DNA of 50,576 nt, taken from contig JADHVZ010000010.1 in NCBI GenBank assembly GCA_016783745.1, positions 1 through 50,576 on the forward strand, written 5' to 3'. Each line of letters opens with the position of its first letter. The stretch's first letter is position 1. The position numbers were made by a program, and so were the translations under genes. Shown here piece by piece: positions 1 to 50,576 of the stretch. This DNA is from Candidatus Omnitrophota bacterium. Its GTDB lineage: Bacteria; Omnitrophota; Gorgyraeia; JAHIPI01. A model generated the notes under the pieces. The model was given only the letters and a program-made list of their open reading frames with translations. It did not search any database and was not told the DNA's origin.

Positions 1-134
1 CCGTGGCCGCGCTGGGGCTTGCGGTCGGCATTGGATTCTATATAGCGGCTTGCACGGCAACGTTGCTTATATTGATCACTCTTCTTGTGCTTTCACATTT
101 TGAAAAAGCAATAAACCGGATGAAGGAGGAGTGA
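1..134 (+). CDS. MgtC/SapB-family membrane protein, C-terminal end (partial)
   Basis: An open frame enters from the left edge (first full codon at position 3) and ends at TGA 132-134. The visible 43 residues contain a hydrophobic segment followed by a short charged tail ending HFEKAINRMKEE. Hydrophobic helices rich in Gly and Ala with an ALGLAVGIGFY-type motif are typical of the last transmembrane part of MgtC/SapB proteins, inner-membrane proteins linked to magnesium and acid stress in other bacteria. Only the tail is present, so the family call is inference from a short match. Confidence 0.55.
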   Translation, partial: VAALGLAVGIGFYIAACTATLLILITLLVLSHFEKAINRMKEE

Positions 135-156
135 TTACAACGTTAAAAATAGATGG

Positions 157-340
157 GACACAAGGTCACACGACACAAGGTCACACGACACAAGGTCACA
201 CGACACAAGGTCACCAGGACACAAAGTCACAAGGTCACCAGGATAAGAAAATCCCTGGTGACGGGTGTCCTGGTGACCTTGCAACCCACGTTTCTTTACA
301 TAGGATTTTGGTGACCTGGTGACGAGTGACCTGGTGACCC
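157..340. repeat. Fold-back element A: tandem 15-mers plus inverted copies
   Basis: The gap between the MgtC-like gene and the bactofilin gene holds four head-to-tail copies of GACACAAGGTCACAC (157-171, 172-186, 187-201, 202-216, the last one diverged). They are followed by variants of GGTCACCAGG, then by reverse-complement words CCTGGTGACC through 340. The segment near 222-251 can pair with about 252-280, so the RNA could form a long imperfect hairpin. Short reading frames across it are artefacts of the repeat. No promoter is evident. The bactofilin ribosome binding site follows at about 360. Confidence 0.85.
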
Positions 341-372
341 ATGCATTAATAAACGAAAAAAGGAGGTGCGGC

Positions 373-915
373 ATGAGAAGGAGAGATCGAGGGGAAGAGA
401 AGGTGCTTGATGTCGATGCGACGATGCAGGGCACGCTGACGTTCAAAGATCCCGTCAACCTTCGCATCAACGGCAGCTTTGAGGGTAACCTGGATACAAA
501 GGGAAGTCTGACAATCGGAGAGCACGCGGTAGTAAGGGCAACCATTAAAGGAGAGAATGTTGTTGTTACGGGCCGTGTATTCGGCGACATAGTAGCCGTC
601 AAAGAATTAAAGATCATTCCTCCCGGCAACATAACCGGCAATATAATAACACCCCGCCTGATCGTAGACGAGGGGGCAGTACTTGACGGCAGATGTCAGA
701 TGTCAAGGAAAGGCGGCGAAAATCAGAACGCGGATCAGAGCGCGAGAAAGAGTCTGCTTTCCGCCGATGAACTCGCGAAATATCTCGAAGTGGATAAGTC
801 CATGATCTTCGAGTGGGCCAAGACCGGCAAACTTCCCGGGACCAAAGAAAAAGACACGTGGAAGTTCAATAAAGAATTGGTCGATGAGTGGATCGCGGAC
901 GGGAAGGTAAAATAG
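373..915 (+). CDS. Bactofilin fused to excisionase-type helix-turn-helix domain
   Basis: The 180-residue product has two parts. Residues about 10-110 look like a bactofilin (polymer-forming beta-helix, DUF583): short repeated beta rungs such as LTIGEHAVVRATIKGENVVV. Residues about 127-178 form an HTH_17/MerR-like excisionase domain (LLSADELAKYLEVDKSMIFE, later WKFNKELVDEWI). The start at 373 is chosen because AAAGGAGG lies 6-7 bases upstream; the frame extends further up without a ribosome binding site. Bactofilins polymerise into cytoskeletal filaments. A fused DNA- or partner-binding domain is unusual and suggests tethering of something to the filament. It opens the pilus/secretion gene run. 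Confidence 0.85.
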   Translation: MRRRDRGEEKVLDVDATMQGTLTFKDPVNLRINGSFEGNLDTKGSLTIGEHAVVRATIKGENVVVTGRVFGDIVAVKELKIIPPGNITGNIITPRLIVDEGAVLDGRCQMSRKGGENQNADQSARKSLLSADELAKYLEVDKSMIFEWAKTGKLPGTKEKDTWKFNKELVDEWIADGKVK

Positions 916-1031
916 ATAAAATAACAAATTACAAATAACAAACAAATTCAAAATCACAATATCCAAACAGAGTGTTTTGAATTTGGATATTGTTATTTGT
1001 TTGAGATTTGTTATTTGGAATTTGGGATTTA
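916..1031. repeat. Fold-back element B: AT-rich inverted word repeat
   Basis: Between the bactofilin fusion and the next gene the sequence is built from words like AAATAACAAA on the left and TTTGTTATTT on the right. The core arms CAATATCCAAA (957-967) and TTTGGATATTG (982-992) are perfectly complementary around a 14-base loop. The flanking words pair imperfectly, giving a hairpin of up to about 110 bases. The next gene's AAGGTGAG ribosome site starts right after it at 1031. Confidence 0.85.
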
Positions 1032-1042
1032 AGGTGAGTGCT

Positions 1043-1417
1043 ATGGAAGAGAAACTTTTAAACATTAATGAAGTCGCCAAGTATCTGAATATGTCCGAAA
1101 GGTCAGTCAAAGAGCTCGTTGATAAGGGAGAGCTGCCGGCATATAAAATAGGCGGGATCGTGCTGCGGTTTAAAAAAGAGCAGATCGACGGCTTTCGCAG
1201 AAAATCCGGCGCGGCCTTTGTTGAGAGTAAGCCTCAAGCGTTGCCCTATAAAAAAACTAAATCGCACGCACCCGTCAATCGTAATAATCCGATAGGGTCC
1301 GGTGCCGCAAGATATACATTCTGGGAAAGGCTGGAGGATTTTCTTTACTACAACGATTTTTATATCTTGTCACTTATTATACTTATACTGATCGTACTCG
1401 CTGTTTTTGGATTCTGA
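1043..1417 (+). CDS. Helix-turn-helix protein with C-terminal membrane anchor
   Basis: The 124-residue product has an N-terminal excisionase-type helix-turn-helix (residues 5-50: LLNINEVAKYLNMSERSVKE, then YKIGGIVLRFKKEQIDGF). A basic, low-complexity linker follows, then a single C-terminal hydrophobic segment (residues about 106-123, ILSLIILILIVLAVFGF) that ends the protein. This predicts a tail-anchored protein with a cytoplasmic helix-turn-helix. ATG 1043 is preceded by AAGGTGAG at 5-7 bases. The stop overlaps the spacer to larB by one base. Function is unknown; membrane tethering of DNA or of a pilus component is inference. Confidence 0.8.
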   Translation: MEEKLLNINEVAKYLNMSERSVKELVDKGELPAYKIGGIVLRFKKEQIDGFRRKSGAAFVESKPQALPYKKTKSHAPVNRNNPIGSGAARYTFWERLEDFLYYNDFYILSLIILILIVLAVFGF

Positions 1418-1418
1418 T

Positions 1419-2168
1419 ATGAGAGGCAAACAGATATTAAGAGACGCCCTGGAGAAGGTGCGGGACAAAAGGCTTAGTGTCCGTGAGGCCGGAAAGATCC
1501 TGAGTGGATTTCCGTCGATGGACATGAAAAGCGTAAATCTGGATTGCGGAAGATACGCAAGATGCGGATTTCCCGAAGTCATCTATTGCGAAGGCAAGAC
1601 GCTCGCCCAGATAAAGCTCATCGCGAGGAAGATGATCAAATGCGAAGACTTTCTATTGCTTACCAGATTATCTGAGTCCGCGTACAAGAGCCTAAAAAAG
1701 ACTTTTCGCGGCCTAAAATATAACAGGCCCGGCCGTGTAGCTTATCATTCAAAGAATAAGGCCATAAGGAAGAAAAAATCTATTTTAGTGATAACCGGCG
1801 GCACATCCGATATTCCGGTCGCAGAAGAGGCCTGCGCTACACTGGAAGCTATGGGCAACGCCGTGGACAGGCTTTACGATGTCGGTGTAGCGGGAGTCCA
1901 CCGCTTGCTAAACAAAGTCGAACGTCTTCATAGATCAAATATAATCATAGTGGTCGCCGGAATGGAAGGGGCCCTGGCAAGCGTAGTGGGAGGACTTGTG
2001 TCGAAGCCGATCATAGCGGTACCGACAAGCTGCGGTTATGGCGCGAACTTTAAGGGCCTGGCTCCGCTACTCACAATGCTTAATAGTTGCTCACCCGGCG
2101 TAGCAGTAGTTAATATAGATAACGGTTTCGGTGCCGCTTATATCGCTAACCTCATAAATAAATACTGA
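1419..2168 (+). CDS. larB: LarB, pyridinium-3,5-biscarboxylate mononucleotide synthase
   Basis: This 249-residue protein matches LarB (PurE/AIR-carboxylase superfamily), which carboxylates and hydrolyses nicotinate adenine dinucleotide in the first step of nickel-pincer nucleotide cofactor synthesis. The PurE-like core is seen from residue about 125: VITGGTSDIPVAEEA, the segment GMEGALASVVGGL, and PTSCGYGANFKGLAPLL with VVNIDNGFGAAY near the end. The start at ATG 1419 follows the previous stop by one base, so the two genes are probably cotranscribed. A larE gene lies about 42 kb downstream; larC is not in the window. Confidence 0.92.
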   Translation: MRGKQILRDALEKVRDKRLSVREAGKILSGFPSMDMKSVNLDCGRYARCGFPEVIYCEGKTLAQIKLIARKMIKCEDFLLLTRLSESAYKSLKKTFRGLKYNRPGRVAYHSKNKAIRKKKSILVITGGTSDIPVAEEACATLEAMGNAVDRLYDVGVAGVHRLLNKVERLHRSNIIIVVAGMEGALASVVGGLVSKPIIAVPTSCGYGANFKGLAPLLTMLNSCSPGVAVVNIDNGFGAAYIANLINKY

Positions 2169-2170
2169 AT

Positions 2171-3886
2171 ATGCCCATTAAGCCGAAAAAAATAGAGGAT
2201 ATGCTAAAAGGCCTGGGGTTTCTAAAGGCCGCCGAAATAAAAGAAGGCCTAAGCATACAACGTGAGACAAAAGAGCGGCTCGGCCGTATCCTTTTAGTAA
2301 AAGGGTATATAAACGACGAAAATATCCTGGATCTTGTCCTGGTGCAACTTGGGATCGGGCCGGAAGAGACTAAGGATATCGAAATCGCCCCCGAGGTCAT
2401 ATCGAAGATACCTCCTTATTTTGCTAAGGCCCACCGTATAATACCTATTCGATTTTACAAAAATACCGTGACCATAGCGACAGATAATCCATTTAATTTC
2501 CTGGCGTTCGAAAATTTTAGTGAGTTTTTGGGGTTCCGCATCGAAGGTGTCCTATCTTCCGCTAAGGATGTGGGTGATCTGCTTGAAAAATATTACCCCT
2601 CCGAGGAAGGGCAGCAGCCCGTAAGCCGGATAATCTCGAATATCCCGGGCGATGATCAGGATGCCGCGGCGGATCTGATAAAGCAAAGAGACATTCCGAA
2701 GCTCAAGCCGGATGATGACGCGCCTGTCGTAAGATTGGTAAGCCTGTTAATAGGGGAAGCTGTTAAGAAAAGGTCAAGCGATATTCATATAGAACCTCTT
2801 GAAAACAAACTTCGAATAAGATACAGGATAGACGGGATCCTGTATGAGGTGCCCGGTCCGCCAAAAAAACTGCAGTCATCTGTGATAAGCAGGGTAAAGA
2901 TCATGGCTAAGATGGATATTGCTGAAAAGAGACTTCCTCAAGACGGCAGGATCAGGATATCTGCCGCGGGCAGAGATCTTGACCTTCGCGTATCTACACT
3001 TCCGGCCATTTACGGAGAAAGTGTCGTTCTGAGGATACTCGATAAATCAAGTTTTATTATGGGGCTTAAGGATCTGGGGTTTTCTGATACTGATGAAAAA
3101 AAGTTCGAGAAGCTGCTAAAGATGCCCAACGGAATATTGCTTGTAACGGGCCCGACCGGAAGCGGAAAGACAACCACGCTCTACGCATCGCTGAACTATA
3201 TAAATAAACCCGATAGAAAGTTGATTACTATTGAGGATCCCGTTGAATATCAGATGACCGGCATAAATCAGGTCCAGGTCAGGCCGCAGATAAACCTGAC
3301 ATTCGCGGCCGGATTAAGAAGTATTTTAAGGCAGTCCCCGGATGTGATAATGATAGGAGAAATACGTGATCCTGAGACAGCGCAAATAGCCATTCAGGCT
3401 TCCCTGACAGGACATCTTGTGTTTTCAACATTGCACACAAATGACGCGCCGGGCGCTATCACCAGGCTTATTGACATGGGGACCAAGCCCTATTTAGTCG
3501 CTTCCGCTATACAAGCGATTATCGCTCAACGATTGGTCAGGTCCATTTGCCCTTCATGTAAGGAGAAATATGAGCCTTCGCGGGAGGAATTAAAAATCAT
3601 AAAATTGAGTTCGGGGTATTCCAGGAGCATAGATTTTTACAAAGGAAAAGGCTGTGAAGATTGCGCAGGCACCGGATATAGCGGGAGAATTGGCATATTT
3701 GAGCTGCTTTTCATGACAGACAAGATAAGGAAGCTTGTCTTTGAAAAAGTTTCGAGCGGTGTGATCAAAGAAAATGCAAGAGAGTCGGGTATGGTGACTT
3801 TACGGGAAGACGGAATAAAAAAAGTCCTTAAGGGTGAGACAACAATATCGGAAGTAATGAGAGTAACGCAACAGGATCTTGCTTAG
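2171..3886 (+). CDS. GspE/PilB-type assembly ATPase (first copy)
   Basis: This is a 571-residue secretion/pilus ATPase that powers pilin extraction and polymerisation at the inner membrane. An N-terminal MshEN/T2SSE_N domain covers residues 1-150. The ATPase core has the Walker A GPTGSGKTTT at about 325, an Asp box with IEDPVEYQ, a Walker B region (DVIMIGEIRDPETA) and a His box (GHLVFSTLHTND). The zinc-binding tetracysteine element follows (CPSC near 459 and CEDC near 492). Length and motif order are those of full extension ATPases. It starts 3 bases after larB and has a paralogue at 5186. Confidence 0.93.
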   Translation: MPIKPKKIEDMLKGLGFLKAAEIKEGLSIQRETKERLGRILLVKGYINDENILDLVLVQLGIGPEETKDIEIAPEVISKIPPYFAKAHRIIPIRFYKNTVTIATDNPFNFLAFENFSEFLGFRIEGVLSSAKDVGDLLEKYYPSEEGQQPVSRIISNIPGDDQDAAADLIKQRDIPKLKPDDDAPVVRLVSLLIGEAVKKRSSDIHIEPLENKLRIRYRIDGILYEVPGPPKKLQSSVISRVKIMAKMDIAEKRLPQDGRIRISAAGRDLDLRVSTLPAIYGESVVLRILDKSSFIMGLKDLGFSDTDEKKFEKLLKMPNGILLVTGPTGSGKTTTLYASLNYINKPDRKLITIEDPVEYQMTGINQVQVRPQINLTFAAGLRSILRQSPDVIMIGEIRDPETAQIAIQASLTGHLVFSTLHTNDAPGAITRLIDMGTKPYLVASAIQAIIAQRLVRSICPSCKEKYEPSREELKIIKLSSGYSRSIDFYKGKGCEDCAGTGYSGRIGIFELLFMTDKIRKLVFEKVSSGVIKENARESGMVTLREDGIKKVLKGETTISEVMRVTQQDLA

Positions 3887-3900
3887 GTAGTTTTGAGTAG

Positions 3901-4080
3901 ACTCGATTTAATTTGTTGTTGATCGTATGTACGGTGTAAGGTTTACGGTTCTCGGTGTTCGGTTCTCGGTGTTCGGTTCTCGGTGTTCGGTTCTCGGATT
4001 CTTTTCCCGAAAACCGTAAACCGATAACCGAAAACCGGGCCAAGGTAATCGAAGCAAAATACGATCAACGATAAACGAGT
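3901..4080. repeat. Fold-back element C: tandem 14-mers inside a nested palindrome
   Basis: Between the first GspE/PilB gene and pilT, the 14-mer CGGTTCTCGGTGTT is repeated at 3946-3959, 3960-3973 and 3974-3987, with a partial fourth copy at 3988-3997. Around it are nested complementary arms: GGTTTACGGTT (3940-3950) with AACCGTAAACC (4012-4022), GTTGATCGTA (3918-3927) with TACGATCAAC (4060-4069, 9 of 10 positions paired), and ACTCGATTTA (3901) with TAAACGAGT (4072-4080). The whole gap can fold on itself. The pilT ribosome site GGAGGG follows at about 4095. Confidence 0.9.
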
Positions 4081-4104
4081 AACAAACCAAAAACGGAGGG
4101 ACCA

Positions 4105-5169
4105 ATGGAAATCGATCAATTACTGCAGATATGTATCGAGCGAAACGCCTCAGATATACACCTTACGGTCGGCAAACCGCCGACACTCAGGGTAGACGGC
4201 ATGCTGGATCCGCTCGATTATGACTCGCTCACCCCTCCCATGACAGAAAAGCTGATCAAATCCATAACAAGTGAGACACATCTTCAAAAAGTTCAAAAAT
4301 TCGGCGGCGTTGATTTCGGTTTGAGCTTCGGAGATGTAGCAAGATTCAGGGTCTCGGTTTACAAGCAAAAAGGGTATTGGGGAACATCTTTGAGATTGAT
4401 ACCCTCTAAGATATTTACGTTTGAGGATATCGGCCTGCCCCTCATCACAAAAGAGCTGTTGAACAAGCCGCGGGGGCTTATCCTTGTAACGGGCCCGACC
4501 GGAAGCGGGAAGACTACAACACTTGCCACGATGACGGATTACATAAACACAAATCTTGATGTGCATGTCATAACCATCGAAGACCCTATCGAATATTACC
4601 ACGACCATAAGAAGGGCATCATCACGCAGCGCGAATTGGGCGTGGACGTTTTCTCGTTCAGCGAAGCGATAGTAAAAGGCCTCAGGATGAATCCGGACGT
4701 GATCATGGTCGGCGAGATGCGGGACCTTGCCACTATAGAGGCGGCTCTTTTAGCCGCCGAGACCGGGCATCTTGTGCTTGCGACTCTTCACACTACAAGC
4801 GCGGCCCAGACCGTAGACAGGATCATAAATGTATTTCCGCCCCAGCAACAGGAACAGGTAAGGATGCAGCTATCGACCTCGATACTAGCTATTTTCTCGC
4901 AGCAGCTTTTGATAAAAGCGACGAAGAAAGGCAGGGCCGCGGTCTTCGAGATCATGATCACCACGCCCTCTATACAGAACCTGATCAGAGATAAGAAGAC
5001 TTACAGGATCACATCGGATATTCAGACCGGATCAAAGTACGGGATGAAGACTTTTGACACATCACTCACCGAGCTGTACCAGAGAAATATCATAGACTAC
5101 GAGACAATGCTTGGTAAGGCTTTCGAACCCGATCAGATAATAATGAAATTTCAAAAGACAAAAAAATAG
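4105..5169 (+). CDS. pilT: PilT-type retraction ATPase
   Basis: The 354-residue product matches PilT, the ATPase that depolymerises type IV pili and drives twitching and DNA uptake. An N-terminal PAS-like domain (ASDIHLTVGKPPTLRVDG) comes first. The core then shows Walker A GPTGSGKTTT near residue 131, an Asp box (ITIEDPIEYYH), Walker B (DVIMVGEMRD) and the His box (GHLVLATLHTTSA). The AIRNLIRE-like motif near the C-terminus is represented by SIQNLIRDKK. It lacks the zinc tetracysteine of the two neighbouring extension ATPases, as expected for PilT. Its presence argues that the locus makes a dynamic pilus rather than only a type II secretion system. Confidence 0.95.
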   Translation: MEIDQLLQICIERNASDIHLTVGKPPTLRVDGMLDPLDYDSLTPPMTEKLIKSITSETHLQKVQKFGGVDFGLSFGDVARFRVSVYKQKGYWGTSLRLIPSKIFTFEDIGLPLITKELLNKPRGLILVTGPTGSGKTTTLATMTDYINTNLDVHVITIEDPIEYYHDHKKGIITQRELGVDVFSFSEAIVKGLRMNPDVIMVGEMRDLATIEAALLAAETGHLVLATLHTTSAAQTVDRIINVFPPQQQEQVRMQLSTSILAIFSQQLLIKATKKGRAAVFEIMITTPSIQNLIRDKKTYRITSDIQTGSKYGMKTFDTSLTELYQRNIIDYETMLGKAFEPDQIIMKFQKTKK

Positions 5170-5185
5170 GAAGAGGCCTTCCTGG

Positions 5186-6922
5186 ATGAGCGCTGATATA
5201 CCCCGCGAGAAAAAAGGAAAGTATAAGTCTTTAGGAAAGATCCTTCTGGCTAAGGGGCTCTTGACCGAGAGCCAGCTGGAGCAGGCTCTCGAAGAGCAGA
5301 AGTATACCGGAAGCCTTCTTGGCAGGATATTGATCAAGCTGGGTTTTATCTCAGAGGAGCGGGTGTTGAAGGCATTAGGTATACAGTCAGGCATGGAATT
5401 CGTCAGTTTGAAAAATATTAAAATTCCTAAAGCGGTCATACAGAAAGTCCCGCCTTCAATAGCGAAGATCTACAAAATACTACCGGTAAGATTTGAAAAC
5501 AGTATACTAACGATAGCTATCTGCGATCCCCTTAATGTGAATATTCCTGATGATCTTCGTTTTATGCTGGGAACCTCCCTAAAATGCGTAACGGCCAACG
5601 AAGATGATATCCTGGCGGCAATTTCGGAATATTACGGACAGAGCGGAGAGTCCATTAGTGAGCTTCTGGATGAGATCGAAAACAAAATGCCTTCGGTGGA
5701 CACAGAGGAAGAAGAGTCAGTCACTGATATGGTGGTCCTCCAGGAACTTGCGTCACAGCCTCCGGTCGTAAAGCTTTTAAATCTTATACTCTTGCAGGCC
5801 ATCAAGGACAGGGCATCAGATATACACTTTGAACCGTTTGAGAAAAAATATATGATCCGCTACAGGGTAGATGGGATCTTATACGACATAACTCATCCTC
5901 CGAAGAATCTGGCATTGGCTATAAGTTCCCGCATAAAAGTCATGTCCAATCTTGATATAGCTGAAAGGCGCTTGCCTCAGGACGGCCGTATAGCAATATC
6001 GGTCGAGGGGAAAAATGTTGACATACGCGTATCAACCCTTCCGACCGTATTCGGGGAAAGCGTGGTCATGCGCATTCTCGACAAAGACGTGGTGAGCTTG
6101 TCGCTGGATGAGGTCGGGATGCCGGCACCCTGGTTAAAACAACTGCGCCATACTATCACCAAGCCTAACGGTATTATACTCGGGACAGGTCCGACCGGCT
6201 GCGGGAAAACCACCACTCTCTATGCGTGCCTTAAGGAGATCAATAAAATAGATTACAAAATAATAACCACGGAAGATCCGGTCGAGTATGACATTGCCGG
6301 GATCATCCAGGTACCTATCAGGCCTAAGATCAATCTAAACTTTGCCACCTGCCTGAGGCATATACTCAGGCAGGATCCCGATATTATAATGGTGGGAGAG
6401 ATACGCGACGCTGAGACTCTGCAGATAGCTATACAGGCATCTCTTACCGGACATCTTGTATTCAGCTCTCTTCACACCAATGACGCGCCGGGTGCCATAA
6501 CCAGGTTATTGAATATGGGCGCGGAGCCTTTTCTCATCACCTCGACCGTGGAGCTTATTATAGCGCAAAGACTGGTCCGGGTCATATGCCAGAACTGCAA
6601 GGAAAAATACAAACCGGATCTTAAGATGATCGAAGAGTTTAGTTTGACAGACGATCAAGCGGAAAATATGGAATTCTATAAAGGCAAAGGATGCAAGGCA
6701 TGCAATAAAAGCGGGTATAAAGGGAGGACAGGGATCTTTGAATTTCTACAGATCACCGAGAGCCTGAAGCCTTTGATAATTGAGAGGGCTCAGACGTCAG
6801 CCATAAGAGAAGCGGCGAGAAAAGAGGGTTTCAGGACATTGAGAGAGGAAGGCATAAGAATAGCCGAACAAGGATTAACGACTATAGAAGAAGTGGTCAG
6901 GGAATCACAGCACTATATTTAG
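5186..6922 (+). CDS. pilB: GspE/PilB-type assembly ATPase (second copy)
   Basis: This 578-residue paralogue of the ATPase at 2171 has the same order: an MshEN domain in residues 1-160, Walker A GPTGCGKTTT near 334, Walker B (DIIMVGEIRDAETL), a His box (GHLVFSSLHTND) and zinc-binding cysteines (CQNC near 468, CKAC near 501). Walker A carries Cys where the first copy has Ser, a conservative change that should not abolish ATP binding. Two extension ATPases in one locus may serve two pilus types or different substrates. It starts 17 bases after pilT. Confidence 0.93.
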   Translation: MSADIPREKKGKYKSLGKILLAKGLLTESQLEQALEEQKYTGSLLGRILIKLGFISEERVLKALGIQSGMEFVSLKNIKIPKAVIQKVPPSIAKIYKILPVRFENSILTIAICDPLNVNIPDDLRFMLGTSLKCVTANEDDILAAISEYYGQSGESISELLDEIENKMPSVDTEEEESVTDMVVLQELASQPPVVKLLNLILLQAIKDRASDIHFEPFEKKYMIRYRVDGILYDITHPPKNLALAISSRIKVMSNLDIAERRLPQDGRIAISVEGKNVDIRVSTLPTVFGESVVMRILDKDVVSLSLDEVGMPAPWLKQLRHTITKPNGIILGTGPTGCGKTTTLYACLKEINKIDYKIITTEDPVEYDIAGIIQVPIRPKINLNFATCLRHILRQDPDIIMVGEIRDAETLQIAIQASLTGHLVFSSLHTNDAPGAITRLLNMGAEPFLITSTVELIIAQRLVRVICQNCKEKYKPDLKMIEEFSLTDDQAENMEFYKGKGCKACNKSGYKGRTGIFEFLQITESLKPLIIERAQTSAIREAARKEGFRTLREEGIRIAEQGLTTIEEVVRESQHYI

Positions 6923-6940
6923 GTGGTAGGTTGTAGGTGA

Positions 6941-7032
6941 AGATGCAAGGGTATCAGAGTGTCACAGTGTCAGAGAAAAAATTCCCATATCCTGACACTT
7001 TGACACCCTGACACTTTAGGATCTTGACATCT
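6941..7032. repeat. Fold-back element D: GTGTCA inverted word repeat
   Basis: Between the second GspE/PilB gene and pilC, the left side repeats AGTGTCA (6958-6964 and 6966-6973) and the right side repeats TGACACT-type words (6992-6999, 7000-7016). Outer arms AGATG (6941-6945) and CATCT (7028-7032) close the structure around an A/T loop near 6974-6990. A short GGTGGTAGGTTGTAGG segment at 6922-6937 resembles the word used in element F (29731-29801). The pilC ribosome site AAAGGAAAG follows at 7034. Confidence 0.85.
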
Positions 7033-7043
7033 AAAAGGAAAGA

Positions 7044-8315
7044 ATGCCGGTATTTACATATAAAGCAATAGACAAATTCGGGAAAGAGATAGCCAGCGAG
7101 ATCGAGGTATCCAGTTACGACGAGGCAATAAAAAAAATACGCAATCTAGGATACTTTCCTACTCAAATCACCCTGAAGAAGATAAAGAAAAAGGGTACAA
7201 AGTCAGGCGGTGAAACGGTAGGGGCCGGGAAATCGCTAGCCAATATGAGTATAAAGATCCAATTTCTCGGGATCGGGACAGTTAAGTCAATACAGGTCAC
7301 GGTTTTTACCAGGCAGCTCGCCACTTTGATCAGCGCCGGACTCCCGCTGGTGAGAAGCCTGAATATTCTCAGGGACCAGATGAAGGGTGGATCCTTTAAA
7401 GATGTAGTAGATAACCTGTCTCGGATAGTCGAGGCCGGAGCGACTTTCAGCGAGTCACTTCTTAAATATCCTGAAATATTCTCCAATCTCTACGTCAACA
7501 CAGTCAGAGCCGGCGAAGCAGGCGGTGTCCTTGAAGTGGTTCTCACCAGATTAGCTGATTTCAGCGAAAAAGCTGAAAGGCTCAGAAGTAAGATCACAGC
7601 CGCACTCGTTTATCCGTTCCTGGTGATCACTATTGCATTATCCGTACTCGTTTTTCTCATGATATACGTGATCCCCAAATTTATGGAGCTGTATGAGGAA
7701 CTCGGCACAGAATTGCCTTTTGCCACTCTACTGCTTCTGCGCGTCAGCTCTTTTATGCAATCGCATTGGGTAATAGGCGTTTTATTTATAATAGTTTTGG
7801 CCGTTTTCTATAATTTTACGCAACGCTATCAGCCGCCACGCCTTTTCATGGACGGTGTTAAATTAAAGCTGCCTGTCTTCGGCCCGCTGCTCCAGAAGGT
7901 CTCTATCGCGCGGTTTTCAAGGACGTTGGGGACATTGATATCCAGCGGAGTCCCGATATTACAATCTATCATGATCACAAAAGATACCGCGGGAAATGAG
8001 GTCGTGGCAAGATCTTTGGGCAAGGTCCATGATAGCATCCAGGAAGGTGAATCGATAGCCAGCCCCCTGGCTAAGACAAGGATATTCCCGCTTATGGTGG
8101 TCAATATGATCAACGTAGGGGAAGAAACAGGCGCCCTGGATCAGATGCTTAACAAGGTAGCCGATACGTATGATGATGAAGTTGATACGACTGTAGGCGC
8201 CTTGACATCACTCTTGGAACCGCTTTTGATACTGTTTATGGCCGGGATCGTAGGATCAATAGTAATAGCCATGTTTTTGCCTCTCGTGAAACTCTTGACT
8301 GCCATGAGCGTGTAG
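7044..8315 (+). CDS. pilC: PilC/GspF inner-membrane platform protein
   Basis: The 423-residue protein has the duplicated T2SSF architecture. A short N-terminal region begins MPVFTYKAIDKFGKEI, and two helical cytoplasmic domains (about 85-205 and 290-410) each start with a VTVFTRQLATLISAGLPLVR- or SRTLGTLISSGVPIL-type motif. Hydrophobic segments lie near residues 185-215, 240-260 and 390-415. This platform couples the assembly ATPases to pilin extraction. A consensus promoter for the following pilin gene lies inside its 3' end (8295-8323). Confidence 0.95.
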   Translation: MPVFTYKAIDKFGKEIASEIEVSSYDEAIKKIRNLGYFPTQITLKKIKKKGTKSGGETVGAGKSLANMSIKIQFLGIGTVKSIQVTVFTRQLATLISAGLPLVRSLNILRDQMKGGSFKDVVDNLSRIVEAGATFSESLLKYPEIFSNLYVNTVRAGEAGGVLEVVLTRLADFSEKAERLRSKITAALVYPFLVITIALSVLVFLMIYVIPKFMELYEELGTELPFATLLLLRVSSFMQSHWVIGVLFIIVLAVFYNFTQRYQPPRLFMDGVKLKLPVFGPLLQKVSIARFSRTLGTLISSGVPILQSIMITKDTAGNEVVARSLGKVHDSIQEGESIASPLAKTRIFPLMVVNMINVGEETGALDQMLNKVADTYDDEVDTTVGALTSLLEPLLILFMAGIVGSIVIAMFLPLVKLLTAMSV

Positions 8316-8323
8316 TGTATAAT
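8295..8323 (+). promoter_or_regulatory. Sigma-70-type promoter for the pseudopilin genes
   Basis: TTGACT at 8295-8300 and TATAAT at 8318-8323 are separated by exactly 17 bases, overlapping the end of pilC. Transcription would begin near 8330, about 27 bases before the first pseudopilin start codon. This would let the pilin genes be expressed above the level of the upstream assembly genes. Confidence 0.7.
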
Positions 8324-8338
8324 ATATAGGAGTGGGGC

Positions 8339-8358
8339 ATAATAAAGAGGTTTATTAT
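8339..8358 (+). promoter_or_regulatory. Hairpin presenting the ribosome binding site of the first pseudopilin
   Basis: ATAATAAA (8339-8346) and TTTATTAT (8351-8358) form a perfect 8-pair A/U stem with loop GAGG (8347-8350). The loop is a Shine-Dalgarno core six bases from ATG 8357, and the A and U of the start codon lie in the stem. An all-A/U stem melts easily, so it could act as a weak temperature- or ribosome-sensitive switch. That function is inference. A second GGAG at 8329-8332 lies too far upstream for normal initiation. Confidence 0.5.
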
Positions 8359-8824
8359 GAAAAAGTCAGAATATCCGCAAGCCTTTACCATACTTGAACT
8401 TGTGTCTGTTATGGTGATTATATTGATTTTGGCCGGCATGACTGTAAGCGTAGTGCGCGCGGCTATTGAATCATCCCGCAAAAGAAAATCCGAAATAATG
8501 ATAGCTTGCCTTGCGACTGCCGTAAGCATGTATCATACTGATAACGCAGCATATCCTACGGATGCAACCCACGCGGAATTCGCAACAGCATTAGAAAGCG
8601 AAAATTATATAGAATTTAAAACTAAAGACCTTAACGCAAGCGGCGCCGTAGTCGACCCATGGGAAGTCGAATATGAATATTTGATTATGGATGGTTATGC
8701 CGGAACAAAGTGGGGGAACACCAATAGTTATAATCTGTGGTCAAACGGCCCGGATGGTTCTGACGATAGCTTTGACGAGGGTAAACCTGACGATGATTAC
8801 GGGGATGACATTCATAACTGGTGA
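8357..8824 (+). CDS. GspG-like type II secretion pseudopilin
   Basis: The 155-residue prepilin has a short basic leader, then a class III cleavage/hydrophobic segment FTILELVSVMVIILILAG with Glu at mature position 5. Residue -1 is Ala rather than the usual Gly. The C-terminal part contains YHTDNAAYPTD and an acidic Asp-rich tail (DDSFDEGKPDDDYGDD), which fits the calcium-stabilised fold of GspG major pseudopilins. It is the first of five pilin-like genes and has its own promoter and a structured leader. Confidence 0.85.
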   Translation: MKKSEYPQAFTILELVSVMVIILILAGMTVSVVRAAIESSRKRKSEIMIACLATAVSMYHTDNAAYPTDATHAEFATALESENYIEFKTKDLNASGAVVDPWEVEYEYLIMDGYAGTKWGNTNSYNLWSNGPDGSDDSFDEGKPDDDYGDDIHNW

Positions 8825-8827
8825 TAT

Positions 8828-9370
8828 ATGGGCAATAGAGCTTTTACACTTATCGAGCTGCTTGCTGTTTTAATATTAATAGCTATGATCTTCGGAGTAA
8901 GCTTACCTCTCTTTTTAAAATTTACTGAAAATATCAACCTTGATACGGCGACGAGAACAGCCACGAGTGTTTTAAGGACCGCGAGAAGTTTTGCCATAAG
9001 CGGCAACCAGGATCATTACGTTATCTTCGATAACACCGTAGATCCGCATCAGTTTTTTATCTACGACGGTACTGAGATCGTTGAAAAAATAATGAAGGCT
9101 TCGGCCGGTGTATATATTTTTAAGGGAGATAGCGACACTTCCTATCCTTCGGCTGACGCGATCGAGTTTACAAGCGCTGTGACAGTAGACGCCACTAGTT
9201 ACACGAACGCGGCGTGTTTTACGCCTACCGGAAAACTTGATGAGGAGGCGGATAGATCATTATATTTCGCGAACGGAAACAGCGAAAATACACCGAGCCG
9301 CTGCAACAGGATAACAGTCAATAGCACTACGGGGCATGTCGGGATCTTTAAGAATGAAAATATAGAGTAA
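8828..9370 (+). CDS. GspH-like minor pseudopilin
   Basis: The 180-residue protein begins MGNRAFTLIELLAVLILIAM: a five-residue leader, Ala at -1, then the N-methylation motif with Glu5 and a hydrophobic helix. The rest is beta-rich, as in GspH/FimT pseudopilins (segment TRTATSVLRTARSFAISGNQ is typical). Pseudopilins of this type form the tip or initiation complex of the filament. It starts 3 bases after the preceding stop, so translation is probably coupled. Confidence 0.85.
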   Translation: MGNRAFTLIELLAVLILIAMIFGVSLPLFLKFTENINLDTATRTATSVLRTARSFAISGNQDHYVIFDNTVDPHQFFIYDGTEIVEKIMKASAGVYIFKGDSDTSYPSADAIEFTSAVTVDATSYTNAACFTPTGKLDEEADRSLYFANGNSENTPSRCNRITVNSTTGHVGIFKNENIE

Positions 9371-9373
9371 CCC

Positions 9374-9754
9374 ATGAAAAAACAGAATAAAAGCTTAAAA
9401 TCCGGGTTTACATTGATAGAGATATCTTTCTCTTTGCTGATCCTGGCGATCGGGCTGCTGGGGATATTGGTATTATTTCCGTTAGGTTTCGATGCCGCAT
9501 CCAAGGCATGCAACCTGACAGAGGCTACTTTTACCGCCCAGTCTATGATGGAAGATCTGAAAAAAGACCGTTATGCTAATCTCGAGGTGGGTGTCGAGAC
9601 CGGAGTAAGGGGTAATTTTGACTATAACATCACGGTAAGCCAGGTAGGTGGTCTCGAGCTTCGGCAAGTAGATCTTCAGGTATTATGGCCGATCGGCTCG
9701 GAAAATCAAAGTAACGTAACATTAACGTCATATATAGGGAATCGTGAACCGTAA
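9374..9754 (+). CDS. GspI/PilV-like minor pseudopilin
   Basis: The 126-residue prepilin begins with a basic leader ending in Gly at -1, followed by FTLIEISFSLLILAIGLLGI, the class III signal of GspI/PilV proteins (GLLG and the following LFPLGFDAA are typical). The C-terminal domain is short and beta-rich. It starts 3 bases after the GspH-like gene and its 3' end overlaps the next gene by 11 bases. Confidence 0.85.
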   Translation: MKKQNKSLKSGFTLIEISFSLLILAIGLLGILVLFPLGFDAASKACNLTEATFTAQSMMEDLKKDRYANLEVGVETGVRGNFDYNITVSQVGGLELRQVDLQVLWPIGSENQSNVTLTSYIGNREP

Positions 9755-10352
9755 AAGTTTTACATTAATTGAGGCTGTTGTAGCAATAGCGATATTAAGC
9801 GTGATAACCTCAACTCTTTATATCGCGTTTAAGAGGGCATTAGATATCTGGGAGCGCTCCGAGGAGAAGCTGGTGATCTATCAGACGGCCAGAGAGGCGT
9901 TAGATACGATGTCGCGCGGTTTCGCGGGAGCGACAAGATTTCCCGGAGATGACGAAGCGATCTGGGGCAATGATCAGATGGTGGTTTTTACTGCAATAGT
10001 AGACGGCGAAATAAAGAAAGTGACCTATGACATATCAGGCAATTCTTTTTCGGCTACGGTAGAGGATTGGGTTAAATACTGGACCGCTCCCGCATCGCCA
10101 CCCTCGGGGGACGGTTCAGGCAGCTTTGAATACTGGGGCTTTGATACCACAACCTGGAAGCCCGCCGGAGAAGGCGGAACGCCTGCCGGGAATTCCTGGG
10201 AGGTGGTCTTTGACTCGACCAGCTATCCCAGACAATATCTACCAAAAGCCGTGAAAGTAAATTTGGCTATTGAACATCAGGGTGTAATAAAGAATTTTGA
10301 ATTCGTCGTTACCTTACCAATGCAATGGGATTTGTCGAACCCTGGCCCATGA
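9744..10352 (+). CDS. GspJ-like minor pseudopilin
   Basis: This 202-residue protein starts at GTG 9744, inside the end of the gspI-like gene, with AGGGA just upstream. It begins MNRKSFTLIEAVVAIAILSV with Ser at -1 and Glu5 present. The region LDTMSRGFAGATRF matches the helix after the transmembrane segment of GspJ. The C-terminal half is a beta-rich Trp- and Gly-rich domain. GspI, J and K normally form the tip trimer, so this gene order (H-I-J-K) supports the assignments. Confidence 0.85.
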   Translation: MNRKSFTLIEAVVAIAILSVITSTLYIAFKRALDIWERSEEKLVIYQTAREALDTMSRGFAGATRFPGDDEAIWGNDQMVVFTAIVDGEIKKVTYDISGNSFSATVEDWVKYWTAPASPPSGDGSGSFEYWGFDTTTWKPAGEGGTPAGNSWEVVFDSTSYPRQYLPKAVKVNLAIEHQGVIKNFEFVVTLPMQWDLSNPGP

Positions 10353-10388
10353 AATGGGAATGGTCGTCACCTTAACAATGAAATGGTG
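10305..10388 (+). repeat. Imperfect direct duplication at the gspJ-gspK junction
   Basis: The segment starting GTCGTTACCTTACCAATG at 10305 recurs as GTCGTCACCTTAACAATG at 10363, 58 bases later, with a few mismatches over about 26 bases. The first copy encodes the end of the GspJ-like protein; the second lies in the gap before gspK and covers its start region. It looks like a small local duplication. Confidence 0.55.
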
Positions 10389-10394
10389 ATCGAG

Positions 10395-12455
10395 ATGAGA
10401 AATCGCAGAGGGATCGCGTTAATAATGGCTGTGGGGATACTGGCGATACTCTCGGCCCTTGCCACCAGTTTCATGCTTACAATGCGCCTGGAATACAAGG
10501 CCGCGGTCAATTATTACCACAGTGTGCAGTCCCGCTATATCGCGGAAGCAGGCTTGGCGATGGGAATAGAGCAATTGAGGCTCGATGCCCGGAATCAGGC
10601 GTTCACATACCAACACGGAGTCACATCAAATATAAATCTCGGAGGCGAAATCATCGGCAGTTATACCGTATCAATGGCTGACACGCAATCCAAGCTGAAT
10701 TATTACACCAAGGACACCAGATTCATCGAGGATCTTATAAGGGATGTCTTTCCAACAAAAGGCGGTTCTGAAAGAAACGATATCCGGGACGTCATTGTGA
10801 ACATGCAGGTCTGCTTGACACTCGCCGAATTTAAGGCCCTAAAATCGGATACCGAGCTTTCCGACGCTGACTTTGATACCTTGAGCGATTATATTACTGC
10901 CTCCTCATTCGGTATCAGCCAGTATCCTATTTCTTATGACTCGTATTATCTCATAAATATAAATTCTGTTGATCGCACGGTCCTTGGCGCGCTGATCGGC
11001 TTTATTAGCGGGATGAACGCAAACCGCATAGACGATGTATTCAGCGCCATTGATGCCGCCAGGCCGATCACCTCTTGGAATCAATATGATGGTATAATGA
11101 CAAGCCTCGAGGCTTCCAACGACCTGACAAGTGCTCAGGCGACGACGATGAAAAGCGCTTTTAATCCGAACAGAGAGTCATCGACATCACCGGTTTCCTT
11201 AACCGATTTTTGCTTTACTCCAGGCGGATCTTTCGCCGTTACAGCAACAGGATCCTCAGCCGGGGGCGGCAACCGGACCATAAACGCTGAAGTGGGTATT
11301 TTCCATGTGCGTTACGATACCTCACAGTGGCACTTCGAGGACGGCATACAGCAAGGGACAACTTACCATGATGCTTATAAGCCCATGGCAGGTGAATGGA
11401 GTAGCGGCTGTATAAAGTTGGGCTACTACGATGACTTTGACATAACGCAAACGGATGAAGAGGATTATAATGAGGATATTACATGGACACCTTCTGTTTC
11501 GGCAAGCTCCGGCATAAGCGACTTTGATAACGACGGTGATATGGAACTGGTTCAGGCAGTGAAATGGGAGACCCTGCTAGCGCCGCTAGATTATGCAATA
11601 AACTATATTGATGGCAATTTTTATTTAAAGTGCACGGTTGACGAGATTCAGGCTGGTTTTGAGATGAAAGATGTGGCATATATCCTGTTGAGGGGGACAA
11701 GCCCGGGGGATCCTGCGCTTGTACATACGAGGCCGGGTCCATACGGGCTGGATCTAAAACCGCCTCAATATGCGTATTTAACAGCCTCGACCCCCCCTGA
11801 CATACAATTCCTCACAGATGCCCAGGCTCAAGCTCAGGGCTTAAACCCGGCTACTGACAAATATCAATTCGGCGTCGGGCAGATCAGGGAATGGCACGGA
11901 CAAGCGCTGACATATGATGATCGTGTTGATGCGGCTTATTCTAATGGCCCGAGAGAGTATGAGGTATCGGTCCACGACGCTATAGTAGAGGGTACTATAA
12001 CCGTTCCGGGCAACGACCCAATACCATTTAACTTTGCGGGCGTGCCTTCCGGCAGCGGCCTTGAGATCGGATTGTATGGCGCCGCCAGCAGATATGCCTT
12101 TGATGATATTACGATAGTTACCCGGAGAGGGGACTTCGGCTCTAAACTTTTCACTCCGTTTTGGCTTGGAGCTGTCCGATGGGGCACTGTAACCGGTACG
12201 ATTAGTAACGCTGCTAAAGGATCTATAAAAATGAAGGGCGTGGCGAAGGATCCGGATTTCGACCATACGAATTATGTAGATCTCGAAAGTGCGAATCCGT
12301 GGCAGGCAATAGGACATGTCACAAACTCTGTCTATTGGAGGATCCACATTATGCAGGATCCTGCTTATTACGGGACCCCGGACGCTCCTTATCTTGAGGA
12401 CGTTACAATTACATACTTGCCAAGAGTCTATTTTGTCAACTACGAGCTGAATTAA
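10395..12455 (+). CDS. GspK-like tip pseudopilin with large C-terminal extension
   Basis: The 686-residue product begins MRNRRGIALIMAVGILAILS, a GspK-type prepilin signal (Gly at -1 and no Glu5, as usual for GspK), followed by RYIAEAGLAMGIEQLRLDA. Residues about 100-300 correspond to the GspK alpha domain (LINSVDRTVLGALIGF-like helix-hairpin-helix region). Residues about 310-686 are extra compared with the usual 300-350-residue length and look beta-rich, with Trp/Gly/Asp loops and a possible calcium-loop motif DFDNDGDME. ATG 10395 is preferred over 10383 because GGTGA precedes it by 5 bases. The extension suggests a surface-exposed adhesive or substrate-binding tip; that is inference. Confidence 0.8.
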   Translation: MRNRRGIALIMAVGILAILSALATSFMLTMRLEYKAAVNYYHSVQSRYIAEAGLAMGIEQLRLDARNQAFTYQHGVTSNINLGGEIIGSYTVSMADTQSKLNYYTKDTRFIEDLIRDVFPTKGGSERNDIRDVIVNMQVCLTLAEFKALKSDTELSDADFDTLSDYITASSFGISQYPISYDSYYLININSVDRTVLGALIGFISGMNANRIDDVFSAIDAARPITSWNQYDGIMTSLEASNDLTSAQATTMKSAFNPNRESSTSPVSLTDFCFTPGGSFAVTATGSSAGGGNRTINAEVGIFHVRYDTSQWHFEDGIQQGTTYHDAYKPMAGEWSSGCIKLGYYDDFDITQTDEEDYNEDITWTPSVSASSGISDFDNDGDMELVQAVKWETLLAPLDYAINYIDGNFYLKCTVDEIQAGFEMKDVAYILLRGTSPGDPALVHTRPGPYGLDLKPPQYAYLTASTPPDIQFLTDAQAQAQGLNPATDKYQFGVGQIREWHGQALTYDDRVDAAYSNGPREYEVSVHDAIVEGTITVPGNDPIPFNFAGVPSGSGLEIGLYGAASRYAFDDITIVTRRGDFGSKLFTPFWLGAVRWGTVTGTISNAAKGSIKMKGVAKDPDFDHTNYVDLESANPWQAIGHVTNSVYWRIHIMQDPAYYGTPDAPYLEDVTITYLPRVYFVNYELN

Positions 12456-12735
12456 CCGCCAAAGGGGCGTTTTCCCGCCTACGCATTGACATGCTCGGCG
12501 AGACCTCGCAAAGCACGAAAGTGCGCATGCGGGCACCTTAACCTATCCCATTACCGCGCTGCAAGTTACGCAACTAACCGGTACACTTTTTTCCTAATTG
12601 CTACCCGCACCCGGCCCACCATGCTCAATAAGACAAGACAAGTAAGAGCAAAATCAAAAAAATGTACCACCTACTATCCTAACTTATTGCAACGAAAAGA
12701 GTTACGTTAAGGTGAAACGTCCCCATTCCGCCATC
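12456..12735. other. Non-coding gap between gspK and the helix-turn-helix gene
   Basis: About 350 bases separate gspK from the next gene. A weak hairpin CGCCAAAGGGGCGTTTT near 12458-12474 could be a terminator. A GNRA-type hairpin GCACGAAAGTGC lies at 12513-12524. CACCTTAAC (12534-12542) and GTTAAGGTG (12706-12714) are perfectly inverted. I see no gene; the short frame across 12486-12710 has no ribosome site or recognisable content. A strong promoter follows at 12736. Confidence 0.5.
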
Positions 12736-12764
12736 TTGACAAAGTAAGAATATTGATGTATACT
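12736..12764 (+). promoter_or_regulatory. Consensus sigma-70-type promoter
   Basis: TTGACA (12736-12741) and TATACT (12759-12764) are spaced by 17 bases. Transcription would begin near 12771, upstream of the AGGAGG ribosome site of the gene at 12807. It would drive the second half of the pilus/secretion locus (helix-turn-helix protein, PilM-PilN fusion, PilO and the secretin genes). Confidence 0.8.
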
Positions 12765-12806
12765 TTGTTTTAAGTAAATTCCAGTAAAAGTATTAGGAGG
12801 AATTAT

Positions 12807-13028
12807 ATGGCGCGCCTTATAAGCATCGAGGAATTAGCCGCGTATCTCAAGCTTGAAAAGCAGACTATCTATAACTGGCTTCATGAGAAAAAAATAACCG
12901 GCATAAAAGTCGGGCATCTATGGAGGTTCGATAAAGATGCTATAGATAGGTGGCTAAAGGCTCAGACTGTAAATGCCGCACCGGCAAAGAAAACTCACAG
13001 AAAAACAAAAAGCCGCAACGCCTCATAG
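12807..13028 (+). CDS. Small excisionase-type helix-turn-helix protein
   Basis: The 73-residue product is almost entirely an HTH_17 domain: ISIEELAAYLKLEKQTIYNW followed by GIKVGHLWRFDKDAIDRWL, with a basic Lys/Arg-rich tail. A good AGGAGG site precedes ATG 12807. It is the third such domain in the pilus locus (others at the C-terminus of the bactofilin at 373 and the N-terminus of the protein at 1043). It could be a transcriptional regulator of this operon, or a DNA-binding accessory of the pilus. Confidence 0.85.
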   Translation: MARLISIEELAAYLKLEKQTIYNWLHEKKITGIKVGHLWRFDKDAIDRWLKAQTVNAAPAKKTHRKTKSRNAS

Positions 13029-13056
13029 TGAGATCTTTAAAGATCAAAAGGTATTT

Positions 13057-14670
13057 ATGATAGGATTCAGTACTAAGAGATATTTTGGAATAGATATAGG
13101 TGATAGCTCGATAAAACTGGTGGAAGCCAGAAAAACTCGCGAAGGCTTTCGTATCTCTAATGCCAGGATCGTCGAGCTTGGGGTCGACCCCACCTTTGAT
13201 GATAGAGAGCGAAAAAAGTCCATCATAAGGGAAAAACTTAAGCAGCTTTTTGCCGAAGAAGGCATCTCCTCGGGCACTGTGGCTCTTTCGATTTCCGGTC
13301 AATCGGTATTTATCCGTCCTCTTAAAGTCCCGAAGATAGCGAAGAATAAGATCGAGCAGATCATCCGGTACGAAGCGCAGCTCCAGGTCCCGTTTCCCAT
13401 GAATGAGGTCATATGGAGTTATGAGTTATTCGAAGAGTACGACTCAGCCGAAGCGGAAGTGGCCCTGGTCGCTGTAAAAAGAGATATAATCGACGAGAGG
13501 ATAAAGCTGGTCCAGGGCTTTGGCCTGGATATAGAATTCATAGAGGTGGATCCTTTTTCGCTTTTCAACGCGCTAGATTTTGTAAGCGGTATTAAAAACA
13601 AGATCATCCTCGATATAGGCTCCTCCGCTACCGACATAATAATCGTCGAGGAAAACAAGATCTGGACGCGCAGTATTCTGATAGGCGGTAATGACCTGAC
13701 CAAGGCTGTAGCCGCCAGTTTTAATATCAGCTTTAAAGAGGCGGAGGAGTTGAAGAAAAAAGAAGGCATTACGATCTTGCACGATAATGAAAGGGATTCC
13801 TCCCCTAAGGCCGTCCAGATCTCGGATGCGATAACACCCATACTCGTCGATCTTCAGACGGATATATCAAAATCCATAGGATATTATAAATCTCAGTCCG
13901 ATAAAACGAAGGTATTGAGAGAGGTCTTGATAATGGGCGGGTGCTCAAAGCTAAAGAATATTTCGGAATTCATCGGAGGTAATATCGATATTCCCGCAAA
14001 ACCGTTTGATCTGTTGGAAAAAATAAAAGCCGATCTCGACTTTGAAGTCACCGAAGACATCACCCGAAGACTAGGGGTCGGGATCGGATTAGCATTTCGA
14101 ACGGTTACGCCTCTTTTTACTAAAACCAACCTGATACCAAAGGAGATCCAGAAAGCTAAAGAGTTTGAGAATAAAAAATGGTTTATAGTCGGTTCACTGT
14201 CTGTCGCGATAATGATCTTTGCCACTCTGAGTAGTTTTGTAAACTGGTCGAATAAGGCGGAGGAAACCGCTTTATTCAGCGCGCAATTTATGATCGAGCG
14301 CTATACAGATCTCCATATGGAAATAGCCCAAAGGCAAGGCCAGATAAAGGATATCAAAAGACGTATGGGCTCCATAGTCGAGATATCGGAAAAAAGGAAA
14401 AAGCTCATCGAGACTTTTACTGAATTGACGGCAGCGCTGCCTGACGATGTATGGCTTACCGAGATCAGGCATGAAAACAATACATTGATTATAGGGGGGA
14501 GGGTGAAAGAAAGCTTCGAAAATATCAGTGTTTTCAAAGACGCGCTTGCAAGATCAAAGTATTTTGGCAGCATACGGGTAGAATCGGCAAACGTCGTGCA
14601 GGAAGGGCGTGTACACGATAAGGGTGTAACTGAAGATATAAGGGCGTTTATTATAAGGATCAGCATATAG
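13057..14670 (+). CDS. PilM-PilN fusion (GspL-like)
   Basis: The 537-residue protein begins with a PilM actin-like ATPase domain (residues 1-350: YFGIDIGDSSIKLVEARKTR, phosphate loops such as ILDIGSSATDIIIV, and VLIMGGCSKLKNI). A single transmembrane helix lies near 375-395 (WFIVGSLSVAIMIFATLSSF). A periplasmic PilN-like coiled coil and ferredoxin-like domain complete it (LPDDVWLTEI...). PilM and PilN are usually separate; the joined form resembles GspL. ATG 13057 has AAAGG five bases upstream. It forms the inner-membrane alignment complex with the next two genes. Confidence 0.88.
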   Translation: MIGFSTKRYFGIDIGDSSIKLVEARKTREGFRISNARIVELGVDPTFDDRERKKSIIREKLKQLFAEEGISSGTVALSISGQSVFIRPLKVPKIAKNKIEQIIRYEAQLQVPFPMNEVIWSYELFEEYDSAEAEVALVAVKRDIIDERIKLVQGFGLDIEFIEVDPFSLFNALDFVSGIKNKIILDIGSSATDIIIVEENKIWTRSILIGGNDLTKAVAASFNISFKEAEELKKKEGITILHDNERDSSPKAVQISDAITPILVDLQTDISKSIGYYKSQSDKTKVLREVLIMGGCSKLKNISEFIGGNIDIPAKPFDLLEKIKADLDFEVTEDITRRLGVGIGLAFRTVTPLFTKTNLIPKEIQKAKEFENKKWFIVGSLSVAIMIFATLSSFVNWSNKAEETALFSAQFMIERYTDLHMEIAQRQGQIKDIKRRMGSIVEISEKRKKLIETFTELTAALPDDVWLTEIRHENNTLIIGGRVKESFENISVFKDALARSKYFGSIRVESANVVQEGRVHDKGVTEDIRAFIIRISI

Positions 14671-14685
14671 CTTAAGGATGCGGCG

Positions 14686-15513
14686 ATGCAGGTAAAAAAG
14701 AATACTTTTTCATTAATATTGATGGCTGTCCTTTTAATGGTTCTCCTCCTGTCGGTCGCGTTTCTCTTTGTTTCTCTTGCTAAGAACATTGCGGTCAAGG
14801 CGGAGGTAGGGGCTAAGTGCGAAGAGATCAACAAGATCGCGCAAAAAAGCGATCTGCCGTTATCCAAGGAATCTGTCGCTTTTCTAGCCGATGAGCATAC
14901 CAGGCTGAAGAATATCTATAGCAGATTCCTGCTTGCTCTGGTATCTCCTCTTGATGAGGAGATCAATGAAGAAGATCTCGATCCCCTTCAATTCAAAGAG
15001 AGGCTTATTCAAACACAGAAAAAGCTCAGGGAAGACGCCAGGATAAACAACCTGCTGCTTCCGGCCTCTTTGGGATTCGCAAAATACGAAACAGAGCTAA
15101 CCGACCCAACGGACATCCCGGGCCTTATAAAAAGACTTAAGGTCCTCGAAGAGATCGTACATTTGATGTCACTATCAGGTTTAGTAACTATTAATGAGAT
15201 CAGTTTTGCCGAAGAGAACGAAAATAGAAGCGAGAGAAATACGGGGAGAGGGCAAAAGAAACAGGACGAGGCGAAAAACCCTGAGAGTCCGGCCGAACCA
15301 AAAGCCGTCTTCAGCGATGTCCCTGTCTACCTGAGAATAGGGTGCACAAATACAGAGTTGATAAAATTTCTATACAAGCTGCGTGTTTCACAATTTAATT
15401 TCATAGTGGATGACCTGGACATACAACTCGATGAGGAAAATTCTGGCAGAGGCGGCTTGAGATCCAAGATGCTTAACGCTGACCTAGCGGTAAGGGCCAT
15501 GACATTAAACTAG
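14686..15513 (+). CDS. PilO/GspM-like alignment protein
   Basis: The 275-residue protein has a short cytoplasmic N-terminus, one transmembrane helix (residues about 8-30, ILMAVLLMVLLLSVAFLFV), a coiled-coil region and a C-terminal alpha/beta domain (VYLRIGCTNTELIKFLYKLR). This is the layout of PilO. A Lys/Glu/Arg-rich linker near residues 180-205 is an insertion of low complexity. The position after PilM-PilN supports the call; sequence conservation of this family is low. Confidence 0.75.
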   Translation: MQVKKNTFSLILMAVLLMVLLLSVAFLFVSLAKNIAVKAEVGAKCEEINKIAQKSDLPLSKESVAFLADEHTRLKNIYSRFLLALVSPLDEEINEEDLDPLQFKERLIQTQKKLREDARINNLLLPASLGFAKYETELTDPTDIPGLIKRLKVLEEIVHLMSLSGLVTINEISFAEENENRSERNTGRGQKKQDEAKNPESPAEPKAVFSDVPVYLRIGCTNTELIKFLYKLRVSQFNFIVDDLDIQLDEENSGRGGLRSKMLNADLAVRAMTLN

Positions 15514-15520
15514 GAGAAAA

Positions 15521-16267
15521 ATGGAACCTCAAAATATAGCGCTCAAAATAAAGGGGCTGGCCGAGCTTATTCCCAGGCAAGATATGGAGAAATTCGTATT
15601 TAAGATGCTGTTATTTGCCTGGGGCATCATCATCATTCTTATCGCCATGAAGGTTTTTCTTGGGCCGCGGGATTACATAAAGAGGAGGATCTTGAATGCC
15701 GCCACGGTAGTAAAAAAGGGTTCAATGGAGCAGGCGGATATCGCAAAGTATGAATCCGTATTTAGTCTGGTCAAATATCCGGAGGCCATAGATGTGTATT
15801 CACAGAAAGTGACTCGGGATCCTTTTTCTGAGCAAAAACATGAGGCCGAGACCAAAGACGTGGTTACAAGTGAACGTGATTTCGTCATCTTGTCGATCGA
15901 AAGAATACCTCTTCCTATGGTGTATAAAGGATATATAGAGCTGCCCGACAAGATCATAGGACAGGTAAACTGGCACGAAGCGACAAAATTTGTCAATCAC
16001 GGTTCGGTAATATATGAGTATAAGATAGAGCGTATCTTAAAGGATAGGCTGATAGCCTCCGATAAGAACGGGGCCAGGATAGAATTCAATTTAAACAAGC
16101 CGGTATTGACAGATAAACTGGAGGCTGTTCTGTACGATAATGTCTCCCTGGAAACATATAGTGTCAGGCTATCTTCGCAACTAGAAGGTTACAAAATAGT
16201 GGAGATAACCCCGAATTCTGTAGTATTAAAAAATGAAGGCATAGAGACCATGTTAGAAAAAAAATAA
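15521..16267 (+). CDS. PilP/GspC-like inner-membrane protein
   Basis: The 248-residue protein has one N-terminal transmembrane helix (residues about 27-47, MLLFAWGIIIILIAMKVFLG). The short motif VTRDPFS near residue 95 is shared by PilP and GspC just before their homology-region beta-domain. Here that domain would include PMVYKGYIELPDKIIGQVNW. A second beta-rich region resembling a PDZ-like or repeated domain ends the protein (LEGYKIVEITPNSVVLKNEG). Such proteins link the inner-membrane complex to the secretin. The assignment rests on motif and position. Confidence 0.65.
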   Translation: MEPQNIALKIKGLAELIPRQDMEKFVFKMLLFAWGIIIILIAMKVFLGPRDYIKRRILNAATVVKKGSMEQADIAKYESVFSLVKYPEAIDVYSQKVTRDPFSEQKHEAETKDVVTSERDFVILSIERIPLPMVYKGYIELPDKIIGQVNWHEATKFVNHGSVIYEYKIERILKDRLIASDKNGARIEFNLNKPVLTDKLEAVLYDNVSLETYSVRLSSQLEGYKIVEITPNSVVLKNEGIETMLEKK

Positions 16268-16285
16268 ATGTTACGGAGAAAAATT

Positions 16286-17368
16286 ATGAAAAAAAATGAC
16301 CGCATTAAAAGCTTTTTGCTCGCGGGGGTCTTTGTTTTTCTGCTTTTTCCGGCATTCGGAAATTTTTCATCTTACGCGGCAGGCGGCGCCGAGGAGATAG
16401 AGGAATTTATGATGCTTGAAAAAGAAATAGAGAAGGAGAAAGAAAAAGCCCTTATAGAGCATTTTTTCAGCGAGGGAAAGCGCCTTTTTCAGGAAGGTGA
16501 TTATGAATCCGCGATCGACAGGTTTTCAAGGATCCTTGAGGTGGAGCCTGACCATACCGGCGCTAAAGCGCATATGAAGCTCATCAGAAGGAAGGTAAAT
16601 GACAGGAAGAAGATGGAGCGGCCGGAGGAGATGGCAAAAAAACTGATGAGAAACGGGCGTGTCAAATACAATAACAGGGATTATGAGGGCGCCCTTGAGG
16701 ATTTTCAGGATGCCATGGTCCTTGATTACTCTAACGAGGACATCCTTGAATGGATAAAGAGGGCAAATCGCCGTTTGCGGCTGCATGAGGCAAAAAGAGA
16801 AAAGCATGATCTTTCTGTCGAGGCGGAGGTGGCCACAAAGAACAAAGAAGTCCAGGAAAAAATTGCCATGCTTGAAATCGAAAAGTCTTACCTGCCTCCC
16901 AAAAAACCGGAAAGAAAACCCGTAGAGATCGAGGAATTATACTCTCCTGAGGAAGAAGCTGAAGAAAGGGCGAGGCAGGAGCTGATGAGAAAACTTGAGA
17001 AGAAAATGGTCCCCGCGGTAAGCCTTACGGAAGCGGATATAAGAGACGTCATAAGGCAGCTTATGGAAATAACGGGAGTCACTATTGTCATTGATGAAGG
17101 CGCTCTCGCGGCCGCGGCGGGCAAGGAACCTCTGCGTATAACATTCAGTACGGTCAATCCGCTGCCTCTTCTGGAGGTGTTAAACATAGTTCTTCGAGCT
17201 ACCGATCTAGACTATCGCGTCGAGCCCAATTATATATGGATATCTACGCCTGAAAAGCTCGAGAAGGAAAATCTGATAACGAGGACATATAGGCTGAGAT
17301 ACGGCGTCAGAAGAGTCAGAAAAGTAGAGCTTAAAGAATTTGAAACTAAATCAAGCGACACGGAGTAA
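16286..17368 (+). CDS. TPR protein with secretin N-type domain
   Basis: The 360-residue exported protein has a signal peptide (SFLLAGVFVFLLFPAFGNF), TPR-like repeats (residues about 55-165, EGKRLFQEGDYESAIDRFSR and VKYNNRDYEGALEDFQDAM), a Lys/Glu-rich linker and a C-terminal secretin/TonB short N-terminal domain (VSLTEADIRDVIRQLMEITG, then YRVEPNYIWISTPEKL). The start at ATG 16286 is chosen because GGAG lies 8 bases upstream. It seems to supply, as a separate protein, the N-domains missing from the two short secretins that follow, plus a pilotin-like TPR part. Confidence 0.75.
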   Translation: MKKNDRIKSFLLAGVFVFLLFPAFGNFSSYAAGGAEEIEEFMMLEKEIEKEKEKALIEHFFSEGKRLFQEGDYESAIDRFSRILEVEPDHTGAKAHMKLIRRKVNDRKKMERPEEMAKKLMRNGRVKYNNRDYEGALEDFQDAMVLDYSNEDILEWIKRANRRLRLHEAKREKHDLSVEAEVATKNKEVQEKIAMLEIEKSYLPPKKPERKPVEIEELYSPEEEAEERARQELMRKLEKKMVPAVSLTEADIRDVIRQLMEITGVTIVIDEGALAAAAGKEPLRITFSTVNPLPLLEVLNIVLRATDLDYRVEPNYIWISTPEKLEKENLITRTYRLRYGVRRVRKVELKEFETKSSDTE

Positions 17369-17371
17369 GAT

Positions 17372-18514
17372 ATGAGACTAAAATGCCTCTTCCTATTCGT
17401 TACGATATTCGCGCTTATTATTTTCAGCGCTTCCTCCGCTCGCGCGCAGGGTGAAGCCGACCCTGAATATACCCTGTCAGTTGAGGAATATTTAAACAGC
17501 GCGCTGCCGCCGCAAGAGGGCAGAAGCATAACCTTCAACGAAGTCACAGGCATATTGACTGTAACCGATACCCCATCCAATCAAAGACTGATAAGGAAGC
17601 TCATCAAGCAATTTGACGTGGGGCCGAGACAGGTGATGATAGAGGCGAAATTCGTAGAGATAGAATTTGAAGATCTTGACGAGATGGGCATAGAATGGTA
17701 CTGGTATAAGCACGGAGATATCACCTTAGGCGATGCCTCTACGACCACATACATGGATACTCCTCAGGTCGGCGACCCGAATGATTTTATATTCAGCGAT
17801 ACCTATAAAGGTGTCCAGTGGGATACGGACGCGAACAGCCCCTTCCCGTTATCAAACTTCGGCCTCGGGTTTATCCTATCTAAATACGAGAGTGGTAAGT
17901 TTTTGACTTCTTACCTGCGCGCTTTGGCTTCGGAGGGAAGAGCCAATCTTCTTTCCTCCCCCAAGATCACTACGTTATCGGGTCAAATGGCCAATATACA
18001 GATAACACAGACTATCCCCTATGTAAGCAATGTGGATTTTGATAATAGCGGTACTGCCGAGCACCCTATATGGCAGTTTGAATACACTATCGAAGAAAGA
18101 GTCACCGGGATCACTCTTGAGGTCACCCCTTATGTAGGCGGCGACAGTGATATAGTAACGCTTGAGATACACCCGGAAATAAGCAATCTTGTATCAAGGC
18201 GCCCGATATTCGTGGGAGAAGCCGGTAATCCGTTTACTAGCGCGGCCGCTGTCCCGGCACTTCTGGGGTGGCCGGTCATTGATACGCGCACTGCCCAAAC
18301 ATCCGTTATGGTAAAAAGCGGTGAAACCGTTGTCATGGGCGGATTTGTTCAGGATGACGATACCGTGACAAAAAAGAAGGTCCCGATCCTGGGCGACATA
18401 CCGCTGATAGGAAAGCTTTTCAGATATGACTACAAATCAAGGTCAAAGAAAAATCTTGTGATATTCCTGACAGCCACGCTTATCACCGCTGAAGGGGAAC
18501 GGGCTGAAAGATAG
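17372..18514 (+). CDS. Short secretin (first of two)
   Basis: The 380-residue product has a signal peptide (LFVTIFALIIFSASSARA), one N1-like half domain (GILTVTDTPSNQRLIRKLIK) and the secretin pore domain (PRQVMIEAKFVEIEFEDLDE, LLSSPKITTLSGQMANIQI, SVMVKSGETVVMGGFVQDDD, VPILGDIPLIGKLF). It is about half the length of ordinary GspD/PilQ because the N0 and N1-N3 domains are largely absent. It would form the outer-membrane channel. It starts 3 bases after the TPR/N-domain gene. Confidence 0.88.
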   Translation: MRLKCLFLFVTIFALIIFSASSARAQGEADPEYTLSVEEYLNSALPPQEGRSITFNEVTGILTVTDTPSNQRLIRKLIKQFDVGPRQVMIEAKFVEIEFEDLDEMGIEWYWYKHGDITLGDASTTTYMDTPQVGDPNDFIFSDTYKGVQWDTDANSPFPLSNFGLGFILSKYESGKFLTSYLRALASEGRANLLSSPKITTLSGQMANIQITQTIPYVSNVDFDNSGTAEHPIWQFEYTIEERVTGITLEVTPYVGGDSDIVTLEIHPEISNLVSRRPIFVGEAGNPFTSAAAVPALLGWPVIDTRTAQTSVMVKSGETVVMGGFVQDDDTVTKKKVPILGDIPLIGKLFRYDYKSRSKKNLVIFLTATLITAEGERAER

Positions 18515-18526
18515 GTGAGGAAAGAA

Positions 18527-19612
18527 ATGAAGAAAATATTAGGTATATTTTTATTGATTCTTATGTTGTGTTCGGCGCCGGGCCTCAAAATCACCGCCCA
18601 GGAGGAAGAAGGAGATGAGGTTATAAAATATACTATCAGAGAATACCTGGAAGCCAATATGCCGCCCCAGGACGGAAGAAAGATAGTGCTTGATGAGATA
18701 TCCGGCCTTCTCACCATCACAGATACGCCCTCGAACCAGGATCTGGCCCTTAGATTGATACGCGAGTGGGATATAGGCCCCAGGCAGGTGGAGATAGAAG
18801 CGAAATTCATAGAAATAACTTTTACTGACCTTGATGAGATGGGCGTTGACTGGAGTCTTTTCAGGGATGAGAATCCGATACTAAGCCTTGAGACAGCCAT
18901 GATGGGAAATAACGCCGCGACTACCGCCGCTACGTTTACCGAAGCGGCGCAGATGTCCGGTTTAGGGTTTTTTGCCGGCAAGGCAACCATGACAGGGGCG
19001 CAGCTTTTCGCGTACTTAAAGGCTCTTAAGCAGACCGGCAAGGTCAACCTTTTGAACGCGCCGAGAATAACCACGCTTTCCGGCCAGATGGCGAACATAC
19101 AGGTAATAAGAAGCTTTCCTTACGCCACTTCAGCGGAAAGGACAGAGGTGGAGCTGGAGACGATCGCGTTAGGCGTCACAACGAAGAACATCTACCCTGT
19201 CGAGATATATGGCATAGAGGAGGAGATCACCGGTATAACGCTTGAAGTGACACCTGTAGTAATTGAGGGGGGTGATATCATAACGCTGGATATTCATCCG
19301 GAAGTAACGAAATTAAGCCAGCAAGTGGACATCACGGGAAGTGACGCGTTCCCAAGTAACCTCGGATGGCCTATAATTGATACGCGTACGGCCCAGACAT
19401 CTGTTATGGTAAGAAGCGGTGAGACCATTATAATTGGCGGACTGATACAGGACCAGGACCAGCATACCGTAAAAAGAAAAATACCTATATTGGGAGACAT
19501 ACCCCTGTTTGGCCAGTTATTCAAATATGAATATGAAAACAGGGAAAAAAAGAATCTTGTGGTGTTTCTTACAGCCAGGCTTATTGATACGCAGGGAGAT
19601 GAGGTGCGCTGA
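18527..19612 (+). CDS. Short secretin (second of two)
   Basis: This 361-residue paralogue of the preceding secretin has the same half N-domain (GLLTITDTPSNQDLALRLIR) and pore-domain motifs (PRQVEIEAKFIEITFTDLDE, LLNAPRITTLSGQMANIQV, SVMVRSGETIIIGGLIQDQD, IPILGDIPLFGQLF). The N-terminus has a signal peptide (ILGIFLLILMLCSAPG). ATG 18527 follows GAGGAAAG. Tandem secretins suggest two channels or a mixed ring. The 3' end overlaps the next start codon. Confidence 0.88.
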   Translation: MKKILGIFLLILMLCSAPGLKITAQEEEGDEVIKYTIREYLEANMPPQDGRKIVLDEISGLLTITDTPSNQDLALRLIREWDIGPRQVEIEAKFIEITFTDLDEMGVDWSLFRDENPILSLETAMMGNNAATTAATFTEAAQMSGLGFFAGKATMTGAQLFAYLKALKQTGKVNLLNAPRITTLSGQMANIQVIRSFPYATSAERTEVELETIALGVTTKNIYPVEIYGIEEEITGITLEVTPVVIEGGDIITLDIHPEVTKLSQQVDITGSDAFPSNLGWPIIDTRTAQTSVMVRSGETIIIGGLIQDQDQHTVKRKIPILGDIPLFGQLFKYEYENREKKNLVVFLTARLIDTQGDEVR

Positions 19613-19926
19613 TGACGAAAAAGATATTTATCAGCTTTATAGCGGTGTTAACCATTGCCTCCTGCCTTACCATCCCCCCGGAGGCAGAGGCGAAGGATAA
19701 AAAGAAGCGCGCGGTCCTATCCACTGTTGACATAAACGAAGATTATGATATCCTGGGGCTGGTCAGCTACAGGAGCAATGACCTGGATCCTGAAAAAATA
19801 CATTCGGCGCTGCGGAAAAAGGCTGAAAAAATGGGCGCCGATCATGTTTTAGGCATAAGATATTACAGTAACGCCGGTTACGTTTATGGGACCGGAACGG
19901 CAGTAAAACTGAAGGAAGACAAATAG
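19612..19926 (+). CDS. Exported YbjQ-like small protein
   Basis: The 104-residue product has an N-terminal signal sequence (IFISFIAVLTIASC, a possible lipobox with Cys 18) and a core ending GADHVLGIRYYSNAG and YGTGTAVKL. This matches the pattern of YbjQ/UPF0145-type domains (GAnaVvGvry...GTAV). Its function in that family is not established. It overlaps the second secretin's stop by one base, suggesting an envelope role linked to the secretion locus. Confidence 0.6.
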   Translation: MTKKIFISFIAVLTIASCLTIPPEAEAKDKKKRAVLSTVDINEDYDILGLVSYRSNDLDPEKIHSALRKKAEKMGADHVLGIRYYSNAGYVYGTGTAVKLKEDK

Positions 19927-19951
19927 CCTCCCAAAAACACAAACCTTAGGC

Positions 19952-20767
19952 ATGGACCGCAAAAATCTCCCAATAATCTTCCTTATATTGTGCCTGTCAT
20001 TATCCGGCAGCGCCTTTAGAGATGAAGGCTTATTTCCGGAGCTCAAGGGGCATAAAAACACCATGAATTTCAGAGTATGGGCACCCGCAAAGGAGGATGC
20101 AGCGGCAATAGCCGGGGAACTTGAAGCATATTACAAACGCTTTCTCAGGGATCTTAAATACGGCGGCATGCTCAAGAAAAAACCGGAAATATACGTATTT
20201 AGGAATTATCAGGAATATCTTGACAAAACAGGCACCCTGGGCTATAATACTTTCGCAACCGGTGGAATAGCAATTCCTAGATCCGCAAGAAAGCCCGCCA
20301 AGATTTATAGTTTCTTGAGCGATAATCTATTAAGTGAAGTTTTACCTCATGAGCTTACTCATTTACTATTCAAGGAGATAACAGCGGGATTAAGGACGGA
20401 CGCCAGTATACCTTTATGGCTGAATGAAGGTATGGCTACTTATGAGGAGACGGGCAGGCGTTACGAGGGGTATGTCAATGCTGCGCGGGCACGAGGCGGC
20501 CTTATACCGATAGCCGAACTCGTAAATTACACAAATTATCCTTCTGCCCAGGATAAAAGAGCCCTTTTTTACGCCCAGTCGGCCAGCCTGGTAGGGTTTC
20601 TCCTTAAAAATCATGGGGGCTCTAAATTTCTCGCTTTCTCGAAAAAACTGGTCCGAGGCGGTAAAAACATAGATGAAGCGCTGTTTTCCGCATATTACCC
20701 TCAAATAAGGGATGTATCCGAGCTTAGCGCCGAATGGTCAGAATACATCGAGGGCACATCGCATTAA
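19952..20767 (+). CDS. Gluzincin metallopeptidase, peptidase MA-like (first copy)
   Basis: The 271-residue exported protein has a hydrophobic leader (LPIIFLILCLSLSGSAF) and a zinc peptidase signature: HELTH (zinc ligands in HExxH, residues about 131-135) and the downstream Glu in [15 protein letters not shown] short helix FYAQSASLVGFLL follows, as in MA-family peptidase domains. It is a predicted envelope or periplasmic protease. A paralogue lies at 22631 on the other side of the STT3-like gene; both share the HExTH and WLNEGMA motifs. Confidence 0.82.
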   Translation: MDRKNLPIIFLILCLSLSGSAFRDEGLFPELKGHKNTMNFRVWAPAKEDAAAIAGELEAYYKRFLRDLKYGGMLKKKPEIYVFRNYQEYLDKTGTLGYNTFATGGIAIPRSARKPAKIYSFLSDNLLSEVLPHELTHLLFKEITAGLRTDASIPLWLNEGMATYEETGRRYEGYVNAARARGGLIPIAELVNYTNYPSAQDKRALFYAQSASLVGFLLKNHGGSKFLAFSKKLVRGGKNIDEALFSAYYPQIRDVSELSAEWSEYIEGTSH

Positions 20768-20784
20768 CATAACTCATTGCCGGA

Positions 20785-22653
20785 GTGAATATCAGATCAA
20801 GATCTTCTTTGATATTAATCTTAGGCATCATTGCCGTTATCGGCTATCTTCTCAGAGTCAATATTTATGAGAGAAGTGTGGCCGAGACCCCGGTACCTTT
20901 TACCAACATAAACGCCTTTCATTACTATTTTGCTGATCTTGTGGCTAAAGGTGAAAGGATACCCGAGGTCTCATATAAGGTCCAGCACCCCGAGGGGATA
21001 GAGGTGTTCAAAAAGACCTCTGTCTTTATGGAGTACGTTGCCGGGTCGCTCTATAGAGTATTCGACGGACAGCGGTTTGAGGATTTTGTCCGTGATTTCG
21101 TGAGGGTATTTGGCGTTATTCCCGCGATAATCGTATACTTTTTCGCCAGATACATCACAGGAAGCCGCTCTGCCGCTATAGCGGCCGCGCTTTTCTACGC
21201 AGTCACTCCGGCAGCGGCGAACAGGTCCATAGGGCTTGGTTTTTTACGTGAAAACTTCACCCTGCCGTTTATTTTTTGTCATATGCTCTTTTTTGCTCTT
21301 TCTAAAGATACGAATATACGCGTTATTTATAGGCGTTTGTATCTTCTACTGGCGGGATCATCTCTATTCATAGCGCTGGCGTCGTGGCATTTTACGCAAT
21401 TCTATCTGATGGCCATCTTTTTGTTTGTGGCTTTTGAGGCGATCTTCATGGGTGGGCGCGATATCAGGCAGCAATACCTGGCCTTGATGCTTTGTTCGAT
21501 CATCGCCGCGGTAACCATCCCTTATCTGAGGGAGGTGCGTTTTATAATATCGTGCCCGATGATATTAGGCTATTCCATAATGCCGGTCCTTTATCTGAAA
21601 AAATATTTACCGAATAAGATTCTCGCGTCCGTTTTCCTCACGTGCTCTTTTCTTGTCTTGATGCTTCTGTCTATTTCTATCATGAGGGATGTCGGGACAT
21701 ATTACCATGTATATTCGCTGGGAATCGATTCCTTGAGGTTTTTTGGCGTAAAACCCTTGGATCCGTCTCTTATATCAACTGACAGCAGGATGCTCTGGGA
21801 CATCGCCCACAGCGCGCCCGGAGCAAGGGCCGCGGTCTCTTATTTTGGCCCGGCATTATTATTGGGCCTGCCATTGCTCACTGTCAGGACCAGGGAATGG
21901 TTTAAGGCAGAAGGAGTCGGCGAGAGCGGCCCTCGATCACCGCTCGTCTTATATTTGCTTCTGACTTTCGGGGTCATGTATCTTTTTATAAACAGGCTTA
22001 TGGTATTCCCGATATTTCTGTTATCCATATGGGCCGGGGGGCTGATGGTCTTGTTTAAAAAGAAGGCGTACAGGGTAATATCCGCCTCGTGTGTCTTTCT
22101 GGTCATTACTTTCGAGCTTATAAGAGCGGTCCATGCCAGCGTATATGTGGGTAATTCAGCGGAAATCATAGACCTCCTTAACTGGATAGATAAAAATACC
22201 GAAGTCAGCGCCGTTATACTTGCTCCGCCGCGCTACTCGCCTGAAATAGCGGCTTATACGGGAAGATCGATAAACCTGCATGCCAAGCTTGAGTCCAGAG
22301 AGATCAGGGATAAAACCATGAAATGGGCAAATACGCTTTTTGAGGAATCTGAAGAGCCTTTATTTAACCTGTGCAGGCAATGGGACGTTGACTATATGAT
22401 ATTTCCATCAGGGACATACAGGGCGCGGGGCGTATCAAGCTGGAGCTACATCACAGGCAATCAGACATCGAACGAAAATGATATAGGCTTTAGATTGGAG
22501 GCCCTGCCTTACAGCTTTCAGGATTTCGGGTTTGAATATTCCGGAAAAAAATTTTCCGGCCGAGCGGGTTCGGGCTTTAACAAGCCTGACTTGAAGCATT
22601 TTGACCTTATTTATAAAAAAGGACGTTTCAATGTCTATAAAGTCGTCTATTAG
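20785..22653 (+). CDS. STT3-like membrane glycosyltransferase
   Basis: The 622-residue protein starts at GTG 20785 and has many transmembrane helices (about 12). The N-terminal region [20 protein letters not shown] and HPEGIEV before the second helix resembles the EL1 region of STT3/AglB/PglB oligosaccharyltransferases (normally with a D-x-Y/DAYYH-type acidic motif). The C-terminal soluble part (residues about 460-610) includes [20 protein letters not shown] and [11 protein letters not shown], again as in STT3 C-terminal regions. The canonical WWDYG is not evident, so the exact transfer reaction is uncertain; a GT-C fold transferase is the safe call. It is flanked by two metallopeptidases. 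Confidence 0.7.
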
Positions 22654-23419
22654 ACTTATGGCGGTTTTATTATTGATGATCGCGGGAAGCGCGCCTCAGG
22701 CGGCCTCTCAGGATCTCGAGATCTTCAAAAGGGGCCATTTTGAGATCTACCATAATAATAGATCCATGGCGAATAAGCTGAGCTGGAAAGCGGAGTACCA
22801 TTATAAGCGGATACTTAACCATTTAGGCATTAAGGGTTTTCAGCCGTGGGAGAGCGGGAATAAGTGCCCAATATATATCTACGAGACGAAAAGTGATTAC
22901 ATGCAGGCAACCGGCGCGCCGGAATGGTCCCAGGGATTGGCGGAATTCAAGAACCTCAAATTTTCCAGTTATGAGAACGCGGATAAACTGCCGGAGAACA
23001 CGCTTCCGCATGAGATGACGCACATGTTCTTATTCTTGTTTATGGAAAAAAATCCTGTGCCCCTATGGCTAAACGAAGGAATGGCTCAATTTGAAGAAGA
23101 GGACAAGAAGACAAACTACCGCAGAAAGCGTTTTGCGAAATCACTTCTCAGCACATCCTCATTTATACCGTTAGATCAGCTTCTGAGCCTGACTCGGGTA
23201 CCGGAAGATAATGTCGAGCTTTTCTACGCGCAGTCCGCGAGCGTAGTGGACCATCTTATAAATGACAATTTAAGGGCAAATTACGGGAGATTTCTTACAG
23301 GCGTTAAAAACGGCAAGTCGGCCGAAGACGCGCTGAAGGAATCATATCAGTGGAAGTATAAAAACGGCGTAGCCGACCTCGAAAAGCGCTGGCTCGAGTT
23401 CGTGCGAAAGAAGTATTAG
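22631..23419 (+). CDS. Gluzincin metallopeptidase, peptidase MA-like (second copy)
   Basis: The 262-residue exported protein starts at ATG 22631 (AAAGGA seven bases upstream), overlapping the STT3-like gene by 23 bases. A signal peptide ([16 protein letters not shown]) is followed by the catalytic domain: HEMTH with zinc-binding His residues and catalytic Glu, then [16 protein letters not shown] and [13 protein letters not shown]. It shares layout and motifs with the peptidase at 19952. The arrangement peptidase, transferase, peptidase suggests a joint role in processing surface glycoproteins or pilins; that is inference. Confidence 0.82.
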
Positions 23420-23430
23420 TATAGATGTGA

Positions 23431-23616
23431 AGCAATGTTGATATGCCCCGAGCGAATCAAAAATTTAGCCTCGAGCAAGCAAAAAATCGGTTTCTAAAAG
23501 GACGGTCGCTGTCCGAGCCGACGCGGTAGCGTCAGGCGAGTTCGACCGTCCCCGATTTTTTGCGCCGCGAGAGGCGTATAAAATTTTTGTTGAGCGGAGG
23601 GGCTATCAACATTGCT
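23431..23616. repeat. Fold-back element H: 186-base nested palindrome before polA
   Basis: The gap is one nested inverted repeat. Outer arms AGCAATGTTGATA (23431-23443) and TATCAACATTGCT (23604-23616) are perfectly complementary. Inside them pair GCCCC (23445-23449) with GGGGC (23599-23603), AAAAATTT (23459-23466) with AAATTTTT (23581-23588), AAAAAATCGG (23481-23490) with CCGATTTTTT (23552-23561), and GGACGGTCG (23500-23508) with CGACCGTCC (23543-23551). The tip is GACGC-GGTA-GCGTC (23520-23533). The element runs up to the polA start. It could be a small non-autonomous mobile element, a terminator, or a structured RNA. Confidence 0.9.
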
Positions 23617-23620
23617 TAAG

Positions 23621-26278
23621 ATGAAAGATAGGATTATGAAACTATTCTTAATAGACGGGAACTTTTTTTGCTATAGGGCGTTTTACGCCATCAAGAGCCT
23701 GGCCACTTCGCGCGGCGAGCCTACAAACGCGGTCTACGGCTTTATCGCGATGCTGAGAAAGCTTATAAAGACCGAGCGGCCGGATTATCTGGGCGTAGCC
23801 TTCGATCTCAAGGGTCCCACATTCAGGCACAAAAAATTTAAGGAGTATAAGATCCACAGAAAGCCTATGCCGGATGAGATGGTAACGCAGATGCCGGTCA
23901 TAAAGGAGGTCGTCTCCGCCTACAACATCCCGATATTCGAAAAGGAAGGATATGAGGCCGATGACGTATTGGCCACCATCGCAAGAAAGCTGGCGGATGA
24001 AAAACTTGACGTATATATCGTAACAGGGGATAAGGACGCGCTGCAGCTTGTGTGCCCGCATATAAAGGTATATTCCACTCATAAAGAGGGACTTATATAC
24101 GACGAGGAAAAGGTCAAAACCAGATACGGCGTCGAACCCGGGAAAATAGTGGATCTTCTCGCCCTCATGGGAGACTCTTCGGATAATATCAGCGGAGTGC
24201 CGGGCTTCGGTGAAAAAACCGCCGTATCTCTCATGAAAGACTTTAAGAGCCTTGAAGAAATACTCGCGGAGCCGGAAAAGATAAAACAGGAGGCGAAAAA
24301 AAAGTTGATCGTGGAACACGCGGATAAAGCGAGATTAAGCAAGGAACTGGCTACTCTTGACGATAAAGTCCCTATAGAGATAGAGCTGGAAAGTATGAGG
24401 CTCAAGGCGCCGGATCCAGCCTCCCTTTATGAAATATTCAAGAGGCTTGAATTTAAAAACCTGATCAAAGAGTACGCCCCCGCGAGTACGCTTGAATCCG
24501 ACTATCACCTGATAGACAATAGCGCCGGACTTGAGGGCCTTCTAAAAAAATTGAAGAGTCAGGATATATTCGCCCTGGATTTTGAGACTACGGGCCCTGA
24601 CCCGATGACAGCCAGGCCTATTGGAATATCATTCTCCTTTAAAGAGGGCGAGGCCTTTTACGTCGATTTTAAGTCTGAGGGCAGCAGGATATTAAACAGT
24701 TTAAAAGGCTTACTCGAGGACTCAAAAATAAAAAAGGTCGGGCAGAACATCAAGTATGAATACATAATCCTCGCGAATCAGGGCATAGAGCTTAAGGGTA
24801 TATATTTTGATACGATGATAGCCTCATATCTTTTAAATCCGTCAAAGTTAAACCATAATCTCGACGATATATCCATGGAATACCTGAATTACAAAATGAT
24901 ACCTCTCTCAGAGCTGCTCGGAACCGGAAAAAAGAAGATCACCCTTGATCAGGTGGAGGTAAGAAGGGTGTGTGAATATTCCTGCGAGGACGCGGATGTC
25001 ACATTCAGGCTGATGCGGATATTCGAGGACCTGCTGAAAGAAAAGGGGCTCTACAATCTTTTCAGGAATGTGGAAATGCCTCTGGTGGAAGTGCTTGCCG
25101 AGATGGAGATAGCAGGCGTGGCTTTAGATTCTGAGTTCCTCTATGATATGTCACAAAAGATCGAGAAAAGGCTGGAGGGCATAACGGGCGAGATATATGA
25201 GATGGCGGGGGGCGAGTTTAACATAAAGAGCCATCAGCAGCTTTCACATGTGTTGTTTGAAAAGCTTGGCCTGCCGGTAATCAAAAGGACAAAGACCGGT
25301 ATTTCAACCGACGAGGAGGTGCTGCGCCGGCTTGAGCACATCAACCCTATAATAGGCCTTATACTGGAACATAGGACTCTTTCCAAGTTAAAGTCCACTT
25401 ATATAGACGCCCTTCCGGCAATGATCAATAAAAAAACAGGCCGCGTCCACACTTCATTTAACCAGACAGTCACAGCTACCGGAAGGCTCTCAAGCAGCAA
25501 TCCGAACCTGCAGAACATCCCTATAAGAACCGATATGGGGAGAGAGATACGGAAGGCCTTTACCCCCTTGAAAAAAGGTGATGTTCTGATATCGGCGGAT
25601 TATTCGCAAATAGAGTTAAGGATAATGGCGCATTTCTCTCATGAGAAAAATCTGATCAACGCGTTTAAAAAGGGCCACGATATACATACATTCACGGCGG
25701 CGCGTATTTTCGGGATAAAGGAGAGTGATGTCACCAAAGTGATGCGCTCCCAGGCAAAGACCGTAAATTTCGGGATCATCTACGGGATGAGCCCGTACGG
25801 ACTGGCCAGGGACCTCAGGATCGATGTCTCCGAGGCAGAGAGTTTCATCGAAAATTATTTTGAACGCTATCCCGACGTAAAGAAGTATCTTGAAAGTCAG
25901 CGAGACATGGCCCGCCGGAAAGGCTACGTCATCACCATACTGAACAGGCGGCGGTATCTCCCCGAGATCAACAGCCCAAACGTAAACATAAGACAATTCG
26001 CGGAAAGGGCGGCGATCAACACTCCGATACAGGGATCCGCGGCTGACCTGATCAAAGTGGCTATGCTTAATATAGCCGGGATCATCAAAGAAAGAAAACT
26101 TGAGAGCAAGATGATATTGCAGGTGCATGACGAATTACTTTTTGAAGCGAAAAAAAGCGAAGCGGAAGAACTTAAAAAAATCATCAAGGACGAAATGGAG
26201 AACGTATTCAAGCTAAAGGTCCCTATAACCGTACATCTAGGTGAGGGGGCCAATTGGCTTGAGGCTGAAGGTAAGTAG
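23621..26278 (+). CDS. polA: DNA polymerase I
   Basis: This is a full-length, 885-residue DNA polymerase I for Okazaki-fragment processing and repair. The 5'-3' exonuclease domain (residues about 6-290) has LIDGNFFCYRAFYAI, ADDVLATIA and the helix-hairpin-helix GDSSDNISGVPGFGEKTA. The 3'-5' exonuclease (about 310-490) keeps the Asp/Glu pair in LDFETTGPD. The polymerase core has motif A DYSQIELRIMAHFS near 660, motif B RSQAKTVNFGIIYGMSPYG and motif C VHDELLFE near 836. Starts at TTG 23612, ATG 23621 or ATG 23636 are possible; family N-termini begin at the 23636 Met. Confidence 0.97.
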   Translation: MKDRIMKLFLIDGNFFCYRAFYAIKSLATSRGEPTNAVYGFIAMLRKLIKTERPDYLGVAFDLKGPTFRHKKFKEYKIHRKPMPDEMVTQMPVIKEVVSAYNIPIFEKEGYEADDVLATIARKLADEKLDVYIVTGDKDALQLVCPHIKVYSTHKEGLIYDEEKVKTRYGVEPGKIVDLLALMGDSSDNISGVPGFGEKTAVSLMKDFKSLEEILAEPEKIKQEAKKKLIVEHADKARLSKELATLDDKVPIEIELESMRLKAPDPASLYEIFKRLEFKNLIKEYAPASTLESDYHLIDNSAGLEGLLKKLKSQDIFALDFETTGPDPMTARPIGISFSFKEGEAFYVDFKSEGSRILNSLKGLLEDSKIKKVGQNIKYEYIILANQGIELKGIYFDTMIASYLLNPSKLNHNLDDISMEYLNYKMIPLSELLGTGKKKITLDQVEVRRVCEYSCEDADVTFRLMRIFEDLLKEKGLYNLFRNVEMPLVEVLAEMEIAGVALDSEFLYDMSQKIEKRLEGITGEIYEMAGGEFNIKSHQQLSHVLFEKLGLPVIKRTKTGISTDEEVLRRLEHINPIIGLILEHRTLSKLKSTYIDALPAMINKKTGRVHTSFNQTVTATGRLSSSNPNLQNIPIRTDMGREIRKAFTPLKKGDVLISADYSQIELRIMAHFSHEKNLINAFKKGHDIHTFTAARIFGIKESDVTKVMRSQAKTVNFGIIYGMSPYGLARDLRIDVSEAESFIENYFERYPDVKKYLESQRDMARRKGYVITILNRRRYLPEINSPNVNIRQFAERAAINTPIQGSAADLIKVAMLNIAGIIKERKLESKMILQVHDELLFEAKKSEAEELKKIIKDEMENVFKLKVPITVHLGEGANWLEAEGK

Positions 26279-26280
26279 AA

Positions 26281-26907
26281 ATGCATAAAAAAACATCGAA
26301 ACCGCTGATCATAGGATTGACAGGCGGATACGGGACGGGTAAATCAACCGTAGCGGCCATGCTTAGAAGATCGGGCGCTATAGTGCTGGATGCGGACAAA
26401 ATGGCCCGCTCGACGCTTAAAAAAGGCAGCCACTGCTATAAAGGCATAATCGCCTCATTCGGCCGTGATATCTTAAAAGCATCCGGAGGCATCGACAGAG
26501 GAATATTGGCCGGGAAGGCGTTTAAAAGCAGGGGCTCAGTAAAAAAGCTTACCGGAATAATCCATCCGATAGTGATCAGGGACATTAAAAAATCTATCAA
26601 AAAAATATCAGCCTCGAAAAGAGCGCCCATAATAGTCATAGACGCGCCTCTTTTAATCGAGGCCGGTTTACAAAAAGAAGTAGACTATATTATAGTGGTG
26701 AAGGCCTCCCGCGCGAAACAGATGAGGAGGATCGCGAAAAAGACAGGACTGTCAAAAAATGAAATAATGAGGAGGATAAAAATGCAGATACCGCTTGCCA
26801 AAAAAATAAGGCTCGCGGATATAGTAATAGACAATAACGGAAAAATGGATAAAACAAAAAAAACATTTAAAGCAATATTAAGTGGGATCAAAAAAAAGAG
26901 GAGGTAG
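26281..26907 (+). CDS. coaE: Dephospho-CoA kinase
   Basis: The 208-residue kinase phosphorylates dephospho-CoA in the last step of coenzyme A synthesis. The P-loop [12 protein letters not shown] lies at residues about 13-24, followed by [10 protein letters not shown] (substrate-binding Asp), and [12 protein letters not shown] and a basic lid region ([15 protein letters not shown]). It follows polA by 2 bases, a common pairing. The C-terminal tail is very Lys-rich. Its 3' end abuts rho. Confidence 0.93.
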
Positions 26908-26911
26908 GAAA

Positions 26912-28243
26912 GTGGGTGAAGACATGAAAAGAAACAACGATAAAGTGTCGACCAGGCCGGCGAAAGAACCCTTTGTGAGAAAAACGGGGGAAGTGGCTAT
27001 TGACAAACTTAAAGAAATGAAGATTGCCGAGCTCAGTAAAGTAGCGAAAAAATTCAAGGTCGAAGGCATCAGTTCATCAAAAAAACACGATCTTATATTC
27101 AAGATACTGCAGGCCCAGGCCGAAAGCAGCGGCCTGCTCTTTGGCCAGGGTGTCCTTGAGATCCTTCAGGACGGCTTCGGGTTTCTGCGGAGCCCGGACT
27201 ATAATTACCTGCCTTGCCCCGACGATATCTATGTATCACCTTCCCAGATAAGAAGGTTTGACCTTCGGACAGGCGATACGGTGAGCGGGCAGATCAGGCC
27301 GCCCAAAGAGGGTGAACGCTATTTCGCGCTGCTAAAGGTGGAGGCGGTAAATTATGAAAATCCGGAAAAATCCAAAGAGAGGATACTCTTTGACAATCTG
27401 ACTCCCCTGTACCCTAACGAGAGATATCTCCTTGAGACAGTACCTGATGATATTTCGATGAGGATCATGGATATGCTCACCCCAATAGGCAAAGGGCAGA
27501 GAGGAATGATAGTGGCTCAACCCTATAGCGGCAAAACGACACTTCTGCAGAAATTCTCAAACGCCATAACTCAAAATTCTCCGGACGCAATACTGATAGT
27601 GCTCCTCATCGATGAAAGGCCGGAGGAAGTCACGGACATGCAGCGCTCTGTAAAGGGCGAGGTCATAAGCTCGACTTTTGACGAGCCTGCTGAGCGCCAT
27701 ACTCAAGTGGCTGAGATCGTACTGGAAAAGGCTAAAAGACTTGTCGAATACAAAAAAGATGTTATAATATTGCTCGACAGTATAACCCGCCTTGCCAGGG
27801 CGTATAATGCCGTTATGCCTCATTCCGGAAAGATCCTGTCGGGGGGCGTTGACTCTAACGCTCTTCAGAAGCCTAAAAGATTTTTGGGAGCGGCAAGAAA
27901 TATCGAAGAGGGAGGGAGCCTAACGATAATTGCCACGGCTCTTGTCGAGACCGGAAGCCGGATGGATGAGGTCATCTTTGAGGAGTTTAAGGGCACGGGC
28001 AATATGGAGGTCCAGCTGGACAGGACACTGTTCCAGAAAAGGATCTATCCGGCGATCGACATAAAAAGGTCCAATACAAGGAAAGAGGAGCTACTGTTAG
28101 ATCCCGAAGAGCTTAAGAGGATCTGGCTGATGCGCAAGGTCTTAAGCGAGTTAAGCTCCATAGAAGCTATGGAGCTCCTGATAGAGAAGATCTCAAAGAC
28201 AAAGACAAACGCGGAATTTTTAATGAGCATGAACAAGGTCTGA
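26912..28243 (+). CDS. rho: Transcription termination factor Rho
   Basis: The 443-residue ATP-dependent RNA helicase has an N-terminal Rho domain ([17 protein letters not shown]), an RNA-binding cold-shock-like domain ([20 protein letters not shown]) and an ATPase core with P-loop [12 protein letters not shown] near residue 203. Further core motifs are [29 protein letters not shown] and the R-loop region [23 protein letters not shown] 26912 is chosen because AGGAGG lies 7 bases upstream (26899-26904); ATG 26924 is an alternative. Followed by fold-back element E. Confidence 0.96.
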
Positions 28244-28249
28244 TGTAAA

Positions 28250-28358
28250 GGGGACAGACACTTTTTTAGCAGCGTTGTCAGGGACAGACACTTTTTGAGG
28301 CTACGTATATAGCTACAAAAAGTGTCTGTCCCTACGCTTTAAAAAAGTGTCTGTCCCC
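28250..28358. repeat. Fold-back element E: REP-like double palindrome
   Basis: The outer arms GGGGACAGACACTTTTTTA (28250-28268) and TAAAAAAGTGTCTGTCCCC (28340-28358) are perfect 19-base complements. Inside them AGGGACAGACACTTTTTG (28280-28297) and CAAAAAGTGTCTGTCCCT (28316-28333) are perfect 18-base complements. The same word GGGACAGACACTTTTT thus occurs four times, twice in each orientation, around an AT-rich centre. This is the layout of a REP/BIME-type element; related GGGACAGACACTT words are known to me as dispersed repeats linked to REP-associated tyrosine transposases. It could also terminate rho transcription. Confidence 0.9.
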
Positions 28359-28374
28359 ATACAAGGAGGAAAAG

Positions 28375-28659
28375 ATGAAAAAAGGTATACACCCCAAGTA
28401 TAAAGAAACAATGATCACTTGCGCCTGCGGAGAGGTAATACAGACGCGGGCCACCAAGCAGAATATGAAGATCGATATCTGCTCAAAGTGCCATCCGTTC
28501 TTTACCGGAAAGCAAAAACTCGTTGACTCCGCCGGAAGAGTTGATAGATTTAAGAAAAAATACGGCAAGACCCAGCAAATGAAGGATGCAAAAAAGTCGG
28601 CCCAGGTTCAAAAAGGAAAAGAAGGCGAAACACCCGAAGCCGAAGCGCCGCAGGGTTGA
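28375..28659 (+). CDS. rpmE: 50S ribosomal protein L31 (zinc-type)
   Basis: The 94-residue protein has the L31 core [20 protein letters not shown] with four cysteines in a C-x-C ... C-x-x-C pattern (CAC and [12 protein letters not shown]), the zinc-binding C+ form. A C-terminal extension of about 25 residues is rich in Lys, Glu and Ala. AGGAGG precedes the ATG, directly after element E. It lies between rho and prfA, a common bacterial arrangement. Confidence 0.96.
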
Positions 28660-28661
28660 TC

Positions 28662-29723
28662 ATGTTTGAGGAGCTGATAAGCAAAGAAAAGCGGCTTGAT
28701 GAACTTGAAAAACTGTTATCCGATCCGGATATAGTTTCAAAGGGAGAGCTCTACAGGAAATACGCGAAAGAGCACTCAGTATTATCAAATACGGTATCCA
28801 AGTACAGGGAATACAAAAAAGTCGATAAAGAGCTCAAGGATCTCCATGACGAGCTTCAGGCCAGGCATGAACCCGAGTTTGCTGAACTCGCCGAGGGAGA
28901 ACTGGAAGAATTAAAAAAACAAAAAGAGGCCCTGACCAGAGACCTTGAAGACCTGCTGTTCGTGGAAGAGCCCGAAAGCGACAAGAATATAATCGTCGAG
29001 ATCAGAGCGGGCACCGGCGGCGTGGAGGCGGCTCTTTTCGCGGCAGAGCTCTACCGGATGTACACAAAATACGCCGCCGGAAAAGTCTGGAAGGCGGAGA
29101 TACTTAGCAGTTCCTATAGTGAAAAGGATGGCTTTAAAGAGGTTATATTCTCTGTCGCAGGCAAGGGCGCCTACAAATTTTTTAAGTATGAAAGCGGTAC
29201 CCACAGAGTCCAGAGAGTGCCTGTCACAGAAGCCTCCGGCAGGATACACACATCGGCGGTGACTGTGGCGGTGTTGCCGGAAGTGGAGGACGTGGAAATA
29301 GATATAAAGCCCGAAGACCTCAAAATAGATGTATTCAGGGCAGGCGGAGCGGGAGGACAGCACGTTAACGTGACTGATTCTGCGGTGCGCATAACGCACA
29401 TACCTACCATGCTCGTGGTAAGCTGCCAGGATGAAAGGTCACAGCATAAAAACAAATCCAAGGCCATGAGGGTCCTTAAGGCCCGGCTGTACGATAAGCT
29501 AAAACAGGAGCAGCAGGCAAAGATCACAATCGACAGAAAAAAACAGGTCGGCACCGGTGACAGATCCGAAAAAATAAGGACATACAATTATCCGGACAGA
29601 AGAGTTACCGACCACAGGATAAATCTAACGCTTTACAGGCTTCCGGAGATACTGGAAGGCGACCTGGATGAATTAATAGGGCACCTTAGAGACGCCGAGA
29701 GGAAATTAAAATTAGGTAAGTAG
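28662..29723 (+). CDS. prfA: Peptide chain release factor 1
   Basis: The 353-residue protein recognises UAA and UAG stop codons. It has the catalytic GGQ loop (RAGGAGGQHVNVTDSAVRIT) and the codon-recognition tripeptide as P-V-T in HRVQRVPVTEASGRIHTSA (the usual RF1 form is P-A-T; RF2 has S-P-F). The start at 28662 follows AGGG at seven bases and overlaps nothing; the rpmE stop is 28659. PrmC, which methylates the GGQ glutamine, is the next gene. Confidence 0.95.
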   Translation: MFEELISKEKRLDELEKLLSDPDIVSKGELYRKYAKEHSVLSNTVSKYREYKKVDKELKDLHDELQARHEPEFAELAEGELEELKKQKEALTRDLEDLLFVEEPESDKNIIVEIRAGTGGVEAALFAAELYRMYTKYAAGKVWKAEILSSSYSEKDGFKEVIFSVAGKGAYKFFKYESGTHRVQRVPVTEASGRIHTSAVTVAVLPEVEDVEIDIKPEDLKIDVFRAGGAGGQHVNVTDSAVRITHIPTMLVVSCQDERSQHKNKSKAMRVLKARLYDKLKQEQQAKITIDRKKQVGTGDRSEKIRTYNYPDRRVTDHRINLTLYRLPEILEGDLDELIGHLRDAERKLKLGK

Positions 29724-29730
29724 AATAAGA

Positions 29731-29801
29731 GGTTGTAGGTAGTAGGGGGTAGAAAAAAAATCCTACAACCTATTACCTATGACCTACTACCTACCACCTA
29801 A
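29731..29801. repeat. Fold-back element F: GGTAGTAGG inverted word repeat
   Basis: Between prfA and prmC, GGTTGTAGG (29731-29739) pairs with CCTACAACC (29762-29770) and AGGTAGTAGG (29738-29747) pairs with CCTACTACCT (29783-29792). The remaining bases are further variants of the word CCTA(N)AACCT. A run of A separates the arms (29752-29760). The element ends 3 bases before the prmC start. Confidence 0.88.
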
Positions 29802-29803
29802 AT

Positions 29804-30697
29804 ATGAATACTTCTTTGAAACTAATAAAATGGGGTGAATCGGAATTGAAGAAGTCCGATATAAAAAGCGCAACGTATGACGCCGAGACCCTTTTTATGG
29901 ACAGCTTCAAAGCAAGCCGTGAAGACCTGTTTCTGGGGAATGACGTTAAGCTTCCGGTCAAACGGCTGGATCTGTTCAGGCATTACATAGCTTTAAGGGC
30001 ATCCCGTTATCCACTGCAGTACATACTGAATAAAGTTGAATTTCTGGGGCACGATTTCATCCTTGAGGAGGGGGTGTTCATACCAAGGCCTGAGACAGAG
30101 ATACTTGTGGAGAGATCGACCGAACATATCATTTCCAAGGGAAAAAAGAAGGTAAATATCCTTGAAATAGGCACAGGATGCGGTAATATAGCTATTTCGT
30201 TGACAAAAAGCATACCTGGCTGTAGAATAATAGCTTCTGACATCTCAAGTAAAGCCTTGAAAACAGCGGCTAAAAACGCGAAAATGCACGGCGCAATAAA
30301 ACGTATTAGATTTGTGAAAAGCGACTTATTTGACAATATATCATCTATTTTTTATGATTATTTTGATATAATAATATCCAATCCGCCGTATGTTCGTAAA
30401 AGGGACTTAGTTACGCTACAACCTGAGTTATCGCATGAAGACCGTAGAGCGCTTGACGGGGGCGCCGGAGGCATCAGATTTTACAAGCAGATACTGAAGG
30501 AAGGTGTTAAATATTTAAAAAGGGAAGGGTCGTTCGCTTTTGAAATAGGCTACGATCAGGCGGATGAGGTGGAAGGCATCATCAGAAAAGACGGCCGGTT
30601 TCTTGGCCCGGAATTCTATCATGATCATTGCGGGCACAAGCGCGTGACGATAATAGGGCGCGGGCCTTCTCAAGGCCGGGGGAAAAGAGTTGGATAA
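29804..30697 (+). CDS. prmC: Release factor glutamine methyltransferase
   Basis: The 297-residue SAM-dependent enzyme methylates the glutamine of the GGQ motif in release factors. It has the N-terminal helical domain (SLKLIKWGESELKKSD), the SAM-binding loop VNILEIGTGCGNIAIS and the substrate motif NPPY (IIISNPPYVRKRDL). The C-terminus is extended by a short basic tail. It follows prfA, as in most bacteria. The 3' end overlaps murA by 8 bases. Confidence 0.93.
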   Translation: MNTSLKLIKWGESELKKSDIKSATYDAETLFMDSFKASREDLFLGNDVKLPVKRLDLFRHYIALRASRYPLQYILNKVEFLGHDFILEEGVFIPRPETEILVERSTEHIISKGKKKVNILEIGTGCGNIAISLTKSIPGCRIIASDISSKALKTAAKNAKMHGAIKRIRFVKSDLFDNISSIFYDYFDIIISNPPYVRKRDLVTLQPELSHEDRRALDGGAGGIRFYKQILKEGVKYLKREGSFAFEIGYDQADEVEGIIRKDGRFLGPEFYHDHCGHKRVTIIGRGPSQGRGKRVG

Positions 30698-31952
30698 GCT
30701 TTTAATCAGAGGCGGTAAAAAATTAAAAGGCTCTGTGACAATAACCGGCGCGAAAAACGCCGCCCTTCCGCTGCTTGCCGCCACGATACTGACCGATGAT
30801 GTATGTGTCTTGAAAAACATACCGACGCTCACGGATGTCGGAACCATGATAAAGATCCTGACGCGCCTCGGTAAAAACGTCACAAAAGAAAACGATGTAG
30901 TAACCGTAAGAAGCTCGAATACAAATAAATACAAAGCGCTGTACGAAATTGTAAGTACGATGCGCGGGTCCATATGCGTGCTCGGGCCTTTGATAGGCAA
31001 AAGGAAAAAGGCCGAGGTATCGTTTCCCGGCGGATGCGTAATAGGGCCAAGGCCCATTGACCTGCATCTTAAGGGGCTCAGAGACCTGGGCGTTAACTTG
31101 AAAGTCAAGGGCGGTTACCTTATCGCGAGGGGCGAAAAGATCAGGGGTAATCGAATTTATCTGGGCGGGCACTTCGGCTCAAGCGTTTTAGCTACGGCCA
31201 ACGTGCTTATGGCAGCCGTACTGGCCAGAGGGAAGACTATTATAGAGAATGCCGCCTGTGAGCCTGAGATCGTGGACCTGGCAGGGTTTCTTAAAAAGAT
31301 GGGCGCCATGATACGCGGCGAAGGTTCGCACAGGATAGAAATATCGGGAGTCAAGAAACTGCACGGATGCACATATTCTCTTATCCCGGACAGGATCGAG
31401 GCCGGAACATATATGCTCGCGACGGCCATAACAAAAGGCAATGTATTTTTAAAGAACGCCTCATACGATAATCTTCTGGCTTTGATAGATAAGTTAACGG
31501 AGGCCGGGTTAAATATAGAAAGAAGAAAGAACGGAATACGGGTAAGATATACAAAACCGCTCAGGCCCATAGACGTAACAACGTTTGCGTACCCGGGATT
31601 TCCGACAGACCTGCAAGCGCAGATGATGGCGCTTATGACCGTCACCGAAGGCATCAGTGTTATTACAGAAAAGATATACCCTGAGAGATTTATTCACGTA
31701 AGCGAACTAAGCAGGATGGGGGCCCAGATAGTCCTTGAAGGCCCTAATACCATCATAAAAGGCGTCAAGAGGCTGAGCGGCGCGCCCGTAATGGCATCCG
31801 ACCTCAGGGCAAGCGCGGCATTGGTCCTGGCAGGCCTGGTCGCGAAAGGCGAAACAGAGATATCAAGGATCTATCACCTGGACCGCGGCTACGATAACCT
31901 TGAGAAAAAGTTATCGCGATTAGGCGCCGATATAAAAAGAGTAAAAGAGTAA
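30690..31952 (+). CDS. murA: UDP-N-acetylglucosamine 1-carboxyvinyltransferase
   Basis: The 420-residue enolpyruvyl transferase catalyses the first committed step of peptidoglycan synthesis. It begins [20 protein letters not shown] with [14 protein letters not shown]. It retains the catalytic cysteine in [17 protein letters not shown] (fosfomycin target, not the Asp variant). The start is TTG 30690 with GGGGGA upstream. Two inside-out alpha/beta domains are expected; the length is normal. Confidence 0.96.
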
Positions 31953-31966
31953 AACAGGAGAAAAAA

Positions 31967-32209
31967 ATGGCAGTAGTGATGAGGCTTAAAAGAACGGGCT
32001 CGAATAAAAGGCCCTGCTACAGGATAGTAGTTGCTGACTCCAGAAGCCCGCGTGACGGGAGATGCATCGAGGAGATCGGCACCTACGACCCCAAGCAGAA
32101 CCCGCCTTTTATCATCTTAAAGAAAGAGCGCGCGGAGTACTGGAAGGGTGTCGGCGCGTTGCCTTCGCCTACGGTAAAGAGCATACTTAAAAAAAACGGC
32201 GTAGTTTAA
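31967..32209 (+). CDS. rpsP: 30S ribosomal protein S16
   Basis: The 80-residue protein matches S16 ([36 protein letters not shown]). It is the first gene of the rpsP-trmD-rplS cluster. The KH-domain (ylqC) and rimM genes usually found between rpsP and trmD are absent here: only about 21 bases separate it from trmD. Confidence 0.96.
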
Positions 32210-32230
32210 TATCGATCTAAAGCGGCTGAT

Positions 32231-32914
32231 ATGAGAATAGATGTCATCACCATATTTCCCGGGATGTTCGAACCGGTCCTCGGAGAGTCGATCATAAAAA
32301 GAGCCAGGCGCAAGCGAAAGATCGACATAAGGCTGCACGATCTCAGAAAATATGCCCAAGGCAAGCACAGGAAGGTAGACGATAAGCCTTTCGGAGGCGG
32401 GCCCGGGATGCTGATGAAGGTAGAACCGCTGTTTAAAGCCGTAAGCGACATACTTGGCGTCAGAAAAAAGAAGGGATGTAAAGTCTTACTTCTTACCCCT
32501 CAGGGGAAGAGGCTCGATCAAAAAAAAGTCAGGCAAATAGCCGAGCTCAAAAGAATACTTTTAATCTGCGGCCATTATGAGGGAGTGGACGAGAGGGTAA
32601 GAAAATTATTTGTCGATGAAGAAATATCGATAGGCGATTATGTGCTTACCGGCGGCGAGCTTCCGTCAATGGTACTCATAGACGCGGTAGTGCGGCTGAT
32701 ACCCGGAGTGCTGGGAGATGAAAATTCTAATGTCTCAGAGTCATTCGAGGGAGGCCTCCTGGAATATCCGCAGTATACAAGGCCTTCGGATTTCCGTGGA
32801 CTTGAAGTCCCGAAAGTGCTCGTGTCGGGCGACCATAATAAAATCGACGAATGGAGACGGCATCAGTCATTTAAAGTGACAAAGAAAAAAAGGCCTGATT
32901 TGTTAAAAAAATAA
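32231..32914 (+). CDS. trmD: tRNA (guanine-N1)-methyltransferase
   Basis: The 227-residue SPOUT-class enzyme methylates G37 of tRNAs next to the anticodon. Its trefoil-knot motifs are LLTPQGKRLDQ, LICGHYEGVDERV and SIGDYVLTGGELPSMVLIDA. The N-terminus MRIDVITIFPGMFEPVLGES is typical. It sits in the standard ribosomal cluster, directly after rpsP. Confidence 0.95.
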   Translation: MRIDVITIFPGMFEPVLGESIIKRARRKRKIDIRLHDLRKYAQGKHRKVDDKPFGGGPGMLMKVEPLFKAVSDILGVRKKKGCKVLLLTPQGKRLDQKKVRQIAELKRILLICGHYEGVDERVRKLFVDEEISIGDYVLTGGELPSMVLIDAVVRLIPGVLGDENSNVSESFEGGLLEYPQYTRPSDFRGLEVPKVLVSGDHNKIDEWRRHQSFKVTKKKRPDLLKK

Positions 32915-32929
32915 AACACGGAGTGAAAA

Positions 32930-33340
32930 ATGGATAAAATAAAATATGTGGAAGCGGAACAGATCAAGAAGGGTGTACCTGAATTCAGGTCGGGCGATAC
33001 CGTCAGAGTCTACTCAAAGATCCAGGAAGAGGGCAAGTCAAGGCTGCAGGCCTTTGAAGGTATGGTCATACGGATAAAGGGGAGCGGGATCAGAAAGTCT
33101 TTTACCGTCAGGCGCATATCCTACGGAGAAGGCGTAGAAAGGACATTTGTGCTGAATTCTCCTATGATCGACAGCATTCGAGTGATGAGAAAAGGCAAAG
33201 TGAAACGGGCTAAACTCTATTACCTTAGAAAAAAGATAGGCAAGAAAACCAAGATCGAAGGCGAGGACGTACTTCACTCCGCTTCTGAGGGCAGCGAGCA
33301 GAAGGCCGGAGAGGAAGGACCCGCCGCAAAAGAAGAATAA
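32930..33340 (+). CDS. rplS: 50S ribosomal protein L19
   Basis: The 136-residue protein matches L19 ([40 protein letters not shown]) up to residue about 112. A Glu/Ala/Lys-rich tail of about 24 residues is not part of the usual protein and may be a lineage-specific extension. It stands between trmD and rnhB as in many bacteria. Confidence 0.95.
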
Positions 33341-33352
33341 GCGAATATAATC

Positions 33353-33973
33353 ATGTCTTCCGGCCAGTATCCGTCCGCTTTGTATGAAAAGATGGCACTT
33401 CGTAAAGGACACCGTTTCGTAGCGGGCGTGGACGAGTCAGGCCGGGGGCCGCTGGCCGGACCCGTGGTGGCCGCGGCTGTTATATTACTTGACCATGATT
33501 TTGAAAATAAAATAGATGACAGTAAAAGGCTTACGCCAAGGCTTCGCGCTCTCGCGTATAACGAGATCATGGGGAAGTCCGTTTACAGCGTAGCTCGCAT
33601 CGGCCAGAAAGTAATAGACCGCGTAAATATTTTCAATGCCACAAGAATGGCAATGGAAAAGGCGGTCAATGGCCTGGACATCAAGCCTGATTTTTTATTG
33701 ATAGACGGAAGGCTGCGCCTTTCGATACCATGCGAAAGCCGCAGCATAATCCGGGGCGACAGGCAAAGCATCTCCATCGCCTGCGCCTCGATAATCGCAA
33801 AGGTATACCGAGACAGTATCATGGAAAAAATACACGCTCGATATCCAAGATACGGATTCACCCGCCACAAAGGTTACGGAACAATTTTCCATATGAGGGC
33901 ACTTGAAAAATACGGCCCGTCACCCGTTCATCGCTTCACTTTTAAACCGGTAAAAGAGGCATTAAAAAGGTAG
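33353..33973 (+). CDS. rnhB: Ribonuclease HII
   Basis: The 206-residue nuclease cleaves RNA in RNA-DNA hybrids and removes misincorporated ribonucleotides. Catalytic acidic residues are visible in VAGVDESGRGPLAGPVVAAA (Asp and Glu), LLIDGRL and SIACASIIAKVYRDSIM. Length is normal. It starts 12 bases after rplS. Confidence 0.95.
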   Translation: MSSGQYPSALYEKMALRKGHRFVAGVDESGRGPLAGPVVAAAVILLDHDFENKIDDSKRLTPRLRALAYNEIMGKSVYSVARIGQKVIDRVNIFNATRMAMEKAVNGLDIKPDFLLIDGRLRLSIPCESRSIIRGDRQSISIACASIIAKVYRDSIMEKIHARYPRYGFTRHKGYGTIFHMRALEKYGPSPVHRFTFKPVKEALKR

Positions 33974-33979
33974 AGTGGT

Positions 33980-35674
33980 ATGATCTCAGACTCCTCAATA
34001 GCCAGAAAAGAAAGACTCAAGGAAATAGACGACATCGCAAAAGATATTGGCATAGCCGGAAAATATGTCGAGCCATGGGGCCGCCATAAAGCCAAGATCA
34101 ATCTTAAGTTCCTTAGCAGCGTTGAACACAGGAATAACGGCAAGTACGTGGTCGTTTCCGCTATCACGCCGACACCATTAGGGGAAGGCAAGACCGTTAC
34201 GAGTATAGGATTATCAATGGCCCTGAACAGATTAGGCAGAAAATCAGTGGTCTGCCTGCGCCAGCCTTCCATGGGGCCTGTCTTCGGAACAAAGGGAGGA
34301 GGCACGGGAGGAGGATATTCGCAAGTCTTGCCCAGGGACGACATCAATCTTCATTTTACAGGCGATATTCACGCTGTAGGGGTGGCCCATAATCTCCTAT
34401 CCGCATTCATAGATAACACATTATTCAGGAAAAATAGATTAAATATCGACCAGAAGACAATAAATTGGGGAAGGGTGGTCGATATCAACGACAGGCCGCT
34501 AAGAAATGTAATAATAGGCCTGGGCGGAAATAAAAACGGCCCTCAGAGAAACAGCGGCTTTGATATAACCGTTGCCAGTGAAGTCATGGCGATACTTGCC
34601 CTTTCCACGAATATCCATGACATGCGCAAAAGACTGGGAAATATAGTCATAGGCATGACAAGGGACCGGAGGCCGGTGACCGCTGACGACCTCAAGGTGA
34701 CCGGCGCGATGGCAGCTCTATTAAGAGACGCGATCAAGCCTAATCTGGTGCAGACAATAGAGCATACGCCTTGTTTTGTGCACGCAGGCCCTTTTGCCAA
34801 CATAGCCCACGGAAACAGTTCTATCATCGCCGATCTGATGGCGCTTAAGGTGGCCGATTTTGTGGTCACAGAAGCCGGCTTCGGGGCGGACCTGGGCGCG
34901 GAAAAATTCTTTAATATAAAATGCAGAGAAAGCGGGCTCAAGCCTGATGCCGCTGTAATAGTATGCTCCATACGGGCGCTTAAAATGCATAGCGGACATT
35001 TCAAGGTAAAGGGGAGGCACTTTGACAAAAAGCTGTTTAGAGAAAATCTGCAGGCTGTCGAAGAAGGCTGCTCAAACCTGCAAAAACAGATTGATAATAT
35101 AAAAGTCTTCGGCGTCCCCGTAGTAGTAGCGATCAACCGCTTCGCATCCGACACCGAAAGAGAACTTGCTCTTGTAAGGAAAAAGGCTATATTCAACGGA
35201 GCCGCAAGCGCGGTGGTAAGTGAAGTGTGGAAATATGGCTCCCGCGGCGGATTGAAACTGGCAAAGGCCGTGATGAATGCCACCGCTAAAGTAAAGTCAC
35301 ATTTTAAATATCTCTATCCGCTCGATATGCCCATAAAGGACAAAATAGATACGATAGCCAGGCAGATGTACGGCGCCGGAAGGGTAAGTTATTCGGCGGC
35401 TGCGGACAGGCAGATCAGGAGGTATGAATCGCTGGGATACGGCAAGCTTCCTGTATGTATAGCAAAAACTCACCTGTCGATGGGGCCGCGCCCGGAGGTA
35501 AAGGGCGCGCCAGAGGGTTTTACATTACCCGTCAGGGAGGTCCACGCGTCGGCCGGGGCAGGTTTCATCACCCCCATTTGCGGATCCATAAGAACGATGC
35601 CCGGCTTACCTTCTGACCCTCGAGGTGAAGACATAGATATCAATTCCAAGGGTGAGATCAAAGGCCTCTCCTGA
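33980..35674 (+). CDS. fhs: Formate-tetrahydrofolate ligase
   Basis: The 564-residue enzyme makes 10-formyl-tetrahydrofolate from formate, ATP and tetrahydrofolate, the entry to the methyl branch of the Wood-Ljungdahl pathway. The ATP-binding loop TPTPLGEGKTVTSIG lies near residue 57, with the conserved RQPSMGPVFGTKGGGTGGG and NLHFTGDIHAVGVAHNLLSA. It begins a run of C1 genes. Confidence 0.96.
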   Translation: MISDSSIARKERLKEIDDIAKDIGIAGKYVEPWGRHKAKINLKFLSSVEHRNNGKYVVVSAITPTPLGEGKTVTSIGLSMALNRLGRKSVVCLRQPSMGPVFGTKGGGTGGGYSQVLPRDDINLHFTGDIHAVGVAHNLLSAFIDNTLFRKNRLNIDQKTINWGRVVDINDRPLRNVIIGLGGNKNGPQRNSGFDITVASEVMAILALSTNIHDMRKRLGNIVIGMTRDRRPVTADDLKVTGAMAALLRDAIKPNLVQTIEHTPCFVHAGPFANIAHGNSSIIADLMALKVADFVVTEAGFGADLGAEKFFNIKCRESGLKPDAAVIVCSIRALKMHSGHFKVKGRHFDKKLFRENLQAVEEGCSNLQKQIDNIKVFGVPVVVAINRFASDTERELALVRKKAIFNGAASAVVSEVWKYGSRGGLKLAKAVMNATAKVKSHFKYLYPLDMPIKDKIDTIARQMYGAGRVSYSAAADRQIRRYESLGYGKLPVCIAKTHLSMGPRPEVKGAPEGFTLPVREVHASAGAGFITPICGSIRTMPGLPSDPRGEDIDINSKGEIKGLS

Positions 35675-35685
35675 AGGGAAAAAAT

Positions 35686-36258
35686 ATGAGCAATAAAATT
35701 TTACTGAGTGAGTACCTGGATAGATTAGCGGCAAGGGGCCCGGCGCCGGGCGGAGGAAGCGCGGCGGCCCTGACCGGATGCATAGGGATGTCGCTGCTTT
35801 CAATGGCCGCAAAGTATATCGCAGGCAAGGATAAGTCCCGCAAGATCAAGGAAATAATAAAAAAAACCGGCTCCTCCCGGCTAAGATTAAGAAGGTTAAT
35901 GGATGAGGATGAGGCCGCCTTCCTGCGATTATGGAGTGATCTGAGGAGAAAAAAAAGCACGGCCGGATCATTTAAAGCCGCTATACGAGCGCCTCTCGAG
36001 GTCTGCGAACTAGCCGCGGAGGGATTAAAATGGTGCGAATACCTGCGCTGCCGATGCAAGACCTCTATAGCATGCGACCTCGTGGAAGCAGCCGTTCTTT
36101 TAGAGGCAGGTTTTTTATCGGCGTCATTAAACGCGGAGATAAACCTTGGCGGAGTCAAGGATAAGTCATATGCCCGAAAGGTGCGCAATACTATCTTAAA
36201 GCAAAAAAAGTCGGTCCGAAAAATAAAGGCTGATGTACTGAAAAAAATTAATTGGTGA
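35686..36258 (+). CDS. fchA: Methenyltetrahydrofolate cyclohydrolase, FchA/FTCD-type
   Basis: The 190-residue all-helical protein matches the cyclodeaminase/cyclohydrolase family (FTCD_C): it begins with SEYLDRLAARGPAPGGGSAA and shows GCIGMSLLSMAAKYI. Acetogens such as Clostridium use FchA to interconvert 10-formyl- and 5,10-methenyl-tetrahydrofolate. Together with FolD, which has both dehydrogenase and cyclohydrolase activity in most bacteria, the step may be doubly covered. It overlaps or abuts the folD start. Confidence 0.85.
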   Translation: MSNKILLSEYLDRLAARGPAPGGGSAAALTGCIGMSLLSMAAKYIAGKDKSRKIKEIIKKTGSSRLRLRRLMDEDEAAFLRLWSDLRRKKSTAGSFKAAIRAPLEVCELAAEGLKWCEYLRCRCKTSIACDLVEAAVLLEAGFLSASLNAEINLGGVKDKSYARKVRNTILKQKKSVRKIKADVLKKINW

Positions 36259-36263
36259 CGGCA

Positions 36264-37133
36264 ATGCCTAAAAAGATAATAGACGGTAGAAAAATAGCCC
36301 GGAATATCAATAGCTCTCTCAAGCGCGAGATCGATGCTATTAAAAAACGTCAAAAAAAGACGCTTAAATTAGTAAGCCTGCAAATAGGGGCAAATACATC
36401 CTCGCGGATATATTTAAACAGCCAGAAAAAACTGGCCGGGGAGCTGGGTATAAAGTATATATCCAGGATATTACCAAAAAACACCTCTCAGGAATCCACG
36501 GAAAAAGAGATCCGGAGGCTAAACAGCGATGGGAGCGTTACCGGCATAATCGTGCAGACGCCCACACCAAAGCACATAAACCTAAAAAAGTTATTCGCCG
36601 GGATCGCTCCGGAAAAGGATGTGGAAGGCCTTAATCCCGCTTCACTTGGCAGGCTTATCTGGGCTGAATGGGATATCGCGCCCTGCACCGCCAATGCATG
36701 CATGGCGATCATAGGATCTATCGTAAAGGATCTCAGGGGCAAAGAGGTCGTCATTGTAGGGCACTCTGAGATCGTAGGAAAGCCTCTTTCTATGATGCTG
36801 CTGTCAAGGTTTGCCACGACTACTGTCTCGCATATAGGTACATTCGAAAAAGGTCTCCTCAGATCACATGTAGGGCGCGCCGAAATACTGGTAGTATCCG
36901 TCGGCAAAAGCAACCTTATAAAGGGTGCTTGGATCAGAAAAGGCGCAATTGTCATAGACGTGGGCATAAACAGGGTGAGGGGCAAGATAACCGGGGACGT
37001 GGAATTTGAGCAGGCCGCAAAAAGGGCTTCTTATATCACACCTGTTCCGGGCGGTGTTGGACCGGTCACGGCATCCATGTTGATGAAGAACCTCCTCATG
37101 CTATATAAGAAATCAAAACGGGTGAAGAGATGA
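36264..37133 (+). CDS. folD: Methylenetetrahydrofolate dehydrogenase/cyclohydrolase
   Basis: The 289-residue enzyme oxidises or reduces the methylene/methenyl/formyl-tetrahydrofolate series. It shows the Tyr-x-x-x-x-Lys region (SRIYLNSQKKLAGELG), the substrate motif GIIVQTPTPKHI (PLP is PTP here), KDVEGLNPASLGRL, and the nucleotide-binding segment VVIVGHSEIVGKPLSMML. PVPGGVGPVTASMLM closes the protein. The start ATG 36264 follows GGTGA. The 3' end overlaps metF by four bases (ATGA). Confidence 0.94.
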   Translation: MPKKIIDGRKIARNINSSLKREIDAIKKRQKKTLKLVSLQIGANTSSRIYLNSQKKLAGELGIKYISRILPKNTSQESTEKEIRRLNSDGSVTGIIVQTPTPKHINLKKLFAGIAPEKDVEGLNPASLGRLIWAEWDIAPCTANACMAIIGSIVKDLRGKEVVIVGHSEIVGKPLSMMLLSRFATTTVSHIGTFEKGLLRSHVGRAEILVVSVGKSNLIKGAWIRKGAIVIDVGINRVRGKITGDVEFEQAAKRASYITPVPGGVGPVTASMLMKNLLMLYKKSKRVKR

Positions 37134-37996
37134 ATTTTCAGGATAAGCTAAAAGCAAAAAAATTTATGATAACAAGCGAGATCGGCCCTCCGAAGGGTGT
37201 CGACATCGAGAAATACCTGAAGTACGCGGAAGACGTAAAGGGCAGGGTAGATGCCGTAAATGTGACCGACCAGCAGAGCTCGATAATGAGATTAGGCTCA
37301 CTTGCCTTCAGCGGGCTTCTTGTCCAAAGAGGCATCGAACCTATTTTTCAGATGACCTGTAGAGACAGAAACAGGCTTGCCCTGCAGTCAGACCTTCTTT
37401 CCGCATACGTCATAGGCATAAGAAACGTATTGATATTGACCGGAGACCATCCGTCATTGGGTGACCACCCCCAGGCAAAGGCCGTATACGATCTCGACTC
37501 CGTGGGCCTCTTGAAAGCTGCGAAGGGTTTGACGGATGGAAGGGATCTGGCGGGAAGGCCGCTTAAGGGCTCACCAAGCTTCTGTCTGGGCGCGGCGGTA
37601 AATCCCGGGGTAGTACCCCTGGAGCCCGAGATCATCAAGATGAAGAAAAAAATAGAGGCAGGCGCGCAGTACTTTCAGACACAAGCGATATTCGACGTCG
37701 AGCAATACAAAAGCTTTCATGAAAAAGTAAGTGATCTCGGCGTGCCGATCCTGGCCGGCATAGTAGTGCTCAGGTCTGAAAAAACAGCCCGCTTTATGAA
37801 TGAGAAAGTGCCCGGCGTATCCGTACCCGAAGATATTATAAACGAGATCGAAAAAGCTGATGATAAGAGCGGTGCCTCCATTGAGATCGCGGCTCGGCTC
37901 ATCGAAGGCATCAAGGGATCAGCTGACGGGATTCACATAATGGCAATAGGCGCAAACGACAAAGTGCCTTCATTGCTGGATAGAGTAAAGATATAG
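37130..37996 (+). CDS. metF: 5,10-methylenetetrahydrofolate reductase
   Basis: The 288-residue TIM-barrel flavoprotein reduces methylene- to methyl-tetrahydrofolate. N-terminal SEIGPPKGVDIEKYLKYAE, the folate-binding AVNVTDQQSS, and FAD-contacting LILTGDHPSLGDHPQAKAVYDLD are typical of MetF as found in acetogens and related anaerobes. A MetV-type partner is not present in the window. Starts inside the folD stop codon region, indicating translational coupling. Confidence 0.92.
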   Translation: MNFQDKLKAKKFMITSEIGPPKGVDIEKYLKYAEDVKGRVDAVNVTDQQSSIMRLGSLAFSGLLVQRGIEPIFQMTCRDRNRLALQSDLLSAYVIGIRNVLILTGDHPSLGDHPQAKAVYDLDSVGLLKAAKGLTDGRDLAGRPLKGSPSFCLGAAVNPGVVPLEPEIIKMKKKIEAGAQYFQTQAIFDVEQYKSFHEKVSDLGVPILAGIVVLRSEKTARFMNEKVPGVSVPEDIINEIEKADDKSGASIEIAARLIEGIKGSADGIHIMAIGANDKVPSLLDRVKI

Positions 37997-38003
37997 GCCC
38001 GGG

Positions 38004-38819
38004 ATGGCGCATAAAAATACCATTACCAACATTCAGAATAAAAAGAAAACCGGCAAGAAGATAACCATGCTGACTGCCTATGATCATTTCATGGGAAAGC
38101 TGGTGGACGAAGCGGGCATTGACGCGATCCTTGTCGGCGACTCGCTGGGCATGGTTGTTTTGGGCCATGAATCCACGAATCAAGTGACAATGCAGGATAT
38201 GATCCGCCATGCGGGGGCCGTACGCACCGGCACTACATCAGCGCTTCTTATCGGGGATATGCCTTACAGGTCTTTCGACGATCCGGCGATTGCGGTAAAG
38301 AATGCTAAGCGCCTGGTCAGGGAGGGCGGCTGCGACGCGGTCAAGCTTGAAGGCGAATCATATGGAGCGGCTTCCGCGATTTTAAAAGAAGGCATTCCTG
38401 TTCTTGGACATCTGGGGCTTACGCCTCAGACCGCTAAGGAATTCAAGGTTCAGGGTAAGGACGCGGCTGCCGCGAAAGCCATATTGAAATCGGCTAAACG
38501 GCTTGAGGCTCTGGGCTGTTTCGCTCTAGTGCTGGAATGCGTGCCCGCGGAATTGGCAGGCATGATCACCGCAAGGCTGGCTATCCCCACAATAGGCATA
38601 GGCGCCGGAGCCGACTGTGACGGACAAGTCCTTGTGTTAAATGACATATTGGGATTATATGACAAATTCCGTCCAAGGTTTGCCAAGAGATACACAAACC
38701 TGGCTGAACCGGCCATGAAGGCTATATCATCCTTCAAAGAGGAAGTAGAAGACGGGAGATTCCCTAAGCGCGAGCATAGTTTTATTATGAAAAAAGAAGA
38801 ACTGGAGAAATTGAAATGA
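38004..38819 (+). CDS. panB: 3-methyl-2-oxobutanoate hydroxymethyltransferase
   Basis: The 271-residue enzyme uses methylene-tetrahydrofolate to form ketopantoate in pantothenate synthesis. It has ITMLTAYDHFMGKLVDEAGI, LVGDSLGMVVLGHEST, and VGIGAGADCDGQVLVLND-type motifs (IGIGAGADCDGQVLVL here). Its one-carbon donor is produced by the neighbouring folD and metF branch enzymes. The panE gene overlaps by four bases. Confidence 0.95.
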   Translation: MAHKNTITNIQNKKKTGKKITMLTAYDHFMGKLVDEAGIDAILVGDSLGMVVLGHESTNQVTMQDMIRHAGAVRTGTTSALLIGDMPYRSFDDPAIAVKNAKRLVREGGCDAVKLEGESYGAASAILKEGIPVLGHLGLTPQTAKEFKVQGKDAAAAKAILKSAKRLEALGCFALVLECVPAELAGMITARLAIPTIGIGAGADCDGQVLVLNDILGLYDKFRPRFAKRYTNLAEPAMKAISSFKEEVEDGRFPKREHSFIMKKEELEKLK

Positions 38820-39628
38820 AAACTGCTATCATCGGCCCGGGCCCACTGGGCACTTTATTAGCCGCAAACCTATCCCGGTCAAAAAACGAAGTCATCCTGC
38901 TTGATAAAGACATTGAAAAGGAAAAAAAATCGTCCTTGATAGGGTCTTCTGACGCCATATTTATATGCGTAAAGAGCTATGACACGGAGGCTGTCATAAA
39001 GAGTATAAAAAACTTTATCAAAGACAACTCGTATGTCATCAGCCTTCAGAGCGGTATAGGCAATCTACAGATCATCAGCGAATATGTGGATACGGGCAGG
39101 ATCATAGGCGGCATCACTTCTCAGGGGCAGACGATAATAGGGCAGGGCAGCGGAAAGGTGCTTGGGGGCATCAGGGAAATATCATCCCTGCTCACTAAGG
39201 CGAACTTTCCGACTAAGATAACGAAGGATATAAATTCCGTGACCTGGAGTAAATTGATCATAGACGCCGGCATAAACGCCTTGAGCGCTATAACGCGGCT
39301 TAAGAACGGCGTGCTCGTAAAAAATGAACATACCAGAGATATTATGAGACGCGCTGTTTCGGAGGCGGTAAAGGTGGCGAAGCGCAAAAAAGTAAAATTG
39401 ACCTATGACGACCCTATCCAGAAGGTGGAATCCGTCTGCAGGGCTACAGCCGATGAGCAGTCGCCGATGCTTCAGGACCTGATCGGCCGCAGGCAGACCG
39501 AAATAGAATTCATAAACGGCGCTGTCATAAGACAGGCTAAAAACCTTAATATCAAAACGCCCGTCAACGATATGCTGACCGAATTCGTCAAATCAATAGA
39601 GGAAAATTATAAAAATATCGTCAACTAA
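38816..39628 (+). CDS. panE: 2-dehydropantoate 2-reductase
   Basis: The 270-residue NADPH-dependent enzyme reduces ketopantoate to pantoate. The Rossmann start AIIGPGPLGTLLAANLSRS, the segment FICVKSYDTEAVIKSI and the catalytic Lys/Asn region WSKLIIDAGINALSAITRLK match KPR/PanE. Slightly shorter than the common 290-300 residues. Translation is coupled to panB. Confidence 0.9.
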   Translation: MKTAIIGPGPLGTLLAANLSRSKNEVILLDKDIEKEKKSSLIGSSDAIFICVKSYDTEAVIKSIKNFIKDNSYVISLQSGIGNLQIISEYVDTGRIIGGITSQGQTIIGQGSGKVLGGIREISSLLTKANFPTKITKDINSVTWSKLIIDAGINALSAITRLKNGVLVKNEHTRDIMRRAVSEAVKVAKRKKVKLTYDDPIQKVESVCRATADEQSPMLQDLIGRRQTEIEFINGAVIRQAKNLNIKTPVNDMLTEFVKSIEENYKNIVN

Positions 39629-39642
39629 CGAGGCAGGAGAAG

Positions 39643-40437
39643 ATGTTCATAAAAATCGGTGAGAGGATAAACAGCTCCAGAAAGCCAGTAGCCCGCGCGC
39701 TGGCGGCCAAAGACGAAACATTTATCAAAAAAGAGGCCGCAATACAGAAAGACGCCGGAGCCCAGATGCTTGACATAAACTGCGCGTTTAATTCCAAGGA
39801 CGAGGCCTTTGATATTGAATGGGCTATCAGGACAGCGCAGGGTGAGACCGGTCTGCCGGTTTCAATAGACAGCCCGAATCCCGAAGCTATCGAAGCCGGA
39901 CTCAAGATCCATAAAGGAAAAGCTCTCGTAAACTCCATTACGCTTGAAAAAAATAAGGCAGAAGCGATTTTGCCCATAGTAAAAAAATACGGGGCACAGG
40001 TGATCATTCTGACAATGGATGAAAGCGGCATGCCCTCTACCGCCGAAGAAAGGGCCGGGCTGGCCGGCAGGGCATTGGAACTTTCTAAAAAACACGGCAT
40101 AGCCCCTGAGGATATTTATATCGACCCTCTCGTGAGAGCGATAAGCAGCGAGGCCGGTCAGGGCATCGAAGTGATCGAAAGCGTCAGGCTTATTAAATCC
40201 AGGCACGGCCTTAAGACCATATGCGGCCTCAGTAATATATCCTTCGGGCTGCCGGAAAGAAGTACACTCAATGCCGTATTTCTGTCTATGATGTTAATCT
40301 CGGGGCTCAGCGCCGCTATACTAGACCCCACAAATAAGAGGATAAGGGCCTCTCTCAAGGCTTCGGCAGCGCTTTTGGGCAGGGACGAATACTGCAAAGA
40401 CTATATTAAAAGCTTCAGAGAAGGGTTGCTTGTATAA
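39643..40437 (+). CDS. acsE: Methyltetrahydrofolate:corrinoid methyltransferase (AcsE-like)
   Basis: The 264-residue pterin-binding TIM-barrel protein matches the methyltransferase that moves the methyl group from methyl-tetrahydrofolate to a corrinoid protein in acetyl-CoA synthesis. Diagnostic segments are MLDINCAFNSKDE, PVSIDSPNPEAIEAGLK and ICGLSNISFGLPERS. It stands at the end of the fhs-fchA-folD-metF series. CO dehydrogenase/acetyl-CoA synthase genes are not in the window, so a role in a different corrinoid pathway is possible. Confidence 0.88.
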   Translation: MFIKIGERINSSRKPVARALAAKDETFIKKEAAIQKDAGAQMLDINCAFNSKDEAFDIEWAIRTAQGETGLPVSIDSPNPEAIEAGLKIHKGKALVNSITLEKNKAEAILPIVKKYGAQVIILTMDESGMPSTAEERAGLAGRALELSKKHGIAPEDIYIDPLVRAISSEAGQGIEVIESVRLIKSRHGLKTICGLSNISFGLPERSTLNAVFLSMMLISGLSAAILDPTNKRIRASLKASAALLGRDEYCKDYIKSFREGLLV

Positions 40438-40445
40438 GGGAAGAT

Positions 40446-41549
40446 ATGAGAAAAAAGCCTAGCAGAATATTTATCGCAGCCACCAGACAGAACGACGGTA
40501 AGACCACCGTTTCGCTGGGCCTGATAGCGGCGCTCCAAAAGCGTTATGAGAACGTAGGCTTCATTAAACCCATAGGACAGAGGTATCTCATAGAAAACGG
40601 TTTAAAGGTAGACGAGGACGCTATTCTGATAGAAAGACTCTGTAACATCAAGGACGACCTGCAGGATATGAGCCCTATCGCGGTTGAAAGGGGCTTCACG
40701 GAAAAATACATAAAGCGGCCCAGAAAGACCGGACTGGTAAAGATAATAAAAAACGCCTTCAACAATGTCTCGAAATCCAAAGACGTGGTGATAATAGAAG
40801 GGACCGGGCATGCCGGAGTAGGCTCATGCTTTGACCTTTCAAACGCCATGGTCGCCAACCTGCTGGATTCCAAGGTCCTGCTCATAGCTTCCGGAGGGAT
40901 CGGCAAGCCCATAGATGAGATACTTTTAAACATGGCTCTCTTTGAAAAACAGAACGTTAAAATAGCCGGCGTAGTCATCAATAAAGTGAAGGATGAGAAA
41001 TACAACAAAGTAAATAATCTTGTAAGAAAGGGGCTTAAGAGAAAAGGCATAGATGTCTTAGGGGTGATGCCATACCAAAAACTTTTATCAGCTCCTACTG
41101 TCGGCGAAATATCCGAAGAACTCGGGATAGACTTTATGCACGGCAGGATGAACGCGCACAATATCGTAAACAAGGTGCTTATCGGGGCAATGGAGCCTCA
41201 CGAAGCCTGGAATTATGTGGAAGAGGGGAGCCTGATAATAACACCGGGCGACAGAGAGGACATGATCCTTATGGCTATGAGCTCCTATCTTCTGCAGCCA
41301 AGGTCCACGGCAAGAATCGCCGGTATAGTGCTTACCGGAGACATAATGCCGCATAAGCACATCAACGCCTTAATGGAAAGAAGCGGTATCCCCGTCCTGA
41401 TAGCCAAAAAAGATACTTATACAGTCACTTCCGACGTTCACGATATGGCGGTAAAAATAAAACCGAGTGACGCGGCAAAGGCCGAAACAGCCATAAAGTT
41501 GGTCGAGAAACATATTGACATAGATCTCCTGATGAAGAAAATGGCATGA
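40446..41549 (+). CDS. BioD-like ATPase with DRTGG domain
   Basis: The 367-residue protein starts with a P-loop domain of the dethiobiotin-synthetase/cobyrinate-synthase type (IFIAATRQNDGKTTVSLGLI), with VIIEGTGHAGVGSCFDLSN as a second motif. The C-terminal half is a DRTGG domain (residues about 205-330, region EGSLIITPGDREDMILMAMS). The same pair of domains is found at the N-terminus of long phosphotransacetylases, without their catalytic domain here. The substrate is unknown; its place beside C1 and acetyl-CoA genes may be meaningful. Confidence 0.8.
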   Translation: MRKKPSRIFIAATRQNDGKTTVSLGLIAALQKRYENVGFIKPIGQRYLIENGLKVDEDAILIERLCNIKDDLQDMSPIAVERGFTEKYIKRPRKTGLVKIIKNAFNNVSKSKDVVIIEGTGHAGVGSCFDLSNAMVANLLDSKVLLIASGGIGKPIDEILLNMALFEKQNVKIAGVVINKVKDEKYNKVNNLVRKGLKRKGIDVLGVMPYQKLLSAPTVGEISEELGIDFMHGRMNAHNIVNKVLIGAMEPHEAWNYVEEGSLIITPGDREDMILMAMSSYLLQPRSTARIAGIVLTGDIMPHKHINALMERSGIPVLIAKKDTYTVTSDVHDMAVKIKPSDAAKAETAIKLVEKHIDIDLLMKKMA

Positions 41550-42556
41550 AAAAGAGTCTTCTCTTAACCGCCCCCCTTATCCTGTCTATATTTTTATCCG
41601 GCTGCTCAGATAACCGCCCATTCCGGCGCGTCGGAGCGCACATGGGGACTACGGTCGAATTCAATATTGCCGCAGCGGAAATGGACATCTCCGTAGTGAG
41701 CGGGGCTTGTGAAATCGCCGAATCCAGGATCGCGGAGCTTGACAGTTTATTATCCGCATTTAACAGATCGAGCGCGCTTTCAAAAATCAACGATGACAGG
41801 GAGAAGAAAACAGTACTTGCGGCGCCGGATTTATTCCGCGTTATGGAGAGGGCAAAAGAGTATTATATGCTCTCCGGGGGAGCATATGACGTCACTGCGG
41901 CGCCTTTAATAGAATTATGGGGTTTTGGCCCGGACAAAGGGAAGGCTCCGGATCCTGAATCAATATCAAAAGCGCTTAACCTGGTCGGCTTCGACAAAAT
42001 CGGCCTTAACCCGGCTGATGGGACCCTGACCTTTAATGACCCGGGGATCAGAATAGACCTTGGCGGCATAGCTAAGGGTTATGCGGTGGATCAGGCGGTC
42101 AAGATACTAAGAGCGGAAAAGATAGACAAGGGAATAATCAATTTAGGCGGGGATCTATACTGTCTGGGCTCTAACGAAAAAAACGAGGACTGGGTAATAG
42201 GCATAAGAGACCCGGATGATAAAAAAAGTGTCTTAGCGCGGTTAAGCGTCAGGGATAAAGCCATTGCCACATCCGGCGATTACGAGAATTTTCATATATA
42301 TAATGATAAAAAATACTGCCATATAATAGATCCGCGATCCGGACTGCCTATTGAAAATAAACTGAGCAGCGTGACCGTTATAGCAAATGATTGCACTGCC
42401 GCTGACGCGCTGGCTACGGCAATATTCGTGCTGGGGGAGCACGAAGGCCTAAAACTGGTCGAAAAAATAGATGAAGTGGAGTGCTTATTAGTGCTCAAGA
42501 AAAACGGCAGGGGAGGCCTTCTAACGTCAAGCGGAATGGGCATATATTTAAGATGA
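41546..42556 (+). CDS. apbE: FAD:protein FMN transferase (lipoprotein)
   Basis: The 336-residue protein attaches FMN to Thr residues of exported proteins such as Rnf and Nqr subunits. A lipoprotein signal ends LSILFLSGC-type (ILSIFLSGC, Cys 20). The catalytic domain has MGTTVEFNIAAAE, RIDLGGIAKGYAVDQAVKIL and the HIIDPRSGLPIENKLSSVTV motif, with ATSGDYENF. It overlaps the preceding gene by four bases and mnmA by four bases. Confidence 0.94.
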   Translation: MKKSLLLTAPLILSIFLSGCSDNRPFRRVGAHMGTTVEFNIAAAEMDISVVSGACEIAESRIAELDSLLSAFNRSSALSKINDDREKKTVLAAPDLFRVMERAKEYYMLSGGAYDVTAAPLIELWGFGPDKGKAPDPESISKALNLVGFDKIGLNPADGTLTFNDPGIRIDLGGIAKGYAVDQAVKILRAEKIDKGIINLGGDLYCLGSNEKNEDWVIGIRDPDDKKSVLARLSVRDKAIATSGDYENFHIYNDKKYCHIIDPRSGLPIENKLSSVTVIANDCTAADALATAIFVLGEHEGLKLVEKIDEVECLLVLKKNGRGGLLTSSGMGIYLR

Positions 42557-43644
42557 AAAAAAAGAATCGTATATTAGTGGCTATGAGCGGAGGAATAGAC
42601 AGCTCGCTTGCCGCCGCCATATTAAAAGATAAAGGCCACGCGGTCATCGGCGCCACTATGAAATTGTGGCCGAAAGAAGACTGCGGCCTAAATGAAAACG
42701 CGAAGGCATGCTGTTCCTTATCGGGCATCGAAGACGCCAGGCATGTCGCAGCCCGCATTGGTATACCGCACTATGTATTCAACTTTGACAAGGAGTTCCG
42801 GCGCGAAGTCATAGATCATTTCTGCAGTGAGTATTCGAGAGGGTACACGCCGAATCCATGCATCACATGCAACCAAAAGATAAAATTCCGGCTTCTTTTG
42901 AATAAAGCGAAGGCCCTGGACTGCGAATATATAGCCACAGGCCATTACGCAAAAGTAGGTTACAGCGGATCTCAGCGGAGGTATTTTATCGGAGAAGGCC
43001 GCGATAAGACCAAAGATCAGTCGTATTTTTTATCGTTTATCTCCCAGGCTGATCTCTCGAGAACCATGTTCCCGCTGGAAAACATGACCAAGGGTGAAGC
43101 AAGAAAACTCGCGAGTGAAATGAGATTACGGGTGCATGATAAAAAAAGCAGCCAGGAAGTGTGTTTTGTCCGGGGTCATTATTCCGAGTACATAAAAAGC
43201 CATGGCGGATCAGACATCAGGAGCGGGGATATAATCAATTCGAGCGGCCGGAAGATAGGGCACCATAAAGGGATACATAATTATACAATAGGGCAGCGCA
43301 AAGGGCTTGGCATAGCGCACAGTGAACCTCTATATGTGATCAATATAGATCCGGAAAAGAACACTATAACAGCGGGGGTAAGGCAGAAGGCATTCAAAAG
43401 GGCGATCATCGCAAAAGACCCCGTGTGGGGCCTTCTTAAAAAGATCACTAAGCCTGTCAGGGTGATGTGTAAAATACGTTACGCGCACAAAAGCGCTGAA
43501 GCTGTGATCAGGAATTCTGAAAAAAACAGGATCAGGATCGATTTCAAGAAACCGCAAATAGCCCCGACCCCCGGCCAGGCCGCGGTTTTCTATAAACACG
43601 GGAGGGTCCTCGGCGGGGCATGGATAGAAAAGGTGATAGCATAA
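42553..43644 (+). CDS. mnmA: tRNA-specific 2-thiouridylase
   Basis: The 363-residue enzyme thiolates U34 of tRNAs for Lys, Glu and Gln. The PP-loop RILVAMSGGIDSSLAAAIL is at residues 5-23. The catalytic cysteines are in NPCITCNQKIKF (first Cys) and SQEVCFVRG (second Cys). KDQSYFL and HHKGIHNYTIGQRKGLG are also family motifs. The ATG at 42553 overlaps the apbE stop; the frame is open further upstream but lacks a start signal. Confidence 0.95.
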   Translation: MKKKNRILVAMSGGIDSSLAAAILKDKGHAVIGATMKLWPKEDCGLNENAKACCSLSGIEDARHVAARIGIPHYVFNFDKEFRREVIDHFCSEYSRGYTPNPCITCNQKIKFRLLLNKAKALDCEYIATGHYAKVGYSGSQRRYFIGEGRDKTKDQSYFLSFISQADLSRTMFPLENMTKGEARKLASEMRLRVHDKKSSQEVCFVRGHYSEYIKSHGGSDIRSGDIINSSGRKIGHHKGIHNYTIGQRKGLGIAHSEPLYVINIDPEKNTITAGVRQKAFKRAIIAKDPVWGLLKKITKPVRVMCKIRYAHKSAEAVIRNSEKNRIRIDFKKPQIAPTPGQAAVFYKHGRVLGGAWIEKVIA

Positions 43645-44480
43645 TGCCTGCTAAAAATAAAAAAATAGCCGCGCTTAAGCGAATACTCAGGGAAATGAAT
43701 GGCGTGGTCCTTGCCTTTTCAGGCGGCCTGGACAGTACGTTCCTTTTAAAAATAGCTAAGGATACCCTGGGGAAAGACAAGGTGATTGCGGTCACGGCAA
43801 AATCAGAGACATTCCCCGGAAGAGAGTATGGAGCCGCTAAGGCACTGGCAAGTGAACTCGACGTTAACTTTATGACTATAACCACTAAAGAGCTGGAAGA
43901 CGGGAGATTTATAAAAAACCCGGTCGATAGATGTTACTACTGCAAAAAAGAACTATTTACCAGGCTCCGGGGAATAGCGAAAAGAAAAAAATTCAACTTT
44001 GTTATGGACGGCTATAATCATGACGACAGGAATGATCTACGATACGGGCACCGGGCCGCAAAAGAGCTTTCCGTGAGAAGTCCCCTGGCAGAAGTAAAAA
44101 TTGGTAAAAAAGAGATCAGGAGTTTTTCAAAAGTAATGGGCCTTCCGACGTGGAACAAGCCTTCTTTCGCGTGCCTGGCCTCAAGATTTCCATATCATAG
44201 CGATATAACCCGGGATAAACTTAAAGTGATCGACAAGGCTGAGGATTATCTATACAGGCGCGGATTCCGTCAGGTGCGGGTAAGGATGCACGATGATGTA
44301 GCAAGAATAGAAGTGAGAGGCCCGGATGCAGGCAGGATACTAAAGATCAAGGGGGAGGTCTCCGGAAGACTAAAGGCCCTGGGGTTCCTTTACGTTACGC
44401 TTGATCTTGACGGCTACCGTACCGGCAGTATGAACGAGGGCATGGTAAAAGGGATTGACAAAACAGGAACACTTAAGTAA
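43644..44480 (+). CDS. larE: LarE, ATP-dependent sacrificial sulfur transferase
   Basis: The 278-residue PP-loop protein donates sulfur for nickel-pincer nucleotide synthesis, in the known LarE from its own cysteine. The PP-loop VVLAFSGGLDSTFLLKIA is at residues about 21-38, with RCYYCKKELFTRL and KPSFACLASRFPYH (candidate sulfur-donor Cys). The start overlaps the mnmA stop (TAATG). It completes two of three lar genes with larB at 1419; larC is not seen. Confidence 0.9.
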   Translation: MPAKNKKIAALKRILREMNGVVLAFSGGLDSTFLLKIAKDTLGKDKVIAVTAKSETFPGREYGAAKALASELDVNFMTITTKELEDGRFIKNPVDRCYYCKKELFTRLRGIAKRKKFNFVMDGYNHDDRNDLRYGHRAAKELSVRSPLAEVKIGKKEIRSFSKVMGLPTWNKPSFACLASRFPYHSDITRDKLKVIDKAEDYLYRRGFRQVRVRMHDDVARIEVRGPDAGRILKIKGEVSGRLKALGFLYVTLDLDGYRTGSMNEGMVKGIDKTGTLK

Positions 44481-44483
44481 ACT
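44455..44483 (+). promoter_or_regulatory. Promoter candidate for the tRNA gene
   Basis: TTGACA (44455-44460) and TAAACT (44478-44483) are spaced by 17 bases and end 17 bases before the tRNA. The -35 box overlaps the end of larE. Confidence 0.55.
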
Positions 44484-44500
44484 ATGACTTAAATAAAAAT

Positions 44501-44578
44501 GGCGGGGTAGCTCAGCCGGTTTAGAGCACGAAGCTCATACCTTCGGGGTCGTGGGTTCGAGTCCCACCCCCGCTACCA
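44501..44578 (+). tRNA. tRNA-Met (CAT anticodon)
   Basis: A complete cloverleaf is visible: acceptor arms GGCGGGG (44501-44507) and CCCCGCT with one G-U pair, D-arm GCTC/GAGC, anticodon stem CGAAG/CTTCG around loop CTCATAC (anticodon CAT), and T-arm GTGGG-TTCGAGT-CCCAC. The discriminator is A and CCA is encoded (44576-44578). The first base pair G-U and general sequence fit an elongator tRNA-Met; tRNA-Ile2 with modified CAT is the alternative. Confidence 0.93.
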
Positions 44579-44628
44579 AATGGGACGGTTAACCCCAAAG
44601 AAATTTGGGCAGGCCGTTTCAAAAATAG

Positions 44629-44661
44629 GTGGACTTCATTTTTGGAGTCCACTTTTATTTT
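44629..44661 (+). terminator. Intrinsic terminator after the tRNA
   Basis: GTGGACT (44629-44635) and AGTCCAC (44646-44652) form a 7-pair stem followed by TTTTATTTTG. It sits 51 bases after the tRNA and overlaps the nominal start of the downstream recombinase frame. Confidence 0.75.
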
Positions 44662-45541
44662 GTGGATAACCTCCCCTAAAAGGCGTTTTTTCTCGCCAAA
44701 AGAAAAATCTGTAAAATTTGCCAGAGATTTCAATATATCTCTGGCTACGTTTTTTGATGAACAAGCCAAAGCAGGCTACTCTCTCGCCGCCCAAGTGGAT
44801 AGGATAAAGTCCTTTATCAAGAGCCATGGCTGGGCCGCCTGCGATATCCACTCGGATGATGGCTACTCAACTAAAGATCGTAAAAGACCTGCACTAAAAC
44901 GACTCATCGATGACGCTTCAGAGAAACGTTTTAATGCTGTATTGGTTTACAAGATAGAACGCTTGTCTCGTAGGCTCAAGGACCTTATAGAGATTGTAGA
45001 AGAACTAGCACATTATGACATAGGCTTTAAGTCTATAACCGAACTTATAGACACGACCACACCGGAAGGAAGGCTCATGTTTCACCGATTCGGCTCGTTT
45101 GCACAATATGAGCGAGAACTTATCGGCCAGCGCACCAAAATGGGCATGATAAAACGCCTTAAATCCGGTAAGTGGAATGGCGCCCCAGCCCGTTATGGAT
45201 ATTATCTTAATAGTCCTAATCTGAGGATCAAAGAGAATAAGGCAAAGATCGTACGCCTTATATATGATCTTGCGGATAGTGAAAATATGAGCGCTATCAA
45301 CATAGCACGGTACTTCAATGAGAAGAAGATCAAAGGTATGCGAGGCAAGTGGCGACAAAATGCCGTCCATCGAATACTGACGAACCCCGTCTATATTGGG
45401 TGTCTTGTGTGTGGGGGGCTGCCTCGGCAGCCCAAAAGGCAAAAAGGCAAATTTGGTACGGGCAAATTTGCCTTTTTGATAGAGAATAACCTAAAAACGC
45501 GTATCAGAAAGTATTTTATTTTAGTTGTTTTTATAAGCTAG
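44642..45541 (+). pseudogene. Truncated, catalytically dead large serine recombinase
   Basis: The frame encodes 299 residues. From residue about 32 it matches large serine recombinases: DEQAKAGYSLAAQVDRIKSF, LVYKIERLSRRLKDLIEIVE with the conserved Arg, then a recombinase domain ending in HRILTNPVYIG. The expected V-S-T before DEQ (nucleophilic Ser) reads A-T-F-F, so the nucleophile is missing. The match stops near 45415, where a zinc ribbon and coiled coil should follow (family length is about 450-550). The rest is unrelated read-through including a hairpin. The start codon is not credible because it lies in the tRNA terminator. It looks like a relic of an element next to the tRNA. Confidence 0.8.
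45440..45478. terminator. Bidirectional hairpin between recombinase relic and intI
   Basis: CAAAAAGGCAAATTTG (45440-45455) and CAAATTTGCCTTTTTG (45463-45478) are perfect 16-base complements around a 7-base loop. Runs of five A on the left and five T on the right make it a terminator candidate in both directions, stopping transcripts from the tRNA side and from intI. Confidence 0.65.
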
Positions 45542-45599
45542 GACGAAAACATGGCTACTTGTTAATTTATCACCTATGCTCTGACGGTTCGTTATCGAA

Positions 45600-46892
45600 C
45601 TAGCTATTTCCATAAAGATTATCAAGCGGACTTTTGGGAGCATTAACTATATCTCTTAACACATGAGTATACACCATTGTTGTCTCAACATATTTATGGC
45701 CCAAAAGATCTTGGATTTGTCTTATATTAACCCCATTCATTAAAAGATGAGTGGCAAAACTGTGTCTTAGAGTATGCACAGTTACATGTTTAGCAATACC
45801 AGCTTCTTTTGTTCCCTTTTTTACGGCATTCTGGATAGATTTTTCACTTATATGGTGCCGCCGGATTTTTCCACTGCGAGGATCAATCGAGCGATTTACT
45901 GAAGGAAAGACATATTGCCAACACCAATCTTTGGCAGCATTGGGATATTTACGCTCAAGCGCATCAGGCAAATATGCCTCTCCGTATCCTGCTTCGAGGT
46001 CTTTTTCATGCAACGATTTTACTTCTTGTAAGTGTGAATACAGCTTATCTTTTACGCATTCAGGAAGCATCGTTGAACGGTCTTTATCTTGTTTGCTGGC
46101 TCTGACAAATATCAGGTTAGCTTTAAAATCAACGTCTTTAACTCTTAAACGCGCCAGTTCCATAAGGCGGAGCCCTGAACCATACAATAATTGCAGAATA
46201 AGCAGACTCCTTCCTTCTACGTGTTCAAATAACTGCTGTACTTCCTCAACAGTTAAAACAACGGGTAATCTCAAGCCACGTTTTGCCCTGACTGTTTTGC
46301 CAAGATCGCTAAGTTCCATCTTAAGTACATCTCGGAATAAAAACAGAAGGGCATTAAAGGCTTGGTTCTGCGTAGAAGAGGAAACGCGTTGTTTGATGGC
46401 CAAATGACTTAAGAAATCTCTTACATCGCTTGAATCTAGACCATTAGCTCTAATATCTTTCTTTTTTATATTGAGCACATAATTATAGAATCTCTTAACC
46501 CAGTCAATATATGAACGCTCCGTTTTGTAAGAATAATGCTTAATCCGTATTGCCTCGCGCATTTTACTTAGGTTTTGCTCAAGACTAGAATGCGTTTGAC
46601 CTTTTTGTGAAGAGTTAGGACGAAGTATTGAGGTATCGCCCTTTAGAAAATGCTCAGTATATAATTGCAGAGCTTGTTCTGCCTGTTGGACCTGCCAGTC
46701 AGCAATATCTTTTTGAGCTCTTAGCTGGTTCAGAAACTTTCTAACCAGTAAGTCTTGACTTAGTCCCTTATTATCATTCGAAAAAGCCAAGAATTTACTA
46801 ACCCAATGAGCATAGTAAGAAACATTCTTTTCAGAAACAAATTTATGGGAAACTAAATATTTCTGAAATTCAGGTAAGGTTCCGGTGAACAT
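45600..46892 (-). CDS. intI: Integron integrase, IntI-type tyrosine recombinase
   Basis: The 430-residue protein runs leftwards, away from the cassette array. Residues about 105-425 match integron integrases: the SAM-like core-binding domain (REAIRIKHYSYKTERSYIDW), Arg in LLYGSGLRLMELARLRVKD, and the IntI-specific extra segment ALERKYPNAAKDWCWQYVFP, then PRSGKIRRHHISE. HTLRHSFATHLL (catalytic His/Arg), LLGHKYVETTMVYTHVL (His and nucleophilic Tyr) and a final SPLDNLY are all present. Residues 1-95 are extra compared with the usual 315-340 residues and look like a second SAM-like helical domain. AAGGA lies 9 bases before the start. The enzyme should catalyse cassette insertion at attI and excision at attC. 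Confidence 0.95.
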   Translation of the reverse strand: MFTGTLPEFQKYLVSHKFVSEKNVSYYAHWVSKFLAFSNDNKGLSQDLLVRKFLNQLRAQKDIADWQVQQAEQALQLYTEHFLKGDTSILRPNSSQKGQTHSSLEQNLSKMREAIRIKHYSYKTERSYIDWVKRFYNYVLNIKKKDIRANGLDSSDVRDFLSHLAIKQRVSSSTQNQAFNALLFLFRDVLKMELSDLGKTVRAKRGLRLPVVLTVEEVQQLFEHVEGRSLLILQLLYGSGLRLMELARLRVKDVDFKANLIFVRASKQDKDRSTMLPECVKDKLYSHLQEVKSLHEKDLEAGYGEAYLPDALERKYPNAAKDWCWQYVFPSVNRSIDPRSGKIRRHHISEKSIQNAVKKGTKEAGIAKHVTVHTLRHSFATHLLMNGVNIRQIQDLLGHKYVETTMVYTHVLRDIVNAPKSPLDNLYGNS

Positions 46893-46944
46893 AGCCTACA
46901 ATCCTTATTTTACCAAAATTCCTATGTTATACGCAATTCGTATT

Positions 46945-46963
46945 TTGTGCTATTATAGTACAA
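46945..46963. promoter_or_regulatory. Palindrome over the intI promoter (operator candidate)
   Basis: TTGTGCTAT (46945-46953) and ATAGTACAA (46955-46963) are inverted with one mismatch about a single central base and cover the -10 box of the intI promoter. A second palindrome, ATACG-CAATT-CGTAT (46929-46943), lies just inside the predicted transcript start. Either could bind a repressor such as LexA, which controls intI in other integrons; the repressor here is unknown. Confidence 0.5.
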
Positions 46964-46980
46964 TTACGAAGCTAAAGCAA
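46952..46980 (-). promoter_or_regulatory. intI promoter candidate
   Basis: Read on the - strand, TTGCTT (46980-46975) and TATAAT (46957-46952) are spaced by exactly 17 bases and direct transcription into intI, starting near 46945. Confidence 0.7.
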
Positions 46981-47001
46981 GAGAGTTTTTAATTTTTGTG
47001 C

Positions 47002-47030
47002 TTGTAAATTCTTAAAAAATGTGATATCCT
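47002..47030 (+). promoter_or_regulatory. Cassette promoter (Pc) candidate
   Basis: TTGTAA (47002-47007) and TATCCT (47025-47030) are spaced by 17 bases, 51 bases before the attI core site and pointing into the cassettes. In other integrons a Pc between intI and attI drives the first cassettes. Confidence 0.5.
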
Positions 47031-47068
47031 TTGAACTGAGATAGAAAAAACAAAGTGAAGAAGAAGTT

Positions 47069-47088
47069 CGTCTATTAATTGTTAGACG
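47069..47088 (+). other. attI-like primary integration site
   Basis: CGTCTATT (47069-47076) and GTTAGACG (47081-47088) form an inverted pair of core boxes separated by AATT, like the simple site of attI. Cleavage would fall between G 47081 and T 47082. The GTTAGAC core matches the R'' of the first attC (GTCTAAC). Confidence 0.75.
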
Positions 47089-47096
47089 TAAAATAT

Positions 47097-47495
47097 ATGA
47101 ATAAAAAAATTTATTTCGAATGGCATCAACCCGATAAATATGTCCAATTCATACAGAGCTCAGGCTCAAGCCCTACGATATTATCAAAATTAATAAAAAA
47201 ATTATTTGGCAATAAAGTCATTAAAGCTTTTGTCCAAATTAACGAATTAGGTATTCATTCCAGCTGGGGCGGCATGGAAAACAATATTAAATTTGATGAT
47301 ATTCATTATGTAGATTTTACTTTTGATATCATCAATAATAAAATAAAAGTAATGCATATTTATTATCTCGAAGACAAAAGAACAGAAATTCCTGACAAAT
47401 ATACGTATGGAATTTCTGATGATGTTAATATAAAAGAATTAAAGGAATTTTTTCAAAAAAGAGGCATTAAGATAGAAGATAGAATTAACGTCTAA
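47097..47495 (+). CDS. Cassette 1 protein of unknown function
   Basis: The 132-residue product (MNKKIYFEWHQPDKYVQFIQ...) is a probable soluble cytoplasmic protein with an alpha/beta mix and no signal peptide, transmembrane segment or motif I recognise. The start at ATG 47097 is chosen because the in-frame TTG at 47079 lies upstream of the recombination point and would not belong to the cassette. No clear ribosome site is present. The stop codon lies inside the attC R'' box (GTCTAAC). It is the cassette closest to attI, so by integron logic the most recent insertion. AT-rich compared with the core genes. Confidence 0.75.
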   Translation: MNKKIYFEWHQPDKYVQFIQSSGSSPTILSKLIKKLFGNKVIKAFVQINELGIHSSWGGMENNIKFDDIHYVDFTFDIINNKIKVMHIYYLEDKRTEIPDKYTYGISDDVNIKELKEFFQKRGIKIEDRINV

Positions 47496-47563
47496 CAACT
47501 CAATCCAGCGGACCCTTACAACGCGTTAACGAAAGGTCGGGCCGCTGATTTCGGTCGTTATAT
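47490..47563 (+). repeat. attC1
   Basis: R'' GTCTAAC (47490-47496) and R' GTTATAT (47557-47563) flank imperfect inverted arms CAGCGG-A-CCC and GGGCCGCTG with a single unpaired A. R'' is the exact complement of the cassette 1 5' core GTTAGAC. Confidence 0.92.
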
Positions 47564-47582
47564 GAAAATTAAAGGAGAAATA

Positions 47583-48002
47583 ATGGAGAAGAAGAGGTCA
47601 GTTGGAGTAATAGTTATAAGTATTCTTGAAGTGGTGGTTGGAGTAATGGGGCTTTATCCGATTTGGAACAGATTTCTTTCCTTTGAATTCAATATAGCAG
47701 GACTTGTATACGATATTCGTTATTTGGGTTTGTTGTTTATGATTATCTTGGGAATAGGCACTTTTCAACTTAAGCCTGTATCGAGAAAATTACAGATAGT
47801 ATTATCTCCTCTAACTTCAATTTTTATATATTTATTGCTTATTGGAATCGCTCCTTCACAGAAAATAGCGGACATTATAATTTTTTGGGGCATAAAAGAT
47901 ATTCCTTTTAGATTTATTGTAATGGGATTACAAATTATTTTAATTGCTGTTATCCTAATTTATTTCTTCACCCGCCCTGAAGTAAAGAAGCAATTTAAAT
48001 AA
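47583..48002 (+). CDS. Cassette 2 integral membrane protein
   Basis: The 139-residue protein has about four transmembrane helices (for example VGVIVISILEVVVGVMGLYP, RYLGLLFMIILGIG, SIFIYLLLIGIAP and VMGLQIILIAVILIYFF) and a Lys-rich C-terminus. I do not recognise the family. ATG 47583 is chosen because GGAG lies 5 bases upstream; the in-frame ATG at 47562 falls in the R' core box. The stop is 14 bases before the attC2 R'' box. Confidence 0.78.
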   Translation: MEKKRSVGVIVISILEVVVGVMGLYPIWNRFLSFEFNIAGLVYDIRYLGLLFMIILGIGTFQLKPVSRKLQIVLSPLTSIFIYLLLIGIAPSQKIADIIIFWGIKDIPFRFIVMGLQIILIAVILIYFFTRPEVKKQFK

Positions 48003-48015
48003 TGAAAAATAAAAC

Positions 48016-48099
48016 ATATAACCAAACAATCCAGCCGACCTTCCTCGTCCATAGATCAAATCAAGAGGACTCGTCCGGCGGCTGATTTTTGTGTTAGGA
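48016..48099 (+). repeat. attC2
   Basis: R'' ATATAAC (48016-48022) and R' GTTAGGA (48093-48099) flank arms CAGCCG-A-CC and GGCGGCTG, again with an unpaired A. R'' complements the cassette 2 5' core GTTATAT exactly. Confidence 0.92.
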
Positions 48100-48105
48100 G
48101 AAAAA

Positions 48106-48660
48106 ATGAAAAGTAAAACTAAGTCATTTTTAACTACTTTATTATACATTGGGGTAATAACAACGATATCCTGTTCTTCCCGCCCCACACCACAATCATA
48201 TTTTGAAAACTACGTAACGCAATCTATACCCAACGAAATTTATGATTTCAAAGGTGGGCGGTGGACAGGATTCAAAGCCCCGGTTAGTGTAACCTTCAGT
48301 TTTGAGGGCAATTTTGAGCGATTTAGTTTTTTAAACCAGTGGAAAAAAAATGAGGATTATGATTTAGAGGAATATTTAAGAATTGAAGGGTTGACAGAAC
48401 GTATTAATGAAACAAAGCTTACAAAAGACATAAGAGATGAAGCATTGAAAGAATGGGGACGTTTACGAGATAAATATGAGAAGGGCACCTGTCTTGGTCT
48501 GGGAATCAAAGCAGCATTAAATACTAAAATTGAACCGACGATTGCTTACCAGGCTTATTTAAACCATGCCCAAAGAGAAAAAAATGAATCTAGCAATTTT
48601 AAATTTATATTAATCGATAACGAAAACAAAAGGGGAATGCTATTTATTCCTGGAGATTAA
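48106..48660 (+). CDS. Cassette 3 lipoprotein of unknown function
   Basis: The 184-residue product has a lipoprotein signal peptide (FLTTLLYIGVITTISC, lipobox Cys 23) followed by a charged soluble domain with no family I know. ATG 48106 is preceded by AGGAG, which comes from the attC R' core (GTTAGGAG), so the recombination site itself provides the ribosome site. GTG 48091 in frame upstream is not preferred. The protein probably faces the periplasm or the outer membrane. Confidence 0.78.
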   Translation: MKSKTKSFLTTLLYIGVITTISCSSRPTPQSYFENYVTQSIPNEIYDFKGGRWTGFKAPVSVTFSFEGNFERFSFLNQWKKNEDYDLEEYLRIEGLTERINETKLTKDIRDEALKEWGRLRDKYEKGTCLGLGIKAALNTKIEPTIAYQAYLNHAQREKNESSNFKFILIDNENKRGMLFIPGD

Positions 48661-48663
48661 AAC

Positions 48664-48746
48664 TCCTAACAACTCAATTCAGCGGACCCGACTACGCCCC
48701 TCCTGAGAGTCGGGGCTTCGTCAGGCCGCTGATTTTTATGTTAGAC
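48664..48746 (+). repeat. attC3
   Basis: R'' TCCTAAC (48664-48670) and R' GTTAGAC (48740-48746) flank arms CAGCGG-A-CCCGAC and a GC-rich tip region, ending GGCCGCTG. R'' complements the cassette 3 5' core GTTAGGA exactly. One unpaired A is seen. Confidence 0.92.
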
Positions 48747-48766
48747 AGATAAAAATTAGAAAATTA

Positions 48767-48775
48767 TGATATAAT
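48767..48775 (+). promoter_or_regulatory. Extended -10 promoter inside cassette 4
   Basis: TGATATAAT (48767-48775) is an extended -10 box (TG-n-TATAAT). Transcription would begin near 48782, which is the A of the first start codon, so the mRNA may be leaderless. No -35 box at 17 bases is seen. Confidence 0.5.
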
Positions 48776-48781
48776 AAGGTT

Positions 48782-48970
48782 ATGAAGTTAAATAAAAGAC
48801 GCGCTTTTCTAAAAAAAATGAACAAAGCGGACGACTGCTTTATGGAAGGATCTCCCAAAGACAGAATTTCATTCATTTGGGAACTGACTGCAGAACTATG
48901 GTCATTGCGAGGATTAGAGCATGCTAAACGAAGATTACAAAGAAATGTTACAAATCTTATTAGGCAATGA
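48782..48970 (+). CDS. Small partner protein of a nucleotidyltransferase pair
   Basis: The 62-residue charged protein (RISFIWELTAELWSLRGLEH, AKRRLQRNVTNLIRQ) resembles short proteins often encoded directly upstream of nucleotidyltransferase genes in other genomes. It overlaps the next gene by 50 bases in another frame. It may be an antitoxin-like or regulatory partner; this is inference from arrangement. Both genes lie in a single cassette. Confidence 0.6.
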   Translation: MKLNKRRAFLKKMNKADDCFMEGSPKDRISFIWELTAELWSLRGLEHAKRRLQRNVTNLIRQ

Positions 48971-49373
48971 GGTAAAATTACTTATTGTCGGAGCATATGC
49001 TATGGGTGCATATGGCTACCCTAGGGCTACAGGTGACTTTGATATATGGGTAGAGGCATCGGCGGAAAATTCAAAGAGGATATATAAATCCCTCGCTATA
49101 TTCGGCGCTCCTCTTTCTGATATTACAGAAAATACTTTCAGCGAAAAAGGAATTATTTTCCAAATAGGTGTAGCTCCCCGTAGAATCGATATTATAACTC
49201 ATATCGATGGAGTTGACTTCAAAACAGCTTATAAAACAAAAAAAGAAATTGAAATCGAAAGCATAAAAATCCCCTTCCTTTCTAAAGAAAACCTCATCAA
49301 AAACAAAGAGTCTACCGATAGAGAAAAAGATAGACTAGACGCTAACTATCTAAAAAATAATAAAAACCTATAA
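48921..49373 (+). CDS. Cassette 4 nucleotidyltransferase-fold protein
   Basis: The 150-residue protein shows a minimal nucleotidyltransferase signature: VGAYAMGAYGYPRATGDFDI with the Asp-x-Asp pair (DFDIWV), then a third acidic region in RRIDIITHIDGVDF. This is the AbiEii/MNT-type or DUF6036-like fold. The usual GS motif is replaced by GAYAMG. It overlaps the small partner gene, suggesting a two-gene toxin-antitoxin-like cassette. The stop codon TAA lies within the R'' box of attC4. Confidence 0.78.
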   Translation: MLNEDYKEMLQILLGNEVKLLIVGAYAMGAYGYPRATGDFDIWVEASAENSKRIYKSLAIFGAPLSDITENTFSEKGIIFQIGVAPRRIDIITHIDGVDFKTAYKTKKEIEIESIKIPFLSKENLIKNKESTDREKDRLDANYLKNNKNL

Positions 49374-49445
49374 CAAATCAATCCACCTGACCCCGACCAA
49401 GCCGTAAAACGGCAAGTGTCGGGGCAGGTGATTTCTACGTTGGAA
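49368..49445 (+). repeat. attC4 (R'' not matching its cassette start)
   Basis: R'' CTATAAC (49368-49374) and R' GTTGGAA (49439-49445) flank arms CACCTG-A-CCCCGAC and GTCGGGGCAGGTG, a near-perfect stem with one unpaired A. Unlike the others, R'' does not complement the cassette's own 5' core (GTTAGAC); only the TAAC end agrees. Confidence 0.85.
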
Positions 49446-49462
49446 GTGAAATATAATTGATT

Positions 49463-50008
49463 ATGAAGAAAAATAGCCGTATCTTTGGTGCAATAGTCAT
49501 TCTGATTTCAATTGTGTTTTTTCAAATTTCCTGCTCACCCACCAGATCGACTCACCCAAAGATTGATCATGAGGATTGGGACATCACATATTTGAAACAG
49601 TATATTTTCCCACACATTGATGTATCACAAATTAATAATTATCACTCAGTACTCAATGACCCCCCGCCTGGACGTCGTGCTGTCCGCGACATGATATTTG
49701 TCTTTGAAATACCAGCCGATAATCTTAATTCTGTACTCGATGAACGCCCGAGGTTTGAGCATTGGCCAAAATTATCTATCCAAGAGGTTGATCATATCCC
49801 TTCCGATGTAGTTACCCAGACCAAGAAATATCTAAACCTTATCAGTCAGCATAAAACCGATTTTTCTTTTAGCGATTTTTCTAAGGAAGCACGTTATTTT
49901 ATAAAGGATATCAAAAGTTCTGAGCCACATCGAAATTATATTATTGTTGATCAGGTAAATGCTAAACAAGATGGATTATTAATCGTAAGTGTGCAATTAT
50001 GGTTATAG
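49463..50008 (+). CDS. Cassette 5 lipoprotein of unknown function
   Basis: The 181-residue product has a lipoprotein signal (FGAIVILISIVFFQISC, Cys 23 after I-S) and a soluble domain with no family I recognise. Segments such as FEIPADNLNSVLDERPRFEH look ordered. ATG 49463 is used; TTG 49457 is in frame just before it. The ribosome site is weak, and the cassette leader is only 24 bases. Confidence 0.75.
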   Translation: MKKNSRIFGAIVILISIVFFQISCSPTRSTHPKIDHEDWDITYLKQYIFPHIDVSQINNYHSVLNDPPPGRRAVRDMIFVFEIPADNLNSVLDERPRFEHWPKLSIQEVDHIPSDVVTQTKKYLNLISQHKTDFSFSDFSKEARYFIKDIKSSEPHRNYIIVDQVNAKQDGLLIVSVQLWL

Positions 50009-50036
50009 ATTACATGGAAGATAATTTGCTAATGAC

Positions 50037-50120
50037 TTCCAACAAATCAATTGAGCGGATTTTATTCCGCCGCTCGCTGAAGCTTGCGGCTCCATAAAAC
50101 CGCTCATTTTTATGTTAGAT
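50037..50120 (+). repeat. attC5
   Basis: R'' TTCCAAC (50037-50043) and R' GTTAGAT (50114-50120) flank arms GAGCGG-A-TTTTAT and ATAAAACCGCTC, with one unpaired A, and a GC-rich tip (GCTCGCTGAAGCTTGCGGC). R'' complements the cassette 5 5' core GTTGGAA exactly. Confidence 0.92.
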
Positions 50121-50152
50121 GAAAAAATGATAAACACAAAGGAGGAGACAAA

Positions 50153-50380
50153 ATGAATAGATTAAAGCCATTTATTCCCTTCCTAATTTCCTTCGGAGCA
50201 GTTTTTATTGTGCTTCCTGGCAGCTTTATGAATACTCCAGAAATTTATAAGTTACTTATATCATTTATGGGTGCATTTATACTATCTATTGGCTGTGGTC
50301 TTATATATCGAATTGTCATCAACCAAGAAGAAAAGATAAAAGATATACAAGAAAAACTTAAAATTAGTGAAAGAAAATAA
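50153..50380 (+). CDS. Cassette 6 small membrane protein
   Basis: The 75-residue protein has two transmembrane helices (PFIPFLISFGAVFIVLPGSF and LLISFMGAFILSIGCGLIYR) and a short charged C-terminal coil (EEKIKDIQEKLKISERK). A strong AAGGAGGAG site precedes ATG 50153. The family is not recognised. This is the shortest cassette (about 330 bases). Confidence 0.78.
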   Translation: MNRLKPFIPFLISFGAVFIVLPGSFMNTPEIYKLLISFMGAFILSIGCGLIYRIVINQEEKIKDIQEKLKISERK

Positions 50381-50384
50381 AAAC

Positions 50385-50450
50385 ATCTAACAACTTCATC
50401 CAGCGGACGTAAAAGCTGCGCTTTTCCGGCCGCTGATGCCGGTGTTATAT
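50385..50450 (+). repeat. attC6
   Basis: R'' ATCTAAC (50385-50391) and R' GTTATAT (50444-50450) flank arms CAGCGG-A-CG and CCGGCCGCTG with one unpaired A; the tip is AAAAGCTGCGCTTTT. R'' complements the cassette 6 5' core GTTAGAT exactly. It is the shortest attC (66 bases). Confidence 0.92.
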
Positions 50451-50576
50451 GAATAAAAATATTAAAATTATATTAATTAATTTACCTATCGCAATGTTAT
50501 TATTTTGTTGTGGATACCTATTTTTTGAAATTACTCGTCATATTTCGAGCCATGATCTAAGCAAATTTGTATATGC
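50449..50576 (+). CDS. Cassette 7 protein, N-terminus only (window edge)
   Basis: ATG 50449 overlaps the R' core box and opens a frame of 42 codons that runs off the window end. The visible part is a Lys-rich start followed by a hydrophobic segment (IILINLPIAMLLFCCGYLFF), so a membrane-anchored or exported protein is likely. No ribosome site is visible. Its attC lies outside the window. Confidence 0.6.
   Translation, partial: MNKNIKIILINLPIAMLLFCCGYLFFEITRHISSHDLSKFVY

Follow-up and report, generated by a model that had tools for sequence, protein, structure and literature searches.

What is the function of a membrane transferase that is encoded between two related peptidases, downstream of the secretin genes of a T4P/T2SS operon? 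This arrangement lies in a 50,576-nucleotide stretch of DNA from a Candidatus Omnitrophota bacterium (contig JADHVZ010000010.1), referred to here as the window. A sequence-only reading had proposed that the three genes, encoding two exported gluzincins and an STT3-like GT-C transferase, may together glycosylate and trim a secreted or pilus protein. Our analysis makes the transferase more interesting than that reading held, and the trio less so. The explanation that we favour, with a confidence a little above even, is that the trio is composite: a DPY19-type gene would have been placed between older envelope gluzincins, and would be catalytically altered, or non-catalytic, in the window's family.

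The positions originally given for the three ORFs are correct (Table 1). Seventeen bases separate pep1 from the transferase gene. The ORF of pep2, which ends at 23419, begins at TTG 22601 or, likelier, at ATG 22631, and in the latter case overlaps the end of the transferase gene, stop codon included, by 23 bases. From this spacing, pep1, the transferase and pep2 are probably co-translated. The trio was described as lying directly after the secretins; the linkage holds, but not the direct adjacency, as a gene for a 104-aa protein (19612-19926) intervenes. On the other side, the order polA-coaE-rho-prfA-prmC-murA is kept in a genome of another genus (G053), and up to prfA in G134 and G047.

Table 1. 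Genes and motifs of the trio and its surroundings in the window.
Feature	Position	Strand	Evidence or remark
TPR protein with STN/secretin N0-like end, T4P/T2SS operon	16268..17368	+	TPR_2 29.4 bits; STN 26.1 bits (below cut-off)
Secretin 1	17372..18514	+	PF00263 148.9 bits
Secretin 2	18515..19612	+	PF00263 143.7 bits
Small secreted-type protein, 104 aa	19612..19926	+	Place kept in relatives; Pfam matches all below cut-off
pep1, Peptidase_MA_2 gluzincin, exported-type, 271 aa	19952..20767	+	PF13485 67.8 bits
pep1 HELTH zinc motif, residues 133-137; Glu159 of NEG likely third ligand	20348..20362	+	
DPY19-like GT-C membrane transferase, 622 aa	20785..22653	+	PF10034 89.2 bits
Transferase Ile42 codon, column of CeDPY19 catalytic base Glu71	20908..20910	+	
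Transferase EL2 motif Rx6LRE (Arg147-Glu156)	21223..21252	+	
Transferase Trp201 = CeDPY19 Trp262 (donor phosphate)	21385..21387	+	
Transferase Arg404 = CeDPY19 Arg471 (donor phosphate)	21994..21996	+	
pep2, Peptidase_MA_2 gluzincin	22631..23419	+	PF13485 47.2 bits
pep2 HEMTH zinc motif	23009..23023	+	
polA, first gene past the trio; opens polA-coaE-rho-prfA-prmC-murA block	23612..26278	+	

Both peptidases score above the PF13485 (Peptidase_MA_2) cut-off of 32.4 bits and are 31% identical to each other (E 3e-20). Their N-termini resemble signal peptides by eye, the HExTH motif reads HELTH in pep1 and HEMTH in pep2, and WLNEGMA occurs in both, which bears out their description as related exported gluzincins. 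H133, E134, H137 and E159 (pep1 numbering), that is, HExxH plus the distal Glu, are invariant in 24 aligned members. When the pep1 model (pLDDT 91.1) was searched with Foldseek, collagenase peptidase domains ranked top (best E 3.6e-6), followed by an M30 peptidase and leukotriene A4 hydrolase (9.8e-4); Pfam Peptidase_M9 gave 19.2 bits, below its cut-off. Pep1 has the HExxH-plus-Glu fold in common with the collagenase peptidase domain and leukotriene A4 hydrolase, and differs from these in being a short single domain of 270 aa. The modelled fold of pep1 is in keeping with a gluzincin of predicted proteolytic activity. A single-sequence PDB search with pep1 gave weak matches to a viral protein and to toxin repeat domains (E 0.00056 over residues 28-67), all judged to be chance.

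DPY19 is the tryptophan C-mannosyltransferase of animals (metazoans) and alveolates. The transferase of the window matches Pfam Dpy19 (PF10034) above the cut-off of 27.2 bits, and appears in the genome scan as two pieces (43.1 and 40.5 bits). Pfam STT3 (PF02516) gives no match to it at E 0.1, and an NCBIfam archaeal STT3 model gives a weak one (21.5 bits, cut-off 450). A profile of the family, built from 18 relatives with their TPR tails removed and run against PDB sequences, scored C. elegans DPY-19 at 108.8 bits (E 2.3e-30) and a single STT3 at 44.2, these being the sole two distinct PDB sequences at E 0.01. A single-sequence PDB search with the transferase yielded chance matches only.

The AlphaFold2 model of the transferase (pLDDT 88.6, pTM 0.88) has the GT-C fold of a polytopic protein, in agreement with its earlier description as a GT-C membrane transferase. 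Foldseek ranked CeDPY19 first (E 2.9e-18, TM 0.78 / 0.74), with STT3 entries from E 7.5e-16. VIA-align gave the other order, placing the STT3 proteins of yeast and human (Z near 35) above CeDPY19 (Z near 32), with Z 35.1 and 3.2 A over 526 residues for yeast STT3 and Z 32.1 and 3.1 A over 581 residues for CeDPY19. The higher Z for STT3 counts against the composite explanation; by fold alone, the transferase is no nearer to DPY19. Since Pfam and the family profile favour DPY19, and Foldseek and VIA-align are split, we describe the transferase as DPY19-like by sequence and as a member of the DPY19/STT3 group by structure. The label STT3-like therefore stands at the level of the GT-C superfamily and fails in sequence, which is nearer to DPY19.

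Residue columns were read from an alignment of 18 family rows to CeDPY19 (the window copy, its G053 counterpart and 16 copies from a second phylum, that of G392), and were set against the CeDPY19 mutant data of PMC10154233. The window copy contains Arg147-x6-Leu154-Arg155-Glu156, and Rx6LRE is given in PMC6801728 as the DPY19 form of the Rx6DNE motif of STT3. The donor-phosphate residues are retained: Trp262 (window Trp201) is invariant in all 18 rows, and Arg471 (window Arg404) in all 17 rows with letters at this column. Arg211 (window Arg147) is likewise present in 18/18. At the column of Glu71, the catalytic base, Glu is found in 16 of the 18 rows, including all 16 from the second phylum; the window copy and G053 have Ile, in a loop that matches ungapped, rather than Glu or Asp. 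The acceptor pocket has also changed. Tyr578, the Trp-stacking aromatic, is replaced by Leu in the window copy (Leu502) and in G053, the 15 remaining lettered rows having Phe or Tyr; Lys473 is Lys in 0/17 rows and Met406 in the window copy, which also has Ala for Pro576. Of Arg211, Lys473 and Tyr578, the window copy keeps Arg211.

The window copy is thus like CeDPY19 (PDB 7zlg-7zlj) in its whole-length fold, Rx6LRE, Arg471, Trp262 and Arg211, and in a dome motif, H-x3-E-x4-R, common to both. It differs in being bacterial and in its Glu71 to Ile, Lys473 to Met, Tyr578 to Leu and Pro576 to Ala replacements. As read from the alignment, it has a donor site without a catalytic base. Given the change of the EL1 Glu to Ile and of the Trp-stacking aromatic to Leu, Trp C-mannosylation by the CeDPY19 mechanism would not be expected in the window's family. 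The second-phylum copies keep both donor site and base, and probably read another sequon; this would differ from WxxW, since Lys473 is not kept.

Differences between the transferase genes of the window and G053 at codon positions 1-3 are 0.39, 0.23 and 0.57, similar to those of prmC (0.36, 0.27 and 0.60), and by this measure the transferase is under purifying constraint. A protein under such constraint, lacking the base, is probably either an enzyme of altered catalysis or a non-catalytic binder of acceptor or lipid-sugar. Taken further, the latter would make the transferase a pseudoenzyme: by binding a polyprenyl-phosphate sugar or an unfolded acceptor peptide, it would serve the secretin/T4P machine as membrane chaperone or as lipid-sugar binder. 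Such a protein would present what is seen in both genomes, namely Ile for Glu71, Leu for Tyr578, retained donor residues and constraint, but the role of the base might fall to the flanking Asn41, Asn43 and His46 or to Glu156, which is invariant, and we regard the pseudoenzyme as possible with the balance against it.

How old is the trio? We scanned 384 genomes of the window's phylum and 14 named control genomes with PF10034. Matches at E 0.001 were found in 6 of the 384 (3 over the cut-off), and none in the controls. Weak matches in G275, G052, G127 and G373 were not used, each covering part of the profile: those in G275 and G052 cover its C-terminal half only, and that in G373 falls in a large membrane protein of a different kind. 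The family profile, which is more sensitive, gave matches in 12/384 genomes at E 1e-5, with only G000, G053 and G104 above 60 bits. The nine genomes with weak profile matches (25-35 bits) were not taken as members; in these, PF13485 matches lie on other contigs or are absent.

In G053 the gene order is identical, the transferase is 54% identical, and the 23-base overlap with pep2 is repeated, which shows that the arrangement is no accident of one assembly. We then compared the region between secretins and polA within the class (20 fetched loci plus G053). Sought in other genomes, as had been proposed, the arrangement recurs in G053 and not in G134, G386, G047, G384 or G385. G134 has secretins - small - pep1 - pep2 - polA - coaE - rho, and G386 secretins - small - pep1 - pep2, both without the transferase; G047 has secretins - small - pep2 - polA. 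A transferase between the peptidases is confined to one family, where 2 of 4 genomes have it. Of the other two, G384 passes from the small gene to polA without any match to the peptidases or the transferase. In G385 a pep1 scar of ~39 codons, 69% identical, immediately precedes polA. These assemblies are 81 and 74% complete, respectively, and both junctions lie inside contigs. In the tree, pep1 and pep2 form separate groups (100/99 each), both with members from the window, G053, G134 and G386, indicating that the duplication predates the split of those families. On the grounds of peptidases without transferase, losses within the family and the peptidase tree, we reject the trio as an ancestral unit; the genes that had been taken as a unit are in fact found apart, the outcome that the sequence-only reading had named as its refutation.

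The family is more common in the second phylum, where it occurs in 18/44 genomes (16 over the PF10034 cut-off). Loci were taken from 16 of the 18, leaving out G403 and G418, which have no match above 25 bits. These copies are 25-36% identical to that of the window, and most bear C-terminal TPR repeats. In 14 of the 16 genomes, coaE and then rho lie directly downstream of a copy; the copies of the other two genomes lie elsewhere. A secretin is encoded upstream in all 11 of those 14 genomes that have enough upstream sequence, directly so in four (G395, G396, G397, G409) and with polA between in seven; five of these secretins were verified with Pfam. The order in the window is that of the second-phylum block (secretin, polA, coaE, rho) with a different insertion point. 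Like the window copy, many second-phylum copies lie beside a secretin and coaE; unlike it, they keep Glu71 (16/16) and lie between secretin or polA and coaE rather than between peptidases. PF13485 was found on the contig of the DPY19-type gene in 0/16 of these genomes, though some of the contigs are short, a second respect in which the trio does not hold together. The T4P link comes from gene order alone and could be inherited without function, a point against the composite explanation.

Four more second-phylum copies lie outside the T4P block: G392 has two of them, G398 and G432 one apiece. In the transferase tree, a 100/99 branch sets all 12 T4P-block copies included apart from the four non-T4P-block copies, with which those of the window and G053 group; the non-T4P copies form one side of a branch in 33% of bootstrap trees. 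From this grouping, the link to T4P genes may have arisen separately in the two cases. The window copy thus lies outside the T4P-block group, and the tree does not show a single origin of the T4P position, which also counts against the composite explanation. L046/L013, whose end resembles adapter sequence, entered alignment A3 but was excluded from A4.

Judged by its residues, the second-phylum enzyme with Glu71 is probably an active DPY19-type protein glycosyltransferase. More tentatively, the second-phylum copies, in which the catalytic Glu, Arg and Trp are all present, may be genuine protein C-glycosyltransferases of the DPY19 family, encoded beside a T4P/secretin operon, and the window's family may be a derived branch with changed chemistry, joined to two envelope peptidases.

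Relatives of the peptidases were also compared at 17 loci away from the secretin-polA block. Eleven are part of a murD-ftsW-murG-PEP-murC-murB-ddl cluster, assigned by protein length, order and start, with families confirmed for one example. Another four neighbour GspE-GspF or pilin-like genes; for one of these, L091, the T2SS families were confirmed. These loci suggest that the peptidase family serves envelope building in the class, with one branch in pilus operons. In G104, away from the T4P genes, the only gene in the genome to match PF13485 lies immediately upstream of an STT3-type GT-C gene (PF02516 45.8 bits, family profile 130.9 bits) with Asp, by eye, at the Glu71 column. Assuming some 1,500 genes, we estimate the probability of chance adjacency to a single-copy gene at ~2/1,500. 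This pair at an unrelated locus argues against pure accident and, with the low chance of adjacency, lends some weight to a functional peptidase-GT-C link; the absence of PF13485 from the contigs of the 16 second-phylum genomes speaks against such a link.

What could the transferase act on? WxxW/C sequons occur twice among the window ORFs of at least 90 aa, both times outside the T4P operon, and in none of the window's T4P proteins, which were therefore rejected as sequon carriers. In this the window departs from DPY19 systems: its neighbouring exported T4P proteins have no WxxW/C. The lack of a sequon-bearing T4P acceptor is a further point against the composite explanation. In the second-phylum T4P blocks, WxxW/C is found in one pilin-like protein. 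As for the donor, the genome contains GT2 genes resembling polyprenyl-phosphate hexose synthases, and their presence makes a sugar donor possible; the best is AglJ-like (161.9 bits, cut-off 325), and none is over an NCBIfam cut-off.

These data bear on whether the three genes form a dedicated modification-processing unit, in which an exported pilin or pseudopilin is glycosylated and its glycosylated or unglycosylated form is cut by both peptidases. The repeat of order and overlap in a second genus, the joint disappearance of all three genes in G384 (and, except for the scar, in G385), the independent pair in G104 and the peptidase relatives beside GspE-GspF and pilin genes all speak for a unit. 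Set against them are the pep1-pep2 pairs of G134 and G386, which lack the transferase, second-phylum DPY19-type genes with no PF13485 on their contigs, the lost EL1 acid and the absence of a visible sequon-bearing target, and we consider a dedicated unit unlikely. Quite improbable is a drifted STT3-type oligosaccharyltransferase of N-glycosylation: despite the common whole-length GT-C fold with its higher VIA-align Z and the weak archaeal STT3 match, the window copy, unlike STT3, PglB and AglB, has neither Rx6DNE, nor the EL1 acid, nor a Pfam STT3 match, and the family profile favours CeDPY19 by 65 bits.

On the composite explanation, the tandem paralogs pep1-pep2 would be an older pair, placed after the T4P/T2SS secretin operon and before polA, which a DPY19-type GT-C gene would have entered in one family. 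The transferase would reside in the cytoplasmic membrane, use the conserved Trp201/Arg404 site to take up a polyprenyl-phosphate sugar, and act in the periplasm on an exported protein. The likeliest target would belong to the pilus/secretion machine, next to which the second-phylum relatives of the transferase are encoded. The peptidases would probably be envelope proteases, co-translated with the transferase and not dependent on it.

The window transferase is encoded with a T4P system, as is a GT-C pilin glycosyltransferase of Pseudomonas. That enzyme, TfpW, is encoded beside pilin genes, belongs to another GT-C family and has a known target pilin. To our knowledge, the DPY19 family has been thought absent from bacteria. 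Within the open-licence PMC literature, from which PMC12990085, PMC9338275 and PMC7801869 were also drawn on, no paper on a bacterial DPY19 or PF10034 protein was recognisable by title and abstract. With Ile in place of the catalytic Glu, the window copy offers a natural variant that could reveal what the fold does without this residue. If the reading of the second-phylum family is true, both DPY19 and protein C-glycosylation would extend beyond metazoans and alveolates. A bacterial family with the catalytic and donor residues of DPY19, encoded beside pilus secretins, makes both protein C-glycosylation in bacteria and the origin of eukaryotic DPY19 testable.

In class relatives, an ~265-aa Peptidase_MA_2 protein is encoded in the murG-murC interval at 11 of the 17 loci examined, all of them outside the secretin-polA block, with the mur cluster assigned by protein length, order and start. 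The gene order is murD-ftsW-murG-PEP-murC-murB-ddl, where PEP is the peptidase gene. To our knowledge, a metallopeptidase at this position in the cell-wall cluster has not been described.

G104, another compared genome, has a Peptidase_MA_2 gene immediately preceding an STT3-type GT-C gene. This pair follows a PKD-domain lipoprotein-like gene and is not part of any T4P cluster. The window's genome encodes a second tandem pair of metallopeptidases of the HExxH type, 587 and 292 aa long, next to a PKD-repeat-like gene. In three genomes of the second phylum, the rho-prfA interval encodes a ~437-aa pseudopilin-like protein that contains an HExxH string; the L109 copy matches T2SSG in Pfam at 30.7 bits.

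In G385, a member of the window's family, a pep1 scar of ~39 codons lies immediately 5' of polA, and the remainder of the trio is absent from this locus. The final ~80 bases of locus L013, near the end of public contig CAKZYZ010000076.1, resemble adapter.

Most second-phylum DPY19 copies (e.g. L097, L102 and L104) carry C-terminal TPR repeats, whereas the window copy does not.

Coordinates of the peptidase-related features
Feature	Locus	Source
Peptidase_MA_2 within mur cluster	L081, L082, L084-L090, L093, L096	class relatives
Peptidase_MA_2/GT-C pair	L188:4688-7443	G104
Tandem HExxH pair	L189:3414-6065	G000:C24
Pseudopilin-like protein with HExxH string	L106:6263-7573, L108:10445-11761, L109:10090-11403	second phylum
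pep1 scar	L147:4786-4903	G385
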